Below are positions 1 to 64,000 of a stretch of DNA of 64,000 bases, one piece after another (position 1 is the stretch's first letter; every line of letters begins with the position of its first letter). Both the position numbers and the translations under genes were made by a program. The notes beneath the pieces are model-generated. The model saw nothing but the letters and a program-made list of their open reading frames with translations. It was not told where the DNA came from and did not search any database. The stretch comes from Tautonia marina. GTDB lineage: Bacteria > Planctomycetota > Planctomycetia > Isosphaerales > Isosphaeraceae. The stretch spans positions 62,001 to 126,000 of the forward strand of contig NZ_WEZF01000015.1 of the NCBI RefSeq assembly GCF_009177065.1. Reading direction: 5' to 3'.

Positions 1-1
1 C

Positions 2-310
2 CGCATGGAAGGGGTCTTCGTCGCCTCCGGCCCCGGCATCCAGCCCGGCGCCATGCTGGACGACTCCGCCACCCTGCTCGACATCGCCCCGACCGTCCTC
101 CACCTGCTCGGCGTCCCGAGCCCCGACGATCTCGACGGCCGCCTCCTCTCCGAGGTTCTCGACCCCTCCTTCCAGCCCGACCGCGCCGCCCAGCTTGCCC
201 CCGCGCCCTCCCCCTCCTCCTCCAACGGCGACGGCTCCCCGCCATCCGGTCTCGACGAGGAAGACGACGAGGCCGTCAAGCAACGCCTGGCCGACCTGGG
301 GTATCTCTGA
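2..310 (+). CDS. Alkaline phosphatase superfamily protein, C-terminal part
   Basis: This is the 3' end of a gene that begins before the window; the ATG at 5 is probably internal. The roughly 100 visible residues contain the late-domain pattern of type I phosphodiesterases and sulfatase-like enzymes, with DIAPTVLHLLGVP followed by a DLDGRLL segment. A Ser/Pro-rich linker and an acidic tail ending VKQRLADLGYL follow. Enzymes of this family hydrolyse phosphate or sulfate esters using metal ions, but the metal ligands and nucleophile lie upstream, so the substrate cannot be stated. It is probably not co-transcribed with the next gene, which begins 185 bp later. Confidence 0.75.
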   Translation, partial: RMEGVFVASGPGIQPGAMLDDSATLLDIAPTVLHLLGVPSPDDLDGRLLSEVLDPSFQPDRAAQLAPAPSPSSSNGDGSPPSGLDEEDDEAVKQRLADLGYL

Positions 311-494
311 GCGGCCTCAACCGCCGATCGTTCCGATGGGCTGACAACCCTCACAGGTTCCGGGTACAATTTTTCTCCAATCGTCGCTCCTTTCAGGCAA
401 AGGGGATCGCCCCTCGCGAGAGGAAGGGACGACACCCGCCTCGCTCACAACCCTTGCCTTGAGTGGTCCATCGCGCCCGGGAGCCCATGATTTG

Positions 495-2372
495 ATGACG
501 ATTCGATCCCAGATGATCCGGTGGGTTTCGGGCCTGATGCTTGTCGGCTCCCTGGCCGTCAACCCGGCCCGGGGGGATGGCTTCGACCAGAACGTCAGGC
601 CGCTCTTGCAGAAGCACTGCCTGAACTGCCACGGAGGAGAGAAACCCAGAGGGGGGATCGACCTGGCGCGGTTCGAGGAGGAGGAGACGCTTCGGGAGGA
701 CCCGGAGACCTGGCTCATGGTCGTCGATGCCTTGCTCGAACGCACGATGCCCCCTCCGGGACGCAGGGCTGGGCCGAATGAGGACGATCGGCAGCGGGCG
801 GCGACCTCGATCAAGGCGGTCCTCGACGCCATCGAAGGGGTGGATGATCCCGGCCCAAGCGTCATCCAGCGCCTGACGAGACGCCAGTACAACAACACCA
901 TCCGCGACCTGCTCGGCGTCGATTCCGACCCCGCCCGCAACTTCCCGGCCGATGGCGGCGGCGGCGGTGGGTTCGACAACAACGCCTCGACCCTGTTCAT
1001 CCCGCCGATCCTGATGGAGAAGTACCTCGCCGCGGCCGGTGAGGTGCTCGATCAGGCCGATCCCGATCGCTTCCTCGTCGTTCGGCCCGGAGCTGATCGG
1101 ACGGCCGAGGAAGCCGCCCGAGCCTCGATCGCCGCCTTCGCGCGCCGGGCCTTCCGCAGGCCGGTCGAGGATCAGGAGGTCGATCGCCTGATGCGGCTCT
1201 ATCGGCTGGCCGAGGATCGCGGCGACGACTTCGAAGGAGCCGTGCGGCTCGCCCTGCGGGCGGTGCTCGTCTCGCCGAATTTCCTGTATCTGATCGAGCA
1301 GGACCGGCCGGAGGCGGATGACCGCTCGTACCGGATCTCCGATCACGAGCTGGCCTGTCGACTCTCGTACTTCCTCTGGGCCTCGATGCCGGATGACGAG
1401 CTGTTTGCCCTGGCCAATGCCGGGACCTTGAGCGATCCGGACGTGCTCGATGCGCAGGTCCACCGGATGCTCGCCGACCCGAAGGCCCGAGCGATGGCCG
1501 AGGATTTCGCCGGTCAGTGGCTCCGCGTCGGCAACCTGGAGGACCTGGCCGACGTCGATCGCCGGCTGTTCCCCGAGTTCACGGACGAGCTGCGCGAGGC
1601 GATGGTCGAGGAGGCGATTGCCTACGTCCACGCCATCTTCCGAGATGATCGGTCGGTGCTGGAACTGATCGACTCCGACTACACCTATCTCAACGAGATG
1701 CTGGCCGAGCATTACGGCATCGAGGGGGTTGAAGGATCGGAGTTCCGCCGGGTCGCCCTGGAGGACCGGAACCGTGGAGGAGTGCTCGGCATGGCCTCGG
1801 TCCTGACCCTCACGTCGTACCCGAGACGCACCAGCCCGGTCTTGCGGGGCAAGTGGGTGCTGGAGGAACTGCTCGGCACGCCCCCCCCGCCGCCCCCGCC
1901 GATGGTCCGGGCCTTGCCGGCCGACGACCGGATTCGAGACGGCTTGACCTTCCGCCAGCGTTTGGAACAGCACCGCGAGGACCCGAACTGCGCCTCGTGT
2001 CACGCCAGGCTCGACCCGCTCGGGTTCGGACTGGAGAACTTCGACGTCCTCGGCCGATGGCGAGAGGAGATCAGCGAGGAGCCGGTCGACGCCTCGGGCG
2101 TCTTGACCACGGGCGAGGCGTTCACCGGCCCGGCGGCCCTCAAGGCCATCCTCGTCGAGACGAAGCGCGACCTGTTCGTGCGGAACCTCTCGGAGCGGAT
2201 GCTCAGCTATGCCCTGCGTCGGGGGATTGAGTACTACGACACCCCCGCCGTCAACCGCGTGATCGAGGACCTGGAGGCCGAGGATTACCGAGGATCGGCG
2301 TTGATCACCGCGGTTGTCCGTAGCTTCCCCTTCCAGCATCGTCGGAACGAAACCCTGGAGGCCCAGCCATGA
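495..2372 (+). CDS. DUF1592-family secreted cytochrome-like protein
   Basis: The 625-residue product has a Sec-type leader (hydrophobic residues 8-22). A cytochrome c-like CLNCH motif lies at 42-46, and the series of planctomycete domains DUF1587, DUF1592, DUF1588 and DUF1585 follows. A second NCASCH motif near residues 498-503 is the DUF1588 haem-like signature. The end (AVVRSFPFQHRR) is typical of the family. The open frame extends upstream to 459, but the ATG at 495 gives a proper signal peptide and was chosen. The stop overlaps the start of the DUF1552 gene by 4 bp (ATGA), so the two are translationally coupled. The family is abundant in planctomycetes and its biochemical role is not established; an extracytoplasmic redox role is an inference from the CxxCH motifs. 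Confidence 0.9.
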   Translation: MTIRSQMIRWVSGLMLVGSLAVNPARGDGFDQNVRPLLQKHCLNCHGGEKPRGGIDLARFEEEETLREDPETWLMVVDALLERTMPPPGRRAGPNEDDRQRAATSIKAVLDAIEGVDDPGPSVIQRLTRRQYNNTIRDLLGVDSDPARNFPADGGGGGGFDNNASTLFIPPILMEKYLAAAGEVLDQADPDRFLVVRPGADRTAEEAARASIAAFARRAFRRPVEDQEVDRLMRLYRLAEDRGDDFEGAVRLALRAVLVSPNFLYLIEQDRPEADDRSYRISDHELACRLSYFLWASMPDDELFALANAGTLSDPDVLDAQVHRMLADPKARAMAEDFAGQWLRVGNLEDLADVDRRLFPEFTDELREAMVEEAIAYVHAIFRDDRSVLELIDSDYTYLNEMLAEHYGIEGVEGSEFRRVALEDRNRGGVLGMASVLTLTSYPRRTSPVLRGKWVLEELLGTPPPPPPPMVRALPADDRIRDGLTFRQRLEQHREDPNCASCHARLDPLGFGLENFDVLGRWREEISEEPVDASGVLTTGEAFTGPAALKAILVETKRDLFVRNLSERMLSYALRRGIEYYDTPAVNRVIEDLEAEDYRGSALITAVVRSFPFQHRRNETLEAQP

Positions 2373-3829
2373 GCCGCAAGAACCACCCGATCAGCCGTCG
2401 AACCGTCCTTCGAGGGGTGGGAGCGATGGTCGGCCTGCCGTTGCTCGACGCCATGAGGCCCGCCGCTCGGGCCTTCGGCGCCGACGGGAACACCGACGAC
2501 CGGCCTCCGGTCCGCATGGCCTGCCTGTTCTGGCCGAACGGCTGCAACCCTCACACCTGGACCCCCGAAGGCCACGGCCGAGACTTCACCCTCTCGCCCA
2601 TCCTTCAGCCGATGGCGCGGCACAAGGACGAGATCCTTGTGCTGACCCACCTGAGCAACCAGGGGACCTTCACCGGCGACGGCCATTACGTGAAGGACGC
2701 CGCCTGGCTAACCGGCACGACCATCCATCGGACGACCGGCGCCGACCTGAACTCCGGCGGCATTTCGATTGACCAGCTCGCGGCGCAGCGGATCGGCCTC
2801 TTGACCCCCTTGCCGTCCCTGGAACTCGGCGTCGAGCCGGTGACGACCGGCGTCGATACGAACGTCGGCTACACCCGGCTCTACGGCTCGCACATCTCCT
2901 GGTCGACCCCCACCACTCCGGTCGCCCGAGAGATCAACCCGCGCCTCGCCTTCGACCGCCTTTTCCGATCCGAGGCCGGCAGCCGAGGGGGGCAGGACGA
3001 CGACCGGAGCGTGCTGGACCTGGTGGCCGAAGATGCGAAGGCCCTCCGCGACCGGGTTGGCCACGAAGACCGCCGCAAGCTGGACGAGTACCTCGACTCG
3101 GTTCGGGCCGTCGAGACCCGGATCGCCTTCGAGGCCAGCGACCGCCGCGCCCGGTATCGCGACGATCCCGAAGCCAGGGCCGACATCGAGGCCCTCGGCG
3201 GTCGGGTCGATACCTACAGCCACGACCCCGGCCGCGTCCGAGAGCGGTCGATGGACCACTCCGAGCACGTCTCCTTGATGCTCGAAATCCTCTTGCTCGC
3301 CCTGCGGACCGATTCGACGCGGATCGCCACGTTCATGTTCGGCAACTCGGTGAGCAACAAGAACTTCTCGTTCCTCGACGGCGTTTCGGGGGGGCACCAC
3401 CAACTCTCGCACCACGAGAACGACGAGGCGAAGCTGGCCGAGTACCAGCTCATCACCACCTGGCACATGGAGCAGTGTGCGCGGTTGCTCGACCGGATGC
3501 GGGAAATCCCCGAAGGCGAGGGGACCCTGCTCGACAACTCGATGGTCCTGATCGGCTCGGCTCTGCGAGACGGCAACCGCCACGACCCCCACAACCTGCC
3601 GACGGTCCTCGCCGGCCGCGCCGGCGGCACCCTGGCGCCCGGCCGTCACCTGATCTACAGCCCCGATACGCCCCTCTGCAACCTGTATGTTTCGATGCTC
3701 GACCGCGTCGGCGCTCCGGTCCCCCGGTTCGCCGACAGCACCGGGCCGCTCGAAGGGCTCGATAACCCCGAGTACGACGGGCGCCCCTACGAGGAGACGC
3801 AACGCCGAGGACGCCGCGAGCGTTCCTGA
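2369..3829 (+). CDS. DUF1552-family Tat-exported protein
   Basis: The 486-residue protein begins with a twin-arginine leader (SRRTVLRG at about residues 9-16, then a hydrophobic stretch), indicating folded export. The remainder matches DUF1552, including FWPNGCNPHTW near the start, MLEILLLALRTDSTRIATFMFGN in two adjoining stretches mid-protein, and GGHHQLSHHENDE. It is the usual partner of the DUF1592 protein encoded immediately upstream, with a 4-bp overlap. The shared operon suggests the two act together outside the cytoplasm. No catalytic mechanism is known for the family. The His-rich HHQLSHHEND segment could bind metal, which is an inference. Confidence 0.92.
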   Translation: MSRKNHPISRRTVLRGVGAMVGLPLLDAMRPAARAFGADGNTDDRPPVRMACLFWPNGCNPHTWTPEGHGRDFTLSPILQPMARHKDEILVLTHLSNQGTFTGDGHYVKDAAWLTGTTIHRTTGADLNSGGISIDQLAAQRIGLLTPLPSLELGVEPVTTGVDTNVGYTRLYGSHISWSTPTTPVAREINPRLAFDRLFRSEAGSRGGQDDDRSVLDLVAEDAKALRDRVGHEDRRKLDEYLDSVRAVETRIAFEASDRRARYRDDPEARADIEALGGRVDTYSHDPGRVRERSMDHSEHVSLMLEILLLALRTDSTRIATFMFGNSVSNKNFSFLDGVSGGHHQLSHHENDEAKLAEYQLITTWHMEQCARLLDRMREIPEGEGTLLDNSMVLIGSALRDGNRHDPHNLPTVLAGRAGGTLAPGRHLIYSPDTPLCNLYVSMLDRVGAPVPRFADSTGPLEGLDNPEYDGRPYEETQRRGRRERS

Positions 3830-3852
3830 TCGGCAAGCGATGCGGGGGCAAT

Positions 3853-3875
3853 CGGGGGCATCTGACCAGCCCCCG
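3853..3875 (+). terminator. Hairpin after DUF1552 gene
   Basis: CGGGGGC (3853-3859) and GCCCCCG (3869-3875) form a 7-bp GC stem with a 9-base loop, 23 bp after the DUF1552 stop. There is no clear T-tract, so termination is only likely. Confidence 0.4.
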
Positions 3876-3945
3876 ACCGTCCCCGCTCACGACTCCCTCC
3901 GAGCGTTGATTGCCCTGCAGATTCCTTGCCATCTGTTTCAGCCGA

Positions 3946-3973
3946 TTGACAACGGCGAGCAACAGGGTAAACT
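3946..3973 (+). promoter_or_regulatory. Sigma-70-type promoter for rpsL
   Basis: A perfect TTGACA (3946-3951), a 16-bp spacer and TAAACT (3968-3973) lie in the 309-bp gap before rpsL. Transcription would start near 3980, giving a leader of about 160 nt. No other feature was recognised in this gap apart from the upstream hairpin. Confidence 0.6.
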
Positions 3974-4138
3974 GGACGTTTTGCCGCATCGTGCCGATCC
4001 GGGATACGGTGAATCGTACGCCCGGGGTCCCGATGTGGAATATGGATCATCCCGAGGAGCACGCCCGAAGGGCCGATGTGTCTGTCGGCTTTGAAGGGAT
4101 CGGGGACGCCCGAGGATCGCCAGGACGACCGAAGACCT

Positions 4139-4540
4139 ATGCCCACGATCAATCAGCTCGTCCGCAAGCCGCGGAAGCAGCAGTACACCAAGACGAAGTC
4201 GCCGGTGCTGGACGCCAACCCGTTCAAGCGGGGGGTTTGCCTGCAGGTCAAGACGATGACGCCGAAGAAGCCGAACTCGGCCCTGCGGAAGGTCGCCCGT
4301 GTGCGGCTCTCCAACGGCAAGGAGATCACGGCCTACATCGGCGGCGAAGGCCACAACCTGCAAGAGCACTCGATCGTGCTCGTCCGCGGCGGCCGGGTCC
4401 GCGACCTGCCGGGCGTGCGGTATCACATCGTCCGCGGTGTGCTCGACTCGCTCGGCGTGGCCGACCGCAAGCAGGCCCGCTCGAAGTACGGCGCCAAGGC
4501 CAAGGCCGCTCCGGCTGCCAAGGGCGCCCGCAAGAAGTAA
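4139..4540 (+). CDS. rpsL: 30S ribosomal protein S12
   Basis: The 133-residue protein is S12 of the decoding centre in the small subunit. It begins [13 protein letters not shown] and carries the conserved [19 protein letters not shown] decoding loop and the [15 protein letters not shown] segment; both lysines associated with streptomycin response (KKPNS and the second loop K/R position) can be located. The frame is open further upstream, but the ATG at 4139 gives the canonical N-terminus. The tail is Ala/Lys-rich. It is followed 371 bp later by rpsG, a gap much longer than usual in the str operon, and no fusA or tuf follows here. Confidence 0.98.
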
Positions 4541-4911
4541 TCGCCGGGCCTCGGGCTTCCATCGTTCTCCCATTGCCCTTCCCTGCCCTCCTTCGTGCCT
4601 GATCGGGGAGCCAGCCGGGAGACCCTGGAGATCGCCGAAGCCCAGGTCCAACCGACCGGGAGCGATCAGTCGGTCGCTACTGAGGGGTGCTGGCACGCCG
4701 GGACGGACCGATGCTCCTCACCGTGCCCGGCCTTGCCCGAGCCATCGCCGACAAGCGGTGAGGGGAAAACGTTTCCCCGATGGTCTCGGCGGCAACCCTC
4801 GACCTTCTCGGACCCGTGCCTCGCGGTCCGCTTCGCTCTCCCGGTTGTTTTGACGCGGCTCGACTCCACCCGGACTTTTCTGGCCCCTCGCATTACGGAA
4901 CCGATCCGACC
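4541..4911 (+). other. rpsL-rpsG intergenic region
   Basis: No gene was recognised in these 371 bases. A palindrome GGGGAAA-ACG-TTTCCCC lies at 4762-4778 and could be a weak terminator or RNA processing hairpin. A TTGACG at 4850-4855 has no convincing -10 box at the right spacing. Confidence 0.4.
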
Positions 4912-5385
4912 ATGGCCCGCAAGTTCACCGCCAGCAAGGCGCAGCTCCGCCCCGACCCGAGGTTTGGCTCGAAGCTGGCCAGCAAGTTCATCAACTGCCT
5001 GATGTACGACGGTAAGAAGAGCGTTGCTCAGCGCGTCTTCTACGATGCCACCGACCTGATCCAGAAGCGCTTGCCGGATATCGATCCCCTGGAAGTCTTC
5101 GTCCGGGCGGTCGAGAACGTCATGCCGGTCATCGAGGTCCGCTCGAAGCGCGTCGGCGGTGCCACCTATCAGGTGCCGATGCAGGTCAAGAAGAACCGCC
5201 AGCAGACCCTGGCGATTCGCTGGATCCTCATGGCTGCCCGCGAAAAGAAGGGGCGACCGACCCACGTCAAGCTCGCCGACGAGCTGATTGCCGCCTTCAA
5301 CCGTGAAGGGGCCGCCATGAGCCGTCGCGAAAACGTCCACCGTATGGCCGACGCCAACAAGGCGTTTGCCCACTTCGCCTGGTAA
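4912..5385 (+). CDS. rpsG: 30S ribosomal protein S7
   Basis: The 157-residue protein is S7, the primary 16S rRNA-binding protein that nucleates the head of the small subunit. It begins [20 protein letters not shown] rather than the commoner MPRRG form. The conserved [13 protein letters not shown] and the [13 protein letters not shown] segment are present, and the end is [12 protein letters not shown]. The frame is open upstream to 4780, but the ATG at 4912 matches the family start. The upstream partner is rpsL and a terminator follows the stop. Confidence 0.98.
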
Positions 5386-5412
5386 TCCCGGGCACGTTCC
5401 GATGCGGGCTTC

Positions 5413-5453
5413 GGGACTCCCTCCTTCCGCCTTTGGTGGGGGAGTCCCTTTAT
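5413..5453 (+). terminator. Rho-independent terminator of rpsG
   Basis: GGGACTCCC (5413-5421) pairs with GGGAGTCCC (5440-5448), followed directly by TTTAT. It ends the rpsL-rpsG unit and argues against a start for the next gene upstream of 5450. Confidence 0.75.
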
Positions 5454-5497
5454 CGGATCTTCGGATGACCGGTCGCCCTTCGAGGGGGTGTCGCGCC

Positions 5498-5971
5498 GTG
5501 ACCCTCACGATCCGACCGTTCCATCTCGATGACGCCCCGGCCTTGCTCCGCCTCTTCCGCGACACGATTCGCCGGGTCAACTGCCGCGATTACGCGCCCG
5601 AGCAGGTTGAGGCGTGGGCTTCAGACGAGATCGACGAGGCTGCCTGGGCCTCGCGGTTCCTCGGCCGATTCGTGGTGGTTGCCGAGGCGGACGGACAGAT
5701 CGCCGGCTTTGCGGAGCTGGAACCGAACGGTCATCTCGACCGCGTTTTCGTCTCGGCCGATCATCAAGGGCAAGGGATCGGTCACGCCTTGCTCGACGCG
5801 ATCGAGGCGGAGGCCAGGCGAGTCGGCCTGCAACAGCTTGATGCCGACGTGAGCCTGACCGCCCTCCCCTTTTTTGAGCGGCGAGGCTTCACCACGCGCT
5901 CCCCTCAGGTGGTGACCCTCCGCGGGGTCGAGTTCCGCAATGTGCGGATGATCCGGGCGCTCGATGATTGA
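5498..5971 (+). CDS. GNAT-family N-acetyltransferase
   Basis: The product of about 157 residues is a single GNAT domain, which transfers the acetyl group of acetyl-CoA to an amine. The N-terminus (LTIRPFHLDDAPALLRLF) is the typical first strand and helix. The acetyl-CoA pyrophosphate loop is DHQGQGIGHALLD, matching Q/RxxGxG/A, and the PFFERRGF segment is the late strand-helix element. The GTG at 5498 is preceded by GAGGGGG at suitable spacing; an ATG at 5465 lies close behind the rpsG terminator without an obvious ribosome site. The substrate is unknown. The gene is transcribed separately from rpsG. Confidence 0.88.
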   Translation: MTLTIRPFHLDDAPALLRLFRDTIRRVNCRDYAPEQVEAWASDEIDEAAWASRFLGRFVVVAEADGQIAGFAELEPNGHLDRVFVSADHQGQGIGHALLDAIEAEARRVGLQQLDADVSLTALPFFERRGFTTRSPQVVTLRGVEFRNVRMIRALDD

Positions 5972-6057
5972 GTGTTCGATCCATCGAACCCGACCCGGCA
6001 CGGCCCGTTTTCCGGGATCGCGAGCAGGGCCGGGCAGGACGCTGACGAATTCCAAGA

Positions 6058-7200
6058 TCAGGAATCGCCGTCGCCTTGGGCGGGATCGTCGCTGAGGCTC
6101 GGGGCGTCGAGGCCAGGAGCCTCGTTGCGTTCCTCGCCTTCCTCGGTGTTGGAGTCGGCGTCCTCCGTCGTGGTCTGAACGGGGGTCTCGACCGGATCAC
6201 TCACGGCGATGACCTGATCGCCGAACCGGATCTGTTCGGCGGCCATGGCCGGTTCACCGTTGAGCAGGGCCGGTCGCACGAGCAGGGAGATGGCGTCGCC
6301 TTCCTTCAGCTCCAGACCATTGAGCTTCGACTTCGGCCCAAGGATCACCTCGGTGCGGTTGCCGCCGCGCAGCTCGATCTGGCTGATCAGGTGGTCCTCG
6401 TCGTGGCCTCGGAAGGTCACGGTTCGGGTGCTAATGACCTCTCCTCGAACCCGCTTGATCATGCCGTCGTCGGGGCTCTGAACGTCGATCGAATCCTCCC
6501 CCTTCGACACGGATCGCGCCATCAAGATCGGTCGATCGTTAATCATGCCGCGATGGCCGATTACCGTGACCTCGTCCCCTTCCCCGATCTCCAGGGCGTG
6601 CAAGGCGTCGGCCGGGCCGAAATCGACCTTGGCCGTTCCTTGATCGGTGGCGACTCGGGCGATCCGATGCGGGCTGGCCACGCCCGAGAGTGGGAACTCC
6701 CGGATCTCCCGAACGGTGCCGGTCAGTTCGATCGCGTCGGACTGGGGGCGCTGATCGGCCTGCCGAGGGGCAATCATCCCCGTATCCCGGCCACCGTCGC
6801 CGATCCGCTGGCGCTGCCGGTTCGCGCTCGCCATGCGAGCTCGGCTCAGGTCGTCGATGTGGAGGGTTTCGACCGCGTCGAAGGTGCCGTCACCGTCCAG
6901 ATCGACCGCAACGCGGACCCATCCGCTTGGGATCGCAACCCGGGCCGAGCCTGGGGCGGTCACGGTTTCCGAGCGAATTGATTCCGCAAGCTGACGGTCC
7001 TCTCGCTCCTGATCGGCGGGTGTCTCTGCGTCGATCGGCGGAGCCGGCTGACCCTCCTGGCCGGGAGCCGGGGCCGGGGGTACGGTGATGGGCCGGGGGG
7101 GCGGTGGATCGGGCTGCTGGGCGGTCGCGGTCGGGGGCATCAGCAGGGCAAGCAACGGCGATCCGCCGAGCACGACGGCCAAAAGCCTGGAGCGTCGCAT
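6058..7200 (-). CDS. Secreted protein with two OB-like repeats
   Basis: The 380-residue protein has a signal peptide (MRRSRLLAVVLGG, cleavage near TATAQQ) and a Pro-rich N-terminal stretch. A DLDGDGTFDAVET segment resembles an EF-hand-like calcium loop. Two consecutive units of about 75 residues follow, each starting with a VR(E/G)-type strand and ending in a (G/N)(D/E)xPIxxAxxx or GEPAMAAEQI pattern. They look like tandem small beta-barrel domains. The tail is acidic. The family was not recognised and no enzymatic motif was seen. The next gene upstream, 7434-8405, has the same orientation and is also secreted, but a 233-bp gap separates them. Confidence 0.75.
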   Translation of the reverse strand: MRRSRLLAVVLGGSPLLALLMPPTATAQQPDPPPPRPITVPPAPAPGQEGQPAPPIDAETPADQEREDRQLAESIRSETVTAPGSARVAIPSGWVRVAVDLDGDGTFDAVETLHIDDLSRARMASANRQRQRIGDGGRDTGMIAPRQADQRPQSDAIELTGTVREIREFPLSGVASPHRIARVATDQGTAKVDFGPADALHALEIGEGDEVTVIGHRGMINDRPILMARSVSKGEDSIDVQSPDDGMIKRVRGEVISTRTVTFRGHDEDHLISQIELRGGNRTEVILGPKSKLNGLELKEGDAISLLVRPALLNGEPAMAAEQIRFGDQVIAVSDPVETPVQTTTEDADSNTEEGEERNEAPGLDAPSLSDDPAQGDGDS

Positions 7201-7433
7201 CGTGGGGAGTCTCCTCTGGGGAACGAAAATGGGTGCGAAGCCCCCAGGCGGTTCAATCGCATGAGGACTCCGTTGATTTCAACAACACTGGAAGCGCTGG
7301 CTTCGGAGCAAATCCGAGTGGGTCCTGGCGACCGTGGCCGGATCGACGATCCCTCCCGCCCGTTTGCCTCGCGCGAAGGGGAACGGGTGAGGGGCGGGTC
7401 GTGGTCATTGGCCCGTCGGTCGATCACGACCGC

Positions 7434-8405
7434 TCACGGCTGCGGAGTGAGGCTGCCGGGCTCGCGAAGGGAACCGGGCGAGCCGGGCTCGATGGGCGTT
7501 GCCGGTCGGTCGAGGCCGCCGGGGGCGTCGAGCGCTTCGGGAGCTTGCTGAGAGGGAGGGAGATCGCCGGCCGCCTCGGGAGCGGGCGACGTGTCGTACC
7601 AATCATCGAACTCGGCCGAGTCGCTGTACCAGTCCGCGGTGTAGTACCCTCGGTAGCGCGGGCCGAGACCGTACGTCGGGCTCGGTAATGCCCCCTGTTC
7701 GACGAAGTTGTACCGGCCGAGACGGCTGAAAATGGCCGAGTCGCGGTCGATCCGACCGGAACGCGGAACGGTTCCCTGAGAGCCCGAAACGCTCAGCTCG
7801 CCGGTCGAGCGGCGCAGGTCAGGGTCGATGTCGGCGTTGGGTTCGGGATCGGTCTGGGGAACCCCCTCGGTGGTGCCGGGGCCGAACTCCTCGCCACTCG
7901 GGCCGAAGTCCATGCCGGCCGGTTCTCGATCGCGGGCAGGATAGCCGCCGTGCGTGGGATCGTAGAAGTCTCGCGAGCGGTCGCTGTAGCCCCAGCCGTA
8001 ATACGGCGAGAAGCTTTGCTGGAAGTAAGGGGAACCGCCCAGCGCCGGCCGGGCTGGAGGGGCGGCGCGTCCGAGTTCTCCGGAGAAGCCGGGGCCCAGG
8101 GCTCGTCCACTCGGCGGCAGTTCGATCCCAAGCCCTCGCGGGTCGCCGGTAATTCCGCTTTGCAACGGATCGCGGGCCAGGCCGAGGGCGGTCCCGTCCA
8201 TCTCCCCTTGCCGACCGATGCGGCTTCGCACGCCGTACCAGTCGCCGGGATCGTACCAGCGCTCGGCGAAGGTGTCGTAGGGGGAGTAATTGCCTCCGGT
8301 CGGCAGTCCGGTGACGATCTGGGCGGATGCCGGCACGCTTGCCGCGACGGCGAGGGCCAGCGTCACCCCGCCAACCAGGGCCGAGGTTGTGATGCTGCGT
8401 TTCAT
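7434..8405 (-). CDS. Secreted Tyr/Gly-rich hypothetical protein
   Basis: The 323-residue product begins MKRSITTSALVGGVTLALAV with a clear signal peptide ending ASAQ. The mature part is rich in Tyr, Asp, Gly and Pro (for example YDTFAERWYDPGDWYG and YFQQSFSPYYGWGY). It has a central acidic stretch and a C-terminal Pro-rich tail, and seems low in regular structure. The frame is open to 8975, but the ATG at 8405 gives the signal peptide. No family was recognised. It may be a cell-surface or matrix protein, judging only from composition. Confidence 0.75.
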   Translation of the reverse strand: MKRSITTSALVGGVTLALAVAASVPASAQIVTGLPTGGNYSPYDTFAERWYDPGDWYGVRSRIGRQGEMDGTALGLARDPLQSGITGDPRGLGIELPPSGRALGPGFSGELGRAAPPARPALGGSPYFQQSFSPYYGWGYSDRSRDFYDPTHGGYPARDREPAGMDFGPSGEEFGPGTTEGVPQTDPEPNADIDPDLRRSTGELSVSGSQGTVPRSGRIDRDSAIFSRLGRYNFVEQGALPSPTYGLGPRYRGYYTADWYSDSAEFDDWYDTSPAPEAAGDLPPSQQAPEALDAPGGLDRPATPIEPGSPGSLREPGSLTPQP

Positions 8406-8715
8406 CGATGTCTCCTCGTGCGGTGATGGAGGCCAACCCATCGCGTTGGGATTGCCGCGGTCGAGATCGTTCGACCGACTCGGTTCCCAGCGCGAGTGGG
8501 TTGACTCAGCAGCGGCACCGCCTGCACTTCCCTCGTCGCCAGTCAGCGAGCGAGGAAAGGCAGGGCCGCCGTTCGCCTGCTCAATCGCTGCGAACCGCGC
8601 GCCGATCATCGCAGAAAATCGCGAGATTTTGCACGAATGTGGATGGAAGCTTCTGTTCGTGCGATCGCTTCCGAGAAAATCTCCGTGGTCAGATTCGACC
8701 GGACGCGGTAGGCTC
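8406..8715. other. Divergent intergenic region with palindromes
   Basis: These 310 bases separate divergently transcribed genes and should hold both promoters. AAAATC-GCGA-GATTTT lies at 8615-8630. A nested inverted repeat pairs GAGATTTTGCACGAA (8623-8637) with TTCGTGC (8656-8662) and AAAATCTC (8676-8683). These could be operator sites. No clear -35/-10 pair was recognised. Confidence 0.45.
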
Positions 8716-9687
8716 ATGCGCACCATGAATCCGAATTCGATGCCTCCTGCCGATGCTCCCGACGACGGCTCCGACCGGCCGCCTCGATCGCGCTCCGCGA
8801 CGGACGTCGGCGCCCCGTTCGTCGTCACGGCCGATGCGTCGAACGTCGGCCCGGTGATCGTAGATTTCCCGCGTGCTCGCGGCGTGTCCGCCCCCTCGAC
8901 GACTCCTCCCCCGCCGTCGAGCCCGCCGACCATCGACGCCCTGCCGCCCTTCGAGCTGCGGGCCTTGCGGATCACCGATGCCGGATGGGGGGCCGGATGG
9001 GAGCTGCGCCCGGCCCCTCCCCGTCGTTCCTGGATGGACGGGCATCCGCATGCCTACCACTGTTTGCCTCTGGTGGTGGCCAACCAGTGGGGATGGCAGA
9101 TTCATTGTCCCGTGGATGTGAGAATCGTCTGGGACGGCTCGCCCGAGCTGGCGGGCCTGGTGGTCGAAGTCGACCCTGAGTACCAGGTGACCGTCAAGAG
9201 CCAGTTCGGCCAGGGAATCGTCACGTTTTCGCCTCCGTGGATGTTTCGGACCCCTCCCGGATGGGACCTTTGGGCCAAGGGGCCGGTCAACGCCTGGAAG
9301 GCGAATTGCGTGCCCCTGGAAGGGATCATCGAGACATGGTGGCTCCCTTACACGTTTACCTTCAACTGGAAGCTCGTCGAGCCCGGTGAGGTCACGTTTG
9401 CGAAGGGAGAAGCCATCGGCCAGATCCTTCCCGTGCCTCATCAGACCTTCGCCGAGGCTCGGGCGATCGAGGAACCACTCAGTGTCGAGCCCGAACTGAT
9501 GGCGCAGATGGCCTCCTGGCGCGATGAGCGGCAGCGGCGAGCGGGGCAGCGGCATCAAAATCACTTGATGTACCGCAAGGCGCAGGATGTCGATGGCCAC
9601 CTGGTCCGGGTTCCCGTACCTTCGGTCGGGCCACGACCTCGCCCCACCGCCTCCGACTCTCCCGACGATCCCCAGGCCGGGCGTTGA
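8716..9687 (+). CDS. DUF6065 family protein
   Basis: The product of about 323 residues has a Pro-rich, probably disordered first 80 residues, followed by a domain resembling DUF6065. Its features are PLVVANQWGWQIHCP, SQFGQGIVTFSPPWMFRTPP, GWDLWAKGP and ETWWLPYTFTFNWKL. The many Trp residues and the FxxGEPI-like step (FAKGEAIGQILPVPH) are typical of that family. The ATG at 8716 starts before the low-complexity part; another ATG lies at 8725. No function is established for the family and no signal peptide is seen, so it is probably cytoplasmic. Confidence 0.7.
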   Translation: MRTMNPNSMPPADAPDDGSDRPPRSRSATDVGAPFVVTADASNVGPVIVDFPRARGVSAPSTTPPPPSSPPTIDALPPFELRALRITDAGWGAGWELRPAPPRRSWMDGHPHAYHCLPLVVANQWGWQIHCPVDVRIVWDGSPELAGLVVEVDPEYQVTVKSQFGQGIVTFSPPWMFRTPPGWDLWAKGPVNAWKANCVPLEGIIETWWLPYTFTFNWKLVEPGEVTFAKGEAIGQILPVPHQTFAEARAIEEPLSVEPELMAQMASWRDERQRRAGQRHQNHLMYRKAQDVDGHLVRVPVPSVGPRPRPTASDSPDDPQAGR

Positions 9688-9972
9688 GGCCGGGCTACAG
9701 CCGTCGACCGATCCGGGCAGAGAATCGCTGGCGTTTTGACAGCCTCGGGTCGGCCGGTTAGTCTACTCCCGAAGCGTCTGAATCATGGACAGACGACGCG
9801 GGCATCCGTCCCTCGGAGCTGATCCCGGCGGATCGACGAGCTGGCCAGACCGACCAGGCTCTCTTGCGATCGGAGCCGAGGTCCGAGTCCCACGATGCTC
9901 GATGTGGTCATCGGGACCTTTTGATTTGCTGGGGCAGGGACTGGCCCGATTCCGACCGAGGGGCCAGAGCCA

Positions 9973-11427
9973 ATGGCGACGACGACCAAAGTTCACGTGA
10001 CGTGTCCCGGCTGTTCGCGGGTTCTCCGCGTCCATCGCGAACACCTCGGCCGACGGGCGCAATGCAAGTACTGCGACGCCTCCCTGGTGATCGTCGCGGA
10101 CCCCCCGGCCCCCGACCGCTCCGAAGCGGCCTCGATGGACCCGATTCCCGACGCCGACCGCCTCGCGTCTCCGGCCATTGCATCCGAGACCGGCCCCGCC
10201 CCGGATGCCCTGATCGCCGAACGAGACGCCCTGATCGCTGAACGAGACGCCCTGATCGCCGATCGGGACGCCTTGCAGACGCGGCTCGACGCGGTCGAAG
10301 CCGACGCCACCACTCAGCGCAACGATCTGATCGCCCGGCACGAGCTTGCCCTTGCCGAGCTTCAATCGGGGATCGAGGCCGATCGGGAGCGGCTCGCCAC
10401 CGATCATGAGACTCGTTTGCAGGAGGCCGACCGCGTTCGAGATGCCCTGCAAAGCGAGCGAGACGCCCTGCAAAGCGAGCGAGATGCCCTGATCGCCGAA
10501 CGAGACGCCCTGGTCACCGAGCGAGACGCCTTTCGGAATGAACGGGACTCCCTCCGCAAGCATGCCGATCGTCTTCAGGCCGAATCGACCGAGCTTGCCG
10601 AAACCCTCGAGAGGCTTCGCGGTGAGGCCGAGGCCGAGCGGGCTCGCCTGACCGAGCTGCTTGCCGCGACCCGAGCCGAGGCCGAGGCCGAGCGGGCTCG
10701 CCTGGTTGCCGAGCATGACACCGCTCGGACCGAGGCCGAGCATCGGCGGACCGAGCTGTCGAAGCAACTCGCCTCCTCCCGCGCCGAGGCCGAGACGATC
10801 GGCCGTGACCGAGATGCCCTGCGGACGGAACTGGCAACGGTTGGCGAACAATTGCAGCAGACCGAATCGTCTGTCCAGGACCTGCGCCGTCAGCTTGCCG
10901 AAGCTCAGGAGCAGGCCAGGGCCGAGCAGAATCGCTTGACCCTTGAACGGGATGACGCCCTCCGCTCGGGAGCCTCCGCCACCGAGCGCGGCCACGCTCT
11001 GGCCAGGCAGCTTGCACAGCTTCAATCCGATCGTGAGGCTCTAGCCAAACGGTTCCAGACGCTTCAGGCCGACCGTGATGCGCTCGCCGAACAGTTCCAG
11101 GCGCTTCAGGCCGACCGGGACGCGGTGGCCGCCGATCGAGAAGCGACCCGCAACGAGCTGGCTCAGGCCCGCCGAGAGGCCGAGGAGGCCGCCGCCTCTC
11201 ACGAGCGTGATCTGGCCGAGGCGACCCGCGCCCTCGAAGCCGAGAACAACCGATCGGAGTCTCTCCGCAGCGAGATTGCGGATCTCACCGAGGCCCGCAA
11301 CACGCTCCGGGAGGAACTGACTTCGGCTCAGGGACGCATTAAGGCGCTCGACACCCAGCTTGCCGAGGCCCTGACCGCCAGTTTCCAGCTCCGGTCGTTG
11401 CTCCGCCGCACCGGCTTGCCGTTCTGA
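9973..11427 (+). CDS. Zinc-ribbon coiled-coil protein
   Basis: The 484-residue protein starts with a small zinc ribbon (CPGC at about 11-14 and CKYC at about 32-35). A long coiled coil follows from about residue 75 to the end, dominated by ERDAL, EAEAERARL and LQADRDAL heptads. No Walker A motif or SMC head is present, so it is not an SMC ATPase. The heptads are encoded by near-identical 21-base direct repeats. The role is unknown; the zinc ribbon may bind a partner and the rod may space it. The ATG at 9973 directly precedes the ribbon. Confidence 0.8.
   Translation: MATTTKVHVTCPGCSRVLRVHREHLGRRAQCKYCDASLVIVADPPAPDRSEAASMDPIPDADRLASPAIASETGPAPDALIAERDALIAERDALIADRDALQTRLDAVEADATTQRNDLIARHELALAELQSGIEADRERLATDHETRLQEADRVRDALQSERDALQSERDALIAERDALVTERDAFRNERDSLRKHADRLQAESTELAETLERLRGEAEAERARLTELLAATRAEAEAERARLVAEHDTARTEAEHRRTELSKQLASSRAEAETIGRDRDALRTELATVGEQLQQTESSVQDLRRQLAEAQEQARAEQNRLTLERDDALRSGASATERGHALARQLAQLQSDREALAKRFQTLQADRDALAEQFQALQADRDAVAADREATRNELAQARREAEEAAASHERDLAEATRALEAENNRSESLRSEIADLTEARNTLREELTSAQGRIKALDTQLAEALTASFQLRSLLRRTGLPF
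10210..10530 (+). repeat. 21-bp tandem repeats inside the coiled-coil gene
   Basis: Three near-identical 21-bp units lie at 10210-10272 and four more at 10447-10530, each encoding one heptad of the LIAERDA or LQSERDA type. Their DNA-level similarity suggests recent slippage or duplication. Confidence 0.8.
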
Positions 11428-11489
11428 TCGAACACCGAGTCGGGGGGTAACGAGACGAGGCTCTCCAGCCCCCCCAACCGGCGTTTCCC

Positions 11490-12614
11490 TCAGCCGACGA
11501 TCACCCGGCCGGGGCCGTCGCCGTCGTCGGGTTCTTCGAGGAGGATCCGGCGATCGAGGAACGCGGCGATCGTCCGGATGTTGGTTCGCAGGTGCTCGGT
11601 GACTCGGGAGACGGTGTAGAGGCTCCGCCCTTCGGCCAGGGCGAGCGGCAGCAGGAGTTGATCGGCGCTGTGGAAATCGACCGCCCCCTGGCCGGGGGCG
11701 TGCAGGTGGTCGAGCAACTCGGCCACGGCCTCGGCGGCGACCTCCTCGGCCGGTTTTCCTCGGGCGCCGAGGCCGACAAACGTGCTCGGCGGCGTCTCGC
11801 TGTCGTGCTCGGCCACCAGTGCGATCGCGGCTCCCGGAGCCGGGCCGGACCAGTGGGCCAGGTCGATGGCGATCTCAGTGTCGAGCCCCGCCTCGTTGAG
11901 CAAGGCAACGGCGCGGTCTCTCATCCGGTCGGCCACCCGTCGAGCGTCCAGCTTGCAGGCCCCGGCCACCCCCGAGATCCGCACGAGTGCCCCGCGGCGA
12001 TCGGCGATCAACGGCCGGGGCGTTCCCGGCTCGATCCAGGCGTCGAGCCTTCCGCCGCCTTGCGGGTAAAACCCGGCTTCGGGCATCGCCAGGGCCAGGT
12101 CGAGCCCCATCTGTTTGAGGTACGCCCGCCAGGTCCGGTCGAGGAAGGGGAAGGACGGAGCCTTCAGGTTGAACGTGCCGCCGGTCAACGACACCCGGAC
12201 CCCGCGATCGGCCCGTAAGGCGATCGGCAAGGCCAGTGTTTGCAGGACCAGGCAGGTGGACCCCGCCGTGCCGATGTCGATGTCCAGGTCGGTCGGCTCG
12301 AACGGCCGGGGGCGGAAGGTCAGGGCATGCGAGCCGACGGTCGCCCCTTGCACCGTCGCTCCCGAGAGCTTCGCGGCGGCCATCACGGCCGATCGGTGCT
12401 GCGGACGCAGGCCGGGTCGGTCTCGATTGGCCCGGATTCGGGAGATCCGGAACGGTCGGCCGGTGAGCATCGCCAGGGTCAGGGCGGTTCGGAGAATCTG
12501 GCCCCCCCCTTCCCCATCGGCGCCGTCCAGCTCCACCAGACGGTTCGAGGAGGATCGGATCGGGAAGCTGCAGGCGGGTCCTGGCGATGGGGGCAATCCG
12601 TCGTCGTCGTCCAT
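11490..12614 (-). CDS. rtcA: RNA 3'-terminal phosphate cyclase
   Basis: The 374-residue enzyme converts RNA 3'-phosphate ends to 2',3'-cyclic phosphates using ATP. The family opening VELDGADGEGGGQILR is present, with RPGLRPQH and LTGGTFN later. EHLRTNI holds the catalytic histidine that becomes adenylylated (His309 in the E. coli enzyme). The ATG at 12614 adds about 25 residues before the usual start; an alternative start just before LVELDG is possible. It lies last in a leftward series with asnB, a larA-like gene and a lipoprotein gene, but the 266-bp gap makes co-transcription uncertain. No rtcB or rtcR is present in the window. Confidence 0.92.
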   Translation of the reverse strand: MDDDDGLPPSPGPACSFPIRSSSNRLVELDGADGEGGGQILRTALTLAMLTGRPFRISRIRANRDRPGLRPQHRSAVMAAAKLSGATVQGATVGSHALTFRPRPFEPTDLDIDIGTAGSTCLVLQTLALPIALRADRGVRVSLTGGTFNLKAPSFPFLDRTWRAYLKQMGLDLALAMPEAGFYPQGGGRLDAWIEPGTPRPLIADRRGALVRISGVAGACKLDARRVADRMRDRAVALLNEAGLDTEIAIDLAHWSGPAPGAAIALVAEHDSETPPSTFVGLGARGKPAEEVAAEAVAELLDHLHAPGQGAVDFHSADQLLLPLALAEGRSLYTVSRVTEHLRTNIRTIAAFLDRRILLEEPDDGDGPGRVIVG

Positions 12615-12880
12615 CGGGGCGAACCTCGGAAGCGGGGCCGGGGCCGGTCCGCTCCATCGGTTCGCCGTCAGGCGATGCGGTCCGAAGGAGGGGCCATGAC
12701 CGGCGTGCGACCGCCAGCGCCGGGCCGGCCCGATCGCCGCGTCGTCATCCCCGGTCGGAGTCGGCGTCCATTCCATTCGATGCGCTCCCTGGTCATCCGG
12801 TTCGCAACCTGAGGACCGCGTCTCGGGGATTTCTGGAGGGCATCCCCGGACCGACCCGCTCCGACCCGACCGCTTGGCCG

Positions 12881-13837
12881 TCACTCCTGGCCAGTCGATC
12901 CGCCGGGAGTGACCGGCTCGACACCAAGCTCGCTCGGATCGACACGGCGGAGATTGTTGGGCGGGGTCACGGGCTCGACCCAGGGAATCTCGGTCGCGCC
13001 GGCCGAGGTGGCCCAGATGAAAACGACCGTCTGAAGCAGGCGATCGCTCTTGGGCTCGGTCTTGGTAAAGAGGAAGTGCCCCAGGCTCCCCGGCCGATCG
13101 GGCCAGCAGCCGAGGATCAAGACCTGCTCGGGCTCAAGTGTGAGCTTGGCCGTCAGGTCCCGAAAGCTTTCTTCGAGCTTCCCCTCGCGCATCACGAACT
13201 GCTCGGGCTCGAACGGGCCGAGGTTCTCGGCCGGGGCGTAGCGGAGCTGATCCGAGCCGTGGTGAATCTCGGGGACCACCCGCATCGCCATGCCGCCGTC
13301 GGCCTGCGAGGCCGAGACGCGCATCGCTCCCGTCGCCTGCTCGTAGTCTCGCCCGACCGCGCCGTTGCCGAGGCTCAGAAAGAGCGTTTTGTGCTCAACC
13401 GCCTGGTCAGGCCCGAGCATGATCGGCGTGGCGTGGCCATCGGGCACGGCCACGATGGTCGGGTCGATCCGCTGGCCGACGGGGGCCTCGGGGCTGAGCA
13501 TCTCCTCGATCTCGGGAGGAAACACCGTATCGACCACGGCCACCCGCAAGCCGTTGGCTTCGAGCCGTTGCCGCTGCTCGGGGGGGATGATGTGCTCGTC
13601 GGCCGCCGTCCAGAGGATTTCGCGCAGTTCCGGGTCGTCGACCGGCCGGGTGGCGATCATCACCTTCAGGGCGATCCGCCGAGGGGCGAGCAGCTCGACC
13701 AGTTGCTCGTTGCCCATCCCCCCGGCGCTGACTCCCGATCGATCCGGATCGGCCGGAGGCTTGATCAGGGAACAGCCCACGGCCATCGTGACCGCGGCGA
13801 CCGTCGAACAGGCCAGGGCCCACAGGTTGCGGTCCAT
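12881..13837 (-). CDS. Putative lipoprotein of unknown function
   Basis: The 318-residue product begins MDRNLWALACSTVAAVTMAV with a lipobox-like AVGCS, so it is probably lipid-anchored after signal peptidase II cleavage. The body contains an early ELLAPRRIALKVMIATRP segment, PEIEEMLSPEAP and a late VLILGCWPDRPGSLGHFLF segment. No known domain was recognised. It sits 160 bp after the larA-like gene in the same direction. Confidence 0.75.
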   Translation of the reverse strand: MDRNLWALACSTVAAVTMAVGCSLIKPPADPDRSGVSAGGMGNEQLVELLAPRRIALKVMIATRPVDDPELREILWTAADEHIIPPEQRQRLEANGLRVAVVDTVFPPEIEEMLSPEAPVGQRIDPTIVAVPDGHATPIMLGPDQAVEHKTLFLSLGNGAVGRDYEQATGAMRVSASQADGGMAMRVVPEIHHGSDQLRYAPAENLGPFEPEQFVMREGKLEESFRDLTAKLTLEPEQVLILGCWPDRPGSLGHFLFTKTEPKSDRLLQTVVFIWATSAGATEIPWVEPVTPPNNLRRVDPSELGVEPVTPGGSTGQE

Positions 13838-13997
13838 CGGCGGAGTCCTTTCCGCTCGGTGTCTCTGGCAACGCGGATGGGTCGGCCCAATCCGCCACGC
13901 TCGGAACGCCCGGTCCGTCCCTGGCGTCTCATGATTGCGGACTCTAGGCAACCTGCCCTGCCCTGTCAATCGCGACCTTCGAGGACCGCCCCCTTCC

Positions 13998-15344
13998 TCA
14001 CGGACCCTTCACCGAGGCCGACGGGCAGTAGGTCAGGCCGCCGCTCGGGAAAATCCGAACGCGAGGAGCCGCCGACCCCGACGATGGCATCAGGCGGGCG
14101 AGGCGATGCCGGAGTTCGTCCGGATCGGAGAACAGCCGAATTGGCCCAAGCCGGGGGCCGATCCGATCGCGCAAAGGGGGAGCATACACCAGCACGTCTC
14201 GATCGACCACCAGCTCCCGGGCCCATCGGACCATGAACGAGGCGGCACTGCCCGAGGCCGCCGTCACGCGATCGGCCATCGCCAGGCCGCGACGCATGAC
14301 CACGCCACCCGGAGCCCCCGTGGCGGCAATCGCCCGCATGACCGGCATGGGAAAGGAACGGTCAATCTCCGTCGGATCGGTCCAGAACAGGCCGACCAGC
14401 GCCCCGCCGCTCCGGCAGGCGGATCGGTGATTGAGCAAGACCTTGAAGCTCTGCATCGGGTCGCCCGGCCACGGAGCGTTGCCGGCGATCACCACGTCGG
14501 CTGGTTCGGCGGCCGGGGATCGGTAGCGCCGGGCGGCCTCGGCGGCGAGGTGATCCTGCACGGCGTCGGGGTGCCCGCTCGCCACCCGAAAGACCTGGCC
14601 CGGCGGCCCGAGGATATGACTGATCGACACACAGGGGCCGAGCAAGCTCGCCGCCCTTCGGATCGCCCGCCGCATCGGGTTCGCCTCGGCGATCGAGCCG
14701 AGCAAGGCCCCGGCGTCTCCTCCCAGGCCGACCCGGTGAATCGCTCCCAGGGTTGAGCGATGGCTCGTTCCCGGGAAGATAAGCTTGTATCCTCCTCCGA
14801 ACCCTGCCTGGAGATGCGGCAACACTGAACCGATCAAGATTCGGAGATCCGCCTGCGCCACGGGTCGAAAGACCCGGACCGGAATGCCGTCGGCCGTCGT
14901 CCCGAGATCCTCGTATTGAGCCAGGTCATCGACCGGAGGACTGAAACACGGGTACGACGCGGCCACCTCGTCGCCGACCCTGCGCCTCATGGCCTCGGCA
15001 TCGACCGCGTGATGGCGACCGACACCGGCACTGATGCTGATGTCGGATTCGGAGACCCCGCTGGCCCTGAGCCGATCCAGGACGATCGGCAGGGCTTCCC
15101 GAACCGGGGTCCAGCGCGAGGGGTCGTCCACGACGATTGCGACGGTGGACCCTGGACCGACCAGGGCCTCGATGGGGTCCATGCCTCCCATCGGAGCATC
15201 GAGCGCGGTGGTCAAGGCCGCCTGGTAGTCCGCGATTGACCCGCCGAGCACGGGCTGAATCACCTCCGGCTCGGGCCAGGAGTCCGGGAGCTTCAGTTCC
15301 AGCGGCGGCTCGTCTCCCCAGGGAATCGCAACGGCGGACGGCAT
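13998..15344 (-). CDS. LarA-like (DUF2088) nickel-pincer racemase family protein
   Basis: The 448-residue protein resembles lactate racemase LarA, which uses a nickel-pincer nucleotide covalently attached to a lysine. The key residues appear with nearly constant offset from the L. plantarum enzyme: GVGRHH (H111/H112), LPHLQAG (H177), GGGYKLIFPG (K187) and AIH (H203). An Asp/Arg-containing strand (VVDDPSRWTP) replaces the usual DxTRPTP. LarA homologues act on several 2-hydroxyacids, so lactate is only one candidate. It starts 14 bp after asnB, which suggests co-transcription. No larB, larC or larE cofactor genes are in the window. Confidence 0.82.
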   Translation of the reverse strand: MPSAVAIPWGDEPPLELKLPDSWPEPEVIQPVLGGSIADYQAALTTALDAPMGGMDPIEALVGPGSTVAIVVDDPSRWTPVREALPIVLDRLRASGVSESDISISAGVGRHHAVDAEAMRRRVGDEVAASYPCFSPPVDDLAQYEDLGTTADGIPVRVFRPVAQADLRILIGSVLPHLQAGFGGGYKLIFPGTSHRSTLGAIHRVGLGGDAGALLGSIAEANPMRRAIRRAASLLGPCVSISHILGPPGQVFRVASGHPDAVQDHLAAEAARRYRSPAAEPADVVIAGNAPWPGDPMQSFKVLLNHRSACRSGGALVGLFWTDPTEIDRSFPMPVMRAIAATGAPGGVVMRRGLAMADRVTAASGSAASFMVRWARELVVDRDVLVYAPPLRDRIGPRLGPIRLFSDPDELRHRLARLMPSSGSAAPRVRIFPSGGLTYCPSASVKGP

Positions 15345-15358
15345 GGTAGATTGATCCT

Positions 15359-17359
15359 TCAAGCAATGGGAGGATTCGTGTCTGTTGAGTTCTGCATCTT
15401 TGAAGGAAAAGCCAAAGGGCCGTTTGGGTGTCCTGGCGAGGGGTCGAGGTGGTGCCGGAACCAGAGTTCGAGCATGAGCAAGGCCCAGAGGCGGTAGGCG
15501 TGGTCGCGTCGGCCGTCGGCGTGCTCGGCGATCATCCGCTCGATCGCCTCGGGGCGGAAAAGGTCGCGGCCGAGGCTGACCGGGTCGAGCAGGACGGCAC
15601 GAAGTTCGTCGCGGAGGTCGCCGCGGAACCAGCGGTCGATCGGCACGCCGAAACCCATCTTCGAGCGGGTCCGGATCGGTGGGGGAATGAAATCGGCAAA
15701 CGCTCGCTTGAGAATGACTTTCGATCGCCCTTTGCTGAGCCGGAGCTTGCGATCGAGCGGCAGGGCCAGGGCCAGCTCGACGACCCGGTGATCGAGGAAC
15801 GGCCCGCGGCATTCGAGCCCGTGGGCCATGCTGGCAATGTCCACTTTTGTGAGCAAGTCCCCAGGCAAGTAGGTAAGAAGGTCGGCAACCATCGCCTGCG
15901 TGACCGGATCACGGTCTGAGGCCACGTTGAGCGCCCGGTCGAGGACGAGGGCCGGATCGGCCTCGTCGGGTTCACGATCGGCGGCCTGGGTCAGTTCCTC
16001 AAGGAACGGGTCGGCATAGAGGCCGGCCCGGGTCTCCTCATCGAAGCTGGTCATCCAGCGGAGGTATCGAGCCGTCGGGGAAAGGCCGACCGCTTCAAGC
16101 CACCGCTTCGCGGCCCGGAGCTTCGTCTTGGCACGGCTTGAGGCCGGGAGGGATCGGGCGACCGGGCCGCCGAGCCATCGGCCGATCCCGCCGGGCACTT
16201 TGGCCACGGCTTCGGCCAGGGCGATCCCCCGGTATCGGTCGTAGCCGCCGAACAGCTCGTCGCCGGCGTCTCCGGTCAGGGCGACGGTGACATGCTCGCG
16301 GGTCATCCGAGCGACGTGCCAGGTGGGAAGGGCCGAGCTGTCGGCGAACGGCTCGTCGAAGTGCCAGGCCAGGCCAGGGAGGGTTTCCCAGGCCTCGGGC
16401 TTGACGACGAAGGCATGATGCTCGGTCCCGAGAAACTCGGCGGCCATCCGGGCATACGAGGTTTCATCAAACGCCGGATCATCAAAGCCGATGGAAAATG
16501 TTTTGACGCGATGAGTCGCGTGCCGTTGCATCAGGCCGACGATGATCGTCGAGTCGATGCCACCAGAGAGAAACGCGCCGAGGGGCACATCGGCGGCCAT
16601 TTGCTCGCGGACGGCGTCGGAAAGGGTGGCGCGGAGGTACTCGGCGTCTTGCTCGACCGGCCGATTGATTTCGAGATTCCAGTCGGGCTCCCAGTAACGG
16701 TGCAGCTCCACATGCCCGTCGTGCCAGACGAGGGTGTGGGCCGGGGGGAGCTTGTGAACATCCTGAAGGATCGTCCGAGGATGCGGGATGTATCCATAGG
16801 TCAGGTAGCGATCGAGTGAGAGCGGGTCGATCCGTCTTGGCAGATCTGATTCGGGCAGGGTGAGTAGCGCCTTCAATTCGCTGGCAAAGAGGATGCGGTC
16901 GGGTGCGACCCGGTAGACGAGGGGTTTCTGGCCGAGGCGGTCGCGGGTCAGGACGAGCCGCTTGCGAGGGGCGTCCCAGACGGCGATGGCGAACATGCCG
17001 CGGAGCAATCGGGGGAAGCCGGGGCCTTCGTCTTCATAGAGGTGGCTGATGACCTCGGTGTCACCGGCCGATCGGAGGGTGTGGCCTCGGGCTTCGAGGC
17101 GGTTTCGGAGTTCGGGAAAGTTGTAGATTTCTCCATTAAAGGCGACATGGATGGTGCCGTCCTCGTTGCTCATCGGCTGGTGGCCGCCGGGCAGGTCGAG
17201 GATGGAGAGGCGGCGGAACCCGAGGGCGGCGTGGGCGTCTCGGAAAAGGCCCAGGTCGTCCGGTCCTCGGTGTTCGAGGCGAGCGATCATCGCGCCGAGC
17301 TGCGCATCGGTCGGGCCGGCTCCCGAGGTGGTCCAGGCTGCCCCGCAAATGCCGCACAT
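15359..17359 (-). CDS. asnB: Asparagine synthase (glutamine-hydrolysing)
   Basis: The 666-residue enzyme transfers ammonia from glutamine to aspartate using ATP. It begins MCGICG, with the catalytic Cys2 of the N-terminal Ntn amidotransferase domain (to about residue 190, including LEHRGPDD and FNGEIYN). The synthetase domain contains the PP-loop SGGIDSTI and later the LTGDAGDELFGGY and GLECRGPFLDHR signatures. The frame continues upstream to 17512, but the N-terminal Cys must follow the start Met, fixing the start at 17359. It leads a leftward unit with the larA-like gene and is divergent from the DUF4058 gene. The length fits the larger AsnB class, which can also amidate exopolysaccharide or peptide precursors. 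Confidence 0.95.
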   Translation of the reverse strand: MCGICGAAWTTSGAGPTDAQLGAMIARLEHRGPDDLGLFRDAHAALGFRRLSILDLPGGHQPMSNEDGTIHVAFNGEIYNFPELRNRLEARGHTLRSAGDTEVISHLYEDEGPGFPRLLRGMFAIAVWDAPRKRLVLTRDRLGQKPLVYRVAPDRILFASELKALLTLPESDLPRRIDPLSLDRYLTYGYIPHPRTILQDVHKLPPAHTLVWHDGHVELHRYWEPDWNLEINRPVEQDAEYLRATLSDAVREQMAADVPLGAFLSGGIDSTIIVGLMQRHATHRVKTFSIGFDDPAFDETSYARMAAEFLGTEHHAFVVKPEAWETLPGLAWHFDEPFADSSALPTWHVARMTREHVTVALTGDAGDELFGGYDRYRGIALAEAVAKVPGGIGRWLGGPVARSLPASSRAKTKLRAAKRWLEAVGLSPTARYLRWMTSFDEETRAGLYADPFLEELTQAADREPDEADPALVLDRALNVASDRDPVTQAMVADLLTYLPGDLLTKVDIASMAHGLECRGPFLDHRVVELALALPLDRKLRLSKGRSKVILKRAFADFIPPPIRTRSKMGFGVPIDRWFRGDLRDELRAVLLDPVSLGRDLFRPEAIERMIAEHADGRRDHAYRLWALLMLELWFRHHLDPSPGHPNGPLAFPSKMQNSTDTNPPIA

Positions 17360-17446
17360 CGCGTTCACCGATCTTTGGGTAGAATGAACGGGGGTGATGG
17401 TTTGTCGCGGTCGCTCGTCGATCGAGGTCGAAACGGAGGATGCCTC

Positions 17447-18259
17447 ATGCCTGGCCCGTTTCCTGGAATGGACCCCTACCTGGAAGAGAAGGCCCTCTGG
17501 CCGGGGGTCCATCAGGCGTTCATGACGTTTGTGTGGGGGACGCTCAACGAACTGCTGCCTGAGCGTTACGTGGCCAATCTGAACGAGCGGTTGTACATCG
17601 ATGAGCCGAATCGGTCGATCATTCCCGATGCCGCGGTTTACGAACGATCATCACCGGGAGGGAGAGGCTGGGGCAACCCCGGGGCGTCGGCGTCGGCCGG
17701 GGTGGCGGTGCTGGATGAACCCTGGGTGCTGGAAACGCCGTTGGAGCCGATCCGGGAAGGGTTTGTCGAGATCCTGCCGGCGAGGGAGCCGGATCGGGTG
17801 GTGACGGTGATTGAGTTGCTGAGCCCCTCGAACAAGGCGTTGGGGACGACCGGCCGCGAGGCGTATCTGGCCAAGCAGGACGAAGTCCTCAAAAGCCCGG
17901 CCCACCTGATCGAGATCGACCTACTCCGGTCGGGAGAGCATACCGTGGCGGCCCCCCGGGATGCGCTGGCTCGCCGAGGGATTTACGACTACCTCGTGAG
18001 CCTGAACCGGGCGACGCGCCGGATTCGGTTCGAGGTCTGGGCCAGGACGATCCGAGATCGCCTGCCTCGGATCGCCGTTCCGTTGCTCGATGATGATCCC
18101 GACCTGGTGCTTGACCTGCAACCGCTGCTCGATCGCTGTTATGACCTCGGGGCCTATGCCCGCCGGATCGACTACGGGAATGACCCGGTTCCTCCCCTGA
18201 CCAGGGCCGACGCCGAGTGGGTCGACCTCTTGCTCCGCGAGCGGGGCCTGCGGAAATGA
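17447..18259 (+). CDS. DUF4058 family protein
   Basis: The 270-residue product begins with the hallmark MPGPFPGMDPYLE and contains LNERLYID, a VVTVIELLSPSNK core and a DYLVSLNRATRR segment, all typical of DUF4058. The function is not known; the strand-rich core with ELLSPSNK has been likened to nuclease folds, but no catalytic claim is made here. GGAGG lies about 6 bases before the ATG at 17447. Divergent from asnB across an 87-bp gap that must hold both promoters. Confidence 0.92.
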   Translation: MPGPFPGMDPYLEEKALWPGVHQAFMTFVWGTLNELLPERYVANLNERLYIDEPNRSIIPDAAVYERSSPGGRGWGNPGASASAGVAVLDEPWVLETPLEPIREGFVEILPAREPDRVVTVIELLSPSNKALGTTGREAYLAKQDEVLKSPAHLIEIDLLRSGEHTVAAPRDALARRGIYDYLVSLNRATRRIRFEVWARTIRDRLPRIAVPLLDDDPDLVLDLQPLLDRCYDLGAYARRIDYGNDPVPPLTRADAEWVDLLLRERGLRK

Positions 18260-18315
18260 GCGGCGTCCGAGGCCCCGAAGTTTGATCACGATGTCAGAGG
18301 GTTACGATGCTCGTG

Positions 18316-19320
18316 TCAGCCGCCCAGAGACCAGGCGGCGAGCTGGACGGTGCCCTTGATGGTTTTCATCGCTTCGGTGACGGCGCTGTGTTCGAATCCG
18401 GAGTGCATCTTGCAGTTCTGACAGCGGCGGTCCTGGCGGCTTTCCCAGTAGGCCCAGTCGGTGGTTTGCCAGAACTCGTTCCAGTCGTCGTAGTATCCCT
18501 CGCCTTCGATCAGGTAGCAGGGGGCCTTCCAGCCTTTCGGAGTGTAGTTGACGGTTGACCAGGGGGCACAGGGAAGCTCTCGAAGTCCGGCGGCGAATTC
18601 GAGGAAGGCTGGGGTGGCGCTGACCTTGTACTTCTTCGAGAAGGCACGGATGGCCTTGAATTTCTCGTGAATCTGCTCCTTGGTCAGGAAGACGTCGGCG
18701 TCGACGCTTTCATATTCGTATCCGGGTGAAATGAGAATGCCCTTGGCTTTGAGTTCATCGACCAGTTTGCACAGTTCCTCGACTTCGGCCACATCGGTTT
18801 GCTTGTAGACGGTGGTGTTTAAGTAAAGAGTATACCCCAGATCCTTGCCCTTGCGGATGGCCTCGATTGCGGTGTCGAAGACGCCGGCGCGCTTGGTGAT
18901 GTAGTCATGAGTTTCGCGCATGCCGTCGAGGTGGATCATCAGGAACAGGTGATCGCTCGGCGGGATGATGCCGTAGAACTTGTCGTGCAGGCGGAGGGCA
19001 TTGGTGCAGATGATGATGTATTTCTTGCGGGCGATCAGCTCGTCGATCAGCTCTTTGAGTTCGGGGTAGAGGGTCGGCTCGCCGCCGCAGATGTTGACGA
19101 TCGGGGCGCCGCAGTCGTCGACGGCCTTGAGGCATTGCTCGACGGTCATGCGGTCCTTGAGCTTGCCGGTGTAGCGTTCGGTCGAGCAGCCGATGCAGGC
19201 GAGGTTGCAGGTATAAAGCGGTTCGAGCATCAGGACGGTCGGGTAGCGGTCGATCCCGGCGCGTTCCATGCGGTTGCGGTGCTTGGCCTGGGCCAGGGTG
19301 AATCCGAAGGGGTATCGCAT
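18316..19320 (-). CDS. hpnH: Radical SAM protein of the HpnH (adenosylhopane) family
   Basis: The 334-residue protein has the radical SAM cluster motif as CNLACIGC (C38, C42, C45) after YPTVLMLEPLYT. Further HpnH-like steps are CGAPIVNICGGEP, the HLDGMRETHD segment and a late CAPWSTVNYTPKGWKAPCYL. A terminal CQNCKMHSG could bind an auxiliary cluster. HpnH adds the adenosyl radical to diploptene, making adenosylhopane for extended hopanoids. AGGAGG stands about 10 bases before the ATG at 19320. No squalene-hopene cyclase or hpnG is nearby, so the assignment rests on similarity only; a related radical SAM function is possible. Confidence 0.82.
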   Translation of the reverse strand: MRYPFGFTLAQAKHRNRMERAGIDRYPTVLMLEPLYTCNLACIGCSTERYTGKLKDRMTVEQCLKAVDDCGAPIVNICGGEPTLYPELKELIDELIARKKYIIICTNALRLHDKFYGIIPPSDHLFLMIHLDGMRETHDYITKRAGVFDTAIEAIRKGKDLGYTLYLNTTVYKQTDVAEVEELCKLVDELKAKGILISPGYEYESVDADVFLTKEQIHEKFKAIRAFSKKYKVSATPAFLEFAAGLRELPCAPWSTVNYTPKGWKAPCYLIEGEGYYDDWNEFWQTTDWAYWESRQDRRCQNCKMHSGFEHSAVTEAMKTIKGTVQLAAWSLGG

Positions 19321-19569
19321 GAGCCCGCTCGCCTCCTTGCTCGTCTCGTGGGAGTGGCCGGGCCGTGCCGGGGACACGGGAGGCCGGCGCTGTCCTTTAG
19401 GGTGCTTTGGTTGGGGTCGATCGGTCGAGGGTCGAGGATCAAGGGCGGCCGAGAGTCGATGGAGTGCCCCCACCTCGGAGTGTAACCCCGGCATCATTTC
19501 GCATTAGGCTCGGCAACGCAAGGCCAGCACGTGGTGATTTTTGGGTCGGATCGGCTGGCGAGTGAGCGA

Positions 19570-19977
19570 TCAACGAAGCAGGCCCATGTTGAGGAACGAG
19601 GCGAGCATGATCAGGCCGAGCAAGGCGAGGATCAGGGCCAGGGTGGTTCCCATGCCCGAGCCGGGCAGCGTCAGGTCGCCTCGGGTGAGGGCTCGGTGGT
19701 AGCGTCGGTAGCGGAAGGTCGAGCCGATGAGAACGCCGATGCCCAGGGCGATCAGGGTGGTTCCCATCCAGAGCGAGGCGCGAGAGCCGTCGGGGTCGGG
19801 AGTGACTTCCCCCATCGCAGCCATCTCGCGGAGGAACCAGCCGAAGCGGGCCACCACGAAGCCAAACCCCATTAGCGCCAGGCCGGTCCTCGTCCACGAG
19901 AGCAAGGTCCGCTCGGCGGCCAGGAGCACGCGAGGGTCGACGTCTGAAGGGGGCTTCCGGGGGATGGGTTCCTCCAT
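19570..19977 (-). CDS. DUF202 (YidH-like) inner membrane protein
   Basis: The 135-residue protein contains the DUF202 signature LAAERTLLSWTRTGLALMGFG and three hydrophobic helices, at about residues 35-52, 70-90 and 108-132. The family is found in bacterial inner membranes and in yeast vacuoles, without an established biochemical role. The gene stands alone, 249 bp upstream of hpnH in the same direction. Confidence 0.88.
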   Translation of the reverse strand: MEEPIPRKPPSDVDPRVLLAAERTLLSWTRTGLALMGFGFVVARFGWFLREMAAMGEVTPDPDGSRASLWMGTTLIALGIGVLIGSTFRYRRYHRALTRGDLTLPGSGMGTTLALILALLGLIMLASFLNMGLLR

Positions 19978-20832
19978 CGCGGGCGAGTCCTTGCGGGGTT
20001 GATCCGGGCTGAGAGGCGATGCGGAACTGTGGAACCGAATTATCGGGAGCGAGCCGAGCAGGGGTCAACCCTGAGCGGATCGAGCCGGTCTCAAGCCCTG
20101 GTGCGCTGGCCGAACCTCGGCCCGGTGCGCCTGCGAGGAGTGATGAATCTTCTGGGAGCGTCATGAGTTGCGGCGATTCTGACGGTTCGTTTCGGGAATC
20201 GCCCCGGCGACCGCCTGGGTTCGTTTCGCGCGGGAGCGTTGGTCGTTGGCCACGGAGGGAACTCGGAGGAGCGGAGGTCCATCGGGAGGGGGTGGAGCCA
20301 CGCCCTGCGCGGCTCGGTGCGCCGGGGAATCGGGGCCTGGTGCGCTTAACAAGGACGGCATGGAATGGCTGATTTTCGTTTCGGCAAAAGGAGTTGCGTC
20401 AACGGTGTCCGGTTCGTTTCGGGAATCGGGCGCCGGGGCGATGGGTTCGTTTCGCGCGGGACGGTTCGGGCGAAATGGGTTTGTTTCGCGCCGAGCAGCG
20501 GGGGGCGATGGAGTTGGCGGCGCGCTCGCGGGCCGATCCTGCCAGGGGCGAGACGAGCCCAGGTCGTTCAGTGTAATTGCGTGCGTGCCGGTGTGCATGG
20601 AATTGTTCGGGGTGAGGTGATCGGTCGGGAGACTCGGAAGGGGCAGTTTCCACGCCAATATGATCGAAAAAATCGGGAGGGGCAGTCACTGAATCCGGGC
20701 AGTGGGACGAGAAGTGGCACCGAGGGGCATGGGGACGGACGTGCAGGCGCCTGGGTGCATCACGCAATGACGCGTGCTAGAATCGGCGAGGCAACGGGGG
20801 GAGAACGCCGAGGTCCACGAGCGGGAAACGTG
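19978..20832. other. Repeat-bearing intergenic region before the MmeI-like gene
   Basis: This 855-base stretch has open frames on both strands, but none has a recognisable product. Its middle part (20184-20495) is occupied by degenerate repeats described separately. The promoter of the restriction-modification gene should lie between about 20600 and 20830. Confidence 0.6.
20184..20495. repeat. TTCGTTTCG-type dispersed repeats
   Basis: GGTTCGTTTCGGGAATCG occurs at 20184-20201 and 20411-20428. Each copy is followed 14-15 bases later by GGGTTCGTTTCGCGCGGGA, at 20217-20235 and 20443-20461. Variants occur near 20373-20385 and at 20477-20495. The two paired units lie about 227 bases apart. Confidence 0.8.
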
Positions 20833-23763
20833 ATGGAAACCGAGCGAGCGCAGGCGTTGGCCGAGTTTGTCGGATGGGCCGGCACTCATCTTTCCGGGGA
20901 TGAGAAGGGGGAGGCGCATTCGTTCCTCGACCGGATGTTCCGCGCCTTCGGTCACGCGGGGGTGCAGGAGGCCGGGGCGACGTTCGAGGCGCGCATTCCG
21001 AAGGCCGAGGGCCGGGGCAAGAAGTTCGCCGACCTGCTCTGGGAAGGGCGGGTCCTGATCGAGATGAAGAAGCGGGGGGAGGACCTGCGCAAGCACTTCC
21101 GCCAGGCGCTCGATTACTGGACCTGGATCACGCCGAAGCCGCCGTATGTCATCCTCTGCAACTTCGATGAGTTCTGGGTGTATGACTTCATCAACCAGAT
21201 GGACAGCCCGATCGACACGGTCCGGCTGCCCGACCTGCCCGAGCGCTGGGGGCCGCTGGCGTTCCTGTTCCCGGAGCCCGAGAAGCCGACGTTCGGCAAC
21301 GACCATATCGCCGTCACCCGCGCGGCGGCCGACCATCTGGTGAAGTGCTTCAACAAGCTCGTCGATCCGAAGCGGGCGTTCGGCCCGGTGCCGAGGGAGA
21401 AGGCCCAGCGGTTCATGCTGCAAACCCTGGTCGCGCTGTTCGCCGAGGACATCGGCTTGTTGCCGAAATATCTGGTGGCGCAACTGCTGGAGGATTGCAC
21501 CTCGCGGCAAGCCAGCTTCGACCTGCTGGGCGGGCTGTTCACGGAGATGAACACGAAGGGCCGGACCGAGGGGGGCCGGTTTTCCGGGGTCGAGTTCTTC
21601 AACGGCGGCCTGTTCGCCGAGCCGGCGCGGATTGAGCTGAACCTGGACGAGGTGGACCATCTGCGGACGGCGTCGAAGGACGACTGGTCGAAGGTGCGGC
21701 CGGAGATCTTCGGCACCCTGTTCGAGCACTCGATGGACCAGGAGGAGCGGCACGCCTTCGGCGCCCACTTCACCACGCCGGCCGACATCATGAAGATCGT
21801 CCGGCCGACGATCGTCGAGCCCTGGCGCGAGCAGATCGAGGGGGCGAAGAATTTGAAGCAACTGGCCGACCTTCGTTACCGGATCTCGACCTACACCGTG
21901 CTCGACCCGGCCTGCGGCTCAGGGAACTTTCTCTATATCGCCTACCGCGAGTTGAAGCGGCTGGAGGCCCGGCTGTACGAGCGGATCGCCGAGCTTTCGG
22001 GCAAGGCCGACCCGACGCAGCGGATGCTCGGCCTGGTGACGGCGCAGCAGTTCTACGGGCTCGACATCAACCCCTTCGCCGTCGAGCTGGCCAAGGTGAC
22101 GATGATGATCGCCCGCAAGCTGGCCATCGACGAGCTGCACATCACCGAGGACGCCCTGCCGCTCGATAACCTCGACGCCAACTTCAAGGCGATGGATGCG
22201 TTGATTGACCCGAACGGATTGCCCGCCGTTTGGCCGCAGACGGACGTGATTATCGGCAACCCGCCGTTCCTGGGGGCCAAGCGCCTGAAGCCCGAGCGCG
22301 GCCCCGACTACGTGAACGCCGTCCGCAAGGCGTATCCCGACGTGCCCGGCATGGCCTATTACTGCGTCTACTGGATTCGCAAGGCCCACGACACCCTGAA
22401 GCCCTGCACCCCCGACGACCCCCTGACCGGCCGCGCCGGGCTGGTCGGCACGCAGAACATCCGGAACAACCAATCACGGGTCGGCGGGCTGGATCACGTC
22501 GTCAAGGACGGGACAATTATCGAGGCGGTGGAGAATCAGCCGTGGTCGGGCGAGGCGAACGTGCATGTGTCGATTGCGAATTGGGTCAAATCACGCGCCC
22601 CACTGTTGTTACCGCCGGAAAGGCAAATTTGGTCCCAAGTTTCAATGAGCCAAAGATTGCCGAATAAGAAATTTGGAAATTCAAAAGCAAATTCTTCTTC
22701 AATCGATTATGGACTAAATCCTAGAGCTTGCGATCACATTAACTCGTCATTATCAGATCAAATTGATGTCGCGATCGCAAAAATTCTGAAATGCAATGTA
22801 GATCCACAACGATCATTTTCGGGTCAAGTTCCTGGCCACGAAGGATTTGTTCTCACACCCACCGAAGCTAGAGATCTACTGGCGGCCAGGAAGGAAAATC
22901 GAAAAGTCATTTGGCCCTTTCTCATAGGTCGCGACATGCTGACCGGCACAGGCCATCCTACCAAGTTTGTAATTGACTTTCAGGATATCGACGTTCTCTC
23001 GGCAAGCGCCTATGTGGAGCCATTTACCCATGTTCGCGAACACGTGTTGCCGACTCGGGAACAAAAGGCAGAACAGGGAAAGACCAGTTCTGGACAGCAG
23101 CGGTCTCATCACAAGCAATTTTTGAAGTACTGGTGGCGACATTCTTTTGATAGACCAGAAATGATTAGGCTGCTCAGCAGAATGCGGCGTTACATTGCCT
23201 GCTCCGATACTACAAAGCGTCCTGTATTCATTTTTGTATCTCCTTCTATTAGGCCAGATCACAAACTCCGAGTGTTTGCATTCGATGACGACTATTCTTT
23301 TGGGATCTTGCAGTCCGGAGCACATTGGCTTTGGTTTGTAACAAAGTGTTCCAAGCTCAAGTCAGATTATAATTATACTTCTAGCAGCGTGTATGATCCC
23401 TTTCCCTGGCCCCAATCGCCCACCCCCGCGCAGGTGGACGCCGTGGCCGAGGCGGGGCGGGAGGTGCGTCGGGTGCGGGAGGAGGCGTTGAAATCGATCA
23501 CCGGGGGACTGCGGGCGGTGTACCGGACGCTGGAATTGCCGGGGAAGAACCCGCTGAAGGAGGCGCATGCGAGGCTCGATCGGGCGGTGCTGGACGCCTA
23601 CGGGTTCGATCCGAAGGGGGATCTGCTGGCGCAGTTGCTCGCGTTGAACCTGGAGGTCGCCCGCCGCGAGCAGGACGGGGAGCCGGTGACAGCCCCCGGC
23701 GTGCCGCCCGGCTATCCCGAGCCCGATCGGCTGGTGACGGACGACTGCATCCGGGCGTCGTGA
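20833..23763 (+). CDS. MmeI-like type IIL/IIG restriction-modification fusion enzyme
   Basis: The 976-residue protein joins nuclease, methyltransferase and specificity in one chain, as in MmeI (919 residues). The N-terminal nuclease has D67-x9-E77-x-K79 (ADLLWEGRVLIEMKK), the exact spacing of MmeI. A helical linker follows. The N6-adenine methyltransferase has motif I VLDPACGSGNFL near 356 and motif IV GNPPF near 475. The target recognition region occupies about 590-855 and the last 120 residues are helical. Such enzymes methylate one strand and cut about 20 bp away. The frame is open upstream to 20365, but the ATG at 20833 fits the family. The specificity region is strongly AT-rich, unlike the rest. 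A solitary-methyltransferase or DISARM-like role is less likely because the nuclease motif is intact. Confidence 0.9.
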   Translation: METERAQALAEFVGWAGTHLSGDEKGEAHSFLDRMFRAFGHAGVQEAGATFEARIPKAEGRGKKFADLLWEGRVLIEMKKRGEDLRKHFRQALDYWTWITPKPPYVILCNFDEFWVYDFINQMDSPIDTVRLPDLPERWGPLAFLFPEPEKPTFGNDHIAVTRAAADHLVKCFNKLVDPKRAFGPVPREKAQRFMLQTLVALFAEDIGLLPKYLVAQLLEDCTSRQASFDLLGGLFTEMNTKGRTEGGRFSGVEFFNGGLFAEPARIELNLDEVDHLRTASKDDWSKVRPEIFGTLFEHSMDQEERHAFGAHFTTPADIMKIVRPTIVEPWREQIEGAKNLKQLADLRYRISTYTVLDPACGSGNFLYIAYRELKRLEARLYERIAELSGKADPTQRMLGLVTAQQFYGLDINPFAVELAKVTMMIARKLAIDELHITEDALPLDNLDANFKAMDALIDPNGLPAVWPQTDVIIGNPPFLGAKRLKPERGPDYVNAVRKAYPDVPGMAYYCVYWIRKAHDTLKPCTPDDPLTGRAGLVGTQNIRNNQSRVGGLDHVVKDGTIIEAVENQPWSGEANVHVSIANWVKSRAPLLLPPERQIWSQVSMSQRLPNKKFGNSKANSSSIDYGLNPRACDHINSSLSDQIDVAIAKILKCNVDPQRSFSGQVPGHEGFVLTPTEARDLLAARKENRKVIWPFLIGRDMLTGTGHPTKFVIDFQDIDVLSASAYVEPFTHVREHVLPTREQKAEQGKTSSGQQRSHHKQFLKYWWRHSFDRPEMIRLLSRMRRYIACSDTTKRPVFIFVSPSIRPDHKLRVFAFDDDYSFGILQSGAHWLWFVTKCSKLKSDYNYTSSSVYDPFPWPQSPTPAQVDAVAEAGREVRRVREEALKSITGGLRAVYRTLELPGKNPLKEAHARLDRAVLDAYGFDPKGDLLAQLLALNLEVARREQDGEPVTAPGVPPGYPEPDRLVTDDCIRAS

Positions 23764-23788
23764 ACGGCGTCCCGTCGATCCCTGGATC

Positions 23789-23903
23789 GGGTGGCCCCGG
23801 TTGCTCGCCAACCGGGGTCGCGAAGCGACGAGAGGTCACGGTGAAGGATTCCGACGCCTCTTGCGGCTGCGCCGCCCCGGTTGGCGCGCAACCGGGGCCA
23901 CCC
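23789..23903. repeat. Nested double palindrome after the MmeI-like gene
   Basis: Two identical 9-bp hairpins occur, CCCCGGTTG/CAACCGGGG, at 23795-23817 (loop CTCGC) and 23875-23897 (loop GCGCG). The outer arms, GGGTGGCCCCGGTTG (23789-23803) and CAACCGGGGCCACCC (23889-23903), also pair perfectly. It may act as a terminator for the preceding gene or be a mobile palindromic repeat. Confidence 0.8.
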
Positions 23904-23995
23904 TTGAATGGAAATGACAGCCTTCGATCGCTCATGTCGGCACGATCCCGGCCACCCCATGACACCGCGTGATTGGCCCCGAACGGAACGCGACG

Positions 23996-24409
23996 ATGGA
24001 AGCACTGGGAGCCCTGATCGTCTTCGTCTTCATGGGCCTCATCATGCTGGTCCTCGGCGGGGGATTCCTCTGGACGTTCTGGGTGCTGATCGACGCATTG
24101 TCGAAACGTTCGACAGGAGGTGCTTCGTTGGAAAAGAGCGCCGAATTCAAGAAGAACCGCGAGAAACGTGAAGCCCAACTGCGGGAGCTTCAGCAGATGG
24201 TCGACGACCTCCGCAAGGCCACCGATCAGATGGCCGAGCGGGTCGAGGCGGCTCGGCGGGCCAATCAGCAGGCCGAACGTCGCGACCGCGACGCCGTGTG
24301 CGAGTACGAGGCCGGCCGAGCCTTGCGTCAGGTCGTCTACGATTCCTCCGATTTGCTCGATCGGATTGATCGGGCGTTCGGGACGCTCGACGACATTGAC
24401 CTTTCGTGA
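23996..24409 (+). CDS. Small membrane-anchored coiled-coil protein
   Basis: The product of about 137 residues has one N-terminal transmembrane helix (about residues 5-35, Leu/Val/Phe-rich with GGGF). A charged coiled coil follows (EKREAQLRELQQMVDDLRK onward), ending DLLDRIDRAFGTLDDIDLS. No known family was recognised. The ATG at 23996 precedes the helix; an earlier in-frame start at 23969 is possible. It lies 92 bp beyond a large palindromic repeat and is probably a separate unit. Confidence 0.65.
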   Translation: MEALGALIVFVFMGLIMLVLGGGFLWTFWVLIDALSKRSTGGASLEKSAEFKKNREKREAQLRELQQMVDDLRKATDQMAERVEAARRANQQAERRDRDAVCEYEAGRALRQVVYDSSDLLDRIDRAFGTLDDIDLS

Positions 24410-24618
24410 GCCGCACGAAAACGGTTTCCGTTCGATCGTGGAGTTCCGAGCGGGAGACGGAGCGGCCTGGGCAGCGCAGATGCGTTTGCGCGGACTGGAC
24501 GCGAATCCCGGGGCAATCGTCGGGAGGGAGGGGCAGGCTCAGTTGACGGGGGAGGCCGGGTTGGCCTACGATCACGGCCCGATGCACCGGGAGGTGGCGG
24601 CGGAGGCAGGGAGGGGCG

Positions 24619-25770
24619 ATGGCGGCCGAGTCGGCGTCGATGGCGATGGCGTGGGTCTACGACCTGAACAGTTGCCGGGGGCCGACCGGAGTGACCCGGC
24701 ACGCGCTGGCCCAGTTGGAGCGGTTGATGGCTCGGCCGGAGATTGACTTGACGGTCGTTTCGGGACGAATCGGCGAGCCGGATGGGCTGGCGTTCTGGGA
24801 AACCCTGAGCGATCGGGAGCACCCGCCGAGGCGGAGGGAATTACCGATCGGCACGCGAAACGCCCTGCGAGTCTGGCGGTTCGTGCCCTGGCCGCCGCTG
24901 GAGGTCTGGACGGGGCGGCTCGACTGGATCTATTGTCCGGCCGAGTATTATGTGCCGACGCATCGGGCGAAGCGGGCGGTGACGAGCCATGATGTCTTGC
25001 AGGATGTGCGGTACGGCGGGAACAGTCGGCGCGACCTGCTGGGGCATGCGTTCGGGTCGGCCGATCGGGTCTTGTCGGTCTCGGTGTTCAATACGGAGCA
25101 GTTGCTGGAGCGGTTTCCGGAGTGCAAGGGGAAGGTCCGGATCGTGCCGAACGCGGCCGATGACCTGTTCTTTGCTGAGCCGACCGAAGGGGAGCGGGCC
25201 CGGGTGCGCGGCGAGGTGGGGTTGAGGCCCGATCAGCCGTTCCTGCTCTCGGTGGCCAACTTCCAGCCGAGGAAGAACCTGCCGAGGCTGGTGCGGGCGA
25301 CCGGACGCTTGCCGGAGGTGGCGTCGGGGGACCTGGCGTTGGTGCTCGTGGGAGAGGGGGAGCCGGGCCCGGCCGAGGCGATCCGCAAGGAAGTGGCCGC
25401 GCTGGGCTCGAAGGCGAAGGTGGTCTTGCCGGGGTATTTGCAGGGAACGACGTTGCGAGCGCTTTATGCCGAGGCCAGGGCGCTGGCGTTCCCATCGACG
25501 TGTGAGAGCTTCGGCATTCCGGCGGTCGAGGCGATGGCGCAGGGGTGCCCGGTGGCCCTGGCCGATTCGACCGCCCTGCCCGAAATCGCCGGAGAGGCCG
25601 GTTGGTACTTCGATCCCGAGCAGGACGAGGCGATCACCGCCACCCTGCGCCGCGTGCTCGATGACGAGGCCGAGCGGTCGCGACGGGTGGCGATCGGCCG
25701 CTCGATTGCCGCCGGCTTCCGCTGGGATCAGGCGCACGAGGCGTTGATGACGGCGTTGCGGGAGGAGTGA
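24619..25770 (+). CDS. Glycosyltransferase family 4 protein
   Basis: The 383-residue enzyme has the two-Rossmann GT-B layout of family 4. The N-terminal half includes TSHDVLQDVRYGG and SVSVFNTEQLLERFP. The C-terminal donor-binding half includes SVANFQPRKNLPRLV, the KVVLPGYLQGTTLRALYAEA step and the EX7E-like ESFGIPAVEAMAQGCPV, which binds the nucleotide-sugar. It should transfer a sugar from a nucleotide donor to a glycan or lipid with retention of configuration; the substrates are unknown. A strong GGAGGCAGGGAGGGG purine run precedes the ATG at 24619. Confidence 0.9.
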   Translation: MAAESASMAMAWVYDLNSCRGPTGVTRHALAQLERLMARPEIDLTVVSGRIGEPDGLAFWETLSDREHPPRRRELPIGTRNALRVWRFVPWPPLEVWTGRLDWIYCPAEYYVPTHRAKRAVTSHDVLQDVRYGGNSRRDLLGHAFGSADRVLSVSVFNTEQLLERFPECKGKVRIVPNAADDLFFAEPTEGERARVRGEVGLRPDQPFLLSVANFQPRKNLPRLVRATGRLPEVASGDLALVLVGEGEPGPAEAIRKEVAALGSKAKVVLPGYLQGTTLRALYAEARALAFPSTCESFGIPAVEAMAQGCPVALADSTALPEIAGEAGWYFDPEQDEAITATLRRVLDDEAERSRRVAIGRSIAAGFRWDQAHEALMTALREE

Positions 25771-25814
25771 GGGAGTTCCAGAGGCGGGAAGAGTCAATGC
25801 AGGAGAGCTTGAGC

Positions 25815-25843
25815 CACGGATAAAACACGGATGAAACACGGAT
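25815..25843. repeat. Short 11-bp tandem repeat
   Basis: CACGGATAAAA, CACGGATGAAA and a final CACGGAT follow one another in the 236-bp gap after the glycosyltransferase gene. The rest of this gap shows no gene. Confidence 0.6.
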
Positions 25844-26006
25844 CGGGACAGAGGAGAGAATGAGAAGGGGTGCCCGTGGCGGCGGGCGCTTAAGGGGGGG
25901 GCGAAACGGATCGCGCAGGGCGATTGGCGTGGACCGTCGAGGAATGGAGCACCGGGAGGACCGGAGCGAAGGGGGGAGCCTCCCGGTGGTGTCTCGGGCA
26001 CGCTGC

Positions 26007-26558
26007 TCAGTCGTTCTTGACCTTCACGTGGAATCCGGCGGCGTTGAGGGCCTCGACGGCGGCGAGGGGGATGACCTTGCCGGAGAGGGTGACGGTGGTG
26101 GAGCGGGGCTCGGCCTTGATGGTCTCGATGCCTTCGACCTCGCCGAGGGCTTCCTGGACGGCGACGGCGCAGCCTCGGCAGCAGTTGTGCAGGCCGGTGA
26201 GGGTGAGGGTTTCGACCGGCTTGTCGGTGGCCCCGCTGTCGTCCTTGACGATGACGAGGTCGGAGTCGGGCGTGCCGTGGTAGCCGGCGGCGGTGATGGC
26301 GTCGAGGGTGCGCTGAAGGGCCTTCACGTCCTTTGAAACCATGACCACGGTGCCGAGGTCTTGATCGCAGGTGACGGTGACGCCCTCGATCGGCTTGGCC
26401 GCCTCGTCGACGGCGCGGACACAGGCGCCGCAGCAGAGGTGGACGCCTTCAAGGGTGATCGTCTTTTCCTCGGCCGGGCGGTCGGCGGTGGCCACGGCGG
26501 CCGCCGGGACGATGAGGGCGGCCGCGGCGAGCAGGGCGAGGGTGCGGAAGGGGTTCAT
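26007..26558 (-). CDS. Secreted protein with two heavy-metal-associated-like domains
   Basis: The 183-residue product has a signal peptide (MNPFRTLALLAAAALIVPAA, ending near TADR) and two ferredoxin-like units of HMA type. The canonical MxCxxC is replaced by GVHLCCGACV (C42, C43, C46) in the first and GLHNCCRGCA (C126, C127, C130) in the second. The paired Cys and preceding His suggest metal binding, perhaps copper or zinc, in the periplasm; this is an inference. The longer frame to 26804 crosses a palindromic repeat, so the ATG at 26558 was chosen. Confidence 0.8.
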   Translation of the reverse strand: MNPFRTLALLAAAALIVPAAAVATADRPAEEKTITLEGVHLCCGACVRAVDEAAKPIEGVTVTCDQDLGTVVMVSKDVKALQRTLDAITAAGYHGTPDSDLVIVKDDSGATDKPVETLTLTGLHNCCRGCAVAVQEALGEVEGIETIKAEPRSTTVTLSGKVIPLAAVEALNAAGFHVKVKND

Positions 26559-26620
26559 GGGAGATTTGCCTTGGTTTTGATGAGTGAAGGTGTTGGGCGT
26601 TGCGAAGGCCGGGTGAAGGA

Positions 26621-26748
26621 GGACCCCCTCACCCGGCCTTCGGCCGCCCTCTCCCCGCTCGCGGGGAGAGGTTTGAGGATGCTCGGAATCGCGGCCGTTT
26701 CCGTCCCCCTCTCCCCGCTCGCGGGGAGAGGGCTGGGGTGAGGGTTCC
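26621..26748. repeat. Palindromic intergenic repeat with two identical hairpins
   Basis: CCCTCTCCCCGCTCGCGG followed by GGAGAGG occurs at 26647-26671 and 26707-26731. The outer arms GGACCCCCTCACCC (26621-26634) and GGGGTGAGGGTTCC (26735-26748) are also complementary, making one composite unit. Confidence 0.8.
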
Positions 26749-26827
26749 GAGTCTGCCCGCGAGCTTGAGAGTCGGGGCTCGATCACGCGATTCCTCGGAG
26801 CCATTGTTCAACACACGGGCCGAGGGC

Positions 26828-27466
26828 TCAAGCCCCAGGAGCGGCCGCTCCCCCCTGCCCTTCGTCGTCGGCTGCCCCGGCAAACAGCTCGGCGACCGGG
26901 ACGCGGAAGCCGGGGAGGACGAGGCCCTCGGCGGTTTGAGTCTCGGTGAAGGGACGTTCGACCCAGGAGTCTCCGTTGCGGATCAGGACGGTGATCCGGC
27001 GCTCGATGGGATCGACGATCCAGTACTCCTGAAGGCCGTAGGCGAGGTATTCCTCGCGCTTGGTGCGGTAATCCCGCTCGCGGGCCTCGGCGCCCGGGGA
27101 GACGACCTCGAAAGCGAGGGAGGCGGGTCGTCGGCCGTCGGCTCCCTTCGCGGTCCCCGAGATGACGACGGCGGCGTCGGGGTTGCGACCCGAGACCATC
27201 GTCGGCAGCCAGAGGCGGAACTCCGAGGCGCCGCCGTAACGGAGGATGCGGCCGGGGTGCTCCCGGCGGTAGGCCGAGAGGGCGTCGTAGATGTTGCAGA
27301 CAATGTCGCCGTGATCATCGTTCGGCACCTCGACCACTTCGACGACTCCTCGCGCGAGTTCATAGCGATATCCGGGTGTTTCCTCCGCGTCGAGGAATTC
27401 TTCCAGCGTCAGGCGTCGGCCGTGGTCGAGCGGGCCGAGGCGGATCGTTTCGGTGGTCGAGGCCAT
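26828..27466 (-). CDS. Uma2 family putative endonuclease
   Basis: The 212-residue protein matches Uma2 (DUF820). It has the LTLEEFLDAEE start, GYRYELARGVVEVVE, a NPDAAVVISG strand, LAFEVVSPG and EYLAYGLQEYWIVDP. The restriction-like fold places acidic residues in the PDAAVV, EVVSP and K/REEY positions, which are visible. Uma2 proteins are numerous in planctomycetes and cyanobacteria, and their cellular role is unclear. GGAGGATCG lies upstream of the ATG and a TACAAT box lies at 27514-27519 on this strand. Confidence 0.9.
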   Translation of the reverse strand: MASTTETIRLGPLDHGRRLTLEEFLDAEETPGYRYELARGVVEVVEVPNDDHGDIVCNIYDALSAYRREHPGRILRYGGASEFRLWLPTMVSGRNPDAAVVISGTAKGADGRRPASLAFEVVSPGAEARERDYRTKREEYLAYGLQEYWIVDPIERRITVLIRNGDSWVERPFTETQTAEGLVLPGFRVPVAELFAGAADDEGQGGAAAPGA

Positions 27467-27704
27467 CAGGGCGATCCTCCGGGGGAAGGGCCGTCGGGGG
27501 TGCGAGGACCGTTATTGTACGCGATTGCCGAGGCGCGATCCCAGGCCGAGCCGAAACGGTGGACGATGGGAGGCTGAGCCCGATGGCGAGCGAGGGAGGG
27601 AGTTTCGAGTCTTCGAAAAATGGATCAACCACGGGAGGTTCGTCTTCGATTACCCCGGGTGCCCCAGCGTTCGATCGACACACCCACTGAGACTGGAAGC
27701 GGTA

Positions 27705-28670
27705 CTACAGGACCCCGTTAAGTCGTTGGAGAGCGGATCGTCGGTCGATCTGCCGCAGGATCAGGAGGCTGAGCACCATCGCGACGAGCCAGCCAGACAG
27801 TTCGAAGAGTTCAGACCCGGCGAGGTCCAGGAGCTTCTTGAGGATCGGGTGGGACACCATCAGCGTTGAGGTCCGCACCTGGGATGGATTGGGGAGGATT
27901 GCTGAGATGGCCTGGCATGTCCACGCCAGAACCAGCAATAGCCATGAGGCGATCGCAGCGCATTCGGTGACCCGATGCCCCGGTCGAGCCGGTCGGGGCC
28001 GGGCGAAGTCCCGGATCGCCGAGACAACGGCGAGGGCATAGAGTTGACCGACTGCCAGTCGGTCGAGGTGGAATCGGGCGGTCCAACCCCCGACCGTCCA
28101 TCGGGCCCAGTCAGCCACGGCCGGCAAAGGTCCCCAAAGCACCGCGGCAAAGAACACCGCGACTAGCGGCGCTCGCAGATGCGATCGCCTGCGGCCTTCG
28201 GATCGTTGCAGGACGATCAGGCACGTGAGGCTGACCACCATGCCCACCGTCGCGGGCGAGAAGGCGGGGAGGATCGCGCCGGCCATCTCGACCCAGCCTC
28301 CCGTCACCCGGACCATGGCCCGGCCGACCGCGTCGCCGGCCCTGGCGTTGGCCTCGACTCCGGCGAAGACTGCCAGAGCCACCGCCAGCCACTCCACCCG
28401 GCTGGGAGGCGCTCCGCCTCGCAGGCCCCTCCCGATCACCACCAACCCGGCCATCGCTCCGACGAGCGCGAATCGTTCGGCTCGGTACGATGCCCACACG
28501 AGGATGTGCGACCATCGGACCGTCCAGGGGAAGCCGGGGAGGCTCGGGGGACCGACCAGCGGAATCTGGACCGCCAGGAGCACGGCGGCGAACAGGACCG
28601 CTCCCATGACTTCCGCAATGGAGAATCGGAACGATCGCAAGCGACCTTGATCCCGATCGGAGCCTGCCAT
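27705..28670 (-). CDS. Multi-pass membrane protein of unknown function
   Basis: The 321-residue product starts with a basic segment and the phrase FRFSIAEVMGAVLFAAVLLA, a start often seen in planctomycete membrane proteins. Six to eight hydrophobic helices follow, to the C-terminus. No catalytic or transporter signature was seen. It lies between a complete Uma2 gene and a Uma2 fragment whose 3' ends are alike, so it may have been inserted or duplicated together with them. Confidence 0.7.
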   Translation of the reverse strand: MAGSDRDQGRLRSFRFSIAEVMGAVLFAAVLLAVQIPLVGPPSLPGFPWTVRWSHILVWASYRAERFALVGAMAGLVVIGRGLRGGAPPSRVEWLAVALAVFAGVEANARAGDAVGRAMVRVTGGWVEMAGAILPAFSPATVGMVVSLTCLIVLQRSEGRRRSHLRAPLVAVFFAAVLWGPLPAVADWARWTVGGWTARFHLDRLAVGQLYALAVVSAIRDFARPRPARPGHRVTECAAIASWLLLVLAWTCQAISAILPNPSQVRTSTLMVSHPILKKLLDLAGSELFELSGWLVAMVLSLLILRQIDRRSALQRLNGVL

Positions 28671-28789
28671 CTGGACCGACCTCCTTCAATCGGAGGGAAG
28701 CGCTCTCGTGACTGCTCAGACGTGGCCTTTGTCGGGATGCTCAGTCTCTCACATGCTCCCCCACCAATCAACCGCCGAAGGAGCCTCAG

Positions 28790-28910
28790 TACTGACGACC
28801 GCAGGGTATCCTCCTCGTGCCCGTCGTCGGCCGGCAGGGCGAGCAGCTCCGCCGCGGCGACGCGGAAGCCGGGCAGGATGAGCCCCTCGGCGGTTTGGGT
28901 GTCTGAGTGT
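28790..28910 (-). pseudogene. Uma2 C-terminal fragment
   Basis: Reading leftward, this stretch encodes TQTAEGLILPGFRVAAAELL, closely matching the C-terminus of the Uma2 protein at 26828-27466 (TQTAEGLVLPGFRVPVAELF). No upstream Uma2 domain is present, so it is a remnant. An inverted repeat begins immediately upstream. Confidence 0.75.
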
Positions 28911-28913
28911 TGG

Positions 28914-28981
28914 AGGGTGCGTCCCCGAGAGGCACCGTCTTCGGTCCAAGGCGGTTGAAGCGTCCCGGGGGGACGCACCCT
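28914..28981. repeat. 13-bp inverted repeat beside the Uma2 fragment
   Basis: AGGGTGCGTCCCC (28914-28926) and GGGGACGCACCCT (28969-28981) are perfect inverted copies separated by 42 bp. Confidence 0.7.
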
Positions 28982-29010
28982 TCACGATTCCGAAGGCAGA
29001 CGGAACGGAA

Positions 29011-29053
29011 ACGGCCCGCCCGGCTCAACGAGAGGTTGAGCCGGGCGGGCCGT
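29011..29053 (-). terminator. Terminator of rpoC
   Basis: A perfect 19-bp stem (29011-29029 with 29035-29053) and a 5-base loop lie 33 bp after the rpoC stop. On the transcript strand it is followed by TTCCGTTCCG. Confidence 0.85.
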
Positions 29054-29086
29054 GTGGGGTTGGTCAGGGGGCCGGAGCCGGCTCGG

Positions 29087-33370
<4,284 letters not shown>

Positions 33371-34177
33371 GGGAATCGCTCCTCTGCACGCCTGGCGGGT
33401 GCAATCGCGGGTGGGGTGTCACGCTGCGATCCGGGAAAGGTCGTCGCCTTCGGTTTGCGTGCCGCTGGGTTGGAAAACCGAGCGGCCATCGGCGTGCGCT
33501 TGGCCGGCCGATGCTCAACGGGCCGAGGGTGGTGGCGTTCCTTGTCCCGGTCGCGGTCGATCAGGTCAGGTCAACTGTGCTGTGTGTGGCCGAAGGTCGG
33601 CGGGGGCGGTGGACCGTCTCGCTCAACGGGGCATGGCAGGGAGCCCGAACAGCGGGACGGCACCGTGAGGCCGACCATGAGGGATTGGTTCGATCCGGTG
33701 TTCAAGGTCCGATCGGGTCAAGGGTGAGGCCGTCCATCGTGGGGTTCGGGAATGCCTCGGAGTCGGTTCGGGCTTGAGGACGGAGCCATCGGGCACGCTT
33801 GCAAACGACAACCAGGCCGTCATCCCGCTCTTTGGTTCAGGCCAAAGGGACGGGCGCGGCCTTGGGGCCGATATAGACCGCCGCACGGGCCTGGCATCCG
33901 CGCCGGGTGGGGAGGATCTTCGAAGGCGGTTGGGATCATCGGCGACGGATGATGGTGGCGTTGCTGCATCGGCGCGCAAGGGGCCGAGGCTCGTCGGCGG
34001 GCGACGTCCTCGGCACAATCGATCGGAAATCGTCTGGGCACTGGCGGCTCCGGCGGTCCTGCCCTTGGAGTCGGCATTCGGGTATTCTAGTCCAGCTCTT
34101 CAGAAATTCCAAGCGAAATTCTCTTGACAGCTCTGATTTCTTCGACGAGCAGCTTGCAGGGGGCATGCTTCGGACGT
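33371..34177 (-). other. Long untranslated region before rpoC
   Basis: This 807-base stretch has no convincing coding sequence on either strand. It holds a promoter-like pair near its upstream end, annotated separately. If that promoter is used, the rpoC leader would be about 700 nt. No known leader motif was recognised. Confidence 0.5.
34084..34112 (-). promoter_or_regulatory. Putative promoter for rpoC
   Basis: On the minus strand, TTGGAA (34107-34112) and TAGAAT (34084-34089) are separated by exactly 17 bp. This would allow rpoC expression independent of rpoB. Confidence 0.5.
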
Positions 34178-34918
34178 TCAGGTGGTTGTGAAGCCCTCGA
34201 ACGTGTAGTGGAACAGGGAGATGTCCTTATGGTAGGCCTGGGCGACGATCTGTTTCATGTCCTCGGTGTAGACGTCTCGATAGTCGTGGGCTCGTGACGA
34301 GGGGTTCAAGTGGGCCAGCGGCTCGCCGGTGCCGATTCGGGCCCGGATGGTCTCGTAATCGTCGGCGATCGTCTCGAACCGGCCGATGAAGTCGACCCGG
34401 GGGGTATCGCCCTGGATCCGGAGGAAGCGGTACTGCGGGATCAGGTGCGTGTAACTGGATTCGAGGTCGACGCGGGGCAGCCACTCATGGACGAAGGTGG
34501 GGAAGTCGGCCACCCGGGCCAGGTGCTGTTCGGCCCACTGCCGATCGGCCTGGTTGCGTCCCCCGGCCTTGAGGTAGGAAAAGGCGCTGTAGAGCCGGTC
34601 CCAGGGATTGCGGACGAAGGTGAATTTGAAGGCGGCGTTCAGTTCCTCGGCGCTGTAGATCAGGCTGTATTGCCGCAAGGTCATGTGCCAGCCTCCCTCG
34701 CAGCCGAACAGGCTTTTGACAATGGAGGTTCCGGCGGCCTTGGGAATATGCACGAAGATGGCGTGATGGCGGTCGAGGGGTTCCAGGCCGACGCCGTTCT
34801 GGCCTTGCTGGCGAAGCGAGCATCGCTTGCGGTACTGGGTTGGTGACGAGAGTTTCGAGAGGGATCGTCGGAGGTCGTGCGGCAAGGCCCAGTAGGCGGA
34901 ACTCAGGAGTTGGGTCAT
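34178..34918 (-). CDS. Sulfotransferase family 2 protein
   Basis: The 246-residue protein has the two PAPS-binding elements of the sulfotransferase 2 family: the 5'-phosphosulfate loop HIPKAAGTSIVKSLF and the 3'-phosphate site FTFVRNPWDRLYSAFSYLK. Members transfer sulfate from PAPS to hydroxyls of glycans. A cytoplasmic or membrane-peripheral location is likely, as no leader was seen. The frame opens at a TTG at 34945, but the ATG at 34918 was preferred. It follows a GT25 glycosyltransferase gene with a 142-bp gap, and both lie between rpoB and rpoC. Confidence 0.85.
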   Translation of the reverse strand: MTQLLSSAYWALPHDLRRSLSKLSSPTQYRKRCSLRQQGQNGVGLEPLDRHHAIFVHIPKAAGTSIVKSLFGCEGGWHMTLRQYSLIYSAEELNAAFKFTFVRNPWDRLYSAFSYLKAGGRNQADRQWAEQHLARVADFPTFVHEWLPRVDLESSYTHLIPQYRFLRIQGDTPRVDFIGRFETIADDYETIRARIGTGEPLAHLNPSSRAHDYRDVYTEDMKQIVAQAYHKDISLFHYTFEGFTTT

Positions 34919-35060
34919 CGAGCGTTCTCGGCCGGAGGGAATCAAGCAGCCTGTCGAGGAGGAGAGGAGCGTGTCGTCGATGGCGAGGGAGCGCCGAGAC
35001 GTATCGTACGGAGGCGATTACGGTTGGCGCGACCGGGTGTGACCGGGAAGGGGGAGCGGC

Positions 35061-35798
35061 TCAGCGAGGTTGGCCGCTCTGCGACCGTCGGCGCACCGAT
35101 CGAGCCATGTCGGCCAGATCGCGGAGGACGGGGATGCGGTCGAAGAATTTTGCGGACGCGATGTCGCTGCGAGAGCTGCGCTGCACGCCGAGTTCGGGCA
35201 CGGCGATCAGGGTGGTCACGTCGGGATTCTGGCGGCGGAAGGTGTTGAACCCGCCGTCGATCTGCATGGGGCCGCCTTCGGGGTGGCCGGGGGGCCGCTG
35301 CCGGATCTGATCGAGACACTCGGCGAGTCGAGCGATGGTCTCGCGATTGATCCCGTAGAAGTGGGTTTGATCGATCCGCCCGCGCCAGGGGATGAACGTG
35401 GCGCCCTCGGCGGGCTCGGGTTCGGTGGGGGATTCGAAGAGTTTGTGACCCAGGTAGACGAGTTCAAACGGGGTGGATCGGAACCGATCGACCACGAGCG
35501 ATTGATCGCGGAGAAACCGCGAGGTGAACGACAGGTCGTCCTCGATCACGAGCAGGTTGGCGAGGCGATCGTCTCGGGCCTGGGAAAGCAGCGTGAGGTG
35601 GCTGAGGAAACAGCCTCGGGCCCCGATACTGGGGAAGCCGCCGGCGTCGTCGGGACGGATGGCGTCGAAGAATTCCACCCGACCCGGTTGCAGCGGCATT
35701 CCGGCGTGTTGGAGTTGCTTGACCATGTCTCGCCGTCGGTCCGTTCGAGACGGGAGACTGACGATGAGGATCCGTTCAAACAGGTCGGCAAGTGACAT
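35061..35798 (-). CDS. Glycosyltransferase family 25 protein
   Basis: The 245-residue protein has the GT25 opening RILIVSLPSRTDRRRDM. ARGCFLSHLTLLSQA and the VIEDDLSF acidic motif, which should hold the metal and nucleotide-sugar, follow. Family members add galactose or glucose to lipooligosaccharides or to collagen-like proteins. The C-terminal part (HFYGINRETIARL) fits the family. It starts 82 bp after the rpoB stop; a hairpin lies in that gap. With the neighbouring sulfotransferase it may decorate a common glycan, which is inferred from adjacency only. Confidence 0.85.
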   Translation of the reverse strand: MSLADLFERILIVSLPSRTDRRRDMVKQLQHAGMPLQPGRVEFFDAIRPDDAGGFPSIGARGCFLSHLTLLSQARDDRLANLLVIEDDLSFTSRFLRDQSLVVDRFRSTPFELVYLGHKLFESPTEPEPAEGATFIPWRGRIDQTHFYGINRETIARLAECLDQIRQRPPGHPEGGPMQIDGGFNTFRRQNPDVTTLIAVPELGVQRSSRSDIASAKFFDRIPVLRDLADMARSVRRRSQSGQPR

Positions 35799-35838
35799 GG
35801 GGGCGGTTCGGCTCCTCGATGGGCGGGGCCGCGTCGAA

Positions 35839-35868
35839 AGGGTCCGACGGCAGGCACCGTCGGACCCT
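35839..35868 (-). terminator. Hairpin after rpoB
   Basis: A perfect 12-bp stem, AGGGTCCGACGG (35839-35850) with CCGTCGGACCCT (35857-35868), and a 6-base loop lie 13 bp after the rpoB stop. It is followed by TTTCG on the transcript strand. It probably ends or reduces transcription before the glycosyltransferase gene. Confidence 0.65.
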
Positions 35869-35880
35869 CGCAGGCGGGGG

Positions 35881-39585
<3,705 letters not shown>

Positions 39586-40021
39586 CGGGTCGCGCTCCTC
39601 GAGGGGAGATGAAGGGCGGGCGCGGTCGCGGGCGACTCGGCGTCGGGTCGGCCGTTCCGGGCTCGGTCGGGGCCGCGGTCACGCAGAAGGCGTTGGCGAG
39701 CTCGGCGGGCCCTGGGTCCGGGCCTTTGGGGCGGGGACACGGGCGAGTTTCGGCTCGGGAAAAGGGGCCTGAGGGAGTCGACATCCTGGCGGCTCCGGAG
39801 CGAGGTCCCGGCGCGCCGGCCGGCCCCGGTCGGTCGGAGCGACGCCCGGAGTTGCCGGAAGGGCGTCGCCCGGTCGGACCGGGGCGGGTCAGGAGAGACA
39901 GAGGGTTTGAACCTGGGGTGGGCTTGCCGATCGGGCCTCGATGGGAAGGCGTTCGGGGCGACGATCGGCCGCCGAGGGAGGCGACGGGCCCCGGGGGTGC
40001 CGGGGCCGGCGTCGGCCGGGG
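39586..40021 (-). other. rplL-rpoB intergenic region
   Basis: These 436 bases carry no recognised gene. They hold a strong double-stem hairpin at 39824-39884, annotated separately; the remaining 240 bases before rpoB show no clear promoter. Confidence 0.5.
39824..39884 (-). terminator. Attenuator-like hairpin between rplL and rpoB
   Basis: Outer arms CCCCGGTC (39824-39831) and GACCGGGG (39877-39884) enclose a perfect 9-bp inner stem, GCGACGCCC (39839-39847) with GGGCGTCGC (39861-39869). It begins 137 bp after the rplL stop. It may partly terminate or be processed, as known for this junction in E. coli. Confidence 0.6.
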
Positions 40022-40432
40022 TCACTTGATGCTGACGGTGCCGCCAGCGTCTTCGAGTTCCTTCTTGAGCTTCTCGGCGTCTTCCTTGGAGATGCCGGTC
40101 TTGATCGGCTTCGGGGCGCCGTCGACCAGTTCCTTGGCTTCCTTGAGGCCCAGGGCGGTGGCGGCGCGGACGACCTTGATGACCTGGATCTTCTGGGCGC
40201 CGGCGTTTTCCAGGACGACGTCGAACTCGGTCTTCTCGGCGGCGGCGGGGCCGGCCTCGGCGGCGGCGGCCGGGGCGGCGGCGACGGCCGCAGCGGCGGC
40301 CTTGATGCCGTGGACCTCTTCGAGGTAGTCACCCAGGGCCTTGGCTTCAAGGACGGTCAGCTTGACGATCTCTTCGCCGAGGTTCTTGATGTTGTCGGCG
40401 AATTCGCGGGCGGGGGCATCGGCAGTGGCCAT
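40022..40432 (-). CDS. rplL: 50S ribosomal protein L7/L12
   Basis: The 136-residue stalk protein has the N-terminal dimerisation helices ([18 protein letters not shown]), an Ala-rich hinge (about residues 45-62) and the C-terminal factor-binding domain ([21 protein letters not shown], then [14 protein letters not shown]). It recruits and activates translation GTPases such as EF-Tu. The sequence ends GGTVSIK. It follows rplJ in the standard order, with a 198-bp gap. Confidence 0.97.
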
Positions 40433-40630
40433 CGTTCGGCGATCCTTTCGTTCGGAGCGATCCGGTTGGTGCCTGGCTCGGCGGGTCTCGTCGCCGGTCG
40501 GGCGGGATCGGTCGGAATTCAGATGAGATGAAGGAGGGTGGAGCTGGGCGGTCGGTTCGCCTGGCTCCGGTCAACGCAACGAATCAGGTCGGAAGCGACG
40601 GCGGGGGGCCGTCGAGGGGATGGATCGAGG

Positions 40631-41188
40631 TCAGCCTTCGGCAGGGGCTTCGGCGTCGGCCGGGGCATCGCCCGAACCTTCGGCGTCGGCGATGGCCTTG
40701 AGCTGTCCGGCGAGGCCGGCGGCCGGGGCATTGGCCAGGCTGACGACGCGCTGAACGGGGGCGAGGGCGAGGGCCACGGCCCGTCCGATCAGTTCTTCGC
40801 GGCTCGGCAGCTTGGTAATGTCGGCGACCTGGTCGGGCGAGATGATCACGCCGTCGACGGCACCGCCCTTGATCTTCGGCTTCTCGAGTTTCTTGACCTG
40901 GGCCGAGATCTCCTTGGCCAGTTCGGCGACCCCTTCCCCGCCCCAGGCGGCCACGCTGGGGCCGCTGAGGTACTGGCGAAGGCCGCCGAGGCCGAGCTCG
41001 TCGAAGATTCGACCGGCCAGGGTGTTCTTGAGCACCTTGATGCGGATCGACTTCTTGCGAAGGTCGTTCCGGAGCTGGGTTTCGCTGATGGCGTCCAGGC
41101 CGCCGAGGTCCAGCAGCAGGACCGATCGCGTCCCGTCAAGGTCGCGACGGAGCTGGTCCATCATCAGCTCTTTGACGTACTTGCTCAT
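40631..41188 (-). CDS. rplJ: 50S ribosomal protein L10
   Basis: The 185-residue protein anchors the L7/L12 dimers on the ribosomal stalk. It starts MSKYVKELMMDQLRRDLDG and contains the family segments SETQLRNDLRKK and IRIKVLKNTLAGRI. A Lys-containing KGGAVDG loop and an Ala-rich C-terminal helix that would bind L12 follow. The C-terminus is acidic (GSGDAPADAEAPAEG), a little longer than usual. It lies 49 bp after rplA. In many bacteria L10 represses its own operon by binding the leader; no such site could be assigned here. Confidence 0.95.
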   Translation of the reverse strand: MSKYVKELMMDQLRRDLDGTRSVLLLDLGGLDAISETQLRNDLRKKSIRIKVLKNTLAGRIFDELGLGGLRQYLSGPSVAAWGGEGVAELAKEISAQVKKLEKPKIKGGAVDGVIISPDQVADITKLPSREELIGRAVALALAPVQRVVSLANAPAAGLAGQLKAIADAEGSGDAPADAEAPAEG

Positions 41189-41237
41189 CGCTTTGGTCGT
41201 CGGCCGGGGGCCGCCTCCTGGTGGGTGCCGGCTCGGG

Positions 41238-41915
41238 TTATGCGACGACCCGGATACCCGGGCTCATCGTGGCCGAGATGGTGACCGACCGGATGTACTG
41301 GCCCTTGGCGGCGGCCGGTTTGAGAGTCTTCAGGTGGGTCAGGAACGCCTGGATGTTTTCGATCAGCCGCTGATCGTCGAAGCTCAGCTTGCCGACCGGA
41401 GCGGCCACGTTACCGCCCTTGTCGTTGCGAAACTCGATCTTCCCGGCCTTGAACTCGCGGACGGCCGAGGCAATGTCGGTCGTCACGGTGCCGGAGCGGG
41501 GCGAGGGCATCATGCCCCGGGGGCCGAGCACGCGGCCCAGCGGGCCGACGATTCCCATGACGTCGGGCGTGGCCAGAGCCACGTCGAAGTCCATGACCCC
41601 GTTCTTGATCTGCTGGGCCAGGTCGTCGGCTCCGACGATGTCGGCGCCGGCTTCCCGGGCTTTCTCGGCGTTGTCACCCTGGGCGAAAACGGCCACCCGC
41701 ACGCTCTTGCCAATGCCGTGAGGCAAGGCGACCGAGCCGCGGACGTTCTGGTCGCTTTGGCGGGGGTCGATCCCCAGGTTGGTCGAGACCTCGACCGACT
41801 GGTCGAACTTCGTGGTGCCGAACGTCTTCAGCGCCTGGACGGCCTCTTCCAGCGAGATCGGCCCCGAGGGGGTTTGCTGCAAGAGGGCGCGGAAGCGCTT
41901 CGAATGCTTGGGCAC
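41238..41915 (-). CDS. rplA: 50S ribosomal protein L1
   Basis: The 225-residue protein forms the mobile L1 stalk of the large subunit. It begins with a GTG codon at 41915 ([14 protein letters not shown]), since the upstream extension does not match the family. The characteristic VATPDVMG-like segment appears as [20 protein letters not shown], followed by [13 protein letters not shown], and [18 protein letters not shown] near the end. It lies between rplK and rplJ in the usual order. Confidence 0.96.
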
Positions 41916-42190
41916 TGTCGCTCTCCGTAAGGTTCGGAAAAGCTGCCGCCCCACGGTCGTCATCGGTCCGGTGGACGGACGACGCCGGGACACCCGTGGC
42001 CCTCCGAGGGCCGTCTCCGGCGGGCGGTCGCGCCGGAAGCGGGTGGGCCGAGCACTCCATCGGGCAAGTGGTCGGCCGGTGGTTCCTTCGCACGATCAGG
42101 CCGGCCTGGGGGCCGTTTGCCTTGAGGGCCGATGCCACGGGTTGCGGGACTCGGCGGCGGGAGGTTCCGTGTTCGAGGGAGGAGGATCGA

Positions 42191-42616
42191 TCAGTCCTTG
42201 ACCTCGACCCCCATGCTGCGGGCCGTGCCGGCAATGAGCCGCATGGCATGGTCGATGTCTCGGGCGTTCATGTCTTGGAACTTCGTCTCGGCGATCTTCC
42301 GGACCTGATCGGCAGAGACGCTGCCGACCTTGGTCTTGTGGGGCTCGGCCGAGCCGGAGGCGATGCCGGCAGCCTGCTTGAGCAGGACGGCGGCGGGTGG
42401 ACTCTTGGTGATGAAGTCGAAGGATCGGTCGTTGTAAACGGTGATCTCGACGGGGATGGTGGTCCCCTTCATCTCCTTGGTGCGGTCGTTGAACTGGGTG
42501 ACGAATTGCCCGATGTTCACGCCGTGCTGACCGAGGGCCGGGCCGACTGGGGGGGCCGGGGTGGCCTGCCCACCGGGGCATTGGAGCTTGATTTTCGCTG
42601 TGACTGTCTTCGCCAT
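42191..42616 (-). CDS. rplK: 50S ribosomal protein L11
   Basis: The 141-residue protein binds the GTPase-associated region of 23S rRNA. It has [19 protein letters not shown] near the N-terminus, [14 protein letters not shown], and the C-terminal domain ending in [17 protein letters not shown]. All conserved prolines of the thiostrepton-related region are present. The ribosome site (GGAGAG) directly follows a large potential hairpin of heptanucleotide repeats in the nusG-rplK gap. Confidence 0.97.
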
Positions 42617-42625
42617 CGCTCTCTC

Positions 42626-42740
42626 CGGGGCAGTAGGCAGTAGACGGTAGGCGGTAGGCAGGGAAGAAAAGGGACGGGGGATCCCAGATCGGCGGCATAA
42701 GTCTTCACTGCCTACTGCCTACTGCCGGCTGCCTACTCCC
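42626..42740 (-). repeat. Inverted heptanucleotide repeat arrays before rplK
   Basis: On the plus strand, four consecutive 7-bp units of the type GTAGGCR begin near 42632. At 42707-42740 the complementary units (TGCCTAC) recur four times. The two arrays are complementary and could pair over about 30 bp with a loop of about 42 bases. They fill most of the 130-bp nusG-rplK gap. Confidence 0.85.
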
Positions 42741-42746
42741 AAACAC

Positions 42747-43595
42747 TCAGACTCGTTCGACTTGCCAGTATTCCAGGTCCACGGGGGTGGGCCGGTTGAA
42801 GATGATGAGCATCACCTTGACCAGGCCGCGGGCCTCGATGACCTCCTCGACCGTTCCCTCGAAGTTTTCGAAGGGGCCCTCCTTGATCTTCACGCGGTCG
42901 CCGCGTTCGAGGTCGATCTTGGGAATGGCCTTGGTTTCGCCGGGTTCCTCGGGCTTGAGGATCTTGTCGATCTCGGTCTGGCTCATCGGCGTCGGGGTGC
43001 CGTGGGCGCCGACGAAGTCGCCGACGCCGGGAGTCTCCCGGACCACGAACCAGGTTTTCTCGTTGAGCTCCATGTGGACCATGATGTAGCCCGGGTAGCT
43101 CTTGCGCTCGACGGTGCGTTTCTTGTTGTTGCGGATCTCGGTGACTTTTTCCTTCGGAACGACGATCTGACCGAAGTAGTGTCCGAGGTCCTGAATCTTG
43201 ACCCGGCGTTCGAGGGCATCACGGATCGTGTCTTCGCGGCCGCTCTGAACCTTCAGGACGTACCAGACCAGTTCGGGAGGCGGTTCGTCATCGTCGTCAC
43301 CACCCTCGTACGGTGCCTCGTCCTCCACGGCATGGCTTTCAACCACAGCGGAGGCAGGTTGTTCGTCGGGCTGGTCCGCTTCGGCTTCAGGAAAGACCTC
43401 GTCGGTGGCCTCGGAAGCGTCGGACGGTTCGGGAGTCTCACCGGTCGGGGTGCCGCCGTCGGGCGCGGACTCCTCGACTTCGAAGAGGTTCGATGGGCCG
43501 ACGACCGACCCGGACTCCGGATCGGTCGGCTCCGACGGCGGGCCTGACTCGGGCTCGAGAGGCGGCTCGTCGTATTCGTCGGGCGTCGTACTCAT
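42747..43595 (-). CDS. nusG: Transcription elongation/termination factor NusG with acidic N-terminal extension
   Basis: The 282-residue protein has a typical NusG core from about residue 108 to the end. The core has WYVLKVQSGREDTIRDAL, SYPGYIMVHMEL, VVRETPGVGDFVG, and a KOW domain with GDRVKIKEGPFENFEGTVEE. NusG links RNA polymerase with Rho or the ribosome. The first 107 residues are an acidic, Pro- and Glu-rich extension without predicted fold, absent from the E. coli protein (181 residues). The start at 43595 is an ATG; the KOW domain and gene order exclude a different identity. It follows secE by 94 bp. Confidence 0.96.
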   Translation of the reverse strand: MSTTPDEYDEPPLEPESGPPSEPTDPESGSVVGPSNLFEVEESAPDGGTPTGETPEPSDASEATDEVFPEAEADQPDEQPASAVVESHAVEDEAPYEGGDDDDEPPPELVWYVLKVQSGREDTIRDALERRVKIQDLGHYFGQIVVPKEKVTEIRNNKKRTVERKSYPGYIMVHMELNEKTWFVVRETPGVGDFVGAHGTPTPMSQTEIDKILKPEEPGETKAIPKIDLERGDRVKIKEGPFENFEGTVEEVIEARGLVKVMLIIFNRPTPVDLEYWQVERV

Positions 43596-43689
43596 CCGGC
43601 AGTCGGGGGTGGGAGTTCGGTTCGGAGCGAGTGGAGCAAGCCATCAGGGCAAGAGGTCGAGCGGCGCGTCGGCCTCTCGGGGGACAACG

Positions 43690-44211
43690 TCAACCGGCCG
43701 AGCCGATCGCCTGGCCGGTTCCGGCCGAGACATCGAGCACGCCGATCTGGTTGAGCAAAATCATCCAGACGTTGTCGATCGCGAACAGGTAGAAGGAGAT
43801 GACCAGCACCGTCACCAGGACGACGCCGGTGGCCCGCTTCAGATCGCTTCGGCTGATCCAGGAAACCTTGTTCATCTCCGCCTGGGTGGCGATGAGGAAG
43901 TCGGCGAACGGCGGGTAGTGGACCAACCGGAAGCTCAGCCAGGCAAACGCCGCGGCCAGGACGCCACAAATGCCGAACTGAACGTAGATCTCGGTGCCGT
44001 CGAGGGTCACAAATAGTCGCGTGACGCCAATGAGCAGGATGGCGGCCATGGCGATGCCGGTCCAGAGCCGGGCATGCCAGCCCTGCATCGGCTTGTAGAG
44101 CGCGGAACTCAACAGGGTGGCGACAAACTGGTTCTTGCCACTGCGACGGGCTGCCTTGTCCGCGGGCTTCGACGCGCGGGACTCGGTTGCATCATCCTTC
44201 ACCTTGCCCAT
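43690..44211 (-). CDS. secE: Preprotein translocase subunit SecE
   Basis: The 173-residue membrane protein has a basic N-terminal region and two hydrophobic helices around residues 50-68 and 78-95. The conserved SecE end follows, with QAEMNKVSWISRSDLKRATG and the final transmembrane helix VVLVTVLVISFYLFAI. It clamps SecY in the translocon. It is longer than the one-helix type of many bacteria. The position just before nusG is diagnostic. No rpmG gene lies between tRNA-Trp and secE. Confidence 0.95.
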   Translation of the reverse strand: MGKVKDDATESRASKPADKAARRSGKNQFVATLLSSALYKPMQGWHARLWTGIAMAAILLIGVTRLFVTLDGTEIYVQFGICGVLAAAFAWLSFRLVHYPPFADFLIATQAEMNKVSWISRSDLKRATGVVLVTVLVISFYLFAIDNVWMILLNQIGVLDVSAGTGQAIGSAG

Positions 44212-44425
44212 TCGCCCGACCCTCCCAAGGACGCCATCACGCCGCTCATGAATTGACTGCAGTCAGACCGATTCTGTGGTGTTCGCAACGGTGTACTTCT
44301 CCTCCGGCATGGTGACGGGCCTGTGACCCAATCCGGCCACCGACTCATCAACTCGCCCCATGAACCCCATCGGATGAGACTCCGAGAAGGTCCGGGCCTG
44401 TCCGGAGGAAAAGAACGATACGAAG

Positions 44426-44498
44426 CACGAGCGGAGGGAATCGAACCCCCAACCCCCGGTTTTGGAGACCGGTGCTCTACCAGTTGAGCTACGCTCGT
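44426..44498 (-). tRNA. tRNA-Trp (CCA)
   Basis: The 73-nt cloverleaf on the minus strand has a perfect 7-bp acceptor stem (ACGAGCG/CGCTCGT), a D arm GCTC/GAGC, an anticodon arm CCGGT/ACCGG with loop CTCCAAA (anticodon CCA), and TTCGATT in the T loop. The terminal CCA is not encoded. It lies between tuf and secE. Confidence 0.97.
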
Positions 44499-44581
44499 AC
44501 GAAACGCCGGGGCGAGGGGTCAGATCGTCCCGGGGAGGTCCTGGTCCAGCGGGGCAAACCCACTGTCCCTGATCCATCGGA

Positions 44582-44631
44582 CATCCCGGCCGACGCGGAT
44601 CGCCTGGAAGGGCGAGGCGTCGGCCGGGATG
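44582..44631 (-). terminator. Terminator of tuf
   Basis: A perfect 15-bp stem, CATCCCGGCCGACGC (44582-44596) with GCGTCGGCCGGGATG (44617-44631), carries an additional CGCC/GGCG helix in the loop. It lies 52 bp after the tuf stop and before tRNA-Trp. There is no strong T-tract. Confidence 0.6.
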
Positions 44632-44683
44632 ATGGAGTTCGTCAAGGGATCGCGGAACCCGAAGGTTCTGCGTTCGAAGGGCG

Positions 44684-45895
<1,212 letters not shown>

Positions 45896-46096
45896 CGGTG
45901 CTTCCCGTCGTCTCCTGGTTCTGGAAAGCGAGGTGGGGGGTATCAGCCCGTCGCCCCGCGAGGTCCGGCGGTGGTCGGCCGCGTCCCGAACCGGGGTCGG
46001 GTTCCGCCGGGCGTCGGACGGCGCGGTCCTAAAAGGATCGATTCGCCGACCAAACGGACGGGAACCGATCCGGGTCATCACGCTTCGTACAGGGAA

Positions 46097-46169
<73 letters not shown>

Positions 46170-46398
46170 AAGAAGGTGTCTTGACGGGAGTCCTCTCGCG
46201 TCAAGGCGTTCGGAGTGAGTGTCTCGTGAGCAAACCTCGTCTTCGATCGGTTCGATCGTGGTTCGGGGTCAAGGACCAAGGGGGAAGTCTTCGCCACCGT
46301 TCTCGCAGAATCAATGGTCGATTCGAAGGGGTGGGTCAGCGTCTCGGGGGCTGATTCCACTCGGGCTGAGGCTCTGGCGGTGGCTGGCAAATTGGGAG

Positions 46399-46469
46399 AG
46401 CGGGTGATGGGAATCGAACCCACACCGCCTGCTTGGAAGGCAGGGGCTCTACCATTGAGCTACACCCGC
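46399..46469 (-). tRNA. tRNA-Gly (TCC)
   Basis: The 71-nt cloverleaf has acceptor GCGGGTG/CACCCGC and anticodon arm CCTGC/GCAGG with loop CTTCCAA (anticodon TCC). It has a short D loop (AATGGTA) and T arm GGGTTCGATTCCC. No CCA is encoded. Confidence 0.97.
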
Positions 46470-46627
46470 ATTGGTGCCAGGAGGCGCTGGAGCGTCAGCA
46501 AATCGAATCGAGCAGGCAACTGCGGTGGTGGGGCGAATCCTCCTTCGATCAATCCTGTTCGGCAATTCGTCCGAGGGTTGAAACTCTGGCCACGCAGGCG
46601 GGCTTGATTGAGCCTCAAACGTCGGAG

Positions 46628-46709
46628 TGGGTGGTGCAGGATTCGAACCTGCGAAGGCTGTGCCACCAGATTTACAGTCTGGCCCCTTTGACCGCTAGGG
46701 TAACCACCC
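46628..46709 (-). tRNA. tRNA-Tyr (GTA)
   Basis: The 82-nt class II tRNA has acceptor GGGTGGT/ACCACCC and anticodon arm CCAGA/TCTGG with loop CTGTAAA (anticodon GTA). It has a long variable arm (about GGCACAGCC) and T arm CAGGTTCGAATCCTG. No CCA is encoded. Confidence 0.97.
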
Positions 46710-46792
46710 GTGTCTTCCTGTCACCCTCTGCACACGGTGCGAGTGTTCCAGGGTTTCAACCGTCACCGAATCGCCGCGACGTGATCCGACAG

Positions 46793-46865
46793 AGCTGGCG
46801 GTGAGACTCGAACTCACAACCTACGGTTTACAAGACCGTTGCTCTGCCAGTTGAGCTACGCCAGC
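46793..46865 (-). tRNA. tRNA-Thr (TGT)
   Basis: The 73-nt cloverleaf has acceptor GCTGGCG/CGCCAGC and anticodon arm ACGGT/ACCGT with loop CTTGTAA (anticodon TGT). The T arm is GTGAGTTCGAGTCTCAC. It is the first gene of the four-tRNA-tuf unit. No CCA is encoded. Confidence 0.97.
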
Positions 46866-46891
46866 GAAATTCCGGGCAGCGGAAAAGTCAG

Positions 46892-46920
46892 AATTTACCG
46901 TGACTTCAGGTCGATTGCAA
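46892..46920 (-). promoter_or_regulatory. Promoter of the tRNA-tuf operon
   Basis: On the minus strand, TTGCAA (46915-46920) and TAAATT (46892-46897) are spaced by 17 bp, about 27 bp upstream of tRNA-Thr(TGT). The rest of the 336-bp gap up to the sigma factor gene holds only that gene's terminator. Confidence 0.7.
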
Positions 46921-47137
46921 GCGGTTTTCTCCGTCAAATCGTTGGAATCGTTCGGCGGAGCGGCGAAACGCCCTTGGAATCACGATGAACGTCATGGTAA
47001 CGCGCTCGAGCCGGGGGGGGCAAGGGGACCGCACGTTCTTTTGCGGTCGAGCCTGGGTGAGGGGTCAGACACGGGACCTCACCCGGGAGTTCGGAGTCTT
47101 CGGAGTCGCTTTTCTGGCTACCTTTCCCCAACGAACA

Positions 47138-47167
47138 CCGCCGGAAACGAGCGAGCGTTTCCGGCGG
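47138..47167 (-). terminator. Terminator of the sigma factor gene
   Basis: CCGCCGGAAACG (47138-47149) and CGTTTCCGGCGG (47156-47167) form a perfect 12-bp stem with a 6-base loop. It lies 35 bp after the sigma factor stop and is followed by TTCGTTGGGG on the transcript strand. Confidence 0.75.
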
Positions 47168-47201
47168 GTGGAGGGGGCCAGTTGGACGCGAGGGGGATGG
47201 G

Positions 47202-48875
47202 TCAGAACATGGGCAGTTCCATGCGCTCCTCGACGGCGATCCGGCGGAGCTTTTCCTGGGCCCTCGACTCGATCTGGCGGACGCGCTCCTTGGTGATCCC
47301 CAGCTCCTTGCCGAGCTGTTCGAGGGTCATCTCACGGGAGCCGTCGAGGCCGTAGCGGGAGATCATGATCCGCCGTTCGCGGTCGTCGAGGCGGCCGAGC
47401 ATCCCCTGGACGGCCTCGACGTTGCGGCGGTGGGCGACCTCATACTCGTGCTCGTCGATCCGGCCGTCGGCGGCCGATTCGAACATCTCCTCGTGGCCGG
47501 TGACGAAGCGGTCGCGGCGGTAGTTCTCCTCGGGAATCGTGCGGGCGAAGTTCTTCATGATCGCCCAGCTCGCGTAGGTGGAGAACTTGTTGCCGCGGGC
47601 GTAGTCGAACTTCTCGACGGCGCGGATCAGGGACATGTTGCCGTCGGAGACTAGCTCGAAGAAGTTGTTGCTGGGGCCGACGTGCCGCTTGGCGATCGAG
47701 ACGACCAGGCGGAGGTTGGCCCGGATGATCTGGTTCTTGACGGCCAGGGCCTCGTCTTGCAGGCGGTCGATCTCGTCAAGCTCGGCGGTCTTGGCCTTGT
47801 GCGGGTCGAGCTTCTCGCGGCGCAGGTACGCCTTGTACTTCAGGAAGTTCATCTTCCGGAAGAGGTGGGCTTCCTGTTCGCGAGAGAGCAAGGGAACCTC
47901 GTAGAGGCTGGCCAGGTATGGTGGCAAGCCCTTGGGGGCCTTGACCTTGCGAGGGGCCTTGCCGTCGGCCGGCACGGGCATCTCGGCGAGGATCTCGGCG
48001 GCGGCCTTCGGGTCGTCGAAGCTCTCGTTGTGCATGTACTCGAGCTTCGTTTCGAGCAGGCGTTCGGCACGCAGCTCGTTGAGGACCCGATAGATGCTCG
48101 ACCGGGTCCGGCCGTATTGCTTGGCCAGGACCTCGACGGAGGTTCCGGTGCGGAACTTCCGGTAGATCTGGGCCCGGGCTTCGGGATCGAGCGGGCCGGT
48201 CGAGCCGGGGAAGATCGCTCGGTCCGGATGCTCCCGATCGTAGGTCTTCAACGTCATGCGAATGGTCTCAGGAGAGCGGGACATCTTACGGGCAATCCTC
48301 CGGGCGATCTCGGCAAGGCTGGCCTGCCGGACCGCAGCCATGCGGCGGGCGCGTCGAATGATCTCGTCGCGCTCCGCGTCGGACAACTGGCTAAAACGAG
48401 TCCCGCGATCGACCTGTTCGCGGTGCTCCGACACGAATCGATCCAAGCTGGATTCCAGGAAACCGACTTTGATTCGACCGTCGACCCGGAAGTGCCGGGC
48501 CACGAGACCCTGGCGTCGCCAGCGATTGACGGTCCGGGTCGAAACCTGATAGCGCCGGCTTACGTCTTCGACCGTCAAGACCGGCTCAGTGGCCTCGTCG
48601 ACCGGCTGGCCGACGGTGCGCGACAGGTCTTCGACGTATAGCCGAAGATCATGTCGGACATCACGACCGCTGATCGTCAGCAACGAGGAAGAATCGGCCC
48701 GGTAGCCGGTGATTCGGTAGCAGAGAAATTCGAAGGGATAGACTTTGCCGCCTTCGATTTCGGCCAGAAGTCGCTCGGCGCGGTCCAGTTGTTCCAGCCG
48801 ACGCTCTCGGGTGGCCGAGCGCGTTTGCTGTTCCATCAACTGTCGCAGTGCTGGGTGGCGATAGGACTGGCTCAT
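47202..48875 (-). CDS. Sigma-70 family factor with N-terminal helix-turn-helix modules
   Basis: The 557-residue protein ends in sigma-70 regions. Region 1.2-like sequence (LPPYLASLYEVPLLSREQE) lies near 317-335. Region 2 lies at about 378-448, with NLRLVVSIAKRHVG, SDGNMSLIRAVEKFDYARG and KFSTYASWAI. Region 4 is at about 493-548, with MTLEQLGKELGITKERVRQI. Region 3 is short or degenerate. The first 300 residues hold three probable DNA-binding units: a MerR/excisionase-like VEDVSRRYQVSTRTVNRWRR (103-122), a second one near 165-212, and VEVLAKQYGRTRSSIYRVL (248-266). Region 4 predicts recognition of TTGACA-like elements. Whether this is the housekeeping factor or an alternative one cannot be decided here. 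The gene is convergent in position with the tRNA-tuf unit but transcribed separately. Confidence 0.9.
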   Translation of the reverse strand: MSQSYRHPALRQLMEQQTRSATRERRLEQLDRAERLLAEIEGGKVYPFEFLCYRITGYRADSSSLLTISGRDVRHDLRLYVEDLSRTVGQPVDEATEPVLTVEDVSRRYQVSTRTVNRWRRQGLVARHFRVDGRIKVGFLESSLDRFVSEHREQVDRGTRFSQLSDAERDEIIRRARRMAAVRQASLAEIARRIARKMSRSPETIRMTLKTYDREHPDRAIFPGSTGPLDPEARAQIYRKFRTGTSVEVLAKQYGRTRSSIYRVLNELRAERLLETKLEYMHNESFDDPKAAAEILAEMPVPADGKAPRKVKAPKGLPPYLASLYEVPLLSREQEAHLFRKMNFLKYKAYLRREKLDPHKAKTAELDEIDRLQDEALAVKNQIIRANLRLVVSIAKRHVGPSNNFFELVSDGNMSLIRAVEKFDYARGNKFSTYASWAIMKNFARTIPEENYRRDRFVTGHEEMFESAADGRIDEHEYEVAHRRNVEAVQGMLGRLDDRERRIMISRYGLDGSREMTLEQLGKELGITKERVRQIESRAQEKLRRIAVEERMELPMF

Positions 48876-49608
48876 CCCTGCTTCGCTCCCGGGCTCAAAA
48901 GCGATCCCGGCTGAGGACTGATCTCACCTTGATGCAGACGACTGTAATAGCTCGGACGCTTTCGGCCGTGACGAAGGTTCCGTCTGTTCATCTTTTCGTC
49001 GAAACCCGTCATTGAGTTCGGCCCTTCAACTCGGATTCTTCCCAAAGAACCCTACGTTCTGTCTCTCTCAAGAGAGCGTTGGGAGGAGCGAAGTTCGCCC
49101 GAGAACCTTCGTGTCAAGGCTGAATTCACCACAACCAACGCCCCGCAAACGATGTACCCCTCGCGGAGAGGGAACGGTTGTTGTTGAGGGTGTATGGCTT
49201 AAGTTCTGATTTTTCATGGGTTTGTGTCGTTGGTTTTGCTCGTGTCGAGTGCTGCGCGGGCAACTTCGCGGAGCAGCAGGACACAAAGGGGATGTCGATT
49301 TGACATCTTCCGCCGCGCGTTTCTCAGACGCATCATGCTTCGAGGACTAGAAGCGCCCGGCACATACCTATTCGTGGCTCATGCGGGTTTGCGGCAAAAA
49401 TCCGGAAAATTTTCGGGAAACGACGGTCGCACGGTCGAAATTCGAAGACAGGAGGGAACGTCGATCAGTTTCGGCGCGACGGGTGCACCGTTTTCGGACA
49501 GTTTCTGGTGGGATGGGTATTCGGGGGACGGAATTCCCTCCATCGGTTCTGGAGCGGGGGCTTCGAGTCCCGACCGGCACCTTTGGAAGCGGGAGGAGTG
49601 TGATCGGG
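48876..49608. other. Divergent intergenic region
   Basis: These 733 bases separate the sigma factor gene from a rightward secreted-protein gene. No supported coding sequence was found. Palindromes include GATGTC-GATTT-GACATC (49291-49307) and CCGGAAAATTTTCGGG (49402-49417). GGGAGGAG just before 49609 is a good ribosome site. Confidence 0.5.
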
Positions 49609-50985
49609 ATGCGAAGCAGGCTCCGACTCGGTGGGATCTCGGTGGTCGTTCTGGCGCTGGTGACGTTCTGGCCCGTTGCGGTTCAGGCGGCCGAGGATCA
49701 GCCGGGGCCGGTCGCGCTGGTCGAGCGCCTGAACCCGGGGGATCGGCTCCGCGTGCGGGCCTCGCTGGAAGCTGAGGGACGCTACTTGCCCGGAGAGGCA
49801 ACCGAGGACACCCCCGTTGCCCCGATCGAGCTGACGGTTTCGACCCGGATCGAGTCCGTCGATCAGGTGCTTGCGGTCGATACCGAGGGACAGCCGACGC
49901 GCCTTTGGCGGCAGGCCGAGCAGGCAAGCGTGGCCATTGGTGGGCCGGAGCCGATCCGACCGCAAACGATCACTTTGCGGCCCGAGGTTTCCTCGTTGAT
50001 CGTCGAGCGACCGACCGAACCGGACGGCCGGGTGGTCGTCGCCAGTCCACAGGGACCGTTGACGCGGGCCGAGCTGGATCTGGTGCAGATGCCGGCCGAT
50101 CCGATCGACGTGCTCGCCCTGCTGCCCGAAGATGGGGCCGAGGTGGCTCCCGGGGCTCGCTGGGCCGTGCCCGACGGGGTCGCTCGGTCGATCAGTGGCT
50201 ACGATGCCCTGGCGTCGAACACGGTCGAGGCGACGCTCCGATCGGTGGATGAGGAGTCGGCCGAGGTCGATCTGGCCGGATCGATTGCCGGGGCAGTCCT
50301 GGGAGGAGAGGGAGAGATGACGATCACCGGCTCGCTGCGCTTCGATCGCCGGGCCGGTCGGATTGCCCTGGTGACGATCGAACGGGACGAACGCCGCAAG
50401 CCGGGGCCGGTCGAGGCGGGCCTGGAGTTCCGCAGCACGATTCGGATCGAGCGGAGCAAGGCGGCCGATGAGGCGAGCGAAACCCCCGCGCCGAAGGTCC
50501 CCGATCGGCTGCCCGACGACTGGCTTTTGCTCACGTACTCGGCCCCCGATGGGCGTTATACGCTTCAGCACGACCGAGCCTGGCATGTGTTCTCGGAGGA
50601 CGAGCAGCAGGTCGTCTTGCGGCGGGTCGAGGCGGGCACGGTGGTCGTGCAGGCGAATCTTGTGGCCGGGCCGACCGTCGAGCCGGGAGCGCAACCCAAG
50701 GCCGAGCGGTTTCGGGACGACGTGAAGAAGGCGCTCGGCGATCGGTTCGACCGGATGATCGACGCGGGAGCCGTGGCCGCTCCCGAAGGAGAGTTTCGCT
50801 ATCGGCTGGCGCTGGCCGGTCGGCAGGGAGAGGAGCCGATCGTCTGGTATTATTACCTGGTGTCCGACTCAAAGGGTCGTCAGGTCGTGGCAATCTTCAC
50901 GCTTCGGGCCTCGCAGGTCGAGCGATTCGGCCGACGCGATCAACGGATGATCGGCTCGTTGCGCTGGTTGCCGGAGGTTCGTTGA
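49609..50985 (+). CDS. Secreted protein of unknown function
   Basis: The 458-residue product has a signal peptide (MRSRLRLGGISVVVLALV, ending VQAAED). The beta-rich middle includes LTVSTRIESVDQVLAVDTEG and a MTITGSLRFDRRAGRI segment. A C-terminal domain from about residue 310 reads DWLLLTYSAPDGRYTLQHDRAW, with YYLVSDSKGRQVVAIFTLRA later. This last domain resembles the one in the next gene and recalls a PsbP/Mog1-like fold, which is tentative. No catalytic motif was found. The ATG at 49609 has GGGAGGAG about 10 bases upstream. Confidence 0.75.
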   Translation: MRSRLRLGGISVVVLALVTFWPVAVQAAEDQPGPVALVERLNPGDRLRVRASLEAEGRYLPGEATEDTPVAPIELTVSTRIESVDQVLAVDTEGQPTRLWRQAEQASVAIGGPEPIRPQTITLRPEVSSLIVERPTEPDGRVVVASPQGPLTRAELDLVQMPADPIDVLALLPEDGAEVAPGARWAVPDGVARSISGYDALASNTVEATLRSVDEESAEVDLAGSIAGAVLGGEGEMTITGSLRFDRRAGRIALVTIERDERRKPGPVEAGLEFRSTIRIERSKAADEASETPAPKVPDRLPDDWLLLTYSAPDGRYTLQHDRAWHVFSEDEQQVVLRRVEAGTVVVQANLVAGPTVEPGAQPKAERFRDDVKKALGDRFDRMIDAGAVAAPEGEFRYRLALAGRQGEEPIVWYYYLVSDSKGRQVVAIFTLRASQVERFGRRDQRMIGSLRWLPEVR

Positions 50986-51278
50986 TGAAGGGGCCGAGCG
51001 GTGGAGCCTTGTCGGGACCGATCGGTCGAATCCGCCATTGGTTTCCGATCTGCAGATGGCCTCTGCTCAATTTTGATCATAAATGGTTGGCACGCGTGTT
51101 TCACGAATCTGGCCCTTGGTCGGTAAGATGGTGTTCGTCGGGGGATTGAAAAGGCGGATTGGATGGCGAGGGGCGTTGGCTCATCGCCCGCCTTGATCCA
51201 GCCTTTTGCGTCGATCCCGGATCGTCGGGGGTCGCCAGATCGGGAACCGGCTCGGACCCGGACCGGAGGAGAGCGGAC

Positions 51279-53159
51279 ATGAGGAGCAGGACGACCATGC
51301 CGGCGCGAGGCCGACGAACCGGACAACTGTTTGGGATCCTGGGCCTGGCCCTGGCCTTCGGGCTGTCGCCGGCGATGGCGATGGCCTGGCAAGAAGGAGC
51401 GTCGCGCCCGGCGCCTCCGATCGGGGCGACACGACCCGCTCCGGGCCTCGACAGCGGTCAACCGGCGTCTTCTCCGCCCGGCTTTGAGACTCGCCCGGCT
51501 CCCGGAGTGGGCGAACCTGGCCGAGACACCGGACGGCGCTATCGGTTCATCGAAGCCTACGCCCCGCCCGATGCCAACGACAGCGGGATCGGCCCCTATC
51601 AGGTCGCCTTCGTCGAGAACCTCGATCGGTCGTTCGAGCAGCCGGGGCAGGCTCCCGAACGCACGCAACTGGTTTCTCGGGTCATTGTGGTCGAACGGCC
51701 GGCGCAGGTCGGAGGCATTGAAAATCGCACCGTCTCGGCCCTGGTTCGCTCGTACCAGACGGTGCAGTTGACGCGAGACGGCGTGCCCGACACGTCAACC
51801 ACGGGGCCGGTGGGGCTGGCCGGTCAGACCTTCTGGCTCCAGGATGAGGGCCGGCCGGTGCCGACGATCCTGACCTTGCCGGGCTCGTCGCGGTTGAATC
51901 AGGAGCAGTTTGGCTTCGCGGCCTACCAGCAGATCGACATGCCGAAGCTGGCGGGCCTGCTCTCGACCCTTCACCAGGGGGTCGGGGATCGCTGGAACGT
52001 TCCCCGAGATGCCGCCGAGGCCCTGCTGGGCGACACCATCATCGACGGCTCGCTGGAGGCGACGTTTGAGGAGCTGATCCCCCCGACCGCAACCGACCAG
52101 AACACTCGGGCCGTGATCCGGGTCAGTGGCCGGGTGCAACTGGTCAGCGCCATGACCGCCGTGAATGCCCAGCTCGAATTTGCCTTCATCGACCCGGAAA
52201 CCACCCTGGATGCACCGCAAGGGGGCCAGCAGCTCAATACGCTCGAACCTCGGATGCTGGATGTTCAAGGGTCGATCAATCGGCTCTTGCTCGCGCAACG
52301 GGACGTGGTCGAATTCCCGGACGAGACCGGACGCATCGGCATGCGGGCGACCCAGCTTCGCGAGCTGAACCTGGAACGTCGGCGCACCGTGCCGGCCGAG
52401 CTGATCCCCCCGCTTCCGAACCCGGCTCCCGAACCGACCCGGCAGAATTCCTGGGTCGTCTTCCGAGACCCCGAGAACCGATTCCAGTTCGAGCATCCGC
52501 AGGATTACCGTCCTGCCCCGGCCGACCAGGAAGCGGGCGAGGACGTTGTCTTGCAGCGCGTGCGGATTGACGGGGTGCCGGATCACATGACGTTCGTGTT
52601 TCACCCCCGAGGCGAGGTGCCCCCCGAGCTTCGCCCCGATCCGTTCGTGCAACGGATGATCGAGGGCTGGCGATCGGTTCCCCCGCCCGGTGTGACCGTC
52701 GGCCAGGGGTCCGAGGGCTGGCTGCCCGAACCGGAGTGGGGAGGCAAACGGGTTTACCGGCTGGAACTGCCGCTGACCTATGTGCCTGAAGCCTTTGCCG
52801 TGCAGGACGCCGGCCGAGCCTACTCCTCGGCCTATCTGGTGCAATTGCCCAACGGTGCGGCCCTGGAACTGATGAGCCTGACCGAAGGGGTTCCCGCCGA
52901 GTTCCGCGAACAGGTTGAGGAGGTCCTCCGGTCGTTCCAGGTCGATCCCCCTGCCCCACGGGCGTCCGCTCCGGCTCCAAGACCGAGCCCAACCCCAATT
53001 CCGGCCCCGGCCCCGGCTCCAGCTTCGGCTCCCGAAACGGAGGTGCCCCCGGTTGAGTCGGAGCCCGACGTCCCCGCAGTCGAGCCCAGTGAGACGCCGT
53101 CGCCGGCTCCGGCCCCCGAGTCTGATGCCTCGCGCCCGCCTCCGCCGCCGATCGATTGA
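51279..53159 (+). CDS. Secreted protein related to the preceding one, with Pro-rich tail
   Basis: The 626-residue protein has a signal peptide (hydrophobic QLFGILGLALAFGLSPAMAM). A long beta-rich central part follows, then a domain SWVVFRDPENRFQFEHPQDY ... LELMSLTEGVPAEF that parallels the C-terminus of the protein encoded upstream. A tail of about 60 residues consists of Pro/Ala repeats, suggesting a wall-spanning or disordered linker. GGAGGAG precedes the ATG at 51279. The two genes are separated by 293 bp, so they may have separate promoters. Function is unknown. Confidence 0.75.
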   Translation: MRSRTTMPARGRRTGQLFGILGLALAFGLSPAMAMAWQEGASRPAPPIGATRPAPGLDSGQPASSPPGFETRPAPGVGEPGRDTGRRYRFIEAYAPPDANDSGIGPYQVAFVENLDRSFEQPGQAPERTQLVSRVIVVERPAQVGGIENRTVSALVRSYQTVQLTRDGVPDTSTTGPVGLAGQTFWLQDEGRPVPTILTLPGSSRLNQEQFGFAAYQQIDMPKLAGLLSTLHQGVGDRWNVPRDAAEALLGDTIIDGSLEATFEELIPPTATDQNTRAVIRVSGRVQLVSAMTAVNAQLEFAFIDPETTLDAPQGGQQLNTLEPRMLDVQGSINRLLLAQRDVVEFPDETGRIGMRATQLRELNLERRRTVPAELIPPLPNPAPEPTRQNSWVVFRDPENRFQFEHPQDYRPAPADQEAGEDVVLQRVRIDGVPDHMTFVFHPRGEVPPELRPDPFVQRMIEGWRSVPPPGVTVGQGSEGWLPEPEWGGKRVYRLELPLTYVPEAFAVQDAGRAYSSAYLVQLPNGAALELMSLTEGVPAEFREQVEEVLRSFQVDPPAPRASAPAPRPSPTPIPAPAPAPASAPETEVPPVESEPDVPAVEPSETPSPAPAPESDASRPPPPPID

Positions 53160-53221
53160 TCCGATCGGGCCGACGAAACGCCATGCAATCACCAATCGTG
53201 GGCCTGAAGCCGGACCGGAGT

Positions 53222-54169
53222 TCAACCGGCTCCGGCTTCGGGACCGTTGGGAGCGATCCGGGCCAACTCGACCGCCACCCGAGCCGCAAGCGAGGCGTTG
53301 GCCACAATCAGAGCGGCGTTGGCCGATTGGCTCATGCCACCGGTTCCTTCATGAATGCGAGCAAGGAGAAACGGGGTAAGCCGCTTGCCGCTGATGCCAA
53401 GACGATCAGCCTGGTTCAGGGCGTCGTCGAGCGCGGCATTCATCAATGCTTCGTCCGGGGCTTCTGATTCGGGAACCTGTTGGGTAAGAACCACCGCGCA
53501 GGGCAGGCCGAACTGCCGGTGTACGGCGACGAGCCGGGCCGCCTCGACCGGATCGTTGACCCGATGCTCCAGGGGCAGGCCGGTGGTTCGGCTTGTGAAA
53601 GCGGGCAACGCGTCGGTCTGATAGCCGATGATCGGCACCCCTCGGGTTTCCAGAGCTTCGAGGGTGGCGGGCAGATCGAGGACCGTCTTGGCCCCGGAGC
53701 AGACGACCAGCGAACCATCAGCCCGAGCCAGTTCGTCGAGATCCATCGACACGTCGAAACTTTCGGCCGCGTTCCGGTGTACTCCTCCAAGGCCCCCCGT
53801 CGCGAACACGCCGATGCCCGCCGATCGGGCGATCCAGAGCGTGGCCGAGACGGTGGTTGCCGCGCTCTGGCCCCGGGCAAGGACCGGGCTCAGGTCGCGT
53901 CGGCCAGCCTTCAGCACGTCGTTCGCCTGGGCCAGGTGTGTCAGTTCGGTGTCACTCAGCCCGATCCGGACCCTCCCGTTCAGTACGGCGATCGTCGCCG
54001 GAACGGCTCCGGCCTCTCGAACGGCCTGCTCCGATCGTCTGGCGGTTTCCAGGTTCGTCGGCCAGGGAAGGCCGTGAGCAATCAGGGTCGATTCCAGCGC
54101 CACCACGGGCTGGCCGCGCTGCAAGGCGTGGGCGATGTCGAGGGCGATCGCCTCTGTGAATGCATTCAT
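53222..54169 (-). CDS. psuG: Pseudouridine-5'-phosphate glycosidase
   Basis: The 315-residue enzyme cleaves the C-C glycosidic bond of pseudouridine 5'-phosphate to uracil and ribose 5-phosphate. ALESTLIAHGLP contains E26 and VCSGAKTVLD contains K161, matching the E. coli catalytic pair Glu31 and Lys166 with an equal offset. The FATGGLGGVHR segment near 122-132 is also conserved. No pseudouridine kinase (psuK) gene is adjacent, although the pair is often linked. It converges with the secreted-protein gene at 51279, with 62 bp between the stops. Confidence 0.95.
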   Translation of the reverse strand: MNAFTEAIALDIAHALQRGQPVVALESTLIAHGLPWPTNLETARRSEQAVREAGAVPATIAVLNGRVRIGLSDTELTHLAQANDVLKAGRRDLSPVLARGQSAATTVSATLWIARSAGIGVFATGGLGGVHRNAAESFDVSMDLDELARADGSLVVCSGAKTVLDLPATLEALETRGVPIIGYQTDALPAFTSRTTGLPLEHRVNDPVEAARLVAVHRQFGLPCAVVLTQQVPESEAPDEALMNAALDDALNQADRLGISGKRLTPFLLARIHEGTGGMSQSANAALIVANASLAARVAVELARIAPNGPEAGAG

Positions 54170-54413
54170 TGGTTGGCTCGCATAACTTCATGCAGTCATT
54201 GGAAATCGGAGGTTTTCGCGAAAAAACTTCCAGGCGATTTTGGGGGTGATTCCGTAGGATAGAAGACAGTTCCTCTCGGCGAGATGGGGTTGAGTCGAGG
54301 CAGCTTTCCGAGAGACGAACCCCTTTTTGTTGGTGTGGAATGGATTCTGCATCATGGACTCATCCGAATCATGAGTGGAACGGACCAGACGCGTGAGTGC
54401 AGTACCCCGAACC

Positions 54414-55778
54414 ATGCCGGAGCGATCCACCAGTTTCCGAGTGGTGCTTGAGATCGTCGAGGGGCCCCGAGCGGGCCGGTCGTTCGTGGTCGAGCGCGCC
54501 GAACCGTTCGTGGTGGGCCGTTCACTTCTGGTTGACGGTTCGGTCCCTGAAGATAGTTCGCTCTCGCGCGATCACTTCGAGTTGCGAGTGACCAGCGGAG
54601 GCGACCTGACGCTCCGCGACCTGCGCAGCACCAACGGCACGTTTGTCAACGATCGGCCGGTGGAGCGGTCGCGCCTGGTTCATGGCGACCGGATCATGGC
54701 CGGAGAAACGGTCTTTCGGGTCCAGATTGAGGCCTCGGGCGGCATGCCGGGCCTGCTTCGGCCCGACGAGGTGGGCACGGCCGAGCACGATCGGCCTCCG
54801 GTCTCGTTCGCCCCGATCGTCTGCGGCGGTTGTGGGATTTCGGCCCCTCAGGGCACCCTTGTTGCTCAGGATGAACAAGAGGGACGCGGGCCGGAGTCGG
54901 TCTACTGGCTTTGCGACAACTGCCGGGCCGAGATGGCGATGACCCCCCAGCCCGTGCCGCACTACAAGACCCTCCGCGAGCTGGGACGGGGGGCGATGGG
55001 GGTCGTCTATCTCGCCCAGCACTCCCGGACCGGGCGCAAGGTCGCCCTGAAGCTGATCGTGCCCGAGTCGGCCGCTGCCCGATCGGCCATCGACCGCTTC
55101 CTCCGCGAAATGACGGTCATCAGCAAGCTGAAGCATCCGAACATCGTCGAGTGGCTCGAACAGGGAACTTCCGGCGGTCGCTTCTGGTTCGCCATGGAGT
55201 ATGTTGACGGCAGCAATCTTGAGGCCGTTGCCCGAGCCGCCCAGGGCCAGTACCCGATCGACCAGGGCTGCCGGATGGCCGCTCAGATTCTCAAGGGACT
55301 CGATCACGCCCATCGCCAAGGCTTCGTCCATCGGGACATCAAGCCGGAAAACATTCTCATCGGTCGCACACCAAGCGGCTTGCTCTCGGTCAAGATTTCC
55401 GATTTCGGCCTGGCCAAAAGTTACCGGAGCATCGGCCTGTCGGGCCTGACCTTCTCCGGAGAAATGCGTGGGACGATTCCCTTCATGCCCCCCGAGCAGA
55501 TGCTCGACTTCAAGACCGTCAAGCCGTCGGGCGACATCTACGCCACGACCGCGACGCTCTATTTCCTGCTCACCGGCCAGTTTATCCATGATCATGTGGG
55601 CGAAGGGATCGACGTGGTGCAACTGGTCCTGGAACAGGCCCCCATCCCCATCCGCGAGCGACGCCCCGAGATTCCTCCTCAGCTCGCCGCCGTGATCGAC
55701 CGCGGCCTGTCCCGAGACCCCGCCGACCGCTTCCCCAGCGCCTCGGCCCTTCGCCAGGCGCTTCGGCCCTTCTGCTGA
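54414..55778 (+). CDS. FHA domain - zinc motif - serine/threonine protein kinase
   Basis: The 454-residue protein begins with an FHA phosphothreonine-binding domain (about residues 8-105, with SRDHFELR and STNGTFVND). A four-Cys zinc motif follows (C137, C140, C167, C170), then a complete kinase (about 184-452). Kinase landmarks are GRGAMG (191-196), the ATP-anchoring K213, HRDIKPEN (306-313) and DFG (330-332). There is no transmembrane helix, so it should act in the cytoplasm. FHA domains bind phosphorylated partners, suggesting self- or cascade regulation. The frame is open upstream to a GTG at 54375, and another GTG lies at 54393, so the start is uncertain. Confidence 0.9.
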   Translation: MPERSTSFRVVLEIVEGPRAGRSFVVERAEPFVVGRSLLVDGSVPEDSSLSRDHFELRVTSGGDLTLRDLRSTNGTFVNDRPVERSRLVHGDRIMAGETVFRVQIEASGGMPGLLRPDEVGTAEHDRPPVSFAPIVCGGCGISAPQGTLVAQDEQEGRGPESVYWLCDNCRAEMAMTPQPVPHYKTLRELGRGAMGVVYLAQHSRTGRKVALKLIVPESAAARSAIDRFLREMTVISKLKHPNIVEWLEQGTSGGRFWFAMEYVDGSNLEAVARAAQGQYPIDQGCRMAAQILKGLDHAHRQGFVHRDIKPENILIGRTPSGLLSVKISDFGLAKSYRSIGLSGLTFSGEMRGTIPFMPPEQMLDFKTVKPSGDIYATTATLYFLLTGQFIHDHVGEGIDVVQLVLEQAPIPIRERRPEIPPQLAAVIDRGLSRDPADRFPSASALRQALRPFC

Positions 55779-55818
55779 GCCTGCTCGACGCTGGGGGACG
55801 GCGGAGAGATTCCCTCCG

Positions 55819-56430
55819 TTAGCGGGTTCCCGCCGACGCCTCGTCAAGGACAAGTTGGATGTCGGCTACGACCGATTCGGGATCGAGGAACTGAAGATTG
55901 TAAATTTCTCGTTGCCGACCGTTGGGATCGACCAGAAAGATCCGCGACGGATGGTCGAGCGTGCCGCTCGGGCCGATCCGAGCCCACATATCCCAGGCGG
56001 CGATCACCTCGGCCACTGGCTTCGGGTCGCCCGTCAGGAAATGCCATCCTGAAGGATCGGCGCCGAAAATCTCGGCGTATCGGCTGAGAATCTCCGGCCG
56101 ATCCGTTTTCGGATCGAGCGAGATGGACACCAGGGCGACACGGTCGCCCCAGAGCCCGCGGCGCTTCAGTTCCTCCTGCACGCGGTACATCGTATGCGTG
56201 GTGGCCGGGCACGACCCGTTGCAGGTCGTGTAGACAAAGCTCACCAGGGCGGCCTTGCCCTGCGATTGCAGGTCGGCCAGGCGAAACGGTTGCTCGGTGC
56301 GCGCATCGACCAGCACCGTCTCCGGCGCCGGACCGATGTCCGCCAGCCGGGAATCGTCTTCGATCGCCGCCAAGGCGCCGAACCAGGCGACCCAGGAGCC
56401 CATCGCGAGCCAGATGCCATGAAGAATCAT
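55819..56430 (-). CDS. SCO1/SenC family copper chaperone-like protein
   Basis: The 203-residue thioredoxin-fold protein has an N-terminal hydrophobic anchor or leader (residues 3-22), the copper-binding CNGSC (C70, C74) and the third ligand H160 in LDHPSRIFLVD. SCO proteins deliver or reduce copper for periplasmic or membrane cuproenzymes. It starts 73 bp after the SBP56-type gene, with GAGGAG 10 bases before the ATG. Its likely client is therefore that protein, an inference supported by the same pairing in methanethiol-oxidising bacteria. Confidence 0.9.
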   Translation of the reverse strand: MILHGIWLAMGSWVAWFGALAAIEDDSRLADIGPAPETVLVDARTEQPFRLADLQSQGKAALVSFVYTTCNGSCPATTHTMYRVQEELKRRGLWGDRVALVSISLDPKTDRPEILSRYAEIFGADPSGWHFLTGDPKPVAEVIAAWDMWARIGPSGTLDHPSRIFLVDPNGRQREIYNLQFLDPESVVADIQLVLDEASAGTR

Positions 56431-56503
56431 TTGTGGTTGCTCCTCGTGCGGTCGATGTCGCGCGTGGTGATTGAGTCGGTGTTCGACGTGGGGTGATATG
56501 GGA

Positions 56504-57721
56504 TCAGTTGATCAGCATGTCGTGACCACGGGCCGCGCCCGTCGGGAATTTGGTCAGATCAACATCGAAGAACGGATCGACCTTCATGCCGTCCGGTCCG
56601 ATCCGGACGAGCCGGATGCAGAAGTTTTCCGAGCGGTCGAGGGTTGAGAGCAAGGAGTTGGTCACATACATGCGCTTGCCGTCGCCGGTCAGGTGCATCA
56701 TGTTCGGCTGCACGCAGGGAACCACTGTGCTGGTCAGCACGAGGTTTTCGGGATCCGACACGTCCCACTGCTGGATCTCGTCGCCGCCGAAGCATGAGAC
56801 GTAGAGGAAGCGATCGTCGGGGCTCTGCCTCAGGTCGGCGGGTAAAGCGGCCGTGTCGGCCACTTTCTTCGTCTCGTAGGTGCCGTCGCCACGCCCCTTG
56901 AACAGATAGATCGAGTTATCGAGCGCACAGTTCGTGAACCCATAATCATTTTCAGGTTTGAGCGACCAGCGGACCTCCAGCGGAGCAAGCCCGGCCTCCA
57001 TGACCTGAAGCGGTTTCCGCTCCTTGAAGTCCCAGACAATCAACTCGTTGCCGAAGTCGTTCAGGCTCATCTCGGGGAACGGCTTCCCATAATTGCGCAA
57101 CGGCGTGAAGGCGCTCGAAACCATGCGGTTAAACTCGGTTTTGACGGCCACATCGTAGCCGTACGGCGATTCCTCGGGCTGGTCGATTCGGCGGATAAAG
57201 CGGCCGTCGTTGGTGAATTCGGCCATCCCGGCCGGAAGTCCGCCATCGGCCGCGCCGAGGAAGGTCAAGAGCATCCGGCCCGGAAGGGCGTAATAGGTAT
57301 GCGGCCCCGACAGCCCCGTCTGTTCCGTGACGTCCTCCAGGACGGTTTCGATCCGAGGGGCGGCCGGGTCGGTCGCCACGTCGATGATCCAGATCCGGCT
57401 CGAAAAGAGCCCCCCGGCCCAGATGCGCGTCCGGTCGTCGGTGAACCCCCAGTGGTGCGTCTCGTTCCCCTTCGAGCCGAGATCAAGCTGATGGATGATC
57501 GTGCCGTAACTCGGGCTGGCTGGGTTGACATCCACGGTGATGACAAAATCATTGTCCTTTGCATCGGCATCGACGCAGAAGACATACAGGTATGCTTCCG
57601 GCCGATCGAGTCGCGTCACGTAGGGAGACAGGCACGTCTCGGCGCAGGCGACCGAGGCGATCAGCACGATCGCCAGCGTTCGGACCACCTGCACGCAGGG
57701 GAGAGGGAGACGAGATCGCAT
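56504..57721 (-). CDS. mtoX: Selenium-binding protein 56 / methanethiol oxidase homologue
   Basis: The 405-residue secreted protein (leader MRSRLPLPCVQVVRTLAIVL, cleavage near ACAE) belongs to the SBP56 family. It begins its domain with SPYVTRLDRPEAYLYVFCVD and has ETHHWGFTDDRTRIW, GPHTYYALPGRML, YGYDVAVKTEFNRMVSSAF and NMMHLTGDGKRMYVTNSLLS. The bacterial member MtoX is a copper-dependent periplasmic oxidase that converts methanethiol to formaldehyde, sulfide and hydrogen peroxide. Candidate copper ligands are the HH of THHWGF. The export signal and the adjacent SCO gene favour that function over a generic selenium role. AGGAGG precedes the ATG at 57721; a TTG lies 21 bases upstream. Confidence 0.85.
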   Translation of the reverse strand: MRSRLPLPCVQVVRTLAIVLIASVACAETCLSPYVTRLDRPEAYLYVFCVDADAKDNDFVITVDVNPASPSYGTIIHQLDLGSKGNETHHWGFTDDRTRIWAGGLFSSRIWIIDVATDPAAPRIETVLEDVTEQTGLSGPHTYYALPGRMLLTFLGAADGGLPAGMAEFTNDGRFIRRIDQPEESPYGYDVAVKTEFNRMVSSAFTPLRNYGKPFPEMSLNDFGNELIVWDFKERKPLQVMEAGLAPLEVRWSLKPENDYGFTNCALDNSIYLFKGRGDGTYETKKVADTAALPADLRQSPDDRFLYVSCFGGDEIQQWDVSDPENLVLTSTVVPCVQPNMMHLTGDGKRMYVTNSLLSTLDRSENFCIRLVRIGPDGMKVDPFFDVDLTKFPTGAARGHDMLIN

Positions 57722-57778
57722 GAGCGCAATCCTCCTTGGCAAGACCGTGATGAAACGGCCATTGCGGTTCGAGATGGG

Positions 57779-57976
57779 TCAGGATTTCGGGCCGACTTGC
57801 TCGGACGGGACAATGGCGATCGAATCGAGCCATCGGCGGAAGGACTCGGCCTCTCCGCCGCGCAGGATGGTCGCTTTTTCGGTACTGAAAAAGATCTCAA
57901 CGTCAATGCCCGTATCACGAACTTCTGTGACCATCTCCAGATTCAAATAACTTCCGCCGATTTTGACCAGAGTCAT
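57779..57976 (-). CDS. Small conserved-looking protein
   Basis: The 65-residue product (MTLVKIGGSYLNLEMVTEVR, then DVEIFFSTEKATILRGGEAE) has alternating strand-like segments and an ESFRRWLDS helix. It has the style of small planctomycete proteins that begin with GGSYLNL. GGAGAG lies upstream of the ATG. It lies 57 bp before the SBP56-type gene in the same direction and may be the first gene of that unit. No function can be given. Confidence 0.65.
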   Translation of the reverse strand: MTLVKIGGSYLNLEMVTEVRDTGIDVEIFFSTEKATILRGGEAESFRRWLDSIAIVPSEQVGPKS

Positions 57977-58077
57977 CGCAGTCTCTCCGATCGAAGTTCA
58001 CGACTGCTCCCCGACTCGATTCCGGCGCGGCCCGTCCGGTCGGAGGGTCGAGGGAGCAACCTCTCACGTTACCAGAA

Positions 58078-59334
58078 TCACCCGATCAAAGGGATCGCCC
58101 TGGCCCCGTCGGCGGCCTGGCAAACATGAACCTCGGCGATCGTACCGGTGCGTCGGGCGTAGGCCTCGCGCACCGAGGCGGCGAAGGCGTCGGCCTGGTC
58201 AGACCGAACCAGATTGACCGTGCAACCGGCCCAGCCCGCCCCGCAGAGCTTACCGCCCAGGAATCCGGGCGCAGCCTCGGCCAATTCGATCAACGTGTTC
58301 AAAGCAGGCGAGCTGTTTTCGAAGTCGTCTCGGCTTGATGCGTGCGAGGCCGACATCAGGCGGCCCAACGTCGTCAGATCGCCACGCCGCAGGGCCTCGG
58401 CCCCTTGCCGCACTCGGTCGTTCTCGGTCAAGACGTGCCGCGCGCGACGGTAGCCGACCGGGTCGAGCCGATCACGATAGGCGTTCAAATCCGCAAGGGT
58501 GATGTCCCGAAGCGACGCGACCGGCGGAGGCTCCTGAGGGGGATCGGAGCGTGAGGATGCCGGCGGATGTTCGCGGAAGTACCGGACAATCCGATCACAT
58601 TCCTCCCGGCGCTGGTTGTACATCCCGTCGGCCAGACGTCGTGAGGTCTTCGTGTCGCAAACGACGATCGCAGGCGAGGGATCGCCGAGCGAAAGCCGCT
58701 CGAACTCAAGCGAGAAACAATCGAGCATCAAGGCATGATCGCGCTTGCCCAGCAGGGTGCAAACGAAGTCGAGCAGGCCCGAGGCGACCCCAACGGTCTG
58801 GTTCTCGGCCTCGCGGAGGGTCTGGGCCAGAGCCATCCGAGCCTGGTCGTCGAGCGCGTCGGCGGTCCCCCCCTGCCCCTCGGGAAACACTCCGGCGTCG
58901 AGCAAAAACAGGGCGAACGCTCCCTCCAGGCTTGCCGAACTGGAGAGGCCCGCGCCGAGCGGAACATCGCCGGCAATGGTGGCCTCGAAGGCCGATTGCA
59001 GCGGCCCGATTCGATCGGTGAACGCCTTGACGACCCCTCGCAGGTACCGTCCCCAGGCCCCTGGCGGGTCATTCACCTCCTCATGGAGCGGCAGACCATA
59101 CAAATCATCGAATGCCTCGGAGTAAATCCAGGATTCTTCTCCCCGGGTCGGCCGGCCGGTCACGACGGTCGAGCGGTCGATCGCCGCGGCCAAAACCAGG
59201 CCGTTGTTGTGGTCGGTGTGATTGCCCAGCAGTTCGACGCGTCCCGGAGCCATGCCGAGGTGTGTCGGCTCGGCGCCGAAGCGCTCTCGGAAGGCGGCCC
59301 GAGCACGATCGATCGAAGTAGATGCGGTCATCAT
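58078..59334 (-). CDS. galK: Galactokinase-like GHMP sugar kinase
   Basis: The 418-residue enzyme belongs to the GHMP kinase superfamily and resembles galactokinase, which phosphorylates galactose at O1 with ATP. The ATP-binding loop is GDVPLGAGLSSSASLE, and a late GGKLCGAGWAGCTVNLV matches motif 3. The substrate-side signature reads GRVELLGNHTDHNNGLVL, where classical GalK has GEHTDYN, so Glu and Tyr are replaced by Asn and His. The kinase may therefore use galactose or a related sugar. No galT or galE gene is adjacent. GGAGGA precedes the ATG at 59334. Confidence 0.85.
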   Translation of the reverse strand: MMTASTSIDRARAAFRERFGAEPTHLGMAPGRVELLGNHTDHNNGLVLAAAIDRSTVVTGRPTRGEESWIYSEAFDDLYGLPLHEEVNDPPGAWGRYLRGVVKAFTDRIGPLQSAFEATIAGDVPLGAGLSSSASLEGAFALFLLDAGVFPEGQGGTADALDDQARMALAQTLREAENQTVGVASGLLDFVCTLLGKRDHALMLDCFSLEFERLSLGDPSPAIVVCDTKTSRRLADGMYNQRREECDRIVRYFREHPPASSRSDPPQEPPPVASLRDITLADLNAYRDRLDPVGYRRARHVLTENDRVRQGAEALRRGDLTTLGRLMSASHASSRDDFENSSPALNTLIELAEAAPGFLGGKLCGAGWAGCTVNLVRSDQADAFAASVREAYARRTGTIAEVHVCQAADGARAIPLIG

Positions 59335-59361
59335 CGGGAGTCCTCCGGGGAATCGCGTGAG

Positions 59362-60030
59362 TCAATCGTCATCCGTCGGGAACAGCTCGGTCACGGTCAC
59401 GGAGAAGCCCGTCACGACCTCGCCGCCGTCGAGGGTTTCCGTTTCACTCAGCAAAACGGATTGCTCGGCGGTCGGCCCGGGATGGACCCGGACGGTTCGG
59501 CGGGTCGGATCGACCATCCAGACCAGGCGAACCCCAGCTTCAAAGTATTCGCGGATCTTGCGCTCCATCTCAGCTCGGGATTTGTCCTTGCTCAGGACCT
59601 CGACCGCCAGGTTGGGCACGAGGCTCGGGATCGGCTCGTCCGGAAGCTTGCCGCCGGGAAATCGGTTGCGAGCGACAAACGCCACGTCCGGAATCCGCAC
59701 GAGTTGGGGCATGAGCCTCATGATTCCATCCGCCCCCGAGACGTAGCCCAGGCGGTGAGCCAGCACATGGTTGTTCAGGAGCGTGAGGATCAGCCCTGCG
59801 ATCAGCGATTCCCGGTAGCCCCTCGCCTTCTCCACCAGCACGCCCTCGATCAGCTCACACGCCAGGTTCTCGCGATCGAGGAGGCGGAGCAGGTCTTCCT
59901 CCGTGGCCGATCCCGGCAAAGGGCGGAAGCGGACGCGGGAGGCCGGAATGTCTCCCAGGAGGTGGAGTAGCTCGGCAATGGTCGCCGGAGGATCGGTGGC
60001 GATGGTGGAGGGGGCGGTCGATGTGGCCAC
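59362..60030 (-). CDS. Uma2 family putative endonuclease
   Basis: The 222-residue protein is a second complete Uma2 (DUF820) member. Its features are ACELIEGVLVEKARGY, a VRIPDVAFV strand, a NLAVEVLSKDKSRAEMERK segment and RLVWMVDPTRRTVRVH. The acidic residues expected in the PD-(D/E)xK-like site are visible in IPDVAF and VEVLS. It starts with GTG and differs in N-terminus from the other copy, so they are not a recent duplication. A TACAAT box lies at 60078-60083 on this strand. Confidence 0.88.
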   Translation of the reverse strand: MATSTAPSTIATDPPATIAELLHLLGDIPASRVRFRPLPGSATEEDLLRLLDRENLACELIEGVLVEKARGYRESLIAGLILTLLNNHVLAHRLGYVSGADGIMRLMPQLVRIPDVAFVARNRFPGGKLPDEPIPSLVPNLAVEVLSKDKSRAEMERKIREYFEAGVRLVWMVDPTRRTVRVHPGPTAEQSVLLSETETLDGGEVVTGFSVTVTELFPTDDD

Positions 60031-60189
60031 GAGCGAGGCTCCCTCGGGAACGGGGGACCGATCATCGTCTTGTTCTGATTGTACGATGACCTCATCGGCG
60101 TTGCCCAGCGCCTCCGGTTTGGTCGCCCAGGCTGGTGCCGGTCTTCCGACGTTCGGATCTCGGACCCCGCGTTGCCGGGACTCCGATCC

Positions 60190-60219
60190 TGACGCGCTGC
60201 AACCGCGCCTGGTACAATA
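60190..60219 (+). promoter_or_regulatory. Promoter of the phosphofructokinase gene
   Basis: CTGACG (60190-60195), an 18-bp spacer and TACAAT (60214-60219), with TGG directly before the -10 box, give an extended -10 promoter about 100 bp upstream of the start codon. Confidence 0.55.
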
Positions 60220-60321
60220 AGCCGTCCTAATTCATCGACGGAAAAGCGGATCTTGAAATTGGTGCGCGGTCGAGACACGATCTGATCCGACCGCCACGAA
60301 CGCACGAAGGAGCGCGCTACG

Positions 60322-61434
60322 ATGGCGACCTCAGGAAACCCGATCCGGCGGATTGCGATCTCGACTGGAGGAGGCGACGCACCGGGCCTGAACGCGGTGA
60401 TTCGAGCGGCGGTCGTTTCGGCCTTGAATCGCGGGTGGGAGTGTGTCGGGATTCGGGACGGGTACGACGGCGTCTTGACCCCCGAGCGGTTCCCTGAAGG
60501 TGGCCTCATTCCGTTGACGGCCGATCGAGTGCGCGGCATCACCCACCTCGGCGGCACGATTCTGGGGACCACGAACAAGAATAGCCCTCTGGCGTTCCCG
60601 ACTCCGCAACCCGATGGATCGGTCGTCCCGGTTGATCGCACCGCCGAGCTGGCCGAGCGGATCGGCGAGAATGTCGATGCGCTCATCGCCATCGGTGGTG
60701 ACGGCTCGATGGAGATTGCCCACGCCCTGAGCCGGCACGGTCTTCGCGTGGTCGGCGTGCCGAAGACGATCGACAACGACCTCGATGGCACGGTCCTGAC
60801 GTTCGGCTTTTTGACCGCCGTGGCCTTTGCCACCGAATGCCTGGACCGCCTGCACTCGACGGCCGAGGCCCACGATCGGGTCATGGTGGTCGAGGTGATG
60901 GGCCGTTACGCGGGATGGATTGCCATGAGCGCGGGCATCGCCGCCACCGCCGACGCGATCTTGATTCCCGAGATTCCTTTCGACCTGACGTCGGTGGCTC
61001 GGAAAATCGCCGAACGCGATCGAATCGGCCGGCGCTTCTCGATCGTGGTGGTGGCCGAAGGAGCCTATCCGAAGGGAGGCGAGCACTCACTCGTCCCCGG
61101 TGAACCCGGTCGGATTGAGCGGCTGGGAGGGATCGGCGAGAAGGTGGCCGAAGGACTACGAGCCACGACCGGCAAGGACGTCCGGACCGTCGTCCTCGGC
61201 CACCTGCTCCGCGGCGGCACTCCGGTCCCCATGGACCGCCTGCTGGCGCTCCGCTTCGGCGCGGCGGCTGTCCGAACCCTGGCGGAGAACCATTGCGGCG
61301 TGATGGTCGCCCTCGACCCACCGGAGGTCAAGTACGTTCCGCTCGATGTCGCCACCCGCCGGATGAAGGCGGTTCCCCTGGACTGCGACACGATCCAGAC
61401 TGGCCGCGACATGGGCATCAGCTTCGGCGACTGA
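60322..61434 (+). CDS. pfkA: 6-phosphofructokinase (PfkA family)
   Basis: The 370-residue enzyme phosphorylates fructose 6-phosphate in glycolysis. It has ISTGGGDAPGLNAVIRA, the catalytic IGGDGSMEIA, PKTIDNDLDGT, a MGRYAGWIA segment and VLGHLLRGGTPVPMDR. In GGDGS the fourth residue is Gly, as in ATP-dependent enzymes. The Lys of PKTIDND is common in PPi-using and group III enzymes, where E. coli has Gly. ATP is the more likely donor, but this needs assay. AAGGAG lies 10 bases before the ATG. Confidence 0.93.
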   Translation: MATSGNPIRRIAISTGGGDAPGLNAVIRAAVVSALNRGWECVGIRDGYDGVLTPERFPEGGLIPLTADRVRGITHLGGTILGTTNKNSPLAFPTPQPDGSVVPVDRTAELAERIGENVDALIAIGGDGSMEIAHALSRHGLRVVGVPKTIDNDLDGTVLTFGFLTAVAFATECLDRLHSTAEAHDRVMVVEVMGRYAGWIAMSAGIAATADAILIPEIPFDLTSVARKIAERDRIGRRFSIVVVAEGAYPKGGEHSLVPGEPGRIERLGGIGEKVAEGLRATTGKDVRTVVLGHLLRGGTPVPMDRLLALRFGAAAVRTLAENHCGVMVALDPPEVKYVPLDVATRRMKAVPLDCDTIQTGRDMGISFGD

Positions 61435-61442
61435 CCCGACTC

Positions 61443-61481
61443 AACCCCTTGTGCCTTGCGTCACGCCTCGCGCAAGGGGTT
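61443..61481 (+). terminator. Hairpin after pfkA
   Basis: AACCCCTTG (61443-61451) and CAAGGGGTT (61473-61481) form a 9-bp stem 9 bp after the stop, followed by CGTTCC. Termination is likely but lacks a T-tract. Confidence 0.5.
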
Positions 61482-61514
61482 CGTTCCGCGTCAGAATTTT
61501 GATCGGCACCGGCC

Positions 61515-61550
61515 CCGGCGAGAGCCCTCTGGGTCAAGGGCTCTCGCCGG
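61515..61550. repeat. 14-bp perfect hairpin
   Basis: CCGGCGAGAGCCCT (61515-61528) pairs with AGGGCTCTCGCCGG (61537-61550) around an 8-base loop. It could terminate pfkA readthrough or be an interspersed palindrome. Confidence 0.75.
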
Positions 61551-61867
61551 TTACCGGACTGCGCTACCGAGGCTGCAAAGCGAAGCAAACTCACAGATGC
61601 TCGACACTCATGCATTCTCGCACACGGTACGGCGTGACTCGCGACAACCATCGTTCGCGAGCCTCTCGCATTGTGTCAGGTGGCTGTCGGTGTCGTCAAC
61701 ATGAAAGACCTCAACACATCGAATTTTCATTATGCTTAATCGGGCGAGGTGATTCGAAGCTTGCCATGTCTGGCGGGAATGATTCGGGTGTGATTGGGTG
61801 TGTGCTTGATTGTCATCTGTGGGCGGGCGGGCAGGTGATGGCCGGTCAGGAGGGGGACGGAACGAGC

Positions 61868-61913
61868 CGCCCCCGCGTCCTCGATCGATGGAGCGAGGGA
61901 AGACGCGGGGGCG
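61868..61913 (-). terminator. Terminator of metK
   Basis: CGCCCCCGCGTC (61868-61879) pairs with GACGCGGGGGCG (61902-61913), with an inner CCTCG/CGAGG helix. It lies 37 bp after the metK stop. Confidence 0.65.
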
Positions 61914-61949
61914 TTGAGCGAGCGGATGATGCTGAGCCCAGAGGCCGGG

Positions 61950-63134
61950 TCAGGCGACGGCGGAGGCCGTGGCGGCCTGTTTCAGGGCTGCGGCCTTGTC
62001 GGTCTTTTCCCAGGTGAACTCGGGCTCGGAGCGGCCGAAGTGGCCACCGGCGGCGGTCTTGCGGAAGATCGGCCGACGCAGTTCGAGGTGGGCGATGATG
62101 CCCGACGGGGTCAGCGGGAAGTGCTCTCGGATCAGGGCCTCGATCTGATCGTGCGGGATCGTTCCGGTGCCGAACGTATCGACGTGGATGCTTACCGGGG
62201 CGCTCACGCCGATCGCGTAGGCGAGCTGGACCTCGCATTTCTTGGCCAGCCCGGCGGCCACCACATTTTTCGCGGCGTAGCGGGCCATGTAGGCGGCCGA
62301 GCGGTCCACCTTGGTCGAGTCCTTGCCGCTGAACGCCCCGCCGCCGTGTCGGCCGGCGCCGCCGTAGGTATCGACGATGATCTTCCGGCCGGTCAGGCCG
62401 GCGTCGCCGTGCGGGCCGCCGACGATGAACTGGCCGGTCGGGTTGATGTGGTAGGTGATCTCTCCCTTGACCATGTCCTTCGGCAGGACCGGCTCGATGA
62501 TCTCCTTGATGACCGTCTCGCGGATCTGCTGCTGGGTGACGCCGGGGTCGTGCTGGGTGGAGACGACCACGGTGTCGATCCGGACCGGGCGGCCGTCGTC
62601 GTATTCGACCGTGACCTGGCTCTTGTTGTCGGGCCGAAGCCAGGGGATCGTGCCGTTCTGCCGCAGCTCGGTCAGGCGGTTGAGAATGCGGTGGGCCAGG
62701 GCGATCGGCAGGGGCATCAGCTCGGGGGTCTCGTCGCAGGCGTAGCCGAACATCAAGCCCTGGTCGCCGGCGCCGATCTCCTTGCCTTTGGCGGAATCTT
62801 CGTTGACCCCCATGGCGATGTCGGGCGACTGCTTGCCCAGGGCGACCATCACGCCGCAGGTGTCGGCGTCGAAGCCCATGGCGCTGGAGGTGTAGCCGAT
62901 CTCTCGGACGACCTGCCGGACGACCCCGGGGTAGTCCACGACGGCCGTGGTCGTGATCTCGCCGGCCAGGACGACCAGGCCGGTCGTCACCAGGGTCTCG
63001 CAGGCGACCCGGGCGTTGGGGTCTTGCTCGAGGATCGCGTCGAGGATGCCGTCGGAAATCTGGTCGGCCATCTTGTCGGGATGGCCCATCGAGACAGATT
63101 CGCTGGTAAACAGGTAGCGATTATTTTGGGACAC
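61950..63134 (-). CDS. metK: S-adenosylmethionine synthetase
   Basis: The 394-residue enzyme makes S-adenosylmethionine from methionine and ATP. It begins [20 protein letters not shown], where H18 of the GHPDK motif is the catalytic His. The family signatures [12 protein letters not shown] and [16 protein letters not shown] are complete. GTG is the start codon, with AGGAGAGG about 11 bases upstream. A promoter-like pair lies about 115 bp upstream. The organism's radical SAM protein and methyltransferases in this window depend on this product. Confidence 0.97.
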
Positions 63135-63249
63135 GGGCAGACCTCTCCTGCGGTCGAGTGACGGGGCCGGGGGACCGGATCACACCTCCAACGGGGCCAT
63201 CAGGCAAGCGTCCCCCCTTCGGGAGCTGGAAACTCCGTTTCGAGGGGCG

Positions 63250-63279
63250 AGTCTATCAAGGCCCCCGCCGCGCTGTAAA
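63250..63279 (-). promoter_or_regulatory. Putative promoter of metK
   Basis: On the minus strand, TTTACA (63274-63279) and TAGACT (63250-63255) are spaced by 18 bp. The leader would be about 110 nt. No known SAM riboswitch pattern was recognised in it. The whole gap to the next gene (63135-63459) contains nothing else that could be assigned. Confidence 0.5.
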
Positions 63280-63459
63280 GCCAAGCCAGCCTTGAGCGTC
63301 GGCCCAGTGCCACGAAACCGGGCAAGATTCTGGTCGATTTTCTCTGGACATTCTCGGTACGTCCGTTCATACTTCGGCCGTCTTCTTCTGTTCGTGTGTC
63401 CAGTATAGGCCGCGAAGGGGAGGACCACGGTCGAAACCTAACGAGCGGAGGACCAGCCT

Positions 63460-64000
63460 GTGCGACAAAAGACGCGAAGCCTTCCCTTCCTGGCGGTATG
63501 GGTGGTGGTGGTGGTTCCGGCGTTCGCACACGCTCAGGAGGACTTTGAAGCCATGCTTCCTCAACCGACGGCTGAACATCGACACTTGATCGGGGAGGTC
63601 GGCACCTGGGACGCGACGATTACCTCGTTCATGAACGGTCCCGGCCAGCCTCCGACGGTGTCCAAGGGGGTCGAGACGAACCGGATGATGGGCGACTTCT
63701 GGCTCCTTAGCGAGTTCGAAGGGGACTTCGGCGGCATGCCCTTCCGGGGGCACAGCCAGATCGGCTTCGATCCGAAGGCCGGCCACTACGTCATGAGCTG
63801 GGTCGACACGATGAACCCGAAGCTCTCGACCCAGACCGGCACTTACGACCCGGATTCGAAGACTTACACCTTCGAGGGCAAGGCCTTCGACCCGATGCTC
63901 GACAAGGAGGTGGATCAGAAGACCGTCAGCGTCTTGACCGACGCCGACCACAAGGTCTTCACCCTCTTCATGAAGGCCCCCGAATACGGCGACGACTGGG
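63460..64000 (+). CDS. DUF1579 family secreted protein, 5' part
   Basis: The gene continues beyond the window end, giving 180 visible residues. It starts with GTG at 63460 after GGAGGA and has a signal peptide (LPFLAVWVVVVVPAFAHAQE). The body matches DUF1579: HRHLIGEVGTWDATI, ETNRMMGDFWLLSEFEG, QIGFDPKAGHYVMSWVD and TGTYDPDSKTYTFEG. The fold is expected to be a lipocalin-like barrel and the function is unknown. No stop codon occurs before the end. Confidence 0.85.
   Translation, partial: MRQKTRSLPFLAVWVVVVVPAFAHAQEDFEAMLPQPTAEHRHLIGEVGTWDATITSFMNGPGQPPTVSKGVETNRMMGDFWLLSEFEGDFGGMPFRGHSQIGFDPKAGHYVMSWVDTMNPKLSTQTGTYDPDSKTYTFEGKAFDPMLDKEVDQKTVSVLTDADHKVFTLFMKAPEYGDDW

What the first reader, a model, noticed from the sequence alone, without database searches (positions are those of the whole stretch)
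22600..23410. AT-rich specificity cassette inside an otherwise GC-rich MmeI-like enzyme
Hand counts of single 60-base rows give about 35% GC at 22681-22740 and about 38% at 23341-23400, against about 75% at 22261-22320 in the same open reading frame. The low-GC block corresponds to the target recognition region, while the nuclease, methyltransferase and C-terminal parts match the genome. This suggests that only the DNA-specificity module was exchanged by recombination with a low-GC donor, which would change the recognised sequence.
Basis: partly seen in the sequence, partly recalled or inferred. Interest (0 to 1): 0.75.

Follow-up and report, generated by a model that had tools for sequence, protein, structure and literature searches.

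The report
Restriction enzyme with swapped DNA-reading domain
A bacterial DNA-cutting defence enzyme carries a DNA-reading module that came from a different, AT-richer source than the rest of the gene, and the same domain turns out to be mildly AT-rich in almost all GC-rich relatives, which suggests these modules are exchanged again and again.

Summary
The 976-aa gene (20833-23763) is an intact MmeI-type (Type IIL) restriction-methylation enzyme. Third-position GC is 0.91 outside codons 578-857 and 0.43 inside (window 22564-23403), edges sharp to about 10 codons; no other long ORF in about 440 kb of the same genome drops so far. The block spans the target recognition domain (TRD) plus about 60 preceding codons, between two conserved motifs. 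Core and TRD have different histories: the core groups with planctomycete enzymes, the TRD with those of a Rhodocyclales genome and a low-GC planctomycete. So the gene is a chimera with an exchanged specificity module; contact residues predict a site ending ..CAG.

Two corrections. First, the whole gene sits in about 4 kb that two congeners lack at the same place, so the swap may predate its arrival; no donor was found. Second, low GC in the TRD is a family rule: in GC-rich relatives the TRD lies about 15 points of GC3 below its own gene (27 of 28 thinned genes, 31 of 32 distant homologues), at all conservation levels. The window (-0.49) is the extreme case. TRD exchange is known; the family-wide shift is the more interesting result.

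The parts
20833..23763 (+). MmeI-type (Type IIL) restriction-methylation enzyme, 976 aa, intact
   Evidence: Pfam MmeI_N, MmeI_hel, MmeI_Mtase, MmeI_TRD over cut-off; PADLOC REase_MTase_IIG 1127.8 bits over aa 3-974; PDB 5hr4 E 9e-87 with a profile; model matches 5hr4 with Z 35.5 over 711 residues
20833..21372 (+). N-terminal PD-(D/E)XK nuclease domain; D67...E77-x-K79 present
   Evidence: Pfam MmeI_N aa 5-177; motif read from the translation, invariant in 31 sequences
21400..21846 (+). helical spacer domain
   Evidence: Pfam MmeI_hel aa 190-261
21847..22563 (+). gamma-class N6-adenine methyltransferase domain; motif I DPACGSG aa 358-364, motif IV NPPF aa 476-479
   Evidence: Pfam MmeI_Mtase aa 339-577; motifs read from the translation
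22537..22590 (+). conserved block QPWSGEANVHVSIANWVK at the 5' edge of the cassette (probable recombination anchor)
   Evidence: aa 571-585 is 87-100% identical in all relatives compared, including distant ones; composition edge codons 576-586
22564..23403 (+). AT-rich exchanged specificity cassette (codons 578-857), GC3 0.43 against 0.91 in the rest of the gene
   Evidence: breakpoint fit; separate ancestry; codon usage foreign to host
22756..23418 (+). target recognition domain proper, equivalent to MmeI residues 621-825 (window aa 642-862)
   Evidence: profile alignment to 5hr4 with domain limits from PMC4833311
23263..23373 (+). predicted base-contact residues K811, K843, D845, N847 (MmeI 774, 806, 808, 810)
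   Evidence: alignment; residue table and covariation of 774 with 810; base rules from PMC4833311
23395..23421 (+). conserved block DPFPWPQSP at the 3' edge of the cassette
   Evidence: codon-level comparison; composition edge codons 855-863
23425..23760 (+). C-terminal helical bundle, host-like composition
   Evidence: model helices 865-947; GC3 0.90; Pfam MmeI_C only below its cut-off
20459..24523 (.). stretch of about 4 kb absent at the same place in congener G003 (and, by gene spacing, G001); holds the enzyme gene and a small ORF 23969-24409
   Evidence: flanks 85.7% and 95.3% identical and colinear in G003, separated there by about 330 bases; gene spacing in G003 and G001

Best explanation
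The gene encodes a single-chain Type IIL enzyme in which one target recognition domain serves both cutting and protective adenine methylation. A block of about 840 bp carrying that domain and the end of the methyltransferase fold was replaced, by homologous recombination in the conserved stretches on either side, with the corresponding block of a diverged relative whose genome was much poorer in GC. Because both activities share the domain, such a swap changes the recognised sequence of both in one step, so cutting and protection stay matched. The chimera is in frame and keeps the catalytic motifs, so it is probably active on a site different from that of its nearest core relatives; positions 4-6 are predicted as C-A-G with the A methylated. 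Shown here: the compositional block, its edges, the different ancestry and the intact frame. Inferred: homologous recombination as the mechanism, a low-GC donor, activity, and the motif. Unknown: whether the swap occurred in this host or before the whole gene arrived.
For: Sharp two-edged GC3 step, unmatched in a 440-kb host sample. Identity to the same-family relative L004 is 0.88 over aa 481-577, 0.41-0.42 over aa 578-760, and 0.73 after aa 858; fitted 5' identity edge aa 585-590. TRD tree joins the window with Rhodocyclales L033 (100/97) and low-GC planctomycete L034 (100/99); core tree places L033 with Rhodocyclaceae L037 (99). AU tests reject L001+L033+L034 on the core (p 3e-43) and L001+L004 on the TRD (p 6e-7). 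The same-genus homologue L006 in an equally GC-rich genome has GC3 0.81-0.95 throughout, TRD included, so low GC is not required by the domain. L034 has GC3 0.36/0.34 throughout, so low-GC carriers of this TRD type exist. Family members occur on a plasmid of Paludisphaera borealis and on nine viral contigs. Residue pair K774/N810 belongs to a minor class: K pairs with N, S or T in 6 of 6 cases, while A, L or T pair with R in most others.
Against: The nearest TRD found is only 65% identical, and about 950 further genomes in the phylum and in the orders of the two TRD relatives gave nothing closer, nor did plasmids, phages or viral contigs, so no donor is identified. GC-poor TRDs are the family norm, so part of the drop needs no recent import. 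The place of the window in the core tree rests on weakly supported forks.
Confidence: 0.85

Rival explanations
1. The whole gene was imported recently as a ready-made chimera; the TRD swap took place in an earlier GC-rich carrier, and nothing was exchanged in this host. (This is a rival on time and place only; it is compatible with the best explanation.)
For: Both flanks are colinear in congener G003 (85.7% and 95.3% DNA identity) without the ~4 kb that holds the gene; G001 also lacks it by gene spacing. Only one other genome of the order (45 searched) carries a close relative, at 64%.
Against: Loss in G003 and G001 would give the same picture. The core composition (GC3 0.91) fits this host well, though many other GC-rich carriers would fit too.
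Confidence: 0.55
2. No exchange: the TRD became AT-rich in place because fast or diversifying evolution weakens whatever keeps GC high in this genome.
For: TRDs are GC-poor family-wide in proportion to host GC, with almost no difference in low-GC genes, as a weakened GC-raising force would predict.
Against: The window lies 4.0 residual SD below the family regression. Its edges are sharp. The two parts have conflicting trees. In other genes the most conserved TRD columns are as GC-poor as the variable ones.
Confidence: 0.07
3. Assembly or binning artefact: two unrelated genes joined in one contig.
For: The genome is a draft of 80 contigs.
Against: The frame is open through both junctions, both junctions fall in conserved motifs at homologous positions, and both ends of the protein belong to the same core.
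Confidence: 0.02

Closest known systems
MmeI and the Type IIL family (PDB 5hr4; PMC4833311)
   Same: Same five-domain order, nuclease and methyltransferase motifs, one TRD shared by both activities; fold match Z 35.5 over 711 residues
   Different: Only about 23% identical to MmeI over the fold match; predicted contacts differ (K-D at 806/808 instead of E-R, K/N at 774/810 instead of A/R); C-terminal Pfam model below cut-off; TRD of foreign composition
TRD exchange in Type I HsdS and domain movement in Helicobacter pylori (PMC3874165, PMC3983042, PMC3077401)
   Same: Specificity changes by recombination in conserved or repeated sequence flanking a TRD
   Different: There the TRD is in a separate S subunit with two TRDs; here it is one TRD inside a single-chain enzyme, and the parents are much more diverged than strains of one species
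L033, MmeI-type gene of a Rhodocyclales genome (JACRLX010000035.1)
   Same: TRD 65% identical, sister in the TRD tree (100/97), same K/N pair at 774/810
   Different: Core belongs to a Pseudomonadota clade; TRD GC3 0.70; A-R instead of K-D at 806/808

Membership tests
MmeI family (Type IIL restriction-modification enzymes) | N-terminal PD-(D/E)XK nuclease domain fused to the methyltransferase | tested here: met
   Pfam MmeI_N 87.8 bits (cut-off 27), D67...E77-x-K79
MmeI family (Type IIL restriction-modification enzymes) | gamma-class N6-adenine methyltransferase with motif I and NPPF/Y | tested here: met
   Pfam MmeI_Mtase 104.7 bits; DPACGSG and NPPF present
MmeI family (Type IIL restriction-modification enzymes) | TRD of the MmeI type after the methyltransferase | tested here: met
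   Pfam MmeI_TRD 53 bits (cut-off 27), aa 664-861
MmeI family (Type IIL restriction-modification enzymes) | C-terminal helical bundle | tested here: met
   Helices 865-947 in the model, structural match to 5hr4 through residue 946; the Pfam MmeI_C hit alone is below its cut-off
MmeI family (Type IIL restriction-modification enzymes) | methylation of one strand only and cutting about 20 bases away | not testable with these tools
   needs biochemistry or methylome data
TRD exchange by homologous recombination | TRD and flanking core have conflicting phylogenies | tested here: met
   AU tests p 3e-43, 5e-4, 6e-7, 4e-5
TRD exchange by homologous recombination | breakpoints in conserved sequence on both sides of the TRD | tested here: met
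   edges codons 576-586 and 855-863 lie in VHVSIANWVK and DPFPWPQSP; the 5' edge is upstream of the structural TRD
TRD exchange by homologous recombination | an identified donor or sister strain with a different TRD (direct proof, not a defining feature of the event) | tested here: inconclusive
   no donor above 65% identity and no sister strain found in the collections searched; sampling is thin

The most novel reading that the evidence does not exclude
Specificity modules of MmeI-type enzymes are held at a lower synonymous GC than the rest of their own gene throughout GC-rich bacteria, because they are imported again and again from an AT-richer mobile pool, or because their alleles are too diverged to pair and so escape the GC-raising effect of recombination. 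GC3 inside one gene would then be a dating and tracing signal for specificity switching. The shift itself is shown here; its cause is not.
Probability: 0.5. Interest if true: 0.65.

Novelty: new member of a known kind. Interest (0 to 1): 0.5.

Why it matters
It is an unusually clear natural record of a specificity switch in a single-chain restriction enzyme, with both breakpoints in conserved motifs, so it shows where TRDs can be cut and joined between very diverged parents. The family-wide GC deficit of the TRD, if it holds in other systems, gives a simple compositional test for module exchange and bears on why exchanged DNA is AT-rich. I found no paper in the searched library that reports it, but that search was limited.

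Tried and rejected
Donor search: phylum (392 genomes), order of L033 (399), order of L034 (161), plasmids by protein and by DNA, phages, viral contigs; nothing closer than L033 at 65%. The second MmeI-type gene of the same genome (L002) as donor: rejected, its TRD is 39% identical. Amino-acid composition as cause: rejected. Low conservation of the TRD as cause of the family-wide deficit: rejected, since equally variable core columns are GC-rich and the most conserved TRD columns are GC-poor. Position near the gene end: rejected, the C-terminal domain is close to normal. Simple mixing with a donor pool of average composition: not supported, since low-GC genes do not show GC-richer TRDs. An apparent extension of flank homology at 20648-20697 scored no better than shuffles. 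A megablast of part of the contig with L002 against plasmids gave no match.

Full report
What the gene is. The ORF at 20833-23763 (976 aa) matches the Pfam models for the MmeI nuclease, spacer, methyltransferase and TRD domains and a PADLOC Type IIG model along its whole length. A profile aligns it to MmeI (5hr4) over nearly its whole length. The AlphaFold model (mean pLDDT 86) matches 5hr4 with Z 35.5 over 711 residues. Nuclease and methyltransferase motifs are intact.

The observation. GC falls to 0.38-0.52 in the block. Fitted on third codon positions, the block is codons 578-857 with GC3 0.43 against 0.91, edges good to about 10 codons. Fourfold-degenerate sites agree. In a sample of 149 long ORFs from the same genome this is the largest such drop, and the block's codon usage lies outside the range of 179 host genes, while the rest of the gene fits the host well.

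Where the edges fall. MmeI's TRD is residues 621-825 (PMC4833311), equivalent to window aa 642-862 by the profile alignment. The 3' edge (855-863) is the TRD end. The 5' edge (576-586) is about 60 codons upstream, at the last methyltransferase strand (model strand 578-585), inside the conserved block QPWSGEANVHVSIANWVK. The intervening stretch includes a poorly modelled loop (606-624) and is the least conserved part of the compared region. So the exchanged unit is the TRD plus its lead-in, bounded by conserved sequence.

Different ancestry. Against its same-family relative L004 the identity is 0.88 just before the edge, 0.41-0.42 in the first two thirds of the block and 0.73 after it. In trees of 84 full-length relatives the TRD of the window is sister to that of a Rhodocyclales genome (L033), then of a low-GC planctomycete (L034), while the L033 core sits firmly among Pseudomonadota. 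AU tests reject the TRD grouping on the core and the core grouping on the TRD. Conflicts of this kind run through the whole tree, for example L033 and L037, which have sister cores and unrelated TRDs.

What it may recognise. Base-contact positions known from MmeI map without gaps over the last part of the TRD. The window has K-D at 806/808, reported to specify G:C at position 6, and K/N at 774/810. In this family K774 goes with N, S or T at 810 in 6 of 6 cases, whereas A, L or T nearly always go with R; K774 with S810 was reported to give C:G at position 4 (PMC4833311). The prediction is ..C-A-G at positions 4-6, against R or G at position 4 for most relatives, L004 included. Positions 1-3 are not predicted.

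When and where. In congener G003 the two neighbouring genes are colinear with DNA identities of 85.7% and 95.3%, and the stretch corresponding to 20459-24523 is missing; by gene spacing it is missing in G001 as well. Only one other genome of 45 in the order has a close relative of the gene. The gene is therefore probably a recent arrival, and the swap may predate it. No donor of the TRD above 65% identity was found.

A family-wide pattern. In 88 relatives the TRD has on average 0.11 lower GC3 than the core of the same gene. In genes with core GC3 above 0.7 the deficit is about 0.15 and is found in 96-98% of genes; the other domains show almost none. It holds at every conservation level and for all amino acids examined, though only slightly for glutamate, with a standardised difference of -0.148. 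In a set thinned for relatedness it holds in 27 of 28. In 32 homologues only about 30-60% identical to that set it holds in 31, mean -0.14, sign-test p 1.5e-8. In low-GC genes it nearly vanishes; regression of TRD on core GC3 has slope 0.78 and meets the diagonal near 0.20. The window lies 4 residual SD below that line, so it is an extreme case that needs an extra, recent import on top of the general trend. Two causes fit: recurrent import from an AT-richer pool, or a weakened GC-raising force in a module whose alleles are too diverged to recombine internally. The present data do not separate them. The thinned sets lower but do not remove the dependence between related genes.

Verdict. The finding is a genuine, well-resolved TRD exchange in a Type IIL enzyme: a known kind of event, with corrected breakpoints, timing left open and donor unknown. 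The unexpected part is the general rule it led to.

Noticed in passing
L002 = G000:C31:30550-33375 (own genome, 46-kb contig): A second, distant MmeI-type gene (50% identical) in the same genome, in GC-poorer surroundings (flank GC 0.56); its core groups with same-family genes, including one on a Paludisphaera borealis plasmid (L007), but its TRD groups with cyanobacterial ones.
   Followed up: partly
window 20184-20456: Dispersed intergenic repeat GGTTCGTTTCG[CG]G: 47 exact copies in the genome against 0 for the reversed control; four copies lie directly upstream of the insertion, and similar sequence is at the empty site of G003.
   Followed up: partly
L207-L236 (Type I HsdS loci of related genomes): HsdS TRD stretches also look GC3-poor (mostly 0.4-0.66) beside neighbouring long ORFs (often 0.7-0.9); a rough comparison only, neighbours not identified.
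   Followed up: partly
window 23969-24409 (+): Small ORF of 146 aa (apparent membrane segment and coiled coil, no Pfam match) inside the same insertion as the enzyme gene.
   Followed up: no
L243-L251 (IMG/VR contigs): Nine viral contigs carry near-full-length MmeI-type genes related to this one, so the family may move with viruses as well as plasmids.
   Followed up: partly

Follow-up and report, generated by a model that had tools for sequence, protein, structure and literature searches.

The window analysed here is a stretch of 64,000 nucleotides from the genome of Tautonia marina (contig NZ_WEZF01000015.1). Four genes follow one another on its minus strand, in the order galK-like gene, small ORF, SBP56-family gene and SCO gene, and a convergent gene on the plus strand comes next. 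The SBP56-family gene (56504..57721) encodes a protein of 405 residues that matches PF05694 (3.8e-58; 197.8 bits, gathering cut-off 34). Its listed reading frame reaches up to a TTG at 57742 (56504-57742), and the likely start is the ATG at 57721, located behind a ribosome-binding-like AAGGAGG. The protein carries a Sec-like signal and is predicted to be exported. The SCO gene (55819..56430) encodes a SCO1/SenC-type copper chaperone of 203 residues, which matches PF02630 above the gathering cut-off (7.9e-22; 78.1 bits). This chaperone possesses the CxxxC motif (C70-x3-C74) and the distal histidine (H160) of the SCO1/SenC family, is probably exported, and differs from its known relatives in nothing notable. 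The two genes are separated by 73 bp, confirming the preliminary description, which had placed the SBP56 gene directly before a SCO1/SenC gene. In the T. marina genome (7.07 Mb, 80 contigs), the SBP56 gene is the only one matching PF05694, and the window SCO is among six PF02630 matches. The outer neighbours are an upstream gene that we take from its sequence to be galactokinase-like (58078..59334, minus strand), a syntenic neighbour in Isosphaeraceae for which no functional tie is claimed, and, beyond SCO, what is presumably an FHA/kinase gene (54375-55778, plus strand). A promoter and terminator scan gave counts near those of shuffled sequences and nothing usable.

The small ORF (57779..57976, minus strand; 65 residues) lies 57 bp upstream of the SBP56 gene. 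It is a real gene, since its differences from the nearest relative fall 3/1/23 by codon position over 62 codons, and it has no Pfam match. The ORF adjoins the SBP56 gene in all four genomes of the genus. Distant relatives are present in six further genomes of the family outside the genus, never near an SBP56 gene, and the ORF was not found at the loci of related SBP56 proteins outside the genus. The earlier suggestion that it may belong to the same unit is therefore not borne out: the small ORF is conserved within the genus as a neighbour, and we rejected it as a unit member because its adjacency to SBP56 is confined to the genus.

The AF2 model of the SBP56 protein, built from 28 sequences, has a mean pLDDT of 91.1 and a pTM of 0.87. 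Its best match in the PDB is the Sulfolobus SBP56 protein 2ECE (Foldseek 6.8e-31; Z 49.6, rmsd 2.0 over 370 residues), followed by lactonase-type propellers and nitrous oxide reductase with Z scores of about 29-33. Nitrous oxide reductase (NosZ, L-NosZ) has a seven-bladed propeller of the same kind (fold Z ~30), with a copper axis lined by histidines. Unlike in NosZ, Pfam identified no cupredoxin CuA domain in the window protein, which also gives no match at 1e-3 to the L-NosZ model NF052460 (cut-off 700). Among the calibration proteins scanned with that model, only a divergent relative of the window protein (L071) was matched, at 17.8 bits.

The window protein was compared residue by residue with two better-known branches of the SBP56 fold, namely the methanethiol oxidase MtoX (Hyphomicrobium sp. 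VS; Ruegeria pomeroyi SPOA0269) and the SELENBP1/SBP56 proteins (human SELENBP1, C. elegans SEMO-1, 2ECE). The copper ligands of the Hyphomicrobium VS enzyme are His89, His90, His140 and His412 (PMC5739008), and the R. pomeroyi MTO has His88/89, His141, His424, Trp223, Trp386 and a catalytic Cys28, whose role rests on this one paper (PMC10936201). SELENBP1 activity requires H73, H74, H137, H140, D189 and E252 (PMC10362175). The alignment contains 29 rows of the window's group (the window protein and its closest relatives), six MtoX, 15 SBP56 and three rows of a third type; L092 was dropped. The VS ligand positions were mapped through H88/H89/H141/H424 of the R. pomeroyi MTO.

The four putative copper histidines of MtoX are all retained in the window protein as H89, H90, H141 and H400 and are invariant in its group (29/29); the His89-His90 codons are at 57452..57457 (minus strand). 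Their acidic partners D190 and E249 are present as well, each in 28 of 29 group rows. The preliminary description had called for an alignment of the copper ligands, and no ligand is lost. Moreover, Cys30 (codon 57632..57634, minus strand) aligns with the catalytic Cys28 of the R. pomeroyi MTO within the TCxSPY motif common to MtoX, and is found in 28/29 group rows, 5/6 MtoX and 0/15 SBP56. The HH motif, the blade 2 histidine, the Asp, the Glu and the C-terminal histidine are also common to the SELENBP1/SBP56 proteins. The second histidine of the SELENBP1 HxxH motif (H140), in contrast, is replaced by Y144, giving HxxY, and the same position is Tyr in five of six MtoX rows and Phe in the sixth. 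The cysteine motifs of SBP56 proteins (e.g. GGDC) are absent from the window protein, which ends at HDMLIN. The third type, represented by L025, L026 and L027 from the window's family, keeps the HH motif and the C-terminal histidine, with Asn for the blade 2 histidine in two of the three and Gly for the Asp.

Identity between the window protein and MtoX is about 32-38%, and the window protein is shorter, lacking the MtoX inserts. Predicted export is a further feature in common with MtoX. Three positions fixed across 25 MtoX loci differ in the window's group: W302 is Tyr or Phe (Y282 in the window protein; Trp in 0/29 rows), S368 is His, and W386 is Leu or Met (L361 in the window protein; Trp in 1/29 rows). 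The His, H343 (codon 56693..56695, minus strand), is invariant in the group (29/29), whereas all six MtoX rows have Ser. With the seven inner strands brought into register from sequence, H89, H141, D190, E249, D296, N340 and H400 would form the axial ring of the propeller. H343 would then lie three residues past the ring position of blade 6, just as H140 of SELENBP1 lies three residues past H137 in blade 2.

As a yardstick for MtoX we used the curated NCBI equivalog model NF052453, with a cut-off of 650 bits. The window protein scores 309.7 bits, far from the MtoX of R. pomeroyi (759.0), Skermanella (759.7) and Microvirga (681.9) and close to four other members of its group (270-314 bits); two SBP56 proteins score 159 and 132 bits and one third-type protein (L025) 45.5. 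The surveys gave separate tiers: MtoX at 622-748 bits, the window's group at 252-322 and SBP56 at 141-164. Among 95 genomes of the Rokubacteria/Methylomirabilota phylum there were 62 matches, of which 32 were at 622-748 and 15 at 252-322, and the interval from 322 to 622 bits contained no full-length match; partial matches from G478 (284 bits over 154 positions, a third of the model) and three pieces of G489 were left uncounted. Because the scores form such tiers, the window's type is a discrete group and not a smear. In 392 genomes drawn from Planctomycetota only ten matches were found, comprising two true MtoX from one genus at 735, the window protein itself at 310, five at 141-164 and two at ~20. 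Within the window's family (45 genomes, types assigned by identity and trees), 15 genomes have the window's type at 69-100% identity, eight have SBP56 and three the third type. Altogether the group is found in Isosphaeraceae/Gemmatales, Rokubacteria, Methylomirabilota and one 'Deltaproteobacteria' MAG.

The tree comprises 45 rows, including 25 of the window's group, five MtoX and 15 SBP56; L092, the long-branched third type (L025-L027) and the near-copies L003, L057, L068, L075 and L060 were left out. SBP56 is split from the window's group plus MtoX at 100/100, and the MtoX rows form one group at 100/100. The window protein therefore joins MtoX and does not cluster with SELENBP1-type SBP56, the outcome that would have spoken against the original proposal; the SBP56 rows here come from bacteria and archaea only. 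The window's group is not a single clade, as its 25 rows need two changes, with L071 branching before MtoX and the rest. Since L071 branches first, MtoX may be nested in the group, and 'sister group' is a term of convenience. The assignment to the MtoX type in the preliminary description thus holds for the copper histidines, the SCO pairing and the side of the tree, but not for the curated score, which at 310 bits is far below the cut-off.

The pairing with SCO was counted with profiles of trimmed domains in flanks of up to 6 kb. SCO lies directly downstream on the same strand in 16 of the 30 group loci holding a whole SBP gene (in one of these, 745 bp away), in three of the four loci of a divergent subgroup, and just downstream of the gene in all 25 MtoX loci. 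At the SBP56 and third-type control loci it was found in 0/22, in flanks of ~1.5-4 kb that are mostly shorter than those of the group. The contrast between 16/30 and 0/22 argues that the pairing is not due to chance, and it supports the earlier statement that the neighbourhood is that of MtoX. SCO is missing beside 14 of the 30 group loci, including that of the congener Tautonia sociabilis. In T. sociabilis (L041:7143-8303), a reading frame with an HMA (heavy-metal) domain is located ~1 kb downstream of the SBP56 gene.

The unit contains no MauG gene. A profile made from four MauG-like proteins found none at 33 group loci with flanks of up to 6 kb; the SBP gene itself is truncated at three of these loci, and several of them are short. 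The preliminary description had also asked whether a MauG-like gene exists elsewhere in the genome, and T. marina has six PF03150 matches, three of them strong with a CCP_MauG domain; none lies on the window's contig. The window protein lacks both proposed TTQ tryptophans, Leu standing at the position of Trp223 (Trp in 0/29 group rows) as it does at that of Trp386, so that a MauG would have no obvious maturation target. We also examined 25 MtoX loci, drawn from 20 of the 32 upper-tier genomes together with L095, L096, L029, L030 and L031; three of them have less than 4 kb downstream. Trp386 is present in all 25, Trp223 in three and MauG in two. Both MauG-bearing loci have Trp223 (Fisher p 0.01, uncorrected for kinship). 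MauG is thus not required for membership in MtoX, as only two of the 25 loci have it. Given that Trp223 occurs in three loci and SCO in all 25, these counts suggest that the TTQ proposal for MtoX holds for no more than a subset of the enzymes, and that the core common to all of them is copper.

Taken together, the SBP56 protein is fairly probably a periplasmic seven-bladed β-propeller copper enzyme akin to MtoX, free of TTQ, that acts as an oxidase of methanethiol or another small thiol. After export by the Sec route, with predicted cleavage before E-T-C, SCO would deliver copper to the axial cluster formed by H89/H90/H141/H400 with D190/E249 nearby, a role suggested by the gene pairing; SCO may load or reduce the copper site. 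By homology with Cys28 of the R. pomeroyi MTO, for which this is reported (PMC10936201), the thiol may bind Cys30 as a mixed disulfide. Copper-activated O2 would break the C-S bond, releasing an aldehyde and sulfane sulfur or H2S, and turnover would proceed without the TTQ cofactor. Small-thiol oxidation is the most likely function, and methanethiol is the leading candidate substrate, since the ligands, the cysteine and the partner are the same as in MtoX. The aldehyde would be formaldehyde in that case, which could enter the Fae/H4MPT route. This would place methylated-sulfur metabolism in a planctomycete, as first proposed. Fae is encoded in the T. marina genome and is present in 42 of 45 family genomes; it was rejected as a supporting co-occurrence, being non-discriminating. 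A search for methionine gamma-lyase recognised no such methanethiol-producing enzyme in the genome: the model gives 297 bits against a cut-off of 550 and also matches all 14 controls.

The protein could instead be a divergent but functionally identical MtoX, its sequence differences being without effect on function, which we regard as rather unlikely. The copper histidines, Cys30 and the SCO pairing are common to both, and MtoX loci mostly lack MauG and Trp223 too. Moreover, only one of the 95 genomes (G441) has both types, with 32 having MtoX and 15 the window's type, where ~5 would be expected (P(<=1)=0.012, uncorrected for kinship); this is how alternatives would be distributed. However, the sharp score gap speaks against identity, and so do H343 and the loss of W302/W386, which are fixed or almost fixed throughout the group.

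Changes at or beside the predicted axial ring, namely H343 and D401 (Asp in 29/29 group rows; Ile, Met or His in MtoX), would also suit a copper oxidase on the same scaffold that acts on another sulfur compound (longer thiols, persulfides or sulfide) and is coupled to the respiratory chain. Two gene neighbourhoods are in line with this idea. In a Gemmatales MAG (L052:5938-12892), genes for COX2, COX1, a COX3-like protein, cytochrome c and a Rieske protein come after the SBP56 gene in the same orientation. In the divergent member L071 (L071:315-5786), the SBP56 gene lies between a gene for a PhsA-like molybdopterin enzyme and DsrO/PsrB-like FeS and NrfD genes, apparently a thiosulfate/polysulfide-reductase-like operon, which we also count as sulfur context for thiol oxidation. 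However, each of these contexts was seen only once in the loci examined, L052 being the only one with a cytochrome oxidase, and the catalytic cysteine and copper ligands are the same as in MtoX, so we consider this alternative improbable. A non-enzymatic periplasmic copper or selenium binding or storage protein, as the family name, the SCO neighbour and a loss of TTQ tryptophans fitting general copper handling might suggest, is highly improbable, since storage alone would not require Asp190, Glu249 and Cys30, all of which are kept and the counterparts of which are required for activity in relatives (PMC10362175, PMC10936201).

The preferred reading, a TTQ-free thiol-oxidising copper enzyme, makes the window's type a variant group of a known kind of enzyme. 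More tentatively, it is a real possibility that the group represents a third, unnamed SBP56 copper-oxidase branch with a rebuilt copper site, in which the second blade 2 histidine of SELENBP1 is missing (as it also is in MtoX), an invariant histidine (H343) has arisen in the same register of blade 6, and neither TTQ tryptophan is left. Such a branch would be loaded by SCO, would possibly act on a substrate other than methanethiol, and would be common to planctomycetes of the Isosphaeraceae/Gemmatales and to Rokubacteria/Methylomirabilota. A literature search found nothing on the group in titles and the beginnings of abstracts; it mostly did not extend to subscription papers and is weak evidence of novelty. 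SBP56 proteins are loosely named in databases, and mtoX serves as the marker when methanethiol turnover is surveyed. A group having the copper ligands, catalytic cysteine and SCO partner of MtoX, yet scoring far below the curated cut-off, would be missed or misnamed. With it, thiol oxidation would become a possibility in planctomycetes and Rokubacteria as well. In addition, plasmid-borne SBP56-type genes of Phaeobacter, Paracoccus and Haladaptatus (L091, L092, L094) are each followed by a 2Fe-2S ferredoxin gene, another recurrent pairing.
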